From positions 58,901 to 99,012 of the forward strand of contig JAAXIB010000017.1 in the NCBI GenBank assembly GCA_012270585.1: a DNA stretch of 40,112 bases. The letters run 5' to 3'. The stretch's first letter is position 1, and every line of letters begins with the position of its first letter. The stretch is from Nitrospirales bacterium (GTDB taxonomy: Bacteria; Nitrospirota; Nitrospiria; Nitrospirales; UBA8639). The notes below the pieces were generated by a model, which saw only the letters and a list, made by a program, of their open reading frames with translations, was not told the origin of the DNA and did not search any database. The position numbers and the translations under genes were made by a program. Positions 1 through 40,112 of this stretch are shown here, piece by piece.

Positions 1-295
1 TGAAAGCAACATACAAATGACAGAAAGAGAAATCGGGGATCCAGAGTTTTTTGTTCCAAGCGGGCCCGCATGAATGGAGGGGTAAAAGAAAAAGACACTG
101 GATTCCCGATTACTAACGTCGGGAATGACAGTTCGAGGTGGATTGACTATTTCATACTATGACAGGGGGAGCCAGTGGCGATCTGCACATCTTCACCCTT
201 CCTCTCCCTCACCCTGCCCGCTCCCATAGGGAGAGGGTTCTCGAAGGCGCTTTTTGTATCAATGACTACTGTTGCCAGGCCAAGTAGGGTTGCCG
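1..295. repeat. Non-coding end region with two repeat families
   Basis: No convincing gene is seen here. Bases 98-130 hold a CTGGATTCCC...GGGAATGACA element and bases 16-47 a partial copy in the other orientation (AATGACAG...GGATCCAGAG). The same family recurs near 15.75 kb and in the last 230 bases of the window. Bases 205-265 hold a CCCTC...GGGAGAGGG dyad followed by GTTCTC.AAGGC and ATCAATG. That arrangement is repeated almost exactly at 22107-22170, so the two are copies of one element about 60 bp long. Confidence 0.7.
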
Positions 296-787
296 TTATT
301 CACTCGGTCTGGTGGGCAGGATAAAATCGTTCTCGAACACTTTGTACGGTGCCGCAGACAGGCCGACGTGCGCATAGACCCCCTGAGCGACGGTGTTGTG
401 TTGTTCCACGTATAAACGAATGCCGGCCACGTTGCCTTGGCGTTCGCCTTCACGTAACACGTAGTCGTACAACTGTCTGAACACGCCGCGTCGTCTCCAT
501 TCCTTTTGGACGTACACGCTTTGCAACCACCAAAAGACCGCATTCCGCCAATCGCTCCATTCAAAGGTGATCAACAACTGCCCGATCGTCTGCCCGGTGG
601 GCAAGTGCTCCATCACCACGTAAAACCCCTTGGCGGAGTCGGCCAGGATCGATTCCACGCCGGACCTGAGGAGGGCCCGGTCCAATTGTCTGCCCTCCGT
701 TTCCCATGCGAGCGCCATGTTAAACGTGACCAGCGATTCGAGATCACGGGGTTCGGCCAACCGGATATGGAGATCTGACTGGTTCAT
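296..787 (-). CDS. GNAT family N-acetyltransferase
   Basis: A 163-residue protein with the Gcn5-related acetyltransferase layout. It has an N-terminal 'IRLAEPRDLESL' strand-helix and a central 'VYVQKEWRRRGVFRQLYDYV' segment that matches motif A, the acetyl-CoA pyrophosphate-binding loop (Q/R-x-x-G-x-G/A region, here RRRGVFR). The C-terminal 'LYVEQHNTVAQGVYAHVGL' is the usual motif B, where a Tyr near the end often acts as general acid. The substrate cannot be predicted. I chose the ATG at 787; a GTG two codons upstream (793) is equally possible, and the upstream GGGGAA is only a weak ribosome-binding site. The gene stands alone, convergent with nothing and followed by repeat DNA. Confidence 0.85.
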   Translation of the reverse strand: MNQSDLHIRLAEPRDLESLVTFNMALAWETEGRQLDRALLRSGVESILADSAKGFYVVMEHLPTGQTIGQLLITFEWSDWRNAVFWWLQSVYVQKEWRRRGVFRQLYDYVLREGERQGNVAGIRLYVEQHNTVAQGVYAHVGLSAAPYKVFENDFILPTRPSE

Positions 788-838
788 GGTCACGGAAATT
801 CCCCGACTAGAGACCCGCTAAAACCTGCCGGGACAAGC

Positions 839-1480
839 CTAGGAAAGTGGTCGGATGTAAGGTCCGACTGACAGCCATCCTTGGGGTGGGCGATACAGCC
901 CCGCGGAGAATTCCAATTTCATGGCCTCTTCGGGACGCAGTTGAACGCGGTGGATCTTCGATGCTCCCACGAAAGCCAAATAACCCGTAAAGGGGTGAAT
1001 GGCCGTCGGCACAAACACCATGATGAGTGAATCGTCTTTGGAAATCTGGAGCAGCCCGGGTGCGGGGCCCATCAGAAATCCGATCGCCCACAGGCCCGTG
1101 CGTGGAAACGGAAACACGACTACCGTACTTTGGCCGAATCGTTCCCGGAATTGAAACACGTCGGTCATCCCCTTGAGCGTGTAATAGATGCTTCTCACCA
1201 ATGGGATGCGCTCAAACAGATCTTCAACTCTTTTTACGAATCGTTGCCCGACGAGGCGAGTTCCCAGCATCCCCGCTCCCAAAATAACCAGGAACAACAA
1301 CGCAATCCCCGCTCCCGGAATTTCAAACGTCATCACGGGGCCCAGCAGCTCCACCCACAGGCCGTCCAACGTCACGAACAAGGTGGACAAAATCAGGAAG
1401 GTTCCCCAAGCCGGGACGACGATGAATAATCCCGTAACGAAATATCGTTTGAGTTGATGAAGTGGACTGTGCTTCTCCAT
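839..1480 (-). CDS. DUF502 family membrane protein
   Basis: A 213-residue protein with two N-terminal hydrophobic segments (about residues 12-37 and 52-74) and a soluble C-terminal domain. Landmarks of the DUF502 family are 'RYFVTGLFIVVPAWGTF' near the start, 'RIPLVRSIYYTLKGMTDVF' in the middle and 'VFVPTAIHPFTGYLAFV' towards the end. DUF502 proteins are widespread inner-membrane proteins of unknown function. The ATG at 1480 is preferred over an in-frame TTG three codons upstream; neither has a strong Shine-Dalgarno sequence. The 50-bp gap to the GNAT gene downstream would allow co-transcription. Confidence 0.85.
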   Translation of the reverse strand: MEKHSPLHQLKRYFVTGLFIVVPAWGTFLILSTLFVTLDGLWVELLGPVMTFEIPGAGIALLFLVILGAGMLGTRLVGQRFVKRVEDLFERIPLVRSIYYTLKGMTDVFQFRERFGQSTVVVFPFPRTGLWAIGFLMGPAPGLLQISKDDSLIMVFVPTAIHPFTGYLAFVGASKIHRVQLRPEEAMKLEFSAGLYRPPQGWLSVGPYIRPLS

Positions 1481-1788
1481 GGTTGCCAACCGGTAGAAAG
1501 GTTGCAGGCCCGCCCCCGTGTCTGCGCAACGCGCTCACTGGCTGATAGGCGTGGCTTCCCGGCTCTTCCCCCCACCGGATCGCCTGTGGGACGGCACATA
1601 GGCCGTCCCCTACATGGCCCTCCGACTCCCCCTCAAGGGGGGAGTGATAAAAGGGAGGGATATCTTGTGCAAGCCGGACATGGTGCGCCTCGCCTTGCAA
1701 TCCATCGGCATATTGCCTAGTGTATGAAAGATGGCAGTGGAAAACAACTATACGAGAGAACTCCGATAAGGAGATAGGTATAGATCTC
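1481..1788. repeat. Intergenic region with hairpin repeats
   Basis: This divergent spacer between the DUF502 and Trm112-like genes holds no credible gene. Bases 1588-1609 form a hairpin with 8-bp arms GGGACGGC / GCCGTCCC. It is followed at about 1625-1660 by a CCCTC-AAGG-GGGGAG dyad of the GGGAGAGGG family. Promoters for both flanking genes should lie here, but I cannot point to clear boxes. Confidence 0.6.
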
Positions 1789-2079
1789 ATGAGTTCTGAC
1801 AGCGATTCAGCCCGGGCGATGCCTATCGATCCCACGTTGCTGGAGATTTTATGTTGCCCGGAGACCAAGCAGGCGATGACGCTCCTGGATGCCGCCTCAC
1901 TCGAAATCCTGAACCGAAAAATTGCGAATGGGGAATTGCAGAATAAGGGCGGGAACGTGGTGAAAGAATCCCTCGACGGCGGGCTGATCCGAAGCGATAA
2001 AAAGGTCACCTATCCGATCAGGGAGATGATTCCCATCATGCTCATTGAGGAAGGGATTCCCCTCGACGGCATCCTGTAA
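1789..2079 (+). CDS. Trm112-like (UPF0434) family protein
   Basis: A 96-residue protein with the short Trm112/YcaR-like fold signature. 'PIDPTLLEILCCPETKQAM' near the N-terminus corresponds to the 'LLEILaCP.tk..L' opening of the family. The C-terminal 'GGLIRSDKKVTYPIREMIPIMLIEEGIPL' is the typical 'g.aYPIrdGIPvmL.eEa' ending. The strict CPxC zinc pair is reduced to CCPET, as in many bacterial UPF0434 members. In eukaryotes and archaea Trm112 activates methyltransferases; the bacterial role is unclear. The ATG at 1789 is used; AAGGAG at 1768-1773 is somewhat far upstream (15 nt). An alternative ATG lies at 1819. Confidence 0.8.
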   Translation: MSSDSDSARAMPIDPTLLEILCCPETKQAMTLLDAASLEILNRKIANGELQNKGGNVVKESLDGGLIRSDKKVTYPIREMIPIMLIEEGIPLDGIL

Positions 2080-2145
2080 GCCGGAGATGGGAACGTCGTC
2101 GCAGGCTGCATTGTTCCTCTCCGGGTGATGTGATAGAGTAACGCC

Positions 2146-2385
2146 ATGAACAATGCCATCGCATTAGCCAAGAAACTGGAACGGGAGCACGGCTTCAGTC
2201 AGCCCCAGGCTGAGGGCATTGCCCAGGCAATCCATGAACATGAAAGCGAACACCTGGCCACCAAAGCCGACCTGGCCAAACTGGAGACAAAACTGGACAC
2301 CGGCCTCGCCCAGCCACAAGTCAAGTTAAGGAGTTGGACCACGGTGCTGGCCGGGATCATTATTGCGGTGCTCAAGCTTACGTGA
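2146..2385 (+). CDS. DUF1640-like coiled-coil membrane protein
   Basis: A 79-residue protein. The N-terminal part ('KKLEREHGFSQPQAEGIAQAI') and the following 'HLATKADLAKLETKLDTGL' heptad-like stretch resemble bacterial DUF1640/CCDC90-like proteins. The last 18 residues form one hydrophobic segment. The KADLAKLETKL coiled coil is shorter than in typical members, which repeat this unit two or three times before the membrane helix, so this may be a contracted copy. Function is unknown. No close ribosome-binding site is obvious before the ATG. Confidence 0.65.
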   Translation: MNNAIALAKKLEREHGFSQPQAEGIAQAIHEHESEHLATKADLAKLETKLDTGLAQPQVKLRSWTTVLAGIIIAVLKLT

Positions 2386-2450
2386 GAGTCAATGAGCACG
2401 GCACGTTGCCTTGAGCACGCGACAAGCGGCGAGAATACCAGAAAACCGGT

Positions 2451-2699
2451 TCAGGCTTCTTCCTGCGAATCGGAAGCGCGCCCACCTCTCCACAACCACC
2501 ACACAGACCGAAGCAACTGGATGCACACGTAGACGGAGAGCGCCAGTAACAAGCCATACAGCCACAGGGTCCTGGCTGGCCATTGTTCCGGGGCGTGCAG
2601 CAAGAGACCCAAGGCGATATGCCCGCCCAGGCCAAGGCAGACGGCAAAAATAATCCATTCTCTTATCCAGCGGGACTTGAATCTGTCAGCGGCAAACAT
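2451..2699 (-). CDS. Small two-helix membrane protein, unknown
   Basis: An 82-residue predicted membrane protein. It has a basic N-terminus (MFAADRFKSRWIREW), two hydrophobic stretches at about residues 15-33 and 43-66 separated by 'HAPEQWPARTLW', and a charged tail ending SDSQEEA. The composition (Trp-rich helix edges, positive-inside pattern) looks like a real inner-membrane protein. No family is recognised. The start is the ATG at 2699; there is no strong Shine-Dalgarno sequence. Confidence 0.55.
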   Translation of the reverse strand: MFAADRFKSRWIREWIIFAVCLGLGGHIALGLLLHAPEQWPARTLWLYGLLLALSVYVCIQLLRSVWWLWRGGRASDSQEEA

Positions 2700-2736
2700 T
2701 CCGGGTCAGGACGGCGCACGGAGCCGGCTCCTGCAG

Positions 2737-2754
2737 GGGGGACGTGCGTCCCCC
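2737..2754. repeat. GC-rich hairpin
   Basis: Inverted repeat GGGGGACG-TG-CGTCCCCC, 8-bp arms with a 2-nt centre, in the gap between two small minus-strand genes. There is no T-run, so it is more like a REP-type element than a factor-independent terminator. Confidence 0.6.
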
Positions 2755-2770
2755 GGCACAATGAACAACA

Positions 2771-3139
2771 TCAGACCGGGCTTTTGGCCGATTCGATTTC
2801 CGTGGCCGTAATCAGACTCGTGAGGTAATCGGTCACGAAGATCAGTGCTTCTTCCCGTCCATCGGCCCTCCTGCCCTTTTCTCGTCGTTGAACGGATAAT
2901 TCATGATCCAGATCCGATTTGACGTCGCCCAACAATTTGTGAAGGGAGGGTGTGGTGAGATTCTGGTCCACGTCTTCAAACTCCTGGCACCGATCAAGCA
3001 CCCAATTGAGCCCTTCCACTCGCCCCAAATACCGCTCGTGGTCGGCCGAATCGATTCGAGACATGGTCGTGGAAAACGCCTGTGCTTCATAAATCAGGTT
3101 GTAAAAACTTGAAATCGCTCGATGTAAAGTTGAGTTCAT
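2771..3139 (-). CDS. Conserved-looking helical protein, unknown
   Basis: A 122-residue, mostly helical, charged soluble protein with no signal peptide. The start is well fixed: AGGAGGAAC lies immediately upstream of the ATG at 3139. The sequence reads as a small helical bundle ('RAISSFYNLIYEAQAFSTTM', 'HERYLGRVEGLNWVLDRC', 'VTDYLTSLITATEIES'). I do not recognise the family. It lies 33 bp downstream of another unknown gene on the same strand, and both sit just past the nxrB terminator. Confidence 0.7.
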   Translation of the reverse strand: MNSTLHRAISSFYNLIYEAQAFSTTMSRIDSADHERYLGRVEGLNWVLDRCQEFEDVDQNLTTPSLHKLLGDVKSDLDHELSVQRREKGRRADGREEALIFVTDYLTSLITATEIESAKSPV

Positions 3140-3172
3140 CGTTCCTCCTAAAAACGGGGCTCTGGACAAGGG

Positions 3173-3502
3173 TCAGGTAAACAATAGAGGGTGAAATTCT
3201 GCCATAAAGCCGTAATACAGGGGAGCAAACTCCTTTAAGCTGTGGGGACTCGTTTCCTTTAAGCGTTTAAAAAAGAAAATCTGTTGACGGGCATCAATTT
3301 GCTCGAGAATGGCCGAAAGCTGAGGGATGGAAATGGATTTCGCGGGAATGCTCAACACATAATGCACCAATCGTTCGACAAATTGTTGCGTCACGTACTC
3401 CGTCCTGAGATATTCGTCGGGCACCTTTCCGGTTTCCAAAAGTTCCCCAAAGGGAATGGCCTGAGCGGAAAGAGGCACGGGATCAGGAGGAGAGAGACTC
3501 AT
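3173..3502 (-). CDS. Hypothetical protein downstream of nxrB
   Basis: A 109-residue protein from the ATG at 3502; an in-frame TTG at 3541 would add 13 residues (MLLSKDQKRDSDH). Neither start has a well-placed ribosome-binding site, so the start is uncertain. The protein is helical with 'YVTQQFVERLVHYVLSIPAKSISIPQLSAIL' and an aromatic C-terminus 'FAPLYYGFMAEFHPLLF'. No family is recognised. It is separated from nxrB by a strong terminator, so it is probably transcribed from its own promoter with the 3139-2771 gene. Confidence 0.6.
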   Translation of the reverse strand: MSLSPPDPVPLSAQAIPFGELLETGKVPDEYLRTEYVTQQFVERLVHYVLSIPAKSISIPQLSAILEQIDARQQIFFFKRLKETSPHSLKEFAPLYYGFMAEFHPLLFT

Positions 3503-3623
3503 GTGGTCGGAATCGCGTTTTTGGTCCTTTGATAAGAGCAAAAAAATGTCTCTTTAGGATACACCATTTGGAGAAGGAATCTAAGCAAATTTTTTGGGTT
3601 TCTTCTCGATACACGATTCTTCC

Positions 3624-3665
3624 AAAAAAAAAGCCGGAGGTCCGAAAACCTCCGGCTTTTTTACA
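3624..3665. terminator. Bidirectional intrinsic terminator after nxrB
   Basis: The stem AAGCCGGAGGT / ACCTCCGGCTT (about 3631-3641 and 3648-3658) has a short A-rich loop. It is flanked by nine A residues on one side and a T-run on the other, so a U-tract follows the hairpin on either strand. Its arms are GC-rich and perfect. It sits 17-60 bp past the nxrB stop and should end the nxrAB transcript. Confidence 0.9.
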
Positions 3666-3682
3666 AACCACTCTACCGGCTC

Positions 3683-4972
3683 TTACAGCCAGGTAGCGCG
3701 TTCGGCTGGCCGAATGTAAATCGGCTCTTCCACTTGCTGCCGGACGGCTTCCTTCCCGGACTTGTTGAACCCTAACACGGTGTCGTTGTACATCTCGAAC
3801 TTCCGCCCGTGAATTTGGGTCTCAAACACTTTCGGCCCAGGAATGATGTCATACCGGAAGACGATTTGTTGGCTCGCTCTCCAGAGTTGGAGAACGGCTA
3901 ACAATTCCCGGCTCGGCACCAAGTACTTCTCGATCGCATTGTCCACGCCCGGCCCGAACATCTGCCGGATGTAGCCACGAGGCGATTGCCGTGGGGGAAT
4001 GTAAAACCCGTTCGGCTCCGTGCCCCATTGCGGGTACAGCGGCAACGCCACCTGTTCCACCCGGATGGTGTAATACAGGGGGTTCCACCGATCTTCCGCC
4101 CACAGTCCGTCCTCACCGACCTTGACGAGATTCTGTAAGCGAATCTTACCCACGCAGGCCGCCATACACCGGGTTTCCATCGGCTCTCCACCGGTCAGAG
4201 GATCTTTCCCCTCAACCCGCGGATAGCAGGCGATGCACTTCTCGGTCACCCGAGTCGTACCCCGATACATCGGCTTCTTGTATGGACATTGCTCCACACA
4301 CTTCTTGTATCCACGGCACCGGTTCTGGTCGATCAGCACGATTCCATCCTCCGGCCTCTTGTAGATGGCCTTCCGCGGACAGGCGGCCAAACACCCCGGA
4401 TAGGTGCAATGGTTACAAATGCGTTGAAGATAGAAGAAGTAGGTTTCATGTTCCGGCAAGCTGCTGCCGGTCATGCGCCATGGTTCTTCCTTGGTAAACC
4501 CGGTCTTGTCAATGCCTTCCACAATGGCTCGCATTGACGTGGCCGTGTCTTCATAAATGTTGACAAAACGCCATTCTTGGTCCGTCGGGATGTACCCGAT
4601 CGCTGCCTGGCCGACTTTCGCCCCGGCATCGAAAATGGTCATCCCTTCGAACACCCCATACGGCGCATGGTGTTTGCGGCCGACCCGCACGTTCCACACC
4701 TGCCCGCCTGGGTTGACTTGTTCAATCAACTGCGTGATTTTCACGTCGTAGAACTGTGGATATCCACCATACGGCTTCGTTTCCACGTTGTTCCACCACA
4801 TGTACTCCTGACCTTTCGAAAACAGCCACGTGGATTTATCCGCCATGGAACAGGTTTGACAGGCCAAGCAGCGATTGATGTTGAACACAAAGGCGAATTG
4901 CCACTTTGGATGCCGTTCCTCATAGGGATACAGCATCTTCCGCCCTAATTGCCAATTATAGACTTCTGGCAT
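3683..4972 (-). CDS. nxrB: Nitrite oxidoreductase beta subunit NxrB
   Basis: A 429-residue iron-sulfur subunit that carries electrons from the NxrA molybdenum site. Four Cys groups are visible: C35-x2-C38-x2-C41, C186-x2-C189-x4-C194-x3-C198, C219-x5-C225-x3-C229, and C246-x2-C249 with C269 and C273 further on. This fits the three [4Fe-4S] plus one [3Fe-4S] arrangement of the NarH/NxrB family. The first group is CxxCxxCxxxD (D45) where NarH has a fourth Cys. No signal peptide is present; as known for this family it is probably exported bound to the Tat-targeted alpha subunit. The ATG at 4972 has GGAGG five bases upstream; an in-frame start nine codons earlier is not supported. The gap to nxrA is 66 bp and a terminator follows. 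Confidence 0.97.
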   Translation of the reverse strand: MPEVYNWQLGRKMLYPYEERHPKWQFAFVFNINRCLACQTCSMADKSTWLFSKGQEYMWWNNVETKPYGGYPQFYDVKITQLIEQVNPGGQVWNVRVGRKHHAPYGVFEGMTIFDAGAKVGQAAIGYIPTDQEWRFVNIYEDTATSMRAIVEGIDKTGFTKEEPWRMTGSSLPEHETYFFYLQRICNHCTYPGCLAACPRKAIYKRPEDGIVLIDQNRCRGYKKCVEQCPYKKPMYRGTTRVTEKCIACYPRVEGKDPLTGGEPMETRCMAACVGKIRLQNLVKVGEDGLWAEDRWNPLYYTIRVEQVALPLYPQWGTEPNGFYIPPRQSPRGYIRQMFGPGVDNAIEKYLVPSRELLAVLQLWRASQQIVFRYDIIPGPKVFETQIHGRKFEMYNDTVLGFNKSGKEAVRQQVEEPIYIRPAERATWL

Positions 4973-5038
4973 GGTTTCCTCCGTTTCTTTTTGAACCAAA
5001 GTTAGTTCAAGTTCTAAAAATCCACATTTGATCCCGGC

Positions 5039-8000
5039 TTACACCTTGATCTTAATGTGGTCGCCTTTGAGCCACTTGATCATGAACTCATTTTCCTGCC
5101 CAGGCGTGAACCCGGTCCGGACTGGCTCCCATGGACCCCTGCCGCCGATACCACCGTCCTCAGCTTTGGTAATCCGCATCAGACATTCTTTCGGCGTGGT
5201 GTTGACCGCATGGTTGTCCACTTGATACCCGAATTTAAACTTCCAGCCCACTGCGTGTTTCCCTGGCAGTGAGTCGGTTTGGTGCATCGGCATCAACCAG
5301 TCACGGGTGAAGGACTGTTGCGCCCCATACCGGAAGTTGGATTGATAACCCGTATCCATCGCGATGGCCCGTCCATCCGGTCGGGTTTCATGGCCCTTCA
5401 CGGATTTCGCGGTTGCCACGTACGGAGCGTGCTTCGCCATCGTCACGTGGTACGGGAACGCCGGGTTGTACTTCGACCGAATCATCAACCGAGCCACTTT
5501 GTAGTACGGGTCACTCGGCTTCCATCCTCGGTACGGCCGATCAACCGGATTGCCGTCAACGTACACGTAGTCACCGTCGTTGATGCCCCGGTCTTTCGCC
5601 GCTTGCGGGTTCATGTGTAATTGATGCTCACCCACACCCGGTGTCCGTTTATCCATCCGATACGCGTCACCGAAGTTCGACTCATACATCTGCACCCAGT
5701 CGTTCACAGACCATTGACTGTGTACACGATGCCGCGTCTTCGGCGTCACGCAGTAGAACTGATACCCCTTCTCCCACAGGGGGTTGGAGTACCGCTTGAT
5801 TTCCTGCCACGGCAACGCAATGTTGCGTACCGTCTTGTCATCATGGTGCTGAGCCGTGATGGGAATACCATAGTCATCCGGCCGCACGTAGGGGTTCGTC
5901 GTCATAATCGCGTTCGGCAAGTACGGCGTTGCTTCCGTGCCTTCCCGGTGCGAAATGAAGTTTTCCCCGTATTCAATGGCTTCCGGCTCCGTCCGGTAGT
6001 TCTCATACCGGCCAGTCCGGGTCCACATCGGCTTACTTTCATTCGTCTCTTCCCAGAACGGCTGCCGTGGATACGTCCGGCACAGCACCATCCAGCCCTT
6101 CTCGGACTTGAGCATGGTGTCAACGCTGTACCCGTATCCCGTACAACTGGCGTCCAGCAACCGTTGCACGTATACGTCCACCCGGTTGTCGAAGACGAAT
6201 TTGAAGTAATCCCGGAACCGCCCATCGCCCGTCATGTTGGTCAATTTGGCGGACACGCCGGCGGTCGTATCCAGGTCGTTTCTGGTGTCATACAAGGGCC
6301 GGATGCCCCCTTTCCACACCTGGAACCACGGATTCGACACCGTCGCCGTATGTTCGGGATACGTGAACTCCATCCACGTATTCACACCCATGGCCACGTC
6401 CGCATGGTTCACGTCCGAGGTCATCTCGATATCCTGGGTGACGATACATTCAATGTGTGGGTCCACGTTTTTGACCATGTCATAGTGGTGTTTGGCGTTG
6501 TTCAACACGTTCACGTTCGCCACCCACCGGAACTTGGTCGGGGTCGGCATGTGCGTCTTTCCGGTAAACACCCGGCGCCCATACTTCGGCGTGTTCACGA
6601 TCAACGCCGTATCCCCATGGTTCCAGTAAGCCACCTCCTCACCATAGTAGTAGCCACGCACGTGCACTTCCTTACCGTGTGCGTTCGGATCCGTCGTGAT
6701 CTTGAACGGATTCTCCGCGGTGTGCGTGCCCAACCCACCGCCGGACCACGGGGTGCTGTTCCAGATCCCCGCTTTGTAGTTCCCGGCCCAGGTATGTTGC
6801 CCGGTCCCGAACTTCCCGACGTTCCCGGCGATAATCAACACCATCGCCGCGCCACGCGCAATGATGGTTTGGTGGAAGTAGTGGTTCGTGCCTTCCCCGT
6901 TGTGAATGGTTGCCGGTTTGATGGTACCGGAATCTCTGGCCCAGCGCACGATCAGGTCCTTCGGGGACCGATTGATCTGATGGACCGTATCCAGGTCGTA
7001 GTCCTGCAAGTGGACTTGATACAACTGGAAGATCGGTGCCACGTCGACTTCGCGGCCGTTCAGCAACTTCACCCGGTAGGTCCCGGTCAAAGCTGACTCG
7101 ATACCGCTGTTCCTGTAGTGCCACCCCACCAATTCGCGGTGAATCGGCACGGCTTGATTCTTATTGATGTCCCACACCATGAACCCGCCGAGACGTGCAA
7201 TCTTCGCCGGATTCAGGGTTTGCACTTTCCCCGAATAGGTCTTGGAAAAGTCCGGCAATGAATAGCCCTTGATCACGTCACGCGGATCAAGATATTGCAG
7301 CGTATCCGTGCGGACCAGAATCGGCATGTCCGTATAGGCCGCGCAGAAATCATGGTCATGCATGTTTTCGTCGAACATGATCTTACAGGCGCCCAGGAAC
7401 AATGCCGCGTCCGTCTCCGGCCGAACCGGAATCCAGTAGTCGGCACGATACGCCGTCGGGTTGTACTCCGGCGTGATCACGACCACCCGCGCTCCACGCT
7501 CGATGCTCTCGAGCTTCCAGTGCGCTTCCGGCATCTTGTTTTCGACGAAGTTCTTGCCCCAGCTTGTGTTCAACTTGGCGAACCGCATGTCGCTCATGTC
7601 GATGTCAGAAGTTTGCACACCGGACCAGAACGGATGCGCCGGGTTTTGGTCACCGTGCCAGGTGTAGTTCGACCAATACCGGCCGCCTTGGGCCTGGTTG
7701 GGCTTCACTTTCCGAATGTAGTGGTCGAGCAACGCACCGCAGCCACCGTTCATCCGGGTGACGGACATCTTGCCGATCACGCCCAGAATGGGCATCCCCG
7801 CGCGGAACTTCATGGTCCGCACGCCGGAACCCTTGGTCATCTCGATCATTTCCGGCGGATAGCCTTGTTCCCGCAACCGACGGGCACCGGCTTCGCCGCT
7901 GTACCGCTCCGCGATAACCACCATGGCTTTGGCCAGGTACGTAAACGCCGTATCCCAGCTTACCCGCAACATGTCATCCAGGTACCGCGAAGTGAATTTA

Positions 8001-8476
8001 TATTTGTTCATGACATCCGGGGTGAATTCCGGGCTACCGGCATCCATCCAGGCTTTCCAGCCACGGCGCATCAAGGGGCCTTTCAACCGATAGGGCCCAT
8101 ACACCCGTCGATGCATCGTGTACCCCTTCAAGCACATCCGCGGATTGTGTGCGAACGTCCCGCGGTTGCCGTAGAGGTCTTCGTAGGTTTGGTGGTCGTA
8201 GTTTTGCTCCACCCGCATCACCACACCGTTACGCACAAAGGAGCGCACGCGGCAGGCGTGGGTGTCGTTCGGGGAGCAAACCCACGTAAACGATGAATCA
8301 TAGCGATACTGGTCGTGGTACACCCGCTCCCAGGCACGATCCGGATACTCGCCCAGCGGATTGCCCACTTCGACAACCGGTTGCAGCGCAGTCAAGGCCA
8401 AGGCTTTGTCCGCCAACGCCACTGCCGCCACCGTCCCGGTGGTCACTTTTAAAAATTGACGTCTAGAAAGAAACAT
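5039..8476 (-). CDS. nxrA: Nitrite oxidoreductase alpha subunit NxrA
   Basis: A 1145-residue molybdopterin (bis-MGD) subunit of the type II DMSO reductase family that oxidises nitrite to nitrate. The N-terminus has a perfect Tat motif SRRQFLK (residues 4-10) followed by a hydrophobic stretch to about residue 30, so the enzyme faces the periplasm. A [4Fe-4S] site is visible as C67-x3-D71-x3-C75-x39-C115, with Asp in the second ligand place. The segment YTWHGDQNPAH puts D276 where NarG has its Mo-ligand Asp (inference from alignment by eye). The start is the ATG at 8476, with GAGGAGG seven bases upstream; an in-frame TTG at 8563 would extend it by 29 residues. Cotranscribed with nxrB. No NxrC/NarI-type subunit or NarJ-like chaperone is adjacent. 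Confidence 0.97.
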   Translation of the reverse strand: MFLSRRQFLKVTTGTVAAVALADKALALTALQPVVEVGNPLGEYPDRAWERVYHDQYRYDSSFTWVCSPNDTHACRVRSFVRNGVVMRVEQNYDHQTYEDLYGNRGTFAHNPRMCLKGYTMHRRVYGPYRLKGPLMRRGWKAWMDAGSPEFTPDVMNKYKFTSRYLDDMLRVSWDTAFTYLAKAMVVIAERYSGEAGARRLREQGYPPEMIEMTKGSGVRTMKFRAGMPILGVIGKMSVTRMNGGCGALLDHYIRKVKPNQAQGGRYWSNYTWHGDQNPAHPFWSGVQTSDIDMSDMRFAKLNTSWGKNFVENKMPEAHWKLESIERGARVVVITPEYNPTAYRADYWIPVRPETDAALFLGACKIMFDENMHDHDFCAAYTDMPILVRTDTLQYLDPRDVIKGYSLPDFSKTYSGKVQTLNPAKIARLGGFMVWDINKNQAVPIHRELVGWHYRNSGIESALTGTYRVKLLNGREVDVAPIFQLYQVHLQDYDLDTVHQINRSPKDLIVRWARDSGTIKPATIHNGEGTNHYFHQTIIARGAAMVLIIAGNVGKFGTGQHTWAGNYKAGIWNSTPWSGGGLGTHTAENPFKITTDPNAHGKEVHVRGYYYGEEVAYWNHGDTALIVNTPKYGRRVFTGKTHMPTPTKFRWVANVNVLNNAKHHYDMVKNVDPHIECIVTQDIEMTSDVNHADVAMGVNTWMEFTYPEHTATVSNPWFQVWKGGIRPLYDTRNDLDTTAGVSAKLTNMTGDGRFRDYFKFVFDNRVDVYVQRLLDASCTGYGYSVDTMLKSEKGWMVLCRTYPRQPFWEETNESKPMWTRTGRYENYRTEPEAIEYGENFISHREGTEATPYLPNAIMTTNPYVRPDDYGIPITAQHHDDKTVRNIALPWQEIKRYSNPLWEKGYQFYCVTPKTRHRVHSQWSVNDWVQMYESNFGDAYRMDKRTPGVGEHQLHMNPQAAKDRGINDGDYVYVDGNPVDRPYRGWKPSDPYYKVARLMIRSKYNPAFPYHVTMAKHAPYVATAKSVKGHETRPDGRAIAMDTGYQSNFRYGAQQSFTRDWLMPMHQTDSLPGKHAVGWKFKFGYQVDNHAVNTTPKECLMRITKAEDGGIGGRGPWEPVRTGFTPGQENEFMIKWLKGDHIKIKV

Positions 8477-8600
8477 TGCGAAACCTCCTCGTGTAAAGGC
8501 CGATCGGCCTAACGTGGAATGGATTAATTGAAAAACCCCCTGATGGGGAAAACTTTTGTCCAACCACCTCCTTTCCTGACTCTTGCATCATCATTCTGTT
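8477..8600 (-). promoter_or_regulatory. Structured leader of nxrA
   Basis: Reading in the transcribed direction there is first a perfect anti-16S match AAAGGAGGTGG (8574-8564), directly followed by an in-frame TTG (8563). Next comes a small hairpin CCCC-ATCA-GGGG followed by TTTTT (8548-8531), then a perfect 14-bp palindrome with half-site AGGCCGA (8497-8510), then GAGGAGG (8490-8484), 7 nt before the nxrA ATG. The ordering suggests a leader where RNA folding could affect initiation. The upstream SD may be a ribosome standby site or a second start. Confidence 0.5.
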
Positions 8601-9162
8601 GATCATCCGCCAAAAATACCGGCTTATTTCCTTTAACCTCCCCCTTATTTCTAGCAATTTTCGAGCCATCATGAACATTTTTGAAATATCTTTATAACAT
8701 ATTGAAAATATAGACAAACTTGCTTTCTAAACGATAGGTGATATTCTCTCGCGTTTCCAATTGGTAGCATGAAAGTGCCCTGATGATGCCCCTGATGACA
8801 AAACCCTCCGCTGCAACGAAGACCTGTTTCCGATCTTTATGAAATTTTCAATTTTATGTCAATAAAAACAATTAGTTATGTTCTTTCAATCAACATTGAT
8901 CAGAATGGGTGGCTCAAGAAATGTTTATTTTTCGTAACATTATGATCCATTCAGCCCATCAACAGTGCCAAAAGTGCTGGAAAAGACCATATAATTTGAC
9001 ATAACAATAATTGAGCGGGAACCAGAGGATGTTTTTTTGGGGGTTGGTGAGTCAACGAGCAGCAAAAAACCGGGAGATGGATTGCTACGCATCGAGGCTG
9101 AACGGCACCGGGCATTCCCTACAATTGTTACCTGTCGGTAACGGATTCCGCGCAGACATCCG
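8601..9162 (-). promoter_or_regulatory. AT-rich upstream region of nxrA, promoter region
   Basis: No gene is supported here. The stretch is clearly richer in A and T than the surrounding coding DNA. A candidate minus-strand promoter is TTGACA (8862-8857) with TAAAGA 17 bases further (8839-8834); the -10 box is poor. A direct repeat CCCTGATGA occurs at 8778 and 8790 (12-nt spacing). GTTACC-tgtc-GGTAAC near 9127-9142 is a short dyad just after the BNR gene but has no T-run. I found no good sigma-54 element. The length suggests that nxrAB control sites lie here. Confidence 0.35.
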
Positions 9163-10194
9163 TCACTCTTCCACCTTTGACGCCAGCGGGAGATGAGTCC
9201 AGGACTCGCCGCCATCCTGACTGCGAAAGAGGCCGCTGCCGTTCGTGCCCACGTACAGAACCCGTGAATTGCGGGGGTCCATGGCGATCGCTCGAATATT
9301 GAGGTTCTCCAACCCGTCATTGGTGGCGCTCCACGTTTGCCCGCCGTCCCGGCTTTGAAAGATGCCTTTGCTGGTCCCCATATAGAGGTGCTGCCCGTTT
9401 CCGGGTTCCAACACGAGACTGCTCACGTAGAGTGCTCCGAGATCGGCCGCCAGTCTCGCCCACTCCTCTCCTTTATTCAACGTTTTGAACACGCCTTGGG
9501 TGGTGCCCGCATAGACCACGTCCGGATCTGCAGGATCGATCAGCAATCGATTCACCCCCAAGGCCATGGACGCCATTTTGGCGTTATCGGGAACGAGCCC
9601 CTTATTGGCCTTTGTCCAATGGTCTGCTCCGTCAAAACTGCGATAGACCCCACCGCTCGTCCCCGCGTAGAGAATATTGGGGCTGATCGGATCGACGGCC
9701 AACGCCACGATAAAATTGATCTCGGTCATGCCTCGCATGCGTTCGGTCCAGGACTGCCCGGCGTCCTTGGTTTGGAACACCCCGACGGTGGTCGCCGCGT
9801 ACAGGATTTGCGAGTCAATCGGATCGAAGACCAGTTGATTCACGTTGGCCGAGATCGTCCCTTTCTGAATGCCGGCATTGCGCGGGAGCCAACGTCGCCC
9901 CCCGTCGGGACTTTTGTACACCCCGTCGGCAAGTGTGCCGGCAAACACGTTGGCCGGAAGCTGCGGATCGATCGCCAGATTCATGACCCGAACACGACTC
10001 AACCCTGCTGAAAGCCGCTTCCAGGCGAGTCCTCCGTCCCGGGTTTTATACACGGCTTCTTCCGTTGCCACGTAGATGAGTTTCGGCTTGGTGGGATGCA
10101 CCTCGACTGCCACCACGCGATCGCTTCGCTGGGTGCAGCCCAGCAGGCCCACCATCATCAGAAAGACGACAGCATGTCGAACGACGGTCATCAT
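9163..10194 (-). CDS. BNR/YCF48-like repeat lipoprotein
   Basis: A 343-residue protein with a lipoprotein signal (MMTVVRHAVVFLMMVGLLGC, lipobox LLGC at about residues 17-20). It contains at least six repeats of the type 'ILYAGTSGGVYRSFDGADHW', i.e. BNR/sialidase-type Asp-box (S/T-x-D-x-G-x-x-W) units such as KTRDGGLAW, KSPDGGRRW, QTKDAGQSW, QSRDGGQTW and RSQDGGESW. This predicts a beta-propeller on the outer face of a membrane, as in YCF48/sortilin-like proteins; no catalytic function is implied. The ATG at 10194 overlaps the TGA of the upstream gene (ATGATGA), so the two are probably translationally coupled. Longer in-frame readings to 10473 are overlap with the upstream gene. Confidence 0.85.
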   Translation of the reverse strand: MMTVVRHAVVFLMMVGLLGCTQRSDRVVAVEVHPTKPKLIYVATEEAVYKTRDGGLAWKRLSAGLSRVRVMNLAIDPQLPANVFAGTLADGVYKSPDGGRRWLPRNAGIQKGTISANVNQLVFDPIDSQILYAATTVGVFQTKDAGQSWTERMRGMTEINFIVALAVDPISPNILYAGTSGGVYRSFDGADHWTKANKGLVPDNAKMASMALGVNRLLIDPADPDVVYAGTTQGVFKTLNKGEEWARLAADLGALYVSSLVLEPGNGQHLYMGTSKGIFQSRDGGQTWSATNDGLENLNIRAIAMDPRNSRVLYVGTNGSGLFRSQDGGESWTHLPLASKVEE

Positions 10195-11387
10195 CGGCTC
10201 AGGTGGGGCTTTCGTGAACGATAATCGAATTCCAGGGGATTCGCATAGCCGGTGAGTTCGACGTACCCGTTCCCGGCAACGGGAGCATCCCGGTAGTGGC
10301 CGCGCACGTCCACCGCACCTTCCCAATACGTGACCCGGGTACTGTTCGCGGTCCGCAGTTCCTGATCGGACAGCACCGGCGTCACCGTCACGAGAAGCGG
10401 GACTGACGGAATCTCCAGCGTCCATTTCGCCGGGTACTGCGCGCGACTGAGCGGGCTGGTCCACTGATCCCACGTTCGAATCACGAAATCCGCGCGTTCC
10501 AGGTGCCTGCTCGTGCCATCCGGAAAGATCAACGTCCCGCTTGACATCGGATCATGGGACCCGTCCCGTTTGCGCAGGAGATAGAGCATGAGTTCGACGT
10601 TCGAGTCAAATTGCACGCTGAACCAATCCCACCCGACCTGATCCTCACCCAATCCACCGGATCCGAATTCATGATCCATCCAACTGGTGCCGGTGACCGC
10701 GAACGGTTCGCTGCGGACCCGGATGGTTCCCCGGGTCGCCAGGCGGGTGAGCGAATAATAGTGCGACGCCTGGCCGGGGTCGGCACCCTTGCGACTGATC
10801 CCGTCTTGTCCATGAATCACGGGCGGTTTGTTCAGGGTAAGCGTCACATCGACCCCGAATCCGGCGTCCCGGGCCGTGAGATGCAACCGGCCATGATCTT
10901 CGGTCACGGGTTCCAGGGTCCAACGGTCGATCCAGACCTTCATCCGATCGGGGTCGGCTCCGGCCTTCCCAAAAGCCGCTCGACTCAATTTTTCGGAGAA
11001 TCGAAACGTGGCCCCCTCAACGTCGGTTACGGCCAAGTGCGCGAAATACAGTTGCCGCAACGCCCAGCGGGACGGGTGATCGCGGACGCGCGCATCATCA
11101 ATGGCCTTGCGGAAAAACGTGACTTCATAACCGAACCGTCGTGCCGACCGGTCATAGAGGTGACCGGTGAAGTACCACCACTCCAGGCCGTAGTTCTCAT
11201 GTGCGCCGTGATCGCGGGGGAAGGCATAGACGTACCCGGGTCGCGCCGGGGTCAGGTCCACCGACGAGACGGAGGCGGGTGCGGCATCCCCCTCACTCCG
11301 GCTCTCTCCCAGGGGGAGAGGGAGAAAAGTCGACAGGACACCAAACAGACCTATAAGAGCGATCTCTTTACCACACAGTCCAAGCAT
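10191..11387 (-). CDS. CrtC/AttH-like lipocalin-fold secreted protein
   Basis: A 398-residue protein of the carotenoid 1,2-hydratase/AttH-like family (COG5621 'predicted secreted hydrolase'). Markers are 'RDHGAHENYGLEWWYFTGHL' near residue 60, 'YEVTFFRKA', 'YFAHLAVTDV', 'GTSWMDHEFG' around the middle and 'GYVELTGY' near the end. A hydrophobic N-terminus (about residues 8-24) suggests a signal peptide. Its mature linker LPLPLGESRSEG is encoded by a GGGAGAGGG-type genomic repeat. The substrate is unknown, and no carotenoid genes are nearby. GGAGG lies 10-14 bases before the ATG at 11387. It is coupled to the BNR lipoprotein gene through a 4-base overlap. Confidence 0.85.
   Translation of the reverse strand: MLGLCGKEIALIGLFGVLSTFLPLPLGESRSEGDAAPASVSSVDLTPARPGYVYAFPRDHGAHENYGLEWWYFTGHLYDRSARRFGYEVTFFRKAIDDARVRDHPSRWALRQLYFAHLAVTDVEGATFRFSEKLSRAAFGKAGADPDRMKVWIDRWTLEPVTEDHGRLHLTARDAGFGVDVTLTLNKPPVIHGQDGISRKGADPGQASHYYSLTRLATRGTIRVRSEPFAVTGTSWMDHEFGSGGLGEDQVGWDWFSVQFDSNVELMLYLLRKRDGSHDPMSSGTLIFPDGTSRHLERADFVIRTWDQWTSPLSRAQYPAKWTLEIPSVPLLVTVTPVLSDQELRTANSTRVTYWEGAVDVRGHYRDAPVAGNGYVELTGYANPLEFDYRSRKPHLSR
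11288..11326. repeat. GGGAGAGGG-type dyad inside a coding sequence
   Basis: CCCTCAC...CTCTCCC-AGG-GGGAGAGGGAGAA, the same family as at 205, 16601, 22107, 29976 and 38497, but here fully inside the CrtC/AttH-like gene just after its signal peptide, read as LPLPLGESRSEG. Confidence 0.8.
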
Positions 11388-11542
11388 GGTGTTTCACCCT
11401 CCACGTTGTGCCCGTTCGGGAACGTTCACGCATTCGCGGACCATTCACGCGTGACAGAACCATACACCTCCGCACGTTGACAGTGCCAACCCTTCGGAAT
11501 CACCACGTTGACAGGGCTTTTGAGCGTCGGCTATCGTACCGC

Positions 11543-12211
11543 ATGCCTGCATTAAATAACACGCCTTCTTCGAAGACCTTTCCCGTCCCGGAGATCATTC
11601 CGATCTTTCCGCTTCCCAACGTGGTGCTGTTTCCGGACACTTACTTGCCGCTCCATATTTTCGAGCCCCGGTACCGGGAAATGGTCGTCGATACCAGCCG
11701 CGAAGGCGCCTGTATCGGCATGGCGTTGTTCAAGCAAGGATGGGAGAGCCAGTACTATGGCAATCCACCCATCTTTCCCCTGGGGTGCGTGGGACGAATG
11801 ACCCATATCGAGCCGCTACAGGATGGCCGGTCGAACCTGATCCTGCAAGGGTTGTATCGGTACACGATCGAAGAGGAGTTTTTTGATGCCCGGTATCGCA
11901 AAGCCAAAATCACGTTGGGGCCGCGTGAACCGTTTCAAACGATTGCCGAAGGGTCCGTGCGCGCAACCCTCACGACGTTGGCGACCCGCTATCTTCAAGT
12001 ACGAAAGGCCGATAAACTCTGCCAACTTGTGACCGATGACGCCATGACGGATCGCGTCCTGGTGAACGGTCTATCCTCGTGCCTGGACTTTACGCCTTTG
12101 GAAAAACAGTTTCTGCTCGAAGGCGAAAGCCTGCACCAACAAACCCGCCGCTTGATCGACCTCTTGAAGTTTAAACTCGACGGTGAAACACAAGTACCAG
12201 GGTGGGGATGA
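11543..12211 (+). CDS. Lon N-terminal (LON substrate-binding) domain protein
   Basis: A 222-residue stand-alone LON-domain protein. 'IIPIFPLPNVVLFPDTYLPLHIFEPRYREM' is the family opening, followed by 'GCVGRMTHIEPLQDGRSNLILQGLYRYTI'. The C-terminal half is helical ('DKLCQLVTDDAMTDRVLVNGLSS'). No AAA or protease domain follows, so it is not a Lon protease; such proteins are thought to bind peptides or to have cereblon-like roles, but the bacterial function is unknown. The ATG at 11543 is chosen because the family motif begins about 20 residues later; no clear ribosome-binding site is visible. Its TGA overlaps the start of the ABC ATPase gene. Confidence 0.85.
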   Translation: MPALNNTPSSKTFPVPEIIPIFPLPNVVLFPDTYLPLHIFEPRYREMVVDTSREGACIGMALFKQGWESQYYGNPPIFPLGCVGRMTHIEPLQDGRSNLILQGLYRYTIEEEFFDARYRKAKITLGPREPFQTIAEGSVRATLTTLATRYLQVRKADKLCQLVTDDAMTDRVLVNGLSSCLDFTPLEKQFLLEGESLHQQTRRLIDLLKFKLDGETQVPGWG

Positions 12212-13188
12212 TGAATCCCGCCGTGGTGATCGAAGTCGCCCGCTTGGGGAAAACCTTTGGCCCGGTGACGGCCATCGAGGATCTGTCGTTCACGGTGCAC
12301 GCCGGTGAAATCTTCGGACTCCTGGGTCCCAACGGCGCCGGAAAAAGCACGACCCTGCGGATTCTGATCACCGTGCTGCCCCCCTCCGCCGGAACGGCCA
12401 CGGTACTGGGGCACGACGTCGTGACGGAGGCGGATACCGTCAGAAGCCTGATCGGCTACGTTCCGCAAGAACGCGCCGTCGATCGATTTCTGACCGGTCG
12501 CGAGCACCTCGAGCTGTTGGGAGGGCTCTACCATTTATCCCGGACGGAAACGAACGCACGAATCGCCGAACTGTTGAAGCTCGTCAATCTCGAAGAACAT
12601 GCGGACCGTGTGGTCAAAACCTATTCCGGGGGCATGAAGCGCAAACTGGATATTGCCTGCGGGTTGCTTCCCAATCCCAAAATCGTGTTTTTGGACGAAC
12701 CGACCCTGGGGTTGGACGTCCAGAGCCGTCTCCGGATATGGGACTATATCCGGCGACTCCGTGAGAACGGCATCACCATCGTCATGACGACCAATTACCT
12801 GGAAGAAGCCGACCAACTGTGCGATCGACTCGCGATTATCGACGGCGGGAGCATTCGGGTCATCGGGTCGCCCCTGGAGTTGAAGACCGGATTGGGAGGC
12901 GACAGCCTGGCATTGACGATCAAGGAACACGAAGCGGAAAAACTTCCTCGCCTGCGCGACGGGATCAGGGCCTTGCCCCTGGTCCGTGACGTGCGCATCA
13001 ACCCGACCGGGCTGGATGTGCTCGTGGAAGCTCCCGAGAAATCTCTCACCGCCGTGATCGAAGTCGCCCAACGCCTTGATTGCAGCCTCGATGGAATCGA
13101 ATATCATCGCCCCCGGCTCGACGACGTGTTCGTCGCCCATACCGGACATTGGTTGCGGGGAGGCACTCCGGAGGACGCGGAGGAATAG
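12208..13188 (+). CDS. ABC-2 type exporter ATP-binding protein (DrrA-like)
   Basis: A 326-residue ATPase with Walker A GPNGAGKST (residues 40-48), Q-loop 'GYVPQERAVD', signature YSGGMKRK (139-146) and Walker B 'VFLDEP' (160-165) with the D-loop 'GLDVQSR'. The switch position reads TTNYLEEAD, i.e. Asn196 where most ABC ATPases have His. A C-terminal domain of about 100 residues ('LALTIKEHEAEKLPRLRDG', 'RPRLDDVFVAHTG') matches the DrrA/NodI group. It should power the permease encoded 153 bp downstream. ATG codons at 12208 and 12211 overlap the upstream TGA (ATGATGA); GGGTGGGG precedes them. The exported substrate is unknown. Confidence 0.92.
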   Translation: MMNPAVVIEVARLGKTFGPVTAIEDLSFTVHAGEIFGLLGPNGAGKSTTLRILITVLPPSAGTATVLGHDVVTEADTVRSLIGYVPQERAVDRFLTGREHLELLGGLYHLSRTETNARIAELLKLVNLEEHADRVVKTYSGGMKRKLDIACGLLPNPKIVFLDEPTLGLDVQSRLRIWDYIRRLRENGITIVMTTNYLEEADQLCDRLAIIDGGSIRVIGSPLELKTGLGGDSLALTIKEHEAEKLPRLRDGIRALPLVRDVRINPTGLDVLVEAPEKSLTAVIEVAQRLDCSLDGIEYHRPRLDDVFVAHTGHWLRGGTPEDAEE

Positions 13189-13341
13189 CAGAAGATATCT
13201 CATAACTTCTCCCTCCCCTTTGTAAGGGGAGGCCAGGTGGAGTAGAGCCGAAAGTCCAAGAAGGACCGATTCTCACAGGACGCCCTCCCTCTACCTCCCC
13301 TTCACCCCTCCTTACAAAAGAGGGAAAGGCGCAGGGCGGGA
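13189..13341. repeat. Intergenic CTCCC/GGGAG repeat between ABC genes
   Basis: Contains CTCCCTCCCCTTTGTAAGGGGAGG (about 13208-13231) and, about 80 bp later, CCTCCCCTTCACCCCTCCTTACAAAAGAGGGAAAGG. The two arms carry TTTGTAAGG and CCTTACAAAA, so they can pair as an imperfect long dyad. The repeat sits inside a presumed ABC ATPase-permease operon and may affect downstream expression. Confidence 0.55.
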
Positions 13342-14136
13342 ATGATGCAAATGACCTTCCAACACTACAGACAGGAAGTACTGGCCCTGACGATGAGGTG
13401 GGTTCGCCGGCTCAGCCGTGAAAAATTCAGCATGCTGTTTACCCTGGTCCAGCCCATGCTGTTCTGGCTGATCTTTTTCGGCAGCCTCTTTCAACATGCC
13501 GCCAACATCCAGATTCTCCAGGCCCCGAATTACATGAGTTTCCTGGCGGGCGGGGTGGTCGTCATGACGGTCCTCAACAACGGGCTGGCCGGCGGTGTGG
13601 ACCTGCTGTTCGACAAAGAGAACGGGTTCCTGGAGCGCATGATGTCTACGCCCATTCACCGATCCTCCGTGATCCTCAGTCGCTACCTCTTCGTGATGAC
13701 CATTACCGGCATGCAGATTCTGGTCATCCTGAGCATCGCGTTCGTCTTCGGCGTGCGCCTCGAAACGGGGCTGCCGGGTATCGCCGTGATCCTGGCAATC
13801 GGGATGCTGTTCGGCGTGGGGCTGACCGCCATCTCCATGGGCATCGCGTTTTCCGTCAAGAGCCACGGCGATTTCTTTTCCCTGCTGGGCTTTCTTTCCC
13901 TGCCCATGATTTTTCTCAGCTCGGCGCTCGTGCCCCTTTCAGCCATGCCGGGATGGATGCAGGTGGTGGCCATGGTGAATCCGATGACCTGGGTGATCGA
14001 CGCCGTGCGCCCGCTGATTATCACGGGATGGGAAGCGGCCATTCCCCAGGTGGCCCTGGCCTTCGTGATCCTGGCCATCTTCGACGCCGTGTGCCTGTAC
14101 GGCGGGGCCAAGGCCTTCCGCCGGGCAATCGGGTAG
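13342..14136 (+). CDS. ABC-2 type exporter permease
   Basis: A 264-residue integral membrane protein with about six hydrophobic segments: 'LFTLVQPMLFWLIFFGSLF', 'FLAGGVVVMTVLNNGLAGG', 'VMTITGMQILVILSIAFVFG', 'PGIAVILAIGMLFGVGLTA', 'LLGFLSLPMIFLSSALVPL' and a C-terminal 'ALAFVILAIFDAVCLYGG'. The charged 'DKENGFLERMMSTPIHRSSVILSR' after segment 2 is the typical ABC-2 coupling helix. It pairs with the DrrA-like ATPase upstream. Start ATG ATG at 13342, preceded by the purine-rich CAGGGCGGGA. Confidence 0.92.
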   Translation: MMQMTFQHYRQEVLALTMRWVRRLSREKFSMLFTLVQPMLFWLIFFGSLFQHAANIQILQAPNYMSFLAGGVVVMTVLNNGLAGGVDLLFDKENGFLERMMSTPIHRSSVILSRYLFVMTITGMQILVILSIAFVFGVRLETGLPGIAVILAIGMLFGVGLTAISMGIAFSVKSHGDFFSLLGFLSLPMIFLSSALVPLSAMPGWMQVVAMVNPMTWVIDAVRPLIITGWEAAIPQVALAFVILAIFDAVCLYGGAKAFRRAIG

Positions 14137-14162
14137 GGGGCGTGAACCCGAGATCTGCCGTG

Positions 14163-15038
14163 ATGAAGAACGCACCTTCATCTTCCGCCGAACGATCAAA
14201 CATCGACGCGCTGCTCCACCTGCTCTCCGACCACGACCTTCGTGTCGCCCGGCAAATTCACCGGCACCTTGTCGACGCGGGCCCCGAGGCCGTGCCCTTT
14301 CTCAGAGGGTCCCTCGAGGACTGCGACGATCCTTCCCTGGCCGCACGCATCCGCGCCGTCATCGGGGACATTACACAAGCGGACGTCGAACAGGACTGGG
14401 ACGAACTCCTGAAGACTTCGGACGAGGAACTCGACCTGGAAGCCGGAGCATTCCTGATCGCCCGGGCGGGAGACCCGCAATTGGAGACGGCCCCCTATCG
14501 GCAACGACTGGACGCCATGGCCGCCGAACTCAAACCCCTTTCGTCGGGCACCCCCCGTCAAGTCGTGCGATACATGAACGAGTACCTGTTTGACACCCTG
14601 CGCTTTCGGGGCAATACCCAACAGTATTACGACCCCAACAACAGTTTTCTGCACCGCGTCCTGGATGACCGCGTCGGGATCCCGATCAGCCTGTCGGTCG
14701 TGTATTTACTCCTGGGGCAACGGCTCCACGTGCCCGTGGCCGGGGTCGGCCTGCCGGGCCATTTTCTCGTCGGGTTGCGGACGGAACCCGTGTTCATAGA
14801 TTGTTTTCACCAAGGGGCGCTGCTCACCGAAAAGGATTGTGCGCGATTGTTGCAGAACTATGGCGTCGAGTTCGATCGTCGCTATCTCGAACCCTGCTCC
14901 CATGTCCACATACTGGCGCGTATGCTTCGCAATCTCATCGCCGTGTACGAAACCCGTCAGGAGACAACTCACGGCCGGCGGTTCCGCAGGCTGCTGACAC
15001 GTCTTGAAAACGGGGAGAACCGCCCAGGCGTTCATTAG
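14163..15038 (+). CDS. SirB1-like transglutaminase-fold protein
   Basis: A 291-residue protein. The central and C-terminal parts ('YMNEYLFDTLRFRGNTQQYYDP', 'NSFLHRVLDDRVGIPISLSVVY', 'PVAGVGLPGHFLVG') match the SirB1/YchA transglutaminase-like family; the Gly-His-Phe loop is where the core His would lie. The first 100 residues are a helical, HEAT-like region ('DHDLRVARQIHRHLVDAGPEAVPFLRGSL'). No enzymatic activity has been established for most members. The ATG at 14163 (preceded by an in-frame GTG) is 26 bp after the permease stop, suggesting the same transcript. Confidence 0.85.
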   Translation: MKNAPSSSAERSNIDALLHLLSDHDLRVARQIHRHLVDAGPEAVPFLRGSLEDCDDPSLAARIRAVIGDITQADVEQDWDELLKTSDEELDLEAGAFLIARAGDPQLETAPYRQRLDAMAAELKPLSSGTPRQVVRYMNEYLFDTLRFRGNTQQYYDPNNSFLHRVLDDRVGIPISLSVVYLLLGQRLHVPVAGVGLPGHFLVGLRTEPVFIDCFHQGALLTEKDCARLLQNYGVEFDRRYLEPCSHVHILARMLRNLIAVYETRQETTHGRRFRRLLTRLENGENRPGVH

Positions 15039-15066
15039 GAACTTGCTGCAACATTCAGTTGGCGTC

Positions 15067-15720
15067 ATGGCCATCGACGCGCCTTCACCTCATCTCGACA
15101 ACCAACGGGGACAAGCCAACCTCACCATGGCCTTGGCCCTGGTCATCATTGTCGTCGGCGGGATCTGGATTTGGAACCATTTGGACTTCGACACTCAGGA
15201 CTTTATTGTCGATGAAGTCGTCCCCGTCCTGTTTCTGGCCGTCGCGCTCACCCTCATCACGTGGGTGAACGTGCGAAAGATCAAGCGTGCCAAACACAAA
15301 AAGAAACGGCGAACCCTGCTTCTCCAAAAATTTTCCGGCGAAAAGGCGCCGCGAAAACGGTTCGATCTCGCCAGCCAACTCATTGAACTCAATGAATATC
15401 AACTGGAAGGGCTGGAGAACGTCGCCACGGACATGGCCGAGGTGTTCCTGTATACATTCAAACGCTCCCTGGGTGACAAACAGCACCGCTTCCGGGGCAT
15501 GGCCGCCAGTTACCTGGGAGTCGTGCAACACCGGGAAAGCATTCCGCTGTTAATCAAAGCGTTGGAAGACGATCACGCGTACGTTCGGGGCTGTGCGGCG
15601 CTGGCTCTCGGACGCATGCGCGCCACGGAAGCCAAAGCCAAGTTGGAATATACGATGAAGGAAGACTGGGACCAGACCGTGCGGAGCCGCTCACGAGAAG
15701 CGGTCGAACGAATGTCTTAA
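15067..15720 (+). CDS. HEAT-repeat membrane protein
   Basis: A 217-residue protein with two hydrophobic segments at about residues 20-36 and 49-66 ('TMALALVIIVVGGIWIW', 'VVPVLFLAVALTLITWV'). They are followed by a very basic stretch (RKIKRAKHKKKRR) and a C-terminal pair of HEAT-like repeats ('HRFRGMAASYLGVVQHRESIPLLIKALEDDHAYVRGCAALALGRM'). It looks like a membrane-anchored scaffold with a cytosolic repeat domain. It is 28 bp after the SirB1-like gene. The ATG at 15067 is chosen because an upstream reading only adds sequence overlapping the previous gene. Confidence 0.75.
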   Translation: MAIDAPSPHLDNQRGQANLTMALALVIIVVGGIWIWNHLDFDTQDFIVDEVVPVLFLAVALTLITWVNVRKIKRAKHKKKRRTLLLQKFSGEKAPRKRFDLASQLIELNEYQLEGLENVATDMAEVFLYTFKRSLGDKQHRFRGMAASYLGVVQHRESIPLLIKALEDDHAYVRGCAALALGRMRATEAKAKLEYTMKEDWDQTVRSRSREAVERMS

Positions 15721-15830
15721 GAAACTGGATCCCCGATTTGGATCCTCGATTACAAATGTCGGGGACAGGCGTCGGGGACAGGGTTATTGCACTATCGGAC
15801 GCATGACGGCGTTGTGTCCCTGATGGGACA
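15721..15830. repeat. Intergenic CTGGATCC...GGGGACAG repeat
   Basis: Contains CTGGATCCCCGATTTGGATCCTCGATT and two copies of GTCGGGGACAGG, related to the CTGGATTCC...GAATGACA family at the window ends. No gene is present. Confidence 0.5.
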
Positions 15831-16460
15831 TCAGGACGTTCCCGTGACGCGGCCCATCGCAGCCTGATCCGCAGTGGTGAACCGGTACCCTTTGCTGTAC
15901 AACGCCTGCATGCTGTCGGTCAGGATCGTGAACTCGACCGCCTTACGCACGTCGTCGAATTTTCCCTTCAGCTTAGCAAGAAGTTGAATGGGATGATCGC
16001 CGTGCAGCAGAGCCACGTTCAGGGAGGCCAGCATATCCCGCAGCTCGCCCGCGTCATAGCGCTCGTCATCATCCCGGTCGGCCACCAGAGCCAATTGATA
16101 AAACGTCAGGCTCAACGAGAGGGTGGATTGGGTGTGTGCAAAGGCCTCACGCGCTTCATTGATTCCAGGGTATCGACTGGCACACGAGTGGGAATCAGGG
16201 CTTGCTTCCACAACGAAAGAAAGGCGTTTCACGTCGGGGCGAACCCCGGGAGACTTTCGCAATCGTTCATAAAACCACGAGGTACAGGATTCCGCGACCG
16301 CAAAATCGACTTTGTCCCTGGTAATCTGCTGGGCGATATGGTGGACGAACCCTTCGAACACGCCGTTCCCGATCGCGGCCCAACTCACCCCGCCGATGAA
16401 GAGAGCCACCACGAAGCCCGTGAACCCGAGGGACCGTTTCCGTGATCCTGACCCGCACAT
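15831..16460 (-). CDS. Hypothetical membrane-anchored or secreted protein
   Basis: A 209-residue protein with a basic N-terminus and one hydrophobic segment (about residues 13-32, 'FTGFVVALFIGGVSWAAIG'). This is followed by a soluble domain with two Cys residues ('AESCTSWFYERLRKSPGV', 'SPDSHSCASRYPG') that could form a disulfide if exported. 'DRDDDERYDAGELRDML' resembles an EF-hand Ca-binding loop (D-x-D-x-x-x-Y/F-x-x-x-E spacing). No family is recognised. The ATG at 16460 is preferred to a TTG at 16496. Convergent with the HEAT gene. Confidence 0.7.
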   Translation of the reverse strand: MCGSGSRKRSLGFTGFVVALFIGGVSWAAIGNGVFEGFVHHIAQQITRDKVDFAVAESCTSWFYERLRKSPGVRPDVKRLSFVVEASPDSHSCASRYPGINEAREAFAHTQSTLSLSLTFYQLALVADRDDDERYDAGELRDMLASLNVALLHGDHPIQLLAKLKGKFDDVRKAVEFTILTDSMQALYSKGYRFTTADQAAMGRVTGTS

Positions 16461-16600
16461 GCCGGCAGTATAGCATCCTCCCTGAATCGTCGCCAAAGGG
16501 ATTTTCCTTTCCCTGAATAACAGATGCCCCCCGCGCTCATCCCCCTTCTGTCATTGGCATGAAAATAATCAACGCCCTTCCCGAATTGGTCATTCCCGAT

Positions 16601-16637
16601 TCTCCCTCTCCCCATAGTGGGAGAGGGCCGGGGCGGT
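16601..16637. repeat. GGGAGAGGG-type dyad upstream of the LOR/SDH gene
   Basis: CTCCCTCTCCCC-ATAGT-GGGAGAGGGCCGGGG, an imperfect inverted repeat in the divergent spacer 16461-16685. It is about 50 bp upstream of the LOR/SDH gene start. TACAAT at 16674-16679 could be a -10 box, but it is too close to the ATG for a normal leader. Confidence 0.55.
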
Positions 16638-16685
16638 AGAGGGCGTGCACAGAGATCCGAGTCCCCATGGGTGTACAATAAGATC

Positions 16686-17954
16686 ATGGCGACTGAAACC
16701 GTGACTCTCGAAGGCCATATCATCGATTCGCTCATCCTGGCGAAGGTGCTCGACACGATTCTCCAGAGAAGCGGCACCTTCACCATCAACGAGATGCACG
16801 TCGGGGCCACGCGAGAGGACGCATCCTCGGCCGCGATCGCCGTGCATGCCGACTCCCCGCAACGGCTCGAGGCTATCCTGCACGCCATCCAACCGCATGG
16901 GGCCGTGGTCGAACACACCGCCGATTGCACGGTGGAACCTGCCCCGAAAGACGGCGTGTTGCCGGATTCGTTTTATGCGACCTCACACCTCCGGACGCAA
17001 ATCCGCCTCAATAACCAATGGCTCGACGTGGATGCGATTGAAATGGATGTCGCCATTCGCGTGACCCTGGATCCTCCGGCTGCCCGCACCGTTCCCATGG
17101 CCAACGTGAAAGCCGGTGACCTCATTGTCACGGGGCGAACCGGAGTGCGGGTGTTCCCGCTGGAACGACCTCAAGAGCGGGACGCGTTCGCCTTCATGGC
17201 CGCCGACGTGTCCTCGGAACGGCCGCATCATCCGATGATCGCGGACGTGGCCAAGCGCATGCGGATGATTCGCGACAACCGGCAACTGGCGCGCATCTCA
17301 GGCGAGACCGCCTGCGACCCCGACTCAGGCGACAAAGTGCTGTTCGTCGGTGGACCGGCCATCATCCATGCGGGAGGCCGGGAAGCCTTGTCGTGGTTGA
17401 TCGAGTCCGGCTTCATTCACGTCCTGTTTTGCGGAAACGCCCTGGCCGCGCACGATATGGAAGCCAGCCTGTTCGGCACGTCCTTGGGATACGGCCTGCG
17501 CGCCGGATGTACCGTCCCCCATGGGCATGAACATCACCTGCGCACCATCAACCGCGTCCGGAACGCCGGCAGCCTCAAACGCGCTGTGGAATCCGGGTTG
17601 ATCCGGGATGGGGTCATCGCCGCCTGCGTTCGCAAACACGTCGACATGGTGTTGGCGGGCAGTGTCCGCGACGACGGACCGCTCCCCGACGTCATCACGG
17701 ACACGAGACGCGCCCAAACGGCCATGCGCGCCGCCCTCCCGGGAGTCGGGTTGGCGTTACTGGTGGCGACAACGCTGCACGCCATCGCCACCGGGAACTG
17801 CCTGCCGGCGAAGGTTCCAACCGTATGCGTGGATATCAACCCGGCCGTTCCGACCAAGCTCAGCGACCGCGGCAGCTTCCAATCCATCGGCCTTGTGATG
17901 GATGCGGCTTCCTTCCTTCGACAATTGGCGCAAGCACTCGGCTGGCATGGCTAA
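16686..17954 (+). CDS. LOR/SDH-domain ornithine cyclodeaminase-like protein
   Basis: A 422-residue protein of the LOR/SDH (TIGR00300) family. The N-terminal 'VTLEGHIIDSLILAKVLDTIL...GGTFTINEMHVG'-type region (here RSGTFTINEMHVG) with 'REDASSAAIAV' is diagnostic. The C-terminal half has the nucleotide-binding and ligand segments 'VLFVGGPAIIHAGGREALSWLI', 'DMEASLFGTSLGYGL', 'HLRTINRVRNAGS' and 'VCVDINPAVPTKLSDRGS'. Homologues form the C-terminal domain of cyanobacterial AgrE/ArgZ, which turns ornithine into proline and ammonia, and occur alone in archaea. The following gene encodes the matching arginine dihydrolase and overlaps by 8 bases, supporting an arginine-to-proline route. ATG chosen at 16686. 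Confidence 0.85.
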   Translation: MATETVTLEGHIIDSLILAKVLDTILQRSGTFTINEMHVGATREDASSAAIAVHADSPQRLEAILHAIQPHGAVVEHTADCTVEPAPKDGVLPDSFYATSHLRTQIRLNNQWLDVDAIEMDVAIRVTLDPPAARTVPMANVKAGDLIVTGRTGVRVFPLERPQERDAFAFMAADVSSERPHHPMIADVAKRMRMIRDNRQLARISGETACDPDSGDKVLFVGGPAIIHAGGREALSWLIESGFIHVLFCGNALAAHDMEASLFGTSLGYGLRAGCTVPHGHEHHLRTINRVRNAGSLKRAVESGLIRDGVIAACVRKHVDMVLAGSVRDDGPLPDVITDTRRAQTAMRAALPGVGLALLVATTLHAIATGNCLPAKVPTVCVDINPAVPTKLSDRGSFQSIGLVMDAASFLRQLAQALGWHG

Positions 17955-18747
17955 CTTCCTGGTTTGCCCACCGGATCATTTCGGGATTCAGTACGAAATC
18001 AACCCCTGGATGCGTCTCTCCAATGCCGTTGACAAGGACGCGAGCCTTGCCCAATGGCGAACCCTCACCCGCGTACTGGAAGAAGACGTCGGCGCCAAAC
18101 TCGAACGGATGACGCCGGTTGCAGGCCTTCCCGACCTGGTGTTCACCGCCAATGCCGGCGTGCTGCATAACGGCACGGCCATCGTCAGCCGGTTCCGGCA
18201 TCCGGAACGACGGGGAGAAGAGGAACACTTTGCTCGGTGGTTCGGAGAACACGGGTATCGTGTGATCCTCCTGGACAAGGAGTGTTATTTTGAAGGAGCG
18301 GGAGACGTACTGGGCTTCTCCGATACATGGTTCGGGGGGTATCGGCAACGCAGCGACATCAAAGCTCATCGCGTGTTAAGCGACGTCTACGGCAAAGAAA
18401 TATTGCCGCTGGAACTCGTCACGAGCCGTTTCTATCATCTGGACACCTGCTTCTGCCCGCTCAGCAACGGCGAATTGCTGTACTATCCGGCGGCGTTCGA
18501 CTCCTATGCCCAAGCCACAATCTCGGATCGGGTGGACGCACGACGACGCCTCGTCGTGCCCCATGCCGAAGCCGCGCGCTTTGCGTGCAACGCCGTGTGC
18601 GTCGGGCGTCACGTAGTGCTGCCTTCGGGATGTCCGGAAACCATGGCCATGCTCAAAGACCGCGGCTACACGCCCCACCCACTCGACCTGGATCAATTTC
18701 TCAAATCCGGCGGTGCCGCCAAATGCCTCACGCTTGCCTTGGAGTAG
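17947..18747 (+). CDS. ArgZ-like amidinotransferase-fold arginine dihydrolase
   Basis: A 266-residue guanidine-modifying enzyme (DDAH/ArgZ fold, pentein). Visible features are the N-terminal 'YEINPWM' (Asn19), 'LVFTANAGVL' (Asn69), 'FEGAGDVL' (Glu116), 'YHLDTCF' (His164) and the C-terminal 'GGAAKCLTL' (Cys260). The Glu, His and Cys have the order and spacing of the pentein catalytic triad, and the NPWM and FTANAG motifs are those of the arginine dihydrolase domain of cyanobacterial AgrE/ArgZ rather than of plain DDAH. Predicted reaction: arginine to ornithine, CO2 and two ammonia (inference). The ATG at 17947 lies within the end of the LOR/SDH gene. The activity could instead be DDAH or arginine deiminase. 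Confidence 0.8.
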   Translation: MANFLVCPPDHFGIQYEINPWMRLSNAVDKDASLAQWRTLTRVLEEDVGAKLERMTPVAGLPDLVFTANAGVLHNGTAIVSRFRHPERRGEEEHFARWFGEHGYRVILLDKECYFEGAGDVLGFSDTWFGGYRQRSDIKAHRVLSDVYGKEILPLELVTSRFYHLDTCFCPLSNGELLYYPAAFDSYAQATISDRVDARRRLVVPHAEAARFACNAVCVGRHVVLPSGCPETMAMLKDRGYTPHPLDLDQFLKSGGAAKCLTLALE

Positions 18748-18798
18748 CTGCTCGGCACACATGTGCAAAATTCCAGCAACTCCTTTAAGCTCCCGGGA

Positions 18799-19104
18799 AT
18801 GCCCCCCGAACCCTACTTCGAAATCGACCCTGACCCCGAAACCGCCAAACGCATTCGCAAAGAGCGGGACAAGGCCCGCGCACTCAAACGAACGCCCTGG
18901 TGGAAACAGCAACTCCACAAAGGGCGCTGCCACTATTGCGGCAACCCGTTTCCGCCGGATCAACTGTCCATGGACCACGTGGTGCCGCTGGCCCGCGGCG
19001 GCAAATCGACCAAGGGCAACACCGTCCCGTCGTGCCGAGAATGCAACCGCAAGAAAAAGCTGGAGACGCCGGTGGAGGCAGTGCTGAGAAAGCTGGCAAA
19101 ATAA
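18799..19104 (+). CDS. HNH endonuclease family protein
   Basis: A 101-residue protein. C44-x2-C47 ('GRCHYCGNPF') and C79-x2-C82 ('PSCRECNRKK') form the zinc pair of the McrA-like HNH fold, and 'MDHVVPLARGG' (D59, H60) followed by N74 gives the HNH active site. The first 35 residues are acidic then basic and may bind DNA. Such small HNH proteins occur both in phages and as chromosomal genes of unknown role. Base composition matches the GC-rich neighbours, unlike the module that follows. The ATG at 18799 is 51 bp after the ArgZ-like gene; a GTG at 18763 could add 12 residues. Confidence 0.8.
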   Translation: MPPEPYFEIDPDPETAKRIRKERDKARALKRTPWWKQQLHKGRCHYCGNPFPPDQLSMDHVVPLARGGKSTKGNTVPSCRECNRKKKLETPVEAVLRKLAK

Positions 19105-19129
19105 TGAATGGTCGGGTCACGGGGTAGCT

Positions 19130-19786
19130 TTAAACAAAAGCGGCTAAAAAATCGTTAAAACTTGTAATGTGCCCTGTGGTTTGTAATCTGATTTTTACCC
19201 GCTCGAAATATTTGTTGTGCAAAAGAGCATGGGGATTTCTTTTTGTATAAGTAAGATTTTTATATTTTTCGTTCAACAGTTTCCTTAAGTAATGCGCTGC
19301 AAATTGAGAACGGTTTAGGTTATCTGCTGGATAACCAGGCAGGAATTCAGGATCTTTTGTCAGTACGTCGAAATAGCCTCTATATTTGCGAAGATGAATG
19401 TCTTTCGGGTTTCTTGAAACTATGGTCTTATTACCAAGTGCCCAAGTTTCGAGACAAAAATGTTGAACGATTATTTTGTAATCAAGGTTTTTCCCGAGTG
19501 CTTTCACAACTTGTTCAATTTCCCGCCGTTTGTCTTTATACGACATTTCTTCTGAATCAATAGCTATTACAAGCCGGTCTAACTGCTCATTCGTAACAAC
19601 ATCCTCAACCCCAGCCTCAATTACTTCTATATAGTGAGGATAACCTCCTCCAGAATAAATTATCAGGTTATTGTGTTGTACTTCGTCGAGACTATTAACA
19701 ACGGTAAGACTCGGATTAACCAGCGGAACCCAATGCGCATAGACTTTTTTCTCTCCATGACCTTCAACGATCAAATACACATTCAT
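19130..19786 (-). CDS. TOPRIM-like protein paired with an ATPase
   Basis: A 218-residue protein. The opening 'MNVYLIVEGHGEKKVYAHW' (Glu8) matches the first TOPRIM motif (hhhVEGxxE) and 'DRLVIAIDSEEMSYKDKRREI' (Asp77, Glu79) the second, acidic motif. 'FCLETWALGNK' (Glu113) resembles the conserved E-x-W-x-L element of DUF4276/DUF4435-type TOPRIM proteins. These occur as nuclease or sensor partners of ABC/AAA-15 ATPases in phage-defence loci (known for the PARIS AriA/AriB and OLD-like systems). The gene starts within the ATPase stop (ATGA, 19783-19786), so it is translationally coupled. GC content is near 40%, far below the flanks. Family membership is inference; no match to a named defence system is claimed. 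Confidence 0.6.
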   Translation of the reverse strand: MNVYLIVEGHGEKKVYAHWVPLVNPSLTVVNSLDEVQHNNLIIYSGGGYPHYIEVIEAGVEDVVTNEQLDRLVIAIDSEEMSYKDKRREIEQVVKALGKNLDYKIIVQHFCLETWALGNKTIVSRNPKDIHLRKYRGYFDVLTKDPEFLPGYPADNLNRSQFAAHYLRKLLNEKYKNLTYTKRNPHALLHNKYFERVKIRLQTTGHITSFNDFLAAFV

Positions 19787-20919
19787 TGCAATTCATCGCC
19801 GGAATAAAAAGGATCGTTAATGAGTTGAACAAAAGCTTTTTGCTTTGATTTACCATACTTCTCTTCAAACTCCGCACCGCCTTTGATAGATACTTTTGAA
19901 CCATTCCTGTGAAAGACTCTCCACGTTTTCATGGGCATGCTGTTAATCAGGTAGGGGTGGTGAGTCGTAACAAGAAATTGAATGTCTGTCCCATGCGCTA
20001 CCAAAAATTCTGGCAGAAAATCAATAGCATTTATTCCAAGTGAGTTTTCATATTCATCGATTATATAAATTGAACCTTTTGGCAAAGTAATGATGTCGGT
20101 AATAATTAACAAAACTTTTTGCATTCCTGATGAAAGTTCATGCAATGGGATCTTCCTGTCTATCTTCTCTTCTTTGATAAGAAATACCGGAACCATTCCT
20201 GGCGTCTGAATACTAATATCAGGATTTTTGAGCATTTGAACGTCACATCCTTTAATAGAAGGAAAAACTCGTTCAAAGGTATCTACTGCTAATTTATAAT
20301 ATTGAGGGAACTTTTCTTTAAGGAGAAACATTTTGGCACTTAGGGCGGGCTGTTGTTTCCATAAAGCAAGAATCCCGTCTTTTGATTTGGAAAGATTGAT
20401 CAATTCGTTCGACGCATCCTGTAAACTAAGTGCATCTTTTAAGCCCTCATCATGAAATTTTCTTATTTGTACTTTCGAGAAGGTTTCATAAAGAGGGACG
20501 ATTTTTTCCTCCTCTTTGAGAAGAGTGATTCCTGGCCTGTCATGCTGGAGTTTTGGAAGCTTAGTTCCACAGAAAACAAAGTTATCAGGTGATCGGTCAA
20601 TCAGATCCTCAAATGCCTCTTGAGAATCTAGGTGCCTACGCTTGACGAATTCTTTTTTGATTTGATTTTCACCGTCATTTTTTACACCGTCATATTCCCA
20701 TTGATATTCATATTCTTCAGTTTTTACAGTTAGCCTCCAATATCCAGGCCTAAATGGTTGACCATGTACAATAGAACTCGAAACGTTAAAAATTGTATTG
20801 AGGTATCTGGTTTTACCAGATCCGGAGGCACCGACAATCAGGTTTACCTTATTCAACTCAGTTTCTTCAAAATCCCAATCTTCAAATTGTCGGCCATGGT
20901 AATAATATGAAGAAATCAT
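19783..20919 (-). CDS. ABC-type (AAA-15/21) ATPase, candidate defence module
   Basis: A 378-residue SMC/ABC-like ATPase. Walker A is GASGSGKT (residues 30-37), the signature LSSGMQK (262-268), Walker B IYIIDEYE (284-291, Asp288/Glu289) and the switch TTHHPYL (318-324). A helical insertion of about 200 residues separates the halves. This is the layout of OLD/RecF-like overcoming-lysogenisation and toxin-type ATPases rather than of transporters. The gene is markedly AT-rich compared with neighbours, indicating horizontal acquisition. A GGAG precedes the ATG at 20919. The overlapping downstream gene encodes a TOPRIM-like protein, giving a two-gene ATPase-nuclease-like unit. Confidence 0.8.
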   Translation of the reverse strand: MISSYYYHGRQFEDWDFEETELNKVNLIVGASGSGKTRYLNTIFNVSSSIVHGQPFRPGYWRLTVKTEEYEYQWEYDGVKNDGENQIKKEFVKRRHLDSQEAFEDLIDRSPDNFVFCGTKLPKLQHDRPGITLLKEEEKIVPLYETFSKVQIRKFHDEGLKDALSLQDASNELINLSKSKDGILALWKQQPALSAKMFLLKEKFPQYYKLAVDTFERVFPSIKGCDVQMLKNPDISIQTPGMVPVFLIKEEKIDRKIPLHELSSGMQKVLLIITDIITLPKGSIYIIDEYENSLGINAIDFLPEFLVAHGTDIQFLVTTHHPYLINSMPMKTWRVFHRNGSKVSIKGGAEFEEKYGKSKQKAFVQLINDPFYSGDELQ

Positions 20920-20937
20920 GATTTTTTCTCCGAAACC

Positions 20938-21051
20938 TCAGCAAAACCTACACCAAGAAATGAAAAGTTGAATGCTGCGCTGGAGGCACTGAGGTATCCG
21001 CAGTATATGCTGCTGAAATTTCCTTCGCAATAAACTCATTCCATCAGCCAT
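20938..21051 (-). CDS. Possible short leader ORF before the ATPase gene
   Basis: A 37-codon reading frame (MADGMSLLRRKFQQHILRIP...) with AGAGGAAA well placed before its ATG at 21051, ending 18 bases before the ATPase start. It is basic, with a Cys-containing aromatic end (SWCRFC). It has no recognisable family and could be a leader peptide, a small module component or chance. It starts 14 bases after the lipoprotein stop at 21065, so read-through from that gene is likely. Confidence 0.25.
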   Translation of the reverse strand: MADGMSLLRRKFQQHILRIPQCLQRSIQLFISWCRFC

Positions 21052-21064
21052 TACGTTTCCTCTT

Positions 21065-21307
21065 TTATTGAGGAGCCTCAGTTTTCTCCAATTGCTCCAA
21101 CCGCGCCTTCGCTTTCTTTGCCCATTCCGAGTCGGGACGTTCCTGAATGATTCGTTGATACAATTCCCTGGCGTGGGCAACGTTCGTCTGCCGTTCCTCG
21201 AACTGCGCCGTTTCAAAGAGGCTTTCCGGACTCTCTCCGCCACAACCGACGATCAGACACAAGGCGAGAACCCCGCCTGAGAAAAATAGCGTTCTTTTGC
21301 TATGGAC
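21065..21307 (-). CDS. Small TPR-like lipoprotein
   Basis: An 80-residue protein with a lipoprotein signal 'VHSKRTLFFSGGVLALCLIVGC' (lipobox IVGC) and a C-terminal helix pair 'VAHARELYQRIIQERPDSEWAKKAKARLEQL', a single tetratricopeptide-like unit of the type seen in BamD/YbgF-like proteins. The start is the GTG at 21307, because TGGAGGA lies seven bases upstream; an in-frame ATG at 21346 has no ribosome-binding site and would put 13 residues before the signal peptide. Confidence 0.75.
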   Translation of the reverse strand, partial: VHSKRTLFFSGGVLALCLIVGCGGESPESLFETAQFEERQTNVAHARELYQRIIQERPDSEWAKKAKARLEQLEKTEAPQ

Positions 21308-21416
21308 CACGGAAAATCCTCCAGAGGAGTGTCTGTTCAAAAGCATGGTCTAAAGAATCGAAGCCGGAATCAGGCAGGCAAGTTGGTCAAGGCCTCTTCA
21401 ACTTCGCTATTTACCC

Positions 21417-22103
21417 TCACCGTCGCATGAGCATGATCCACCGCCAGATGTTCAACAGCCCGCCCAGCGACGCCGCCACGTAGGTCAGGGCGGCCGCCGT
21501 TAAAATCTTTCGAGCTCCCTCCATGTCTTTTGGCGGAATATACTGACCCTGATCGAGAATCGGCAGGGCCCGGCGAAAGCTGGCATCCCATTCCACGGGT
21601 AAGGTCACGAGATGCACCAACGCCCCCAGCGACATCACGGCAAGCCCCGCCAGCAACACCAACAAGCCGCCGGCCGGTGAGCGGGTCAACCCGGCGACGA
21701 TGGGAATACCGAGCATGACAAAGGATCCGGCTTTTTCCGCGCCCTGCGCCAACCGGATGAGTTTTGTGCGTTCGTGCAACGGCCCGTACCCGGTTCGATC
21801 CTGAATGGCGTGTCCCACCTCATGCGCCGCGACCGTCACCGCGGTCAACGACTTGCCGTTATAGTGATCCGGGAGCAACCGGACGACTTTGGCCTGCGGG
21901 TCATAGTGGTCGCCGAGTTCCGTGGTCTCGATCTGCACGTGCGACATCTCGAACCGATCGAGCAAATGCCGGGCCAGTTCACCGCCCGTCCCGGCGTAGT
22001 CCTCACGATGACCGCGATATTTGTTGAAGACCCATCTGGTCCACAACTGCGGTCCGAGCAACACGGCCATGATCAGGAGTAACAGAAGAACGCCTCGTAT
22101 CAT
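21417..22103 (-). CDS. YugP-like zinc metallopeptidase
   Basis: A 228-residue membrane protease of the neutral zinc peptidase (PF04298, YugP) family. There is an N-terminal membrane helix (residues 4-20), the zinc motif HEVGH (His94, Glu95, His98) in 'TVAAHEVGHAIQDRTGY', then two hydrophobic segments ('FVMLGIPIVAGL', 'GLLVLLAGLAVMSLGALVHLVTLPVEWDAS'). The late 'PVEWDASFRRAL' is typical for the family. The substrate is unknown. The ATG at 22103 directly follows a GGGAGAGGG-family repeat, whose GTGAGGGGGA provides the ribosome-binding site. Confidence 0.9.
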   Translation of the reverse strand: MIRGVLLLLLIMAVLLGPQLWTRWVFNKYRGHREDYAGTGGELARHLLDRFEMSHVQIETTELGDHYDPQAKVVRLLPDHYNGKSLTAVTVAAHEVGHAIQDRTGYGPLHERTKLIRLAQGAEKAGSFVMLGIPIVAGLTRSPAGGLLVLLAGLAVMSLGALVHLVTLPVEWDASFRRALPILDQGQYIPPKDMEGARKILTAAALTYVAASLGGLLNIWRWIMLMRR

Positions 22104-22106
22104 CGT

Positions 22107-22170
22107 CCCCCTCACCCTGCCCTCTCCCACGTGGGGAGAGGGTTCTCTAAGGCTATTTCCGCATCAATGG
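22107..22170. repeat. GGGAGAGGG-type repeat, near-identical to 205-265
   Basis: CCCTCACCCTGCCCTCTCCCACGTGGGGAGAGGGTTCTC-aAGGC...ATCAATGG. It shares both the dyad and the GTTCTC/AAGGC/ATCAATG tail with 205-265. It lies between the SelO and metallopeptidase genes and forms the leader of the latter. Confidence 0.8.
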
Positions 22171-22193
22171 TAGAACAAGGACGAGTCCCGGAG

Positions 22194-23663
22194 CTACGAC
22201 GAGCAACTCACCACGATCTGCTTGCCCCAATCCGGCGGCGGGGCGGCATACTCGTGCATCTCGGGTTGGTCGTCGAACGGGCGGCACAGCAGTTCCCGCA
22301 GGCGGTCGATCTCGGAATAATCCCGGTGCCGGGTCGCCCGTTCGATCGCCATCTGGACAAGATAATTCCTCAACACGTATTTGGGATTGCAGGCGTCCAT
22401 GCGCGTCTTGCGTTCGGCGTCCACGCTATGCTCGGCTTTGAGCCGGGCGCGATACCGGTCCGCCCACCAGTCGAATCCTTCCCGATCGAGGAACTGATCC
22501 CGCAGATGCCCGTTTGCCGAGGGGTCGTCCTGGTTGAAGGACCCGAGCGCCCGAAAGAAATTCGTATAGTCCACGTGGTGGCCGTGCAGGAGTGCGAGCA
22601 AATCGCGCCGGAGCTTGTCGTCGCCTTCGCGGGCTTCTTTCAGTCCCAACTTGGCTTGCATCAAATCCGTATAGGTCTGCTGCATGGTCGCTTCATAGAT
22701 TTCGGGAGCCCCAAGGACGTCGGCTTCCTCCACCAGGGGAGAAAGTGCCTGGGCAATCGCACGGACGTTCCAATAGCCGACGTCGGGCTGGTTCTGAAAC
22801 GAGTACCGGCCATGCCGGTCTGAATGATTGGGAATAAACCCCGGGTTGAAATCATCCATGAAGCCATACGGCCCATAGTCGAGGGTCAGGCCAAGGATCG
22901 ACATGTTGTCGGTATTCATGACCCCGTGCGCCCAGCCCACGGCCTGCCATTGGGCAATCAGCCGGCCCGTCCGTTCGGCCACCTCACGCAGGAGTCGCGC
23001 GTAGGGCTCCGGGCCGTCGACCAGATGCGGAAAATGCCCGGCCAGCACGTAATCGGCCAAGGTCTTGAGGTACTCGTACTGACGACGATAAAAGAAGACT
23101 TCAAACGTCCCGAACCGGACGTGGCTCGGGGCCATGCGCACGAGCATCGCGCCGGTCTCCACGCTTTCCCGAAGCACGGCTTCATCGCTGCCGATGAGAC
23201 ACAAGGAGCGGGTCGTCGGGATGCCCAAGCCGTGCATGGCCTCACCGCACAGGTACTCCCGGATCGTCGAACGAAGCACCGCCCGGCCATCGCCGTCCCG
23301 TGAAAAGCGCGTCAGCCCCGCACCCTTCAGATGCAGGTCCCATTTCTCGCCACGGCCATTACGCACTTCGCCCAACAGAATCGCCCGGCCATCCCCAAGC
23401 GGCGACACGTAGTGACCAAACTGGTGGCCCGCATACAGCATGGCAATGGGCGCACTCCCCGGCAGGAGGAGTTTGCCGCCCATGGCCTCATGGAACTCCG
23501 GGCGCTTGGCCTCATCCGGGTCCAAATCGATCAAGGCCGCGGCCTGAGGATTGAAACTGACCAAGTGCGACGTTTCAAACCCCGTGGGCATCACCCGTTC
23601 AAAGAAGACCTCGGGCAGGCGGGCATAGGTGTTGTCAAAGGGCAACGTTTCGAGTTTCCTCAT
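22194..23663 (-). CDS. selO: Protein adenylyltransferase SelO (YdiU)
   Basis: A 489-residue pseudokinase-fold enzyme that transfers AMP from ATP to protein Ser/Thr/Tyr. Family marks seen: 'FDNTYARLP' at the start, 'YAGHQFGHYVSPLGDGRAILLGE' (about residues 77-99), 'HLKGAGLTRFSRDGDGRAVLRSTIREYL', 'GEAMHGLGIPTTRSL' and 'HGVMNTDNMSILGLTLDYGPYGFMD' (catalytic and metal-binding Asn/Asp region). The C-terminus ends VVSCSS: Cys stands where vertebrate SELENOO has selenocysteine, as usual in bacteria. Known function is in redox/oxidative stress. The start ATG at 23663 is preceded by GGAAGAT. No operon partner is obvious. Confidence 0.95.
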   Translation of the reverse strand: MRKLETLPFDNTYARLPEVFFERVMPTGFETSHLVSFNPQAAALIDLDPDEAKRPEFHEAMGGKLLLPGSAPIAMLYAGHQFGHYVSPLGDGRAILLGEVRNGRGEKWDLHLKGAGLTRFSRDGDGRAVLRSTIREYLCGEAMHGLGIPTTRSLCLIGSDEAVLRESVETGAMLVRMAPSHVRFGTFEVFFYRRQYEYLKTLADYVLAGHFPHLVDGPEPYARLLREVAERTGRLIAQWQAVGWAHGVMNTDNMSILGLTLDYGPYGFMDDFNPGFIPNHSDRHGRYSFQNQPDVGYWNVRAIAQALSPLVEEADVLGAPEIYEATMQQTYTDLMQAKLGLKEAREGDDKLRRDLLALLHGHHVDYTNFFRALGSFNQDDPSANGHLRDQFLDREGFDWWADRYRARLKAEHSVDAERKTRMDACNPKYVLRNYLVQMAIERATRHRDYSEIDRLRELLCRPFDDQPEMHEYAAPPPDWGKQIVVSCSS

Positions 23664-23765
23664 CAGTCTATTATCTTCCAGGCTGACCCCTGCCGCAACC
23701 CGGCTTGCAGGCGGATAGAAAACGTCCGTTTCGACAATGTCTCAAGGTGGAGCGGTCAATCGAAG

Positions 23766-24758
23766 CTAAGGTGACTCGTTCGGTTTTGCCCGGCGCCAGA
23801 TGCTCGCCAACAGGGGCCCGGTCACGTTGTGCCAGATACTGAAGACGGCGCCGGGCACGGCAGCCACCGGGCCAAAATGGGCCACGGCCAAGGCGACGGC
23901 CAGCCCGGAATTCTGCATGCCCACTTCGAGGGCCACGGTCCGGCAGCGGCGAAGCGGGACCTTCCGCAGTCGAGACCCCCAATACCCGAGCGTCAAACCC
24001 AACGCGTTATGTATGAACACGGCCAGCACGACCGGACCCGCTACGTGGCGTTGGCCATGATTCAAACCGACGATCACCCCGATGATCCACGCGATGATGA
24101 ACATCGACACGAGCGGCAGCACGCCTTCAAAAAACCAGGGACCCGGTTGCCACACCCGGCGAAGGAGCACGCCCGCCACCACCGGCAACAGCACGATCTT
24201 CATAACCGTCCAGAAGAGCGGGAGCGGATCAATCGCCAACCACGTAGAGGCGAGCAGCCAAATCCACAAGGGCGTCAAAAGCGGGCTGAGCAACGTCGAG
24301 ACCGTCGTCATGCCCACGGATAACGCCACGTCGCCTCGCGCGAGGTAGGCCACCACGTTCGAGGCCGTCCCTCCGGGGCACGCCCCGACCAGAATGAGGC
24401 CGAGCGCCAACAATTCCGGCAGGCCCAGGAACATCGCAATACCCCACGCGCCAAGCGGCATCACCACGTACTGCAAGGCCACGCCCAGCAGCAACGTTCG
24501 GCCTCCATGGCGAAGAGCGAGGACGTCCCGATGCGTCAGTGTCAATCCCATCCCGAGCATCACGGCGGCCAACGCTTCGGGAATCCAGATGTTCCCGGAG
24601 GCGGCGGGACCCGGCATGAACCAGCCCCATGCGGCTCCGAGCACGACCCACACGAGAAACCCGTCCTGAAACAGCCTCAGCCAGGACGCAATGCCGCTCG
24701 CCGGACCATCGTTCGCCGAATGCGGCTTCCCATTCGGTTGTTTCGCGCAATCATCCAT
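23766..24758 (-). CDS. Bile acid:sodium symporter (BASS) family transporter
   Basis: A 330-residue membrane protein with about nine or ten hydrophobic segments. The family core is visible: 'ALAAVMLGMGLTL' (TM2), 'GLILVGACPGGTASNVVAYLARGDVALSVGMTTVSTLLSPLLTPLW' (the crossover region with G-x-x-S/T-N-x-x) and 'ALEVGMQNSGLAVALA' (the second crossover, E-x-G-x-Q-N). Such proteins take up organic anions with Na+; the substrate here is unknown. The ATG at 24758 is used since upstream reading is basic and non-conserved. Confidence 0.92.
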   Translation of the reverse strand: MDDCAKQPNGKPHSANDGPASGIASWLRLFQDGFLVWVVLGAAWGWFMPGPAASGNIWIPEALAAVMLGMGLTLTHRDVLALRHGGRTLLLGVALQYVVMPLGAWGIAMFLGLPELLALGLILVGACPGGTASNVVAYLARGDVALSVGMTTVSTLLSPLLTPLWIWLLASTWLAIDPLPLFWTVMKIVLLPVVAGVLLRRVWQPGPWFFEGVLPLVSMFIIAWIIGVIVGLNHGQRHVAGPVVLAVFIHNALGLTLGYWGSRLRKVPLRRCRTVALEVGMQNSGLAVALAVAHFGPVAAVPGAVFSIWHNVTGPLLASIWRRAKPNESP

Positions 24759-24856
24759 CGGATGGGTATTGTGGCAAATCTTCCGGAGCGAGGGCCACCT
24801 CTTTTTACAAGGTCGGTGTCTCCACGATCGTTCGTGAAGGGGACGAGTCCGTTTCA

Positions 24857-24886
24857 TTGTCAGGAATAAACGGGCTGTGCTAGACT
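24857..24886 (+). promoter_or_regulatory. Promoter of tRNA-Val
   Basis: TTGTCA (24857-24862) and TAGACT (24881-24886) with an 18-base spacer, 8 bases before the tRNA 5' end: the expected sigma-70 position. Confidence 0.65.
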
Positions 24887-24894
24887 CGTCCCGT

Positions 24895-24969
24895 GGGCGA
24901 TTAGCTCAGTGGGAGAGCGCTTCCCTCACACGGAAGAGGCCACTGGTTCGATACCAGTATCGCCCACCA
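24895..24969 (+). tRNA. tRNA-Val (anticodon CAC)
   Basis: A 75-base cloverleaf: acceptor GGGCGAT / ATCGCCC, D-arm GCTC...GAGC, anticodon stem CTTCC / GGAAG with loop CTCACAC (anticodon CAC), T-arm ACTGG-TTCGATA-CCAGT, discriminator A and an encoded CCA. All stems pair as read by eye. Confidence 0.97.
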
Positions 24970-25031
24970 TTTCGCCATCCCCCAGTGAACGACGCAGGTC
25001 CGGCTTGAAGTCTTTTCCCATCCGTTCAGCA

Positions 25032-26219
25032 GTGAAACCGCCAGGGCCATGGAACTCTCCCCCGGTCGCGGCCAAAGCAGCCAAACACGTGGGGCAGTGG
25101 CTTGTTGTCCTGTGGCTGAGTACCCTCACGGCGTGCGGGCCCCCACCAACACCGCGTCCCGACCCCATGCTCCCCCCGTCGGCAAGCGACCTCGAGTTGT
25201 TGGGAGCGACGCACCTCTGCGATGCCGAGGGAACCGTTGTCAAACGCTGGCAGGGCATACGCTATCAACGGGTGCCCTGGGGCGCGGGAGAACAACTGCA
25301 ACGCCCGGTGCAAAGCGGCCAACCCGACCACGACCGGTTTTACTTTTTCAATGATGAACAGCGCCTGGTCGGCGCCGTATTTCGCTACAACCAAGGTCTC
25401 CCCCTGAAGCCGTATCCCGTGCTGCGACAAACCTTATCCGAACTCATCCCCTCATCCACGTTTTATATCGACCCCACTCAACTCCTCTCCAAGGAAGGCG
25501 CGCAATCCGCCGTGCTGTATCGGACCGGCGATTACACCAGTACGACCCAATACCTGGTGTTGGAGAGTGAAGAGGGCCCGGCGTTACTCGTGGCCTCTCT
25601 TGCGATCGATCCGTACGAGCAACTGCTGTCGAGTTATCATGAGACGTTTCTGCCGGGTCTCAACCGAAGCCGGGCCACGATGCCGGGGGCCCCCTCACCC
25701 GAGGCTGACCCGAGTGACGATTTCCTGGGCCTCCAGCAATTCGCACGAGGGGAAGCCGCGTTATTCGGGTCTTGCGGAACCGCCCAGCCGGCGATTGCCG
25801 TCGAAGCCTACCGGCGGTCCATTCAACATGGGCTCAAGGACGAGTCTCGCTTAGCCGAAGCGCACCATCGACTGGGCCTGGCGCTCCGGGATCAAGGCCA
25901 ACCGGCCGACGCGCAACGCGAACTGGAGCAGGCCCTTTCGCTTCGCCCCAATGCTCCGGCGATCATCAGCAATCTCGGCCGGGTCCTGGCCGAACAACAA
26001 CAGCAGGCCCGCGCCATAGAACTCTTTGAACGGGCGCTCGTCCTGCGCCCGAACTTTGCCGAAGCGCGGTTCAACATGGCAAAGAGTCTCGAACGGATCG
26101 ATACCCGCCGGGCGATCGAAGAATATGAGACCTATCTCGCCCTGGTCGAAGGGATTCCCAGGGAAGCCAAACGGATCAGATTCGTCCAGGAACGCGTGAA
26201 ATGGTTGAAGGGTGAATAA
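25032..26219 (+). CDS. TPR-repeat lipoprotein
   Basis: A protein of about 395 residues. The lipoprotein-type signal 'GQWLVVLWLSTLTAC' (lipobox LTAC) is followed by a Pro-rich linker, a unique domain ('RYQRVPWGAGEQLQRPVQ') and a C-terminal array of three or more tetratricopeptide repeats ('LAEAHHRLGLALRDQGQPADAQRELEQAL', 'AIISNLGRVLAEQQQQARAIELFERAL', 'AEARFNMAKSLERIDTRRAIEEYETYL'). The start is uncertain: GTG at 25032 gives a plausible signal peptide; TTG at 25005 is the alternative, and the frame extends back into the tRNA without meaning. The gene is 5 bp before the RNase H gene, so they form an operon. Confidence 0.8.
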   Translation: MKPPGPWNSPPVAAKAAKHVGQWLVVLWLSTLTACGPPPTPRPDPMLPPSASDLELLGATHLCDAEGTVVKRWQGIRYQRVPWGAGEQLQRPVQSGQPDHDRFYFFNDEQRLVGAVFRYNQGLPLKPYPVLRQTLSELIPSSTFYIDPTQLLSKEGAQSAVLYRTGDYTSTTQYLVLESEEGPALLVASLAIDPYEQLLSSYHETFLPGLNRSRATMPGAPSPEADPSDDFLGLQQFARGEAALFGSCGTAQPAIAVEAYRRSIQHGLKDESRLAEAHHRLGLALRDQGQPADAQRELEQALSLRPNAPAIISNLGRVLAEQQQQARAIELFERALVLRPNFAEARFNMAKSLERIDTRRAIEEYETYLALVEGIPREAKRIRFVQERVKWLKGE

Positions 26220-26224
26220 GCGCC

Positions 26225-26878
26225 ATGAAATTCTACGCCGTGCTCAAAGGTCGCCAGCCCGGGATCTATACGACCTGGCCCGCGTGTGAGGAGCAGGTCA
26301 AGGGATTTCCCGGAGCCATCTACAAAGCCTTTTCAACCAAAGCTCAAGCCCTGGCGTTTGTGGGAGACCTCCTTCCCGATGAGAGCAGTCTTCTCCCTTT
26401 GACCTCCCCTATCCCTACCGACACTCCGCCGACACCGGATGACATACACATCTGGGTCGATGGGTCCTGTCTGCAGAACGGCAATGACCTGCGCTTCGGC
26501 TGGGCCTATGTCATCCTCGACGGCGAACGGGAACGCCACCGGGCGAGTGGGCGCGACGTGCCGGCCAAGGCGCGCCGGCATCGAAACGTGGCCGGAGAAA
26601 TTCAGGCGGTCCTGCATGCGCTGGAGTGGTGCCGGGAACACGGCATAGCAGCAGCCACGATCTATTTCGACTATCAGGGATTGGCCAGTTGGGTGGAAGG
26701 GACGTGGAAGACCACGACGGCCTTTACCCGGGCGTACGCGGAACGGGTGCGGGACATGGGGATGACCCTCACGTGGCACAAAGTGCAGGCTCACTCCGGT
26801 GCACCGTATAACGAGTTGGTGGATCGACTGGCGAGAGAAGCCGCTCGGTCCGTATCGGAAAATGATAAGAAAGTTTAA
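26225..26878 (+). CDS. rnhA: Ribonuclease HI with N-terminal hybrid-binding domain
   Basis: A 217-residue enzyme that cuts RNA in RNA-DNA hybrids. Residues 1-46 ('KFYAVLKGRQPGIYTTWPACEEQVKGFPGAIYKAFSTKAQA') are the viroplasmin-like hybrid-binding domain found in eukaryotic RNase H1 and some bacterial enzymes. The RNase H core follows a Pro-rich linker, with Asp79 (WVDGSC), Glu125 (AGEIQAV), Asp149 (YFDYQG) and 'AHSGAPYNELVDRLAREA' (His190, Asp200) as catalytic residues. AAGGG lies upstream of the ATG. It is transcribed with the TPR lipoprotein gene. Confidence 0.93.
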   Translation: MKFYAVLKGRQPGIYTTWPACEEQVKGFPGAIYKAFSTKAQALAFVGDLLPDESSLLPLTSPIPTDTPPTPDDIHIWVDGSCLQNGNDLRFGWAYVILDGERERHRASGRDVPAKARRHRNVAGEIQAVLHALEWCREHGIAAATIYFDYQGLASWVEGTWKTTTAFTRAYAERVRDMGMTLTWHKVQAHSGAPYNELVDRLAREAARSVSENDKKV

Positions 26879-27010
26879 AAATACAACGAATTGTATAAAT
26901 TTTAAAAAACTGTACAAATTGTAAATGTTTTACATTTTGTACAGTTTGTAAAGTTTTATGCGAATTGTACAAACTGTACAAAATGACGCGAATTGTAAAA
27001 AATTAACATA
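26879..27010. repeat. AT-rich TGTACA inverted-repeat block
   Basis: A convergent intergenic spacer that is very AT-rich. TGTACA occurs at 26911, 26938, 26966 and 26975; CGAATTGTA at 26887, 26961 and 26989. Bases 26907-26925 pair with 26929-26947 (19 bp, one mismatch, 3-nt loop). Bases 26935-26950 can instead pair perfectly over 16 bp with 26968-26983. The two hairpins share the middle arm. It could act as a terminator for the converging genes or as a protein-binding array. Confidence 0.8.
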
Positions 27011-27057
27011 TTGCAAGCATCGTCAATTCCGTGCGCGGATTGCCCCATCGTCGTTTC

Positions 27058-28572
27058 CTACGTCAGGACGGTCCGGAAGGGTCTGGTGAAGCTCCTGACG
27101 GGCATGTGTCCGACCTGCGTTCTTTGACGCAGCAGCCAGGCGTCGACCGTCATTTCGAGGCCCGCGGCACGGCGGCAAAAACTCACCGTCATCACGTGCT
27201 CCCGTGTCCGGGTCCTGGGGTACGCCGACAGCCACCGTCCCTTCCGGGATTGGACAAAGAAGCGACCCCCGGCGTCTCCGTTCTTGTAATAGTTCACCTC
27301 TCGAGGCTGCCATCCCAGGGCCTTGGAGGCCGCGTCGTGCGGGAACCGTGCCGGCCTGTCCGTGGCCACGCTGGTAGCCAGTCCATTGAGACCGGTTAAA
27401 TTGGACATCGGTGATGAGATAATCTCCACGAGGCGTGCGCCCCTGGTTCCGATCGGGACGTCGGCAATGCGCCCGAAGTGGACGTCGCCGCTGAGGACCA
27501 CGACGTCGTGAGACACGGAGCCCAACGCTTCCAGCAACCGGGTATATTGCGTCCCGTAACTGCGGAGGTTCCGTTCGAACCGGTTCTGCTGCACGATCAA
27601 CGGCTGCGGGATGACGAGCACGCCCGGGCAGTCACGGTGGCCCGCCCAATCGAGTAACGTTTTGAACGGTGCCTCCGGAAGGAATTCATGTTCGGAACGG
27701 TACGAACGCAAGTCGGCCAGGCACACGGACAGGTCGTCTCCGATCGTAAACGATTCGACCACGGGAGAGCGCTGGACGTTCCTGACGCCGTCGTACGCCG
27801 CTTTCGTCCAGCGTTTGCGGACATGCGGCAGCTTGAGGGCCAGCAGGGTCGGAAGGAGTGAGTCCGTAAAGGGGTAGTCATTCCAGTATTCGTGATCGTC
27901 GGGCAACATCCACGTGCCGCCCCTACTCAGCATGCTGCCGAGCGCCTGCCAGTGGAGGGCATAGTCGTCTGCGATGCGTTCGCGGATCTCCTTTTCGATC
28001 AACGACAGGGAATCGAAGCCGATATCCAGGTAGACCTGATCCCCTGCCAGCACCGTCACGTCCGGACGAACGGTTTTGCTCCCGCGCTCATACAGGGCCT
28101 TGTAGGAGGCCGCCGCCCGGCCTCCGTCCCGATGGTGGTAGAAACAACTCCCGAGCCCGATCGTGAAGGCGTCCCGCCCCTTCTCGGGTACGCGCGACGG
28201 CAACGTGCGAAAGGTGCCGGAGCGAAGCCGTTGCCAGCGACGTTTGATTCCGGCCCGGGGTTCCGCCTCGATCCGGCGTTCGAACTCAAGGCGATATTCG
28301 CTTCCGGCGTCGAGGCCCCGAAACGTGAGCACGGCGAAGAAGCGCTGCTTCATCCCCGTAAACGGACGATTCCAGTCCTGCTTGCGGATGTGCCGTGTCC
28401 TGACCTCGCGGTCTTCCCGGAAGAGCCGGACCCGCGCCCGTTCAGGCATTTTCAAGGCGGGAAAGAGCGTCCCCACCCACACTTCCACGGAATGCCGGCT
28501 GACGCGATGGATGACCAGCGACCATTGGGCAGTTGACGTGTACGCGTCTGCTTTCTTCAGGGATCGTGCCAC
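27058..28572 (-). CDS. PhoD-like metallophosphatase family protein
   Basis: A 504-residue phosphohydrolase. An N-terminal beta-sandwich region (about residues 15-125, with the arch 'SEYRLEFERRIEAEPRAG') precedes the metallophosphatase core. Metal-binding motifs are 'VTVLAGDQVYLDIG' (Asp), 'WMLPDDHEYWNDYPF' (Asp-His/Asn) and 'VVVLSGDVHFGRIADV' (Gly-Asp-Val-His), the set seen in PhoD-type alkaline phosphatases/phosphodiesterases. Most PhoD proteins are Tat exported, but no signal peptide is visible here, so a cytosolic role is likely. The GTG at 28572 is preceded by AGGACA. Convergent with rnhA. Confidence 0.88.
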   Translation of the reverse strand: MARSLKKADAYTSTAQWSLVIHRVSRHSVEVWVGTLFPALKMPERARVRLFREDREVRTRHIRKQDWNRPFTGMKQRFFAVLTFRGLDAGSEYRLEFERRIEAEPRAGIKRRWQRLRSGTFRTLPSRVPEKGRDAFTIGLGSCFYHHRDGGRAAASYKALYERGSKTVRPDVTVLAGDQVYLDIGFDSLSLIEKEIRERIADDYALHWQALGSMLSRGGTWMLPDDHEYWNDYPFTDSLLPTLLALKLPHVRKRWTKAAYDGVRNVQRSPVVESFTIGDDLSVCLADLRSYRSEHEFLPEAPFKTLLDWAGHRDCPGVLVIPQPLIVQQNRFERNLRSYGTQYTRLLEALGSVSHDVVVLSGDVHFGRIADVPIGTRGARLVEIISSPMSNLTGLNGLATSVATDRPARFPHDAASKALGWQPREVNYYKNGDAGGRFFVQSRKGRWLSAYPRTRTREHVMTVSFCRRAAGLEMTVDAWLLRQRTQVGHMPVRSFTRPFRTVLT

Positions 28573-28653
28573 GTTGTCCTGATGGCCGTGATCCTACCCG
28601 GCATGGGCCATACAAATAGGAGAGCTTGAGACGTGGGGTGTGGGTAATTCAGG

Positions 28654-29637
28654 CTAGAGCTTGCCTTCGCCTTTGAGATACTTGCGAAAGCGGTCCATGA
28701 GTTCTTCGCCGAGCACGCCGACTTCCGGTTTTTCTTTGGTCATGAATTCGCGGATTTCTTCCAGACGTTGCTCGGCCTGACTGTTTCCTTTCAGGCGTTT
28801 CACTTTCACCAACGCATCGTCAAAAGCGTCAAACGTCAATTCCTGATATCCGAAACTTCTGATCCGCTTGACGGCTTTCATCATGGCTTCGTTCCGAAAC
28901 CTGGTCAGGTGTTCGGAATCGATTTCCCGTAACCCGAGTTTTCTGGCGCGCCGCTCCGCGGCCTTGCGAATCCCACTGCGCACGAAATCCGGCGACGTGA
29001 GCAACCGCTTCCAGGCTTCGTCCGTCCACGCCACGTTTTCCTGCGGCGCTTCCCATACCCTGAACAGCGTCTCTTCATCGATCGTGGTCACCCCTGATTC
29101 CCGCGCCAGATCTTCGGCGTCCCGCTTCAGCATATCCGTGACGAACTCCAGGGCAATGGGTGGGGAATCCTTCACTTTCTGCCGAAGCATCGCCTTCGCT
29201 CCTTCGGTCCATTCCACCGGCGCCACCCGGGCCTCGGCCTGTTCCCCCATGGCTTCGACTTTTTCGAACAATTCCACGTTGACTTCCAAATGGCCCCGTT
29301 CCCGCGCCACCTCTTCGGTAATTTGCCTGATCATGGCTCGCATGAACTCCGGCACGCTTTCCAACCGTTTGACGGCTTCCGCGGTCCAAGGCAATTTGCC
29401 CCGGGCCATCTGATCGGCCGCTTCGGCCATCCCCGCTTCTCCGCCCATGCTCCCCATCATTTGCCGCTTGAACTGGTCCAACAATTCCCCGGTAATCTCG
29501 CTTTTTCCCAATTCGCGGGCCTTCTTTTCCGCCAGGCGTCTGACCATTCCCCGAAGAAAGACGGGCGCGCGCTCAAGTCGCGTCAGGGCCTCAGGCGTCC
29601 AGGCCGGCCTCGTCAAGGTGGGGTCAGGATTATTCAT
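28654..29637 (-). CDS. Protein with four PCP_red-type domains
   Basis: A 327-residue cytosolic protein built of four similar units beginning W-T-x-E/D-A: 'AWTPEALTRLERAPVFLRGM' (about 12-62), 'PWTAEAVKRLESVPEFMRAM' (about 83-130), 'EWTEGAKAMLRQKVKDSPPI' (about 142-190) and 'AWTDEAWKRLLTSPDFVRSG' (about 206-260). Each continues with 'A...AR..G...I..E.L..F'. This resembles the PCP_red (PF08369) domain at the C-terminus of the light-independent protochlorophyllide reductase B subunit. No chlorophyll genes are present, and similar domains occur in non-photosynthetic bacteria with no known role. It overlaps the IHF-like gene by 8 bases (ATG at 29637). Confidence 0.75.
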   Translation of the reverse strand: MNNPDPTLTRPAWTPEALTRLERAPVFLRGMVRRLAEKKARELGKSEITGELLDQFKRQMMGSMGGEAGMAEAADQMARGKLPWTAEAVKRLESVPEFMRAMIRQITEEVARERGHLEVNVELFEKVEAMGEQAEARVAPVEWTEGAKAMLRQKVKDSPPIALEFVTDMLKRDAEDLARESGVTTIDEETLFRVWEAPQENVAWTDEAWKRLLTSPDFVRSGIRKAAERRARKLGLREIDSEHLTRFRNEAMMKAVKRIRSFGYQELTFDAFDDALVKVKRLKGNSQAEQRLEEIREFMTKEKPEVGVLGEELMDRFRKYLKGEGKL

Positions 29638-29926
29638 GCGTCGGCCCTTCTGCATTCAGCAGTTCCTTGATTTCTTTGCCCGCTTTAAAAAACGGCATTC
29701 GTTTTTCAGGCACGGACACGGTCTCTCCGGTTTTGGGATTGCGCCCGTCCTTGGTGCGTCGGATGCGCAACCGGAAACTTCCAAACCCGCGGATCTCCGT
29801 TTTCTCACCCCGCTTCAAGGCGTCACGGATGGAATCGAAAATGCCATTCACCACTTTTTCCGCCTCACGGCGACTGAGGGGCGTGGCTTTCTCCACCACT
29901 TTCTCAATCAGGTGTGCCTTGGTCAT
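29630..29926 (-). CDS. HU/IHF-family DNA-binding protein (IHF beta-like)
   Basis: A 98-residue nucleoid protein that bends DNA. 'MTKAHLIEKVVEKATPLSRREAEKVVNGIFDSI' is the helical dimer part, 'EIRGFGSFRLRIRRTKDGRNPKTGETVSVPEKRMPFFKAGKEIKELLN' the beta-arm with the conserved Arg-Asn-Pro tip. The TKAHLIEKV start and GRNPKTGE arm favour IHF-type over HU, but the alpha/beta assignment is uncertain. The start is firm: GGAGAGGAG lies just before the ATG at 29926. Its position near rpsA matches the common rpsA-ihfB neighbourhood. Its stop overlaps the PCP_red gene start. Confidence 0.92.
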   Translation of the reverse strand: MTKAHLIEKVVEKATPLSRREAEKVVNGIFDSIRDALKRGEKTEIRGFGSFRLRIRRTKDGRNPKTGETVSVPEKRMPFFKAGKEIKELLNAEGPTHE

Positions 29927-29975
29927 GACTCCTCTCCTTGATCGAATGGCCCGGCGTCCCTGGCACTCACGCCTG

Positions 29976-30008
29976 CCCCCCAACCCTCTCCCTCCAAGGG
30001 CAAGGGAG
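29976..30008. repeat. CCCTCTCCC/AGGG repeat between sppA and the IHF-like gene
   Basis: CCCCCCAACCCTCTCCCTCCAAGGGCAAGGGAG, a degenerate copy of the GGGAGAGGG dyad family, in the 97-bp spacer between the IHF-like gene and sppA. Confidence 0.5.
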
Positions 30009-30023
30009 TATTGCGCCGGTTCC

Positions 30024-30914
30024 CTACAACGCCATGATATACATGAGATTCATTCCCGTTTGAAGCGGCAACGCGGTCGTGTCGCCGAACAGGGACCCGA
30101 CCAACCAATCCCGGAATGAAAATTCCGGGGTCGACTCGATCACCGGCGGAGTGCCTTTTATCCCGGTCATCTCCGCGGCCAGTCTCACGGCGTCTTTCAG
30201 GTCTCCCAGGTCGTCGACGAGGAGCACGTCTTTGGCTTGTTGCCCGGTCAACACTCGTCCGTCGGCCAGGGGCTCGACGTCGGCGATATCCAGCGCGCGC
30301 CCTTCGGCCACGGCTTCGACAAACTGACGATGGGCATCATCCATGACCGATTGCAATAGCTTCCGTTCATCTTCGCGCATCATGTGAAACGGGGACCCCA
30401 CGTCCTTATACCGCCCGCTTTTTATGACGAAGTTTTTCACGCCGATTTTGTCCATGAGCTGTTCAAAATTGGTCAATTGAATAATCACGCCGATACTTCC
30501 CGTGAGCGTTCCGGGGTTGGCCAGGATTCGATCGGAGGCCACCGCGATGTAATACCCGCCGGAAGCCGCCACCGTCCCCATGGAGGCCACGACCGTTTTC
30601 TGCTTTTCCGCCCGCACCCGTTTGACCGCGTTGTAAATCTCCTGGGAAGCTGCGACCCCGCCGCCCGGAGAATCGATCCGAAGGACAATCGCCTTCACGA
30701 GCGGGTCAAGGCCATACGACTCCAACTCATCCATGGTCGATCGGGAATCCAGAATGGGGCCTTCGATCCTGACGAGCGCGATGCGCTCCTTGCCGACCGT
30801 CGCGAGTTCCGGTAACAACGCGTTCCCCACCACGGTCAACGCTACCGCGACCACGACGATCCAAACGACCCGTCGCCACCTGGAAGGGGTTTTGCCTGAA
30901 GGTGCGTCGTCCAT
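30024..30914 (-). CDS. sppA: Signal peptide peptidase SppA, 36K type
   Basis: A 296-residue membrane serine protease that degrades cleaved signal peptides. One N-terminal membrane helix (about residues 16-34, after a basic KTPSRWRR) precedes the ClpP-like core. 'VLRIDSPGGGVAASQEIYNAV' gives the oxyanion region, 'GTVAASGGYYIAVASDRI' the catalytic Ser118, and 'IKSGRYKDVGSPF' the catalytic Lys170. The 52-residue Ser-Lys distance is as in the short Bacillus-type enzyme. The ATG at 30914 is 24 bp after rpsA. Confidence 0.93.
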   Translation of the reverse strand: MDDAPSGKTPSRWRRVVWIVVVAVALTVVGNALLPELATVGKERIALVRIEGPILDSRSTMDELESYGLDPLVKAIVLRIDSPGGGVAASQEIYNAVKRVRAEKQKTVVASMGTVAASGGYYIAVASDRILANPGTLTGSIGVIIQLTNFEQLMDKIGVKNFVIKSGRYKDVGSPFHMMREDERKLLQSVMDDAHRQFVEAVAEGRALDIADVEPLADGRVLTGQQAKDVLLVDDLGDLKDAVRLAAEMTGIKGTPPVIESTPEFSFRDWLVGSLFGDTTALPLQTGMNLMYIMAL

Positions 30915-30938
30915 ACACGCCTGCCCGGCGAAAATTCT

Positions 30939-32624
30939 CTACGTCGTTTCCGCTTCGGACGAGGCCGCGACTTCCTGCTCCTGGGCGACATCGCCCGGGT
31001 CGCTCACCGCTTCGGATGCCCCGCTCTCAGGTTCCTGCGGACAGTCTTTCACGCTTAACGCGATTTTCCGTTCTTCACAATCGACTTTGACGATCTTCGC
31101 GGTCACCTTCCGGCCTATCGTAAAACTCTCTTCCAGCTTGTTCGCCCCATCGGACCCGACTTCACTGACGTGGATCAACCCTTCCACGTCCCCGTCCAGT
31201 TCGACGAACACTCCGAAATCCGCGATCTTGGAAACCGTCCCGGTCGTCACGCTCCCCACCTGGTATCGCGAAGGGATGTCCTCTTCCCATGGGTCCGCCG
31301 TGAGCTGCTTGTAGCCCAGCGACAACCGTTCCTTGTCCTTGTCGATGCGTAAAATGACCGCGGCCACCCGTTGTCCCTTTTTGAACAATTCCGAGGGATG
31401 CTTGATGTGTCTGGTCCACGACATGTCCGAAATATGAATCAACCCGTCGATCCCTTCGTCCAATCCCACAAAGGCCCCGAAGTCCGTGACGCTTTTGACT
31501 TTGCCCTCGATTTGCGTGCCCACCGGGTAGCGAGCCTGAATGACGTCCCACGGATTGGGGGCGGTCTGTTTCATGCCGAGAGAAATCTTGCGACCTTGCT
31601 GGTCCACGTGCAGGACTTGCGCGTCGACGGCATCTCCCACCGCGACCACCCGGGAAGGATGACGCACTTCATGTGTCCAGGACATTTCCGATACGTGGAC
31701 GAGTCCTTCGACCCCCGGCTCCAGTTCCACGAACGCGCCATAATCGGTCAGGCTGACCACCTTGCCGTTCACTCGCGATCCTTCGGGGTATTTGGAGGCG
31801 ATGTTCATCCAGGGGTCGGCCGTCTTTTGTTTCAGCCCCAGGGAAATTCTTCCGGACTCCCGATCGTACTTGAGCACGAGCACTTCCAACCGGTCTCCCA
31901 CGGCAAACATATCGGACGGATGGCCGACCCGCCCCCAGGAAATGTCGGTGATGTGCAGCAGGCCATCAATACCGCCCAAATCCAAAAACGCGCCGTAGTC
32001 GGTGATATTTTTCACGGTGCCCTCGAGCAGTTGCCCTTCGGCGAGGGTCGACAACGTGCTTTGCCGCCGCTTGTCCCGCGTTTCTTCCAATAGGGCCCGG
32101 CGGGAAATCACCACGTTACCGCGCCGATGATTGATTTTGATGATTTTAAACGGGAAGGTTTTTCCGACCAGGCCGTCCAGATCGCGGACGGGCGTCAGGT
32201 CGATTTGCGAACCGGGCAAAAAGGCTTTGACCCCGATATCCACCATCATCCCGCCCTTAATGCGCGACACCACTTTCCCGTGAACTTCCTGCTCCTGCTG
32301 ATGCGCCACCTCAAGCTCATCCCAAATTTTCATCTTGTCCGCTTTTTCCTTGGAGATGAGCAAGTTCCCTTCCGCGTCTTCCCGCTGCTCAATGTAGACC
32401 TGGATGCGGTTGCCGACCGCCAACGCGTTCAGTTCGTCCGGCATGAACTGGTTGGTCGAAATGATGCCTTCGGATTTATACCCGATGTCCACGATCACCC
32501 GGTCTTTTTGAATGACCACGACCAGGCCTTCCGTGATCGTGCCTTCTTCAAAATTTTTAAAGGTTTCTTCATACAGGGCCTCCAAGGCCCCCCGGTCCAT
32601 TTCTTCAACGACGTCCGTGCTCAT
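30939..32624 (-). CDS. rpsA: 30S ribosomal protein S1
   Basis: A 561-residue protein with six S1 (OB-fold) domains, at about residues 27-95, 112-178, 198-266, 283-353, 370-440 and 457-526. The last four show the RNA-binding pattern 'G.V..ITDYGAFVDLG..GLLHISDISW'. Domains 1-2 bind the ribosome, 3-6 capture mRNA leaders (family knowledge). The acidic, Ala/Glu-rich tail (about 528-561) is low complexity. GAGGAA is well placed before the ATG at 32624. The 58-bp leader holds a perfect 28-bp palindrome, which could influence translation. Confidence 0.97.
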   Translation of the reverse strand: MSTDVVEEMDRGALEALYEETFKNFEEGTITEGLVVVIQKDRVIVDIGYKSEGIISTNQFMPDELNALAVGNRIQVYIEQREDAEGNLLISKEKADKMKIWDELEVAHQQEQEVHGKVVSRIKGGMMVDIGVKAFLPGSQIDLTPVRDLDGLVGKTFPFKIIKINHRRGNVVISRRALLEETRDKRRQSTLSTLAEGQLLEGTVKNITDYGAFLDLGGIDGLLHITDISWGRVGHPSDMFAVGDRLEVLVLKYDRESGRISLGLKQKTADPWMNIASKYPEGSRVNGKVVSLTDYGAFVELEPGVEGLVHVSEMSWTHEVRHPSRVVAVGDAVDAQVLHVDQQGRKISLGMKQTAPNPWDVIQARYPVGTQIEGKVKSVTDFGAFVGLDEGIDGLIHISDMSWTRHIKHPSELFKKGQRVAAVILRIDKDKERLSLGYKQLTADPWEEDIPSRYQVGSVTTGTVSKIADFGVFVELDGDVEGLIHVSEVGSDGANKLEESFTIGRKVTAKIVKVDCEERKIALSVKDCPQEPESGASEAVSDPGDVAQEQEVAASSEAETT

Positions 32625-32648
32625 TTATGATTCCTCGCGTGGACACTT

Positions 32649-32676
32649 GTAGGGAACAACGATCGTTGTTCCCTAC
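32649..32676. repeat. Palindromic repeat copy A (rpsA leader)
   Basis: Perfect palindrome with half-site GTAGGGAACAACGA, 28 bp long here. The inner 24 bp (half-site AGGGAACAACGA) are identical in the two other copies at 35556 and 36271. It lies 25-52 bp upstream of rpsA. Confidence 0.95.
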
Positions 32677-32682
32677 TTGGGT

Positions 32683-33342
32683 TCATGTTGTCGGTACTGC
32701 CGAATGATCCACGCCGCGCAATTCGGCAATCCGAGCCATTACCGTGTGACTGATACGCTGGTACAATTCTTTTCCTTGATATTGTCGACATTCCTCACGA
32801 AAATCCATGGACTGGCCAAACGACACTTCCACCGGATGCCGCCTCAGCCAGGACGCGCCCATCGGGAGCACCTGGTACGTCCCCCTGAGATAGACCGGCA
32901 CCACGGGACATTGGGCTTGGGCCACAAGCAGCCCGATTCCCGGTTTCCCGGGTTGCAGCGTGCCGTCCGTCGTTCGCGTCCCTTCCGGAAAAATGACCAC
33001 GGCCTTGCCCGCCTTGATTAACTCCACGGCGGTACGGAACGCTTGTCGATCCCATCGCTCGGGCTTTAACGGAATCCACCCCAGCGCGCGAAGGATGCGA
33101 CCGACCAGGGGAGAGGGAAACAAATTGGCTCGCCCGAGATAAAAGAGGCGGCGCCGGACCCCGCATCCCAATAACGGAATATCCGCGTAACTCGCGTGAT
33201 TCGCCGCCAACAGCACCCCACCCGTCGCCGGAACGTATTCAGCGCCCCGCGTGCGATAGTGCAGGAACACGCGGCCGACCGCGCGAGTGAGGATCCACAG
33301 GATTCCATACACCAAGCCGCTCACGAGTGACCCGGAATCCAC
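32683..33342 (-). CDS. plsC: 1-acyl-sn-glycerol-3-phosphate acyltransferase
   Basis: A 219-residue membrane acyltransferase making phosphatidic acid. HX4D motif 'NHASYAD' (about residues 48-54), the acceptor-binding region 'FYLGRANLFPSPLVGRIL' and the FPEGTR motif ('VVIFPEGTRTTDG') are all present, with an N-terminal hydrophobic region ('LVSGLVYGILWILTRAVG'). The GTG start at 33342 overlaps the cmk end by 22 bases; a GTG six codons later is possible. The cmk-plsC-rpsA order is common in bacteria. Confidence 0.9.
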   Translation of the reverse strand: MDSGSLVSGLVYGILWILTRAVGRVFLHYRTRGAEYVPATGGVLLAANHASYADIPLLGCGVRRRLFYLGRANLFPSPLVGRILRALGWIPLKPERWDRQAFRTAVELIKAGKAVVIFPEGTRTTDGTLQPGKPGIGLLVAQAQCPVVPVYLRGTYQVLPMGASWLRRHPVEVSFGQSMDFREECRQYQGKELYQRISHTVMARIAELRGVDHSAVPTT

Positions 33343-34007
33343 TCCATCATGTTTTCCACCACCTGGTCAACCGTCAAGGACGAGGAATCGATCACCACCG
33401 CGTCGGCGGCCGGTTTCAACGGCGCGGTTGCCCGCGACCGATCATTGGCATCCCGTTCCTGAATGGCCAGCCGGATGTCACGCCGGGTTTCGGCATGACC
33501 GGCCCGCACCGCTTCCTGATACCGGCGAGTCGTGCGCGTCTCGAGATCCGCCTCAAGAAAAAATTTCACGTCCGCGTCCGGAAACACCCTGGTACCCATG
33601 TCACGGCCTTCCGCCACGATCCCGCCCTCCCGGCTATACCGTGCCTGAATCGGTAACAGCCGGTTGCGAACGTGCGGCAGCGCCGCCACGGTCGACGCCA
33701 ACCGGCTGATGTCTGGGGAACGCAATTGCTCGGTGATTTCTTGATTGTCGATAAAGGTTCGCGTCACCCCCTCTTCGAGAGACACGTGAACGTCGATCGA
33801 GGACAGGAGCGCCTCCATGGCCCCGACGTCGGCACAATCAATGCCTGTTCGCCGGACCACCCATGCGACCGCGCGGTAGAGGGCACCCGTGTCAAGATAG
33901 GCGTACCCCAAACGCGACGCCAATGCCCGCGCCGTCGTGCTCTTCCCCGCCCCGGCAGGGCCGTCAATCGTGATGAGCAAGCCTCGCCTTTGGGCAAACG
34001 TCTTCAC
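33321..34007 (-). CDS. cmk: Cytidylate kinase
   Basis: A 228-residue NMP kinase (CMP/dCMP + ATP to CDP/dCDP + ADP). P-loop 'IDGPAGAGKSTTARALA' (about residues 14-30), 'YLDTGALYRAVAW' (CMP site), 'VAEGRDMGTRVFPDADVKFFL' and the lid 'RDANDRSRATAPLKPAADAVVIDSS' are diagnostic. The start is a GTG at 34007 with only a weak ribosome-binding site. It lies 30 bp after aroA and overlaps plsC. Confidence 0.96.
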   Translation of the reverse strand: MKTFAQRRGLLITIDGPAGAGKSTTARALASRLGYAYLDTGALYRAVAWVVRRTGIDCADVGAMEALLSSIDVHVSLEEGVTRTFIDNQEITEQLRSPDISRLASTVAALPHVRNRLLPIQARYSREGGIVAEGRDMGTRVFPDADVKFFLEADLETRTTRRYQEAVRAGHAETRRDIRLAIQERDANDRSRATAPLKPAADAVVIDSSSLTVDQVVENMMEWIPGHS

Positions 34008-34037
34008 GGTCCACAGAAAAGGACATTATTATAGAAT

Positions 34038-35333
34038 TCAGTGTGAAATTGTCAATAATTCCAACAGGTTGTCATGAAAATGCGGGAAGGAGGTGGCAAT
34101 GCAGCCGGTGTCGAGAATGGTCGTCGGCCCGTCGCCGGTCAAGGCGGCGATCGCCAACGCCATGGCCACTCGATGGTCGCCGTGGCTCATGCAGGTTCCG
34201 CCTTTGACCGCGGCGTCCCCGTGCAGAATGAATCCGTCCGGGGTTTCCTGAATGGGGACATCGAGTTTGGCCAGCTCCGCGGTCATGGCATGGATGCGGT
34301 CGGTTTCCTTGACCCGTAACTCTTCGGCTCCCGTCACGACGGTCCGGCCTTGGGCCAGCGCCGCAGCCACGCAGAAGATGGGAAATTCGTCGATCATCTT
34401 GGGAACCTGTACGGCTTCGATGGCCACGCCGCGAAGCGGGGCCGCGCGGACCACCAGATCGCCCACCGGCTCCCCGGCCTGTTCCCGTTGGTCCTCAATG
34501 CGGATATCGGCTCCCATTTCGCCGAGAATGTCCAATATCCCCGTCCTGGCCGGATTGAGGCCGACGTTCACGATCCGTACCTCAGAGTCGGGAACCAGCG
34601 AAGCGCCGACGATAAAGAAGGCGGCGGCGGACAGGTCGCCGGGAACCGACAAATCTTTGGCCGCATAGGCGGGACGACCCGGCAGGACGACGAGACACCC
34701 GTCGGTTTCCAGCGGAATCCCCAGATACCGGAACATCCGCTCGGTATGATCCCGGGATTGCACGGGCTCGGAAAACCGTGTTTCCCCTTGGGCGAAGAGA
34801 CCGGCGAAGAGGACTGCCGATTTGATCTGGGCACTCGACACCGGAGATCGATATTCGATGCCTTGCAAGGTACTCCCCTGAATGGCCAACGGCGCCAACT
34901 CGCCCCCTTTCCTGCCCTGGATGGCCGCGCCCATCATGCGCAGGGGATTGACGATACGCCCCATGGGGCGGCGGCGAAGCGAGTCGTCGCCCGTCAGGAT
35001 TGAAAAAAACGGTTGGCCGGCCAGCACTCCGGCCAACAGACGAAGGCCCGTCCCGGAATTACCGCAATCCAAAGGCCCAACGGGCTCGGTCAATCCCCCC
35101 AACCCCTTACCCCAGACCCGGACCTTGTCCGTCTCGACTTCGATGGCCACACCCAACGCTTGCAAGGCGCGCAGGGTATTGAGGCAATCTTCTCCGCGAC
35201 AATACCCCGTAATCGTGGTGGAGCCTTCAGCCAGGGCGCCGGCCAGCAAAGCCCGATGGGTGATGGATTTGTCCCCGGGTACCCGAATCGTCCCGCGCAG
35301 GGGGCCTTGCGGCGTGATCGTGAGCGCACTCAT
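34038..35333 (-). CDS. aroA: 3-phosphoshikimate 1-carboxyvinyltransferase (EPSP synthase)
   Basis: A 431-residue shikimate-pathway enzyme joining PEP to shikimate-3-phosphate. 'VPGDKSITHRALLAGALAEG' (S3P binding), 'LDCGNSGTGLRLLAGVLAG' (PEP loop), 'SSAQIKSAVLFAGL', 'VPGDLSAAAFFIVGASLV', 'MIDEFPIFCVAAALA' and 'EELRVKETDRIHAM' match the family. The CGNSGTGLRLL loop has the Gly-Thr-Gly form rather than the GNAGTAMR form of class I enzymes. The ATG overlaps the tyrA TGA (ATGA), implying coupled translation. Confidence 0.97.
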   Translation of the reverse strand: MSALTITPQGPLRGTIRVPGDKSITHRALLAGALAEGSTTITGYCRGEDCLNTLRALQALGVAIEVETDKVRVWGKGLGGLTEPVGPLDCGNSGTGLRLLAGVLAGQPFFSILTGDDSLRRRPMGRIVNPLRMMGAAIQGRKGGELAPLAIQGSTLQGIEYRSPVSSAQIKSAVLFAGLFAQGETRFSEPVQSRDHTERMFRYLGIPLETDGCLVVLPGRPAYAAKDLSVPGDLSAAAFFIVGASLVPDSEVRIVNVGLNPARTGILDILGEMGADIRIEDQREQAGEPVGDLVVRAAPLRGVAIEAVQVPKMIDEFPIFCVAAALAQGRTVVTGAEELRVKETDRIHAMTAELAKLDVPIQETPDGFILHGDAAVKGGTCMSHGDHRVAMALAIAALTGDGPTTILDTGCIATSFPHFHDNLLELLTISH

Positions 35334-36214
35334 TTCAGCCGTTGCCGCGCTTCCCGCGCCTTGGCGATTTCGCGCTCCAGACCAGGTCCGTCCTTCGCTT
35401 GGATCAACGCCTTGAATCGCTGCAAGTGTTTTTCCAGGGTTTCGATCATGGTCAGAAGATTGTCAGGATTTCCGAGAAAAATAGTGCGCCAGATCTCCGG
35501 AGAAGCTGCCGCGATGCGTGTGGTATCCCGCAAGCCGCCGCCGGAATATTCCAGTAGGGAACAACGATCGTTGTTCCCTGCGTCGGTTTGTTGTTCAAGA
35601 TCCGTCAAGGCATTCATAAGGGCGAAGGCGGCGAGGTGAGGAAGATGGCTGACCGCCCCCAATATCCAATCGTGCACAAAGGGATCGATCGACCGGACGA
35701 CGGCGCCCATGGCTTCCCAGACGTGCTGCACCGTAAGGAGGGCCCGGGGATCGGTGTTCGCCGTCGGCGTGACCAGACACAGGGCACCGGTGAACAGATC
35801 GACGGAACCCACCCCGACCCCCGACGTTTCCTTTCCGGCGATGGGATGCGCGCCCACGAAATGCACGCCGGCCGGAACCAGGGATTCCGCCTGTTCCACC
35901 AGGGAGCCCTTGATGCTTCCGACGTCGCTCACGATCGTGCCGGGTTCCAGGACGTGTCCCCACTCCTTGAGATGCCCCGCGAAACTTTCCACGGGCGTGG
36001 CGAGAATGACCAATTCCGTGCCCGGCATCGCCGCCTTGGGGTCACGTTCATACGCATCGATGGCCCCGCGTTCCACGGCCAGGTCCAGGTTGCCCAGACT
36101 CCGGCCCACGCCGACGACGCGATCGGCCAGACCCTGGCCCTTCAGGATCATCCCCATGGAGCCCCCGATCAAGCCGACCCCAACGATCGTGACTTGTTTG
36201 AAATGGACGGTCAT
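35330..36214 (-). CDS. tyrA: Prephenate dehydrogenase, carrying an in-frame palindrome
   Basis: A 294-residue NAD(P)-dependent enzyme of tyrosine synthesis. The Rossmann motif 'VTIVGVGLIGGSMG' (8-21), 'VSDVGSIKGSL', 'FVGAHPIAGKETSGVGV' and 'GAVSHLPHLAAFALMNAL' are as in the TyrA family, followed by 'LLEYSGGGLRDTTRIAAASPEIW'. Just before that segment lies 'AGNNDRCS' (212-219), encoded by a 24-bp perfect palindrome that also occurs outside genes. It reads as an in-frame insertion in a surface-exposed helix connection. No ACT or chorismate mutase domain is fused. GGGAG precedes the ATG at 36214; ends overlap aroA. Confidence 0.95.
   Translation of the reverse strand: MTVHFKQVTIVGVGLIGGSMGMILKGQGLADRVVGVGRSLGNLDLAVERGAIDAYERDPKAAMPGTELVILATPVESFAGHLKEWGHVLEPGTIVSDVGSIKGSLVEQAESLVPAGVHFVGAHPIAGKETSGVGVGSVDLFTGALCLVTPTANTDPRALLTVQHVWEAMGAVVRSIDPFVHDWILGAVSHLPHLAAFALMNALTDLEQQTDAGNNDRCSLLEYSGGGLRDTTRIAAASPEIWRTIFLGNPDNLLTMIETLEKHLQRFKALIQAKDGPGLEREIAKAREARQRLK
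35556..35579. repeat. Palindromic repeat copy B (inside tyrA)
   Basis: 24-bp perfect palindrome, half-site AGGGAACAACGA, inside the tyrA coding sequence. It is read as GNNDRCSL with flanking bases and keeps the frame. Confidence 0.95.
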
Positions 36215-36270
36215 GGTTCTCCCGTTACCTTCCCCTGCCCCCTCGCCCCGCTTCCTTCGCCAAGCCAAGC

Positions 36271-36294
36271 AGGGAACAACGATCGTTGTTCCCT
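36271..36294. repeat. Palindromic repeat copy C (aroF-tyrA spacer)
   Basis: 24-bp perfect palindrome, half-site AGGGAACAACGA, in the 121-bp spacer between the aroF stop and the tyrA start. It is identical to the core of copies A and B. Confidence 0.95.
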
Positions 36295-36335
36295 ACGGAA
36301 CGGGCAAGGCACGCAAAGGCTGAGAAATCGGCGGG

Positions 36336-37349
36336 TTACACTTCTCGTCCCACGGCTGGCGCAAGGGTTTTCAGGTCGTTCATCAATTCCTTGAATCGAT
36401 AGGGTTTGAGCGATTCTTCTCCGTCGCAGAGGGCGCATTCCGGATTCGAATGGACCTCGATCAGGAGCCCGTCGGCGCCCGCCGCAACGGCGGCCTTGGC
36501 CATGGGAGCCACCAGGTTCCATTTGCCCGTCGCATGACTGGGATCCACGATCACCGGCAAATGAGACAGTTCTTTCAACGTGGGAATCGCGGCCAGATCC
36601 AGCGTATTACGATAGTGGGTTTCAAAGGTGCGAATGCCGCGTTCACACAACATCACGTTTCGATTGCCGCGAGAGACGATGTATTCGGCCGACAACAAGA
36701 ATTCCTTGATCGTGGCGGCCAGCCCGCGTTTCAGGAGGACCGGCTTATCATAAGCCCCGACTTCCTTGAGCAATTCGAAATTCTGCATGTTCCGGGCCCC
36801 GATCTGAATGACGTCGGCTTTTTCCAGGAATACGTCCGTGTCGCGGGGATCCAGAATTTCGCTGACCACGGGCATCCCCGTCTGCTTCTTCGCTTCAACC
36901 AAAAAATCGAGTCCTTCACGACCCAAGCCTTGAAACGAATAGGGAGAGGTTCGCGGTTTGTACGCACCCCCCCGCAGGATCGCGCCCCCCGAGGCCTTGA
37001 CGGCATGCGCAATCCCGACCGTCACTTCCAATTTCTCAACGGCACAGGGTCCGGCCATCACCACCAATCGGTTCCCGCCCACCGTCACCCGATCCACCGC
37101 GATCGTCGTATCCCGGGGTTGAAATTCCCGGCTCACCAGTCTCCACGGAGCCAGAATGGGCGTCACACTTTCCACGCCGGGGAACACCGTGAGCGGTTGG
37201 TTTTCCAACAGGCGTTCGTCGCCGATCACCCCGATGATGGTGCGCTCCTCGCCACGGGACATCTGCGATTTCAGACCCAGTTCCCTGAGTCGATCCGTCA
37301 CGTGATCGATGTCCTCTTCCGTGGCCGTCGGTTTGAAGACGATAATCAT
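36336..37349 (-). CDS. aroF: 3-deoxy-7-phosphoheptulonate (DAHP) synthase
   Basis: A 337-residue enzyme condensing PEP and erythrose-4-phosphate, the first step of aromatic synthesis. An N-terminal ferredoxin-like/ACT-type domain (residues 1-70, '[25 protein letters not shown]') precedes the TIM barrel. '[10 protein letters not shown]', '[17 protein letters not shown]', '[13 protein letters not shown]', '[13 protein letters not shown]', 'CERGIRTFE' and '[13 protein letters not shown]' are the type I-beta (AroA-I-beta/KDOPS-like) motifs. The N-terminal domain suggests feedback control by an aromatic amino acid. The ATG overlaps the hisC TGA (ATGA). Confidence 0.96.
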
Positions 37350-38449
37350 GCAGGCTCCTTATCCCCCTGCAGGGTCTCCAGCACCCGGCGCAGGGCCTCG
37401 AGAAATCGACGGTTCTCCTCCGGTAGCCCGATCGTCACACGAAGCATCGACCCGCTGATATGCCGGACGATGACCCCTTCACGCAGGAGCCGGTCAAACA
37501 CGGCGCGACCGTCCCGGTGCGTATCGAAATAGAGAAAGTTGGCCTGGCTGGGAATGGGCGCCAACCCCAAGGCTCGAAGCCCGTTATCCACCGACGCCAT
37601 TTCCGCTTCATTGAGTGCTCGACTGGCGGCCACGTGTTGTTCGTCACCCAACGCGGCCCTTGCCGCGCATTGTGCCAGGGTATTGGCGTTGAAGGGGTTG
37701 CGCACGCGATGCAGGTACCCGACGATGTCCGGCGTCGTGATCCCGTATCCGATCCGCAATCCCGCCAACCCGTAAATCTTGGAAAACGTCCTCAATACCA
37801 CCACCGGTCGGTTTTGACGAACGTAGTCGATCGTGTCGGGATAGTGCGGGTCCCGGACGTATTCGTAATAGGCTTCATCAAACACCACGATGACGTCGTC
37901 CGGGACGGCCGCCATGAACGCCCGGACCTCATCGCGGTTCACCATGGTGCCCGTCGGATTGTTGGGATTGCAGACGAACACCAACCGCGTTCGACCGGTC
38001 ACGGCCCGCGCCATGGCCGGGAGATCGTGACGCCAATCGTTCAAAGGAACTTCCACGCAGACCCCGTGCCCGCCGGTCACGGCGAGCTTATACATGACGA
38101 AGGTGTGGTCCGCCATCACGGCTTCCTCGCCGGGGGACATGAACGTCTTGACCAGCAGGCTGATGATTTCATCGGACCCGTTGCCCACGACGACCTGATC
38201 GCCGGGCACTTTCCACCGGTCGGCCAGCGCGCGGGTGAGATGATGCGCCCCGCCGTCCGGATAGAGGTGCACGGTCTCTTTTCCTTCATCCAACGCCGCA
38301 AGCGCTTGGGGGGAGGGGCCAAGGGAATTTTCATTGGACGCGAGCTTCACGGCTCCGCCGATGCCCAATTCCCGCTCCAGTTCGTCAAGGGGTTTCCCCG
38401 GTGAGTACGGAACGAGTCTGGCTATATCGGGGTGAACTCGGATAGGCAT
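37346..38449 (-). CDS. hisC: Histidinol-phosphate/aromatic aminotransferase
   Basis: A 367-residue class II PLP aminotransferase. 'KLASNENSLGPSP', 'VVGNGSDEIISLLVKTF', 'FVCNPNNPTGTMV', 'VFDEAYYEYV' and 'VVLRTFSKIYGLAGLRIGYG' (the Lys of FSKIYG holds PLP) define the HisC family. Located between pheA and aroF/tyrA, it may act on phenylpyruvate/hydroxyphenylpyruvate as well as, or instead of, imidazole acetol phosphate; no other his gene is in the window. The ATG at 38449 is chosen over a TTG two codons upstream. Four-base overlap with aroF. Confidence 0.93.
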   Translation of the reverse strand: MPIRVHPDIARLVPYSPGKPLDELERELGIGGAVKLASNENSLGPSPQALAALDEGKETVHLYPDGGAHHLTRALADRWKVPGDQVVVGNGSDEIISLLVKTFMSPGEEAVMADHTFVMYKLAVTGGHGVCVEVPLNDWRHDLPAMARAVTGRTRLVFVCNPNNPTGTMVNRDEVRAFMAAVPDDVIVVFDEAYYEYVRDPHYPDTIDYVRQNRPVVVLRTFSKIYGLAGLRIGYGITTPDIVGYLHRVRNPFNANTLAQCAARAALGDEQHVAASRALNEAEMASVDNGLRALGLAPIPSQANFLYFDTHRDGRAVFDRLLREGVIVRHISGSMLRVTIGLPEENRRFLEALRRVLETLQGDKEPA

Positions 38450-38496
38450 TGGCAACTCACGCGTTCGTGCTCACTCATTCGTTGACCATTTCTGTT

Positions 38497-38535
38497 CCCC
38501 TCACCCCAGCCCTCTCCCTCGGGGGAGAGGGAGAA
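38497..38535. repeat. GGGAGAGGG-type dyad between pheA and hisC
   Basis: CCCCTCACCCCAGCCCTCTCCCTCGGGGGAGAGGGAGAA. It is in the 109-bp gap between the pheA stop and the hisC start, the longest interruption at the head of the aromatic run apart from the aroF-tyrA spacer. Confidence 0.75.
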
Positions 38536-38558
38536 AGATAAGGGAGAGGAAACATTGT

Positions 38559-39641
38559 TCAGGAATGGACGGGATACGAACCGAGCACTTTCATGAACAA
38601 ACACCGGCTTTTCAGTTCCTCGATGGTCCGGCGGATCCGGTCTTCTTGCAGATGGCCTTCGAAATCGACAAAAAAGATATATTCCCAGGCTTTGTGGCGC
38701 GAGGGCCTCGATTCGATTTTGGTCATGCTGATGCCGTTCGAAGCAAAGGGCCGCAGCAGGTCATAGAGCGCACCGGCCTTGTCCTTCACCGACAGCATGA
38801 CGGAGGTCTTATCCTTTCCCGTGGGCTCGGCGCCGTGCCGGCACAACACCAGGAACCTCGTGCGGTTGTCGATGTTGTCCTCGATCCTCGATTTCAACAC
38901 GTGCAGGCCGTACATGTTGGCTGCCAGTTCGGAGGCAATGGCCGCGGCGCGCGGCTCCTCCCGGCACCGTTCGGCTGCGCGCGAGGTACTCGGGGTTTCC
39001 ACCACCGGCACCGTAGCCATATGGGTTTTCAACCAATTCCGGCACTGCGCCAGGGCGTGAGAATGTGAATAGATCTTCTCCACGTCCTCAAGCCGCTCAC
39101 TCTGCGACATGAGATGGTGGGAAATCTCCAGCGTGACTTCCCCGTAGATCATCAGGTTGGAGTCGATAAACATGTCGAGGGTGTAATTCACCACGCCTTC
39201 AGTCGAATTTTCGATCGGCACGACCCCATAGATCGCGCGCTCGCGTTCCACTTCATCAAACACTTCCTTGATCCCGTTGACCGGCACGTATTGCGCGGAC
39301 GCGCCGAATTTTCCCAGGGCCGCCAAATGCGTAAACGTGGCCGTGGGGCCCAGGTACGCCACGGTCTGCGTGCCTTCCAGCGACAACGAGGCGGACATGA
39401 TTTCCCGATACACCGGGCGAATCGCTTCGTTGGGAAAGGGGCCGGTATTCTGACGCACCAGGCGTTCCACCACGAAGGCCTCCCGCCCGGCGGTGTGCAG
39501 CAGGGCATCCGGGTTGGCTTGCCGCTTCGCCTTGCCGATGGTGATGACGTGAACGGAGCGCTCATTGAGCAGCCGCAGGATTTCATCGTCCAGTCGATCG
39601 ATTTCCTTGCGGGCTGCGTCTATTTGTTGTTGTTCAGACAT
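38559..39641 (-). CDS. pheA: Chorismate mutase/prephenate dehydratase (P-protein)
   Basis: A 360-residue bifunctional enzyme for chorismate to phenylpyruvate. The AroQ-type chorismate mutase is at about residues 5-88 ('RKEIDRLDDEILRLLNERSVHV'), the dehydratase domain about 92-268 ('VAYLGPTATFTHLAALGKFG', 'GVVPIENSTEGVVN', and the catalytic Thr-Arg-Phe at 261-263 in 'IDNRTRFLVL'), and the regulatory ACT domain about 279-357 with ESRP at 310-313, the Phe-binding motif that predicts feedback inhibition. The ATG at 39641 is used; longer readings are not conserved. First gene of the minus-strand aromatic run. A GTACGT-G-ACGTAC dyad (39657-39669) lies just upstream. Confidence 0.97.
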   Translation of the reverse strand: MSEQQQIDAARKEIDRLDDEILRLLNERSVHVITIGKAKRQANPDALLHTAGREAFVVERLVRQNTGPFPNEAIRPVYREIMSASLSLEGTQTVAYLGPTATFTHLAALGKFGASAQYVPVNGIKEVFDEVERERAIYGVVPIENSTEGVVNYTLDMFIDSNLMIYGEVTLEISHHLMSQSERLEDVEKIYSHSHALAQCRNWLKTHMATVPVVETPSTSRAAERCREEPRAAAIASELAANMYGLHVLKSRIEDNIDNRTRFLVLCRHGAEPTGKDKTSVMLSVKDKAGALYDLLRPFASNGISMTKIESRPSRHKAWEYIFFVDFEGHLQEDRIRRTIEELKSRCLFMKVLGSYPVHS

Positions 39642-40112
39642 GCCGTAACCTGAGAAGTACGTGACGTACGATTGAGCATACGCAGACGCACCCATCTTTG
39701 CAAGAAAGCAGCGACGCAAAGCGATTCAACCGCAAAGCATACATCGAAAAAGACGGCGAAAACCCGCCTGAAATTCAAAACTGGAAATGGCCGGGAAAAT
39801 AGGATAGGCTCACGCGCACGAGGTGAACGTCCGGCATCGTGCATGGCGTGCACGTGCATTGTCCGCGCCCACTCATTCAGTTCGTAGACCCTGGATTCCT
39901 GCTTTCGCAGGAATGACAGAAAAGGAAATGGGGGATCCAGAGGTTCTTGCTTTTGCCTTTGTTCTTATCTGTCATCCTCGACGCTTGTCCCCGACTCGAT
40001 CGGGGATCCAGACAATCTATCGAGGATCCAGGGTCTTTTCTGTTCCTTCGCTTTGCGAAAAGAACGACTCTGGATTCCTGCTTTCGCAGGATTGTAAATG
40101 TTCAGTCATTCG
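39642..40112. repeat. Non-coding end region with CTGGATTCC repeats
   Basis: The pheA promoter should lie in the first part; a GTACGT-G-ACGTAC dyad at 39657-39669 is the only obvious element. From 39891 on there are copies of one repeat family: CTGGATTCCTG-ctttcg-CAGGAATGACA (39891-39918), an inverted related copy TGTCATCCTCGACG...GGGGATCCAG (39970-40011), and CTGGATTCCTG...CAGGATTGTA (40070-40095). No gene is supported; a 71-codon plus-strand frame has no domain or ribosome-binding site. Confidence 0.65.

Follow-up and report, generated by a model that had tools for sequence, protein, structure and literature searches.

A palindrome of the double-foot REP type, identical in distant phyla and lodged in frame in a Nitrospira tyrA gene

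Within the TnpA_REP (RAYT) transposases, a subclass 2.4 was described by Quentin et al. 2018 (PMC6006769), recognisable by the motifs NH[IFV]H, WQ and YIxNNP, accompanied by double-foot REPs and spread patchily over multiple phyla. REPs of this subclass are also found as in-frame parts of the transposase gene, in the stretch that separates HuH from Tyr, and it was suggested that a double-foot REP may be a collapsed inverted REP dimer; single-stranded REP is cleaved and joined by the E. coli TnpA_REP (PMC6006769). Di Nocera et al. 2013 (PMC3733652) reported intragenic GTAG REPs and stop codons that the REP itself supplies; for many REPs, a function in RNA has been proposed (PMC3733652). According to the same source, RPE-4 and RPE-6 are CGTC REPs without a dedicated transposase, and RPE-1 is longer.

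Judged by its sequence and by the genes in which it was found, the palindrome analysed here is best classed as a double-foot REP tied to TnpA_REP subclass 2.4, a class that is already known. Neither its exact sequence nor its peptides were present in the literature searched. Its notable parts are the identity across phyla and the repeated in-frame lodging.

The palindrome in the window and in its genome

The window, meaning the whole stretch of 40,112 nucleotides analysed, contains three 24-bp palindromes that are letter-identical and exact on both strands (cores at 32651-32674, 35556-35579 and 36271-36294), as the earlier note had claimed. No other perfect gap-free hairpin with arms of at least 12 was found in the window. 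When all 109 exact copies recovered across phyla (see below) were aligned, conservation dropped sharply past GT..AC, and the unit is therefore 28 bp long, including its GTAG/CTAC feet (GTAGGGAACAACGATCGTTGTTCCCTAC). Both feet were present around 84 of the 109 exact cores and at least one around 100.

Copy 1 (32649..32676, no strand assigned) is complete, a perfect 28-bp palindrome, and one foot base is altered in each of the other two. It lies between a plsC-like acyltransferase gene upstream (32683..33342, minus strand) and rpsA downstream (30939..32624, minus strand), a 561-aa ribosomal protein S1-like ORF named from its sequence. Copy 2 (35554..35581, feet GT..GC) lies inside tyrA (35330..36214, minus strand), which encodes a prephenate dehydrogenase of 294 aa matching Pfam PDH_N and PDH_C and the NCBIfam prephenate dehydrogenase model. 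Copy 3 (36269..36296, feet GC..AC) occupies the aroF-tyrA spacer, with an aroF-like DAHP synthase gene upstream of it (36336..37349, minus strand); an aroA-like EPSP synthase gene follows downstream of tyrA (34038..35333, minus strand). The plsC-, aroA- and aroF-like genes are ORFs named by inspection.

Three exact copies within 3.64 kb are mildly unusual, with P = 0.0014 for 12 random positions and 0.014 for 25. In the whole genome (G000, 2.5 Mb), the search proposed in the earlier note yielded 12 exact copies of the 24-mer and 13 more with 1-3 mismatches, which were not confined to the aro run, and a reversed-pattern control gave 0 matches in the same genome. The copies lie mostly outside plausible genes, and those beyond the aro run adjoin unrelated genes. 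With 28 bp and 25 copies at up to 3 mismatches, the family falls within the description of a REP as a hairpin of 21-65 nt that is multi-copy, dispersed and mainly intergenic. The wider pattern TAGGGA..TCCCTA added just one further member in this genome.

Variants were often altered in both arms, with the palindrome kept (AGGGACC..GGTCCCT, AGGGATC..GATCCCT). Among two-mismatch variants of the genus, counted from listings, 13 of 28 were symmetric and paired, compared with about 0.4 expected. A chance origin of the repeated palindrome is excluded. The flanks of most copies contained no second copy, so that two inverted REPs acting as one mobile unit, as in a REPIN, were not found as the rule; palindrome pairs 58-611 bp apart were occasionally observed.

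Occupied, empty and overwritten sites

The tyrA copy encodes residues 213-220 and is translated GNNDRCSL, as the earlier note had stated. When 22 TyrA sequences were aligned around the site, these eight residues were absent from all except those of G000 and one relative, G012, in which the insert has the identical position. Compared with the outgroup-length allele of G004, about 28 bp stand in place of about 16 bp (net +12), which corresponds to a net gain of four residues; compared with relatives bearing a 6-bp deletion of their own, the net change is +18. The clean 24-bp insertion assumed in the earlier note, preserving the frame as a multiple of three, was thus inexact.

In the solved homologue 4wji, six of these TyrA residues are missing at the same place. 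The AlphaFold2 model places a loop at 211-219, between helices 178-210 and 220-223, and residues 211-220 form the lowest-confidence block of the protein (pLDDT 63). The insert is most likely a tolerated passenger in a flexible loop and would be neutral.

The tyrA gene of G012 differs from that of G000 by 13%. Identity between the two in 60-bp bins revealed no clear gene-conversion tract within tyrA, and on one flank of the copy about 23 bp are identical in both where other relatives differ. Inheritance from a common ancestor of sister species was disfavoured, as G012 grouped with G001 and G005, apart from G000, both in a local locus tree and in a tree from eight other loci. Since the two are not sisters, short-tract transfer, parallel insertion or an old insertion followed by loss are all possible origins of the tyrA copy in G000 and G012.

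Among the compared relatives, copy 1 in the rpsA leader was private to G000, and copy 3 was missing from all seven relatives aligned. The supposed recent origin of the palindromes fits these two copies, neither of which is found in any compared relative, but less plainly the tyrA copy, which is common to G012.

Several of the compared sites resemble replacements more than simple insertions. The plsC-rpsA spacer of G001 and G012 carries a different REP, GGGCGGACAC..GTCCGCCCCTAC, and the aroF-tyrA spacer of G011 another REP-like palindrome, GTAGGGGCGACCGGCCGGTCGCCC. Elsewhere in G000, the palindrome stands where relatives carry GTAGGGGCGGACCTGCGTGTCCGCCC (L004 site) or the REP AGGACAACC..GGTTGTCC (L001 site). 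Clean empty alleles were found for the L011 and L124 sites, with net gains of 20 and 25 bp, respectively. At the first of these (L011 1480-1530, G000:C73), the TAA stop of the upstream gene was swapped for the TAG of the palindrome, and relatives have kept GAGTAACTCC in its place. A further site, at the beginning of a gene for an exported phosphoesterase-like protein, is occupied in G001, G003, G008 and G012 (L103, L194/L021, L195, L307) and empty in G000, G004, G005, G010 and G013 (L302-L306).

From these footprints, the sites look like insertions at which a few target bases were lost, and often a REP was already present there or close by. The L011 site and, in some relatives, tyrA have empty alleles that read AGTA^A. 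A foot whose GTA comes from the target is a lead only, as the foot variant does not track the allele of the nearest relative.

Spread across phyla and association with transposase genes

A collection of 84,980 species genomes (257 Gb), in which nearly all genomes concerned are metagenome-assembled, was scanned for the exact 24-mer. It contained 109 copies compared with about 0.001 expected by chance, distributed over at least six phyla: they were found in Nitrospira, Poribacteria, Desulfamplus, Spirochaetes, Gracilibacteria, a Chloroherpeton and one further bacterium. No Rickettsiales were among these exact matches. Within the order Nitrospirales, the 24-mer with at most one mismatch was present in 11 of 14 genomes of the own genus and in none of 132 genomes from 28 other genera. 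This confinement to one genus of the order and the recurrence of the same sequence in distant phyla are most simply explained by horizontal entry, and the family was most likely acquired in this way by this Nitrospira genus. The record names RHO and jk18 suggest a sample series common to the Nitrospira and the Poribacteria, presumably from sponges.

In nine Desulfamplus loci (L022, L027, L031, L044, L049, L068, L076, L079, L111), the palindrome was observed within a longer repeat, cactgagcaaggatatgtcatag..ccagtttattcaatttctggtgt, which holds it at one fixed place; such a composite repeat carries the palindrome along when copied.

In-frame copies were also found in a Desulfamplus HypF (L102), a Poribacteria GHMP kinase (L095), a secretion tail of a beta-lactamase-fold protein (L096) and a Desulfamplus PPDK-like protein (L115). 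In the exported phosphoesterase-like protein mentioned above, the copy is in frame with the N-terminal signal-peptide region in four species of the genus. When the Desulfamplus HypF is compared with the solved HypF 3vth, the latter has a gap at VGNNDRCSL. This phase is used in TyrA, HypF, the GHMP kinase, the secreted protein tail and the phosphoesterase-like protein, and it is the same as in the transposases described next; in the PPDK-like protein, the other open phase is read as REQRSLFP, beside two partial repeats REQEYC. Most in-frame copies are thus in the VGNNDRCSL phase, in a sample too small to prove a preference.

Association of the palindrome with transposase genes was observed in three phyla. 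In Y1_Tnp searches of the carrier genomes, a Spirochaete transposase gene (L070/L175) was detected that contains the palindrome in frame (..GVGNNDRCSLHRN..); this copy follows the HuH motif, MPNHIHG, and precedes the catalytic helix, and a second copy lies directly past the stop codon of the gene. A motif scan of all carrier loci revealed a full-length frame of 193 aa in a Gracilibacterium (L058/L228), also with an in-frame palindrome (..TVGNNDRCSLQRN..). With the L058 protein as query, a decayed transposase was found in Desulfamplus (L235), carrying a one-base variant of the palindrome, GTAGGGAGCAACGATCGTTGTTCCCTAC, at the same place. In all three, the palindrome or its variant occupies the variable loop after the HuH and before the Tyr motif, and the Gracilibacterium and Spirochaete genes read the palindrome as VGNNDRCSL.

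Both the L058 and the L070 protein matched Y1_Tnp above its cut-off; with NCBIfam REP_Tyr_transpos, the two scored 64 and 54, below the cut-off of 80. The subclass 2.4 motifs were recognised as NHIH, WQ and YIRNNP in L070 and as NHVH, WQ and YIHYNA in L058, the third of the latter being imperfect.

The loop of sister transposases holds GTAG..CTAC palindromes of other sequence, which are often present in their flanks too, such as GTAGGGGCGACCGGCCGGTCGCCCCTAC in L222 and GTAGGGAACGCAGATCTGCGTTCC in L229; in L216, GTAGGGGCACGGCATGCCGTGCCCCTAC was found in the flank and at the 3' end of the gene. Transposases with higher identity in the C-terminal part tended to have palindromes with higher half-site identity (Mantel r 0.54, 8 of 20,000 permutations). 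The L058 and L070 transposases, from different phyla and with the same palindrome, are 61% identical in the C-terminal part, whereas the Gracilibacteria L058 protein shares only 48% and 54% identity with two others of its own genome that have different palindromes.

Three further transposases of subclass 2.4 type (L237, L242, L245) have palindromes of the form GTAGAGACG..CGTCTCTAC in the same loop, and one of them comes from a Desulfamplus genome that also holds many copies of the window palindrome. A Y1 transposase gene of Gracilibacteria (L188) contains two in-frame copies of another palindrome, similar to (T/A)GAACAGGGGAGCATGCTCCCCTGTTCA.

A cognate tnpA_REP in the same genome was thus found in other phyla; in G000, no intact subclass-2.4 transposase was found, and palindrome and transposase are not united there as a same-genome REPtron. 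Nor is such a transposase consistently present in genus genomes rich in copies, so that a mobiliser in the own genome is inferred rather than observed. Other members of the genus have one of subclass-2.4 type whose loop encodes a different insert, VGADLRVCP. No Nitrospira or Poribacteria transposase bearing exactly this palindrome was found.

The PF01797 search for a RAYT in G000 returned L117 alone (G000:C56:18112-21276, ORF 1465-1923, plus strand), which scored 105 bits with NF047646, above the cut-off. It was rejected as the mobiliser, being decayed, of another RAYT type (DHLH) and linked to a different REP family; together with the REP GTAGGTCGGGTTAGCGCAGCGTAACCCGACA just upstream, it represents a second, independent REP system in G000.

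Interpretation and comparison with described systems

It is highly probable that the palindrome is a non-autonomous double-foot REP of subclass-2.4 TnpA_REP (RAYT) transposases. A cognate HuH/Y1 transposase would recognise the hairpin and its GTAG foot in single-stranded DNA, available on the lagging strand or through extrusion of the palindrome, and would paste copies elsewhere. The family would have entered the Nitrospira genus horizontally with its transposase and then spread, and the transposase would afterwards have been lost from G000. New copies would mainly be placed in intergenic DNA, often where a REP already resides or next to one. Those inside genes would survive only if they alter the length by a net multiple of three and affect a flexible part of the protein, a loop or terminus, of which TyrA is an example. 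The mobile palindrome proposed in the earlier note agrees well with the dispersed family, the empty and occupied alleles and the in-frame copies in transposase genes of other phyla.

A selfish peptide insert of the Rickettsia palindromic element type, useful or harmless and without a link to TnpA_REP, could account for the in-frame copies, which are found in several conserved proteins of unrelated kinds and mostly use one phase. It is nevertheless very improbable, as the copies of the own genome are mostly intergenic, the 28-bp GTAG-footed unit is found within cognate transposase genes, and the literature searched does not contain the sequence.

Slightly less probable again is an RNA element, selected at the ends of genes as a terminator or as a stabiliser of mRNA. 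The hairpin predicted for the RNA of the 28-bp unit reaches -18.8 kcal/mol, action at the RNA level has been proposed for REPs (PMC3733652), and the L011 copy provides a TAG stop instead of TAA. However, the window copies are not followed by a T-run, orthologous spacers mostly lack the palindrome, and copies also occur in coding loops; at best, an RNA role would be a secondary use.

The earlier note had also considered a site shared for co-regulation, with the three palindromes binding one regulator of the aroF-tyrA-aroA-cmk-rpsA run. Their clustering within this run (P 0.0014 over 3.7 kb) and the position of one dyad just upstream of rpsA and another in the aroF-tyrA spacer would suit such an operator, which is hardly credible given that nine other exact copies lie by unrelated genes elsewhere in G000, that the rpsA-leader and aroF-spacer copies are species-unique and not conserved at orthologous sites, that one copy is within the tyrA coding region, and that in other phyla the same sequence sits within genes for transposases, HypF and a kinase. 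An assembly or binning artefact, conceivable as most genomes concerned are MAGs, is just as implausible, because the copies come from MAGs of many different projects as well as from single-contig assemblies (near copies in G010, exact in OY282444), are embedded in genus-typical sequence and have clean empty alleles at orthologous sites.

If the palindrome is indeed a REP of these transposases, its presence as coding sequence in its own transposase gene could mean that selection there keeps one phase open. It is conceivable, though rather doubtful, that the VGNNDRCSL phase is thereby kept both open and harmless as a polar peptide, which would pre-adapt the palindrome to lodge in frame elsewhere and to cross phyla unchanged, as a transferable protein-loop insert able to overwrite resident REPs. 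The in-frame copies in TyrA, HypF, the GHMP kinase, the phosphoesterase-like protein and the secreted tail fit this possibility.

REP families are often described as species- or genus-specific. Here, at least six phyla share one 28-bp sequence letter for letter, and in three of them it lies inside the gene of its probable transposase (in one case decayed and with a one-base variant). Such cross-phylum identity offers a direct handle on the transfer of REP systems from phylum to phylum, which may take place among symbionts living in one host. The empty and occupied allele pairs in conserved genes (tyrA, the exported phosphoesterase-like gene) open the insertion chemistry of subclass 2.4 to testing.

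When compared with REPINs (PMC3116915), the family is similar as a non-autonomous REP population thought to depend on a RAYT, and differs in that its copies are mostly single units and not inverted REP pairs. The likeness to Rickettsia palindromic elements raised in the earlier note applies to behaviour, as in-frame palindromes were found within unrelated genes (TyrA, HypF, GHMP kinase and others); it does not extend to the named class, which here is a double-foot REP with TnpA_REP, nor to the foot (GTAG and not CGTC) or the host group, without any Rickettsiales match. With the GTAG REPs (PMC3733652) and the RAYT-linked REPs of Nunvar et al. 2010 (PMC2817692), it shares the GTAG foot, the short palindrome, a mostly intergenic position with some intragenic copies, the supply of stop codons and the association with RAYTs; those REPs have GTAG at one end and an imperfect or looped stem, whereas the present unit is symmetric and has both feet. 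The closest resemblance is to the double-foot REPs of subclass 2.4 (PMC6006769), with GTAG at the 5' end, its reverse complement at the 3' end and a long perfect hairpin, with REPs flanking the transposase gene and in frame within it between HuH and Tyr, and with occurrence in several phyla. Unlike that description, identical copies are found here in at least six phyla, many copies lie in genomes that lack a cognate transposase, and in-frame copies reside in conserved housekeeping genes of several phyla.
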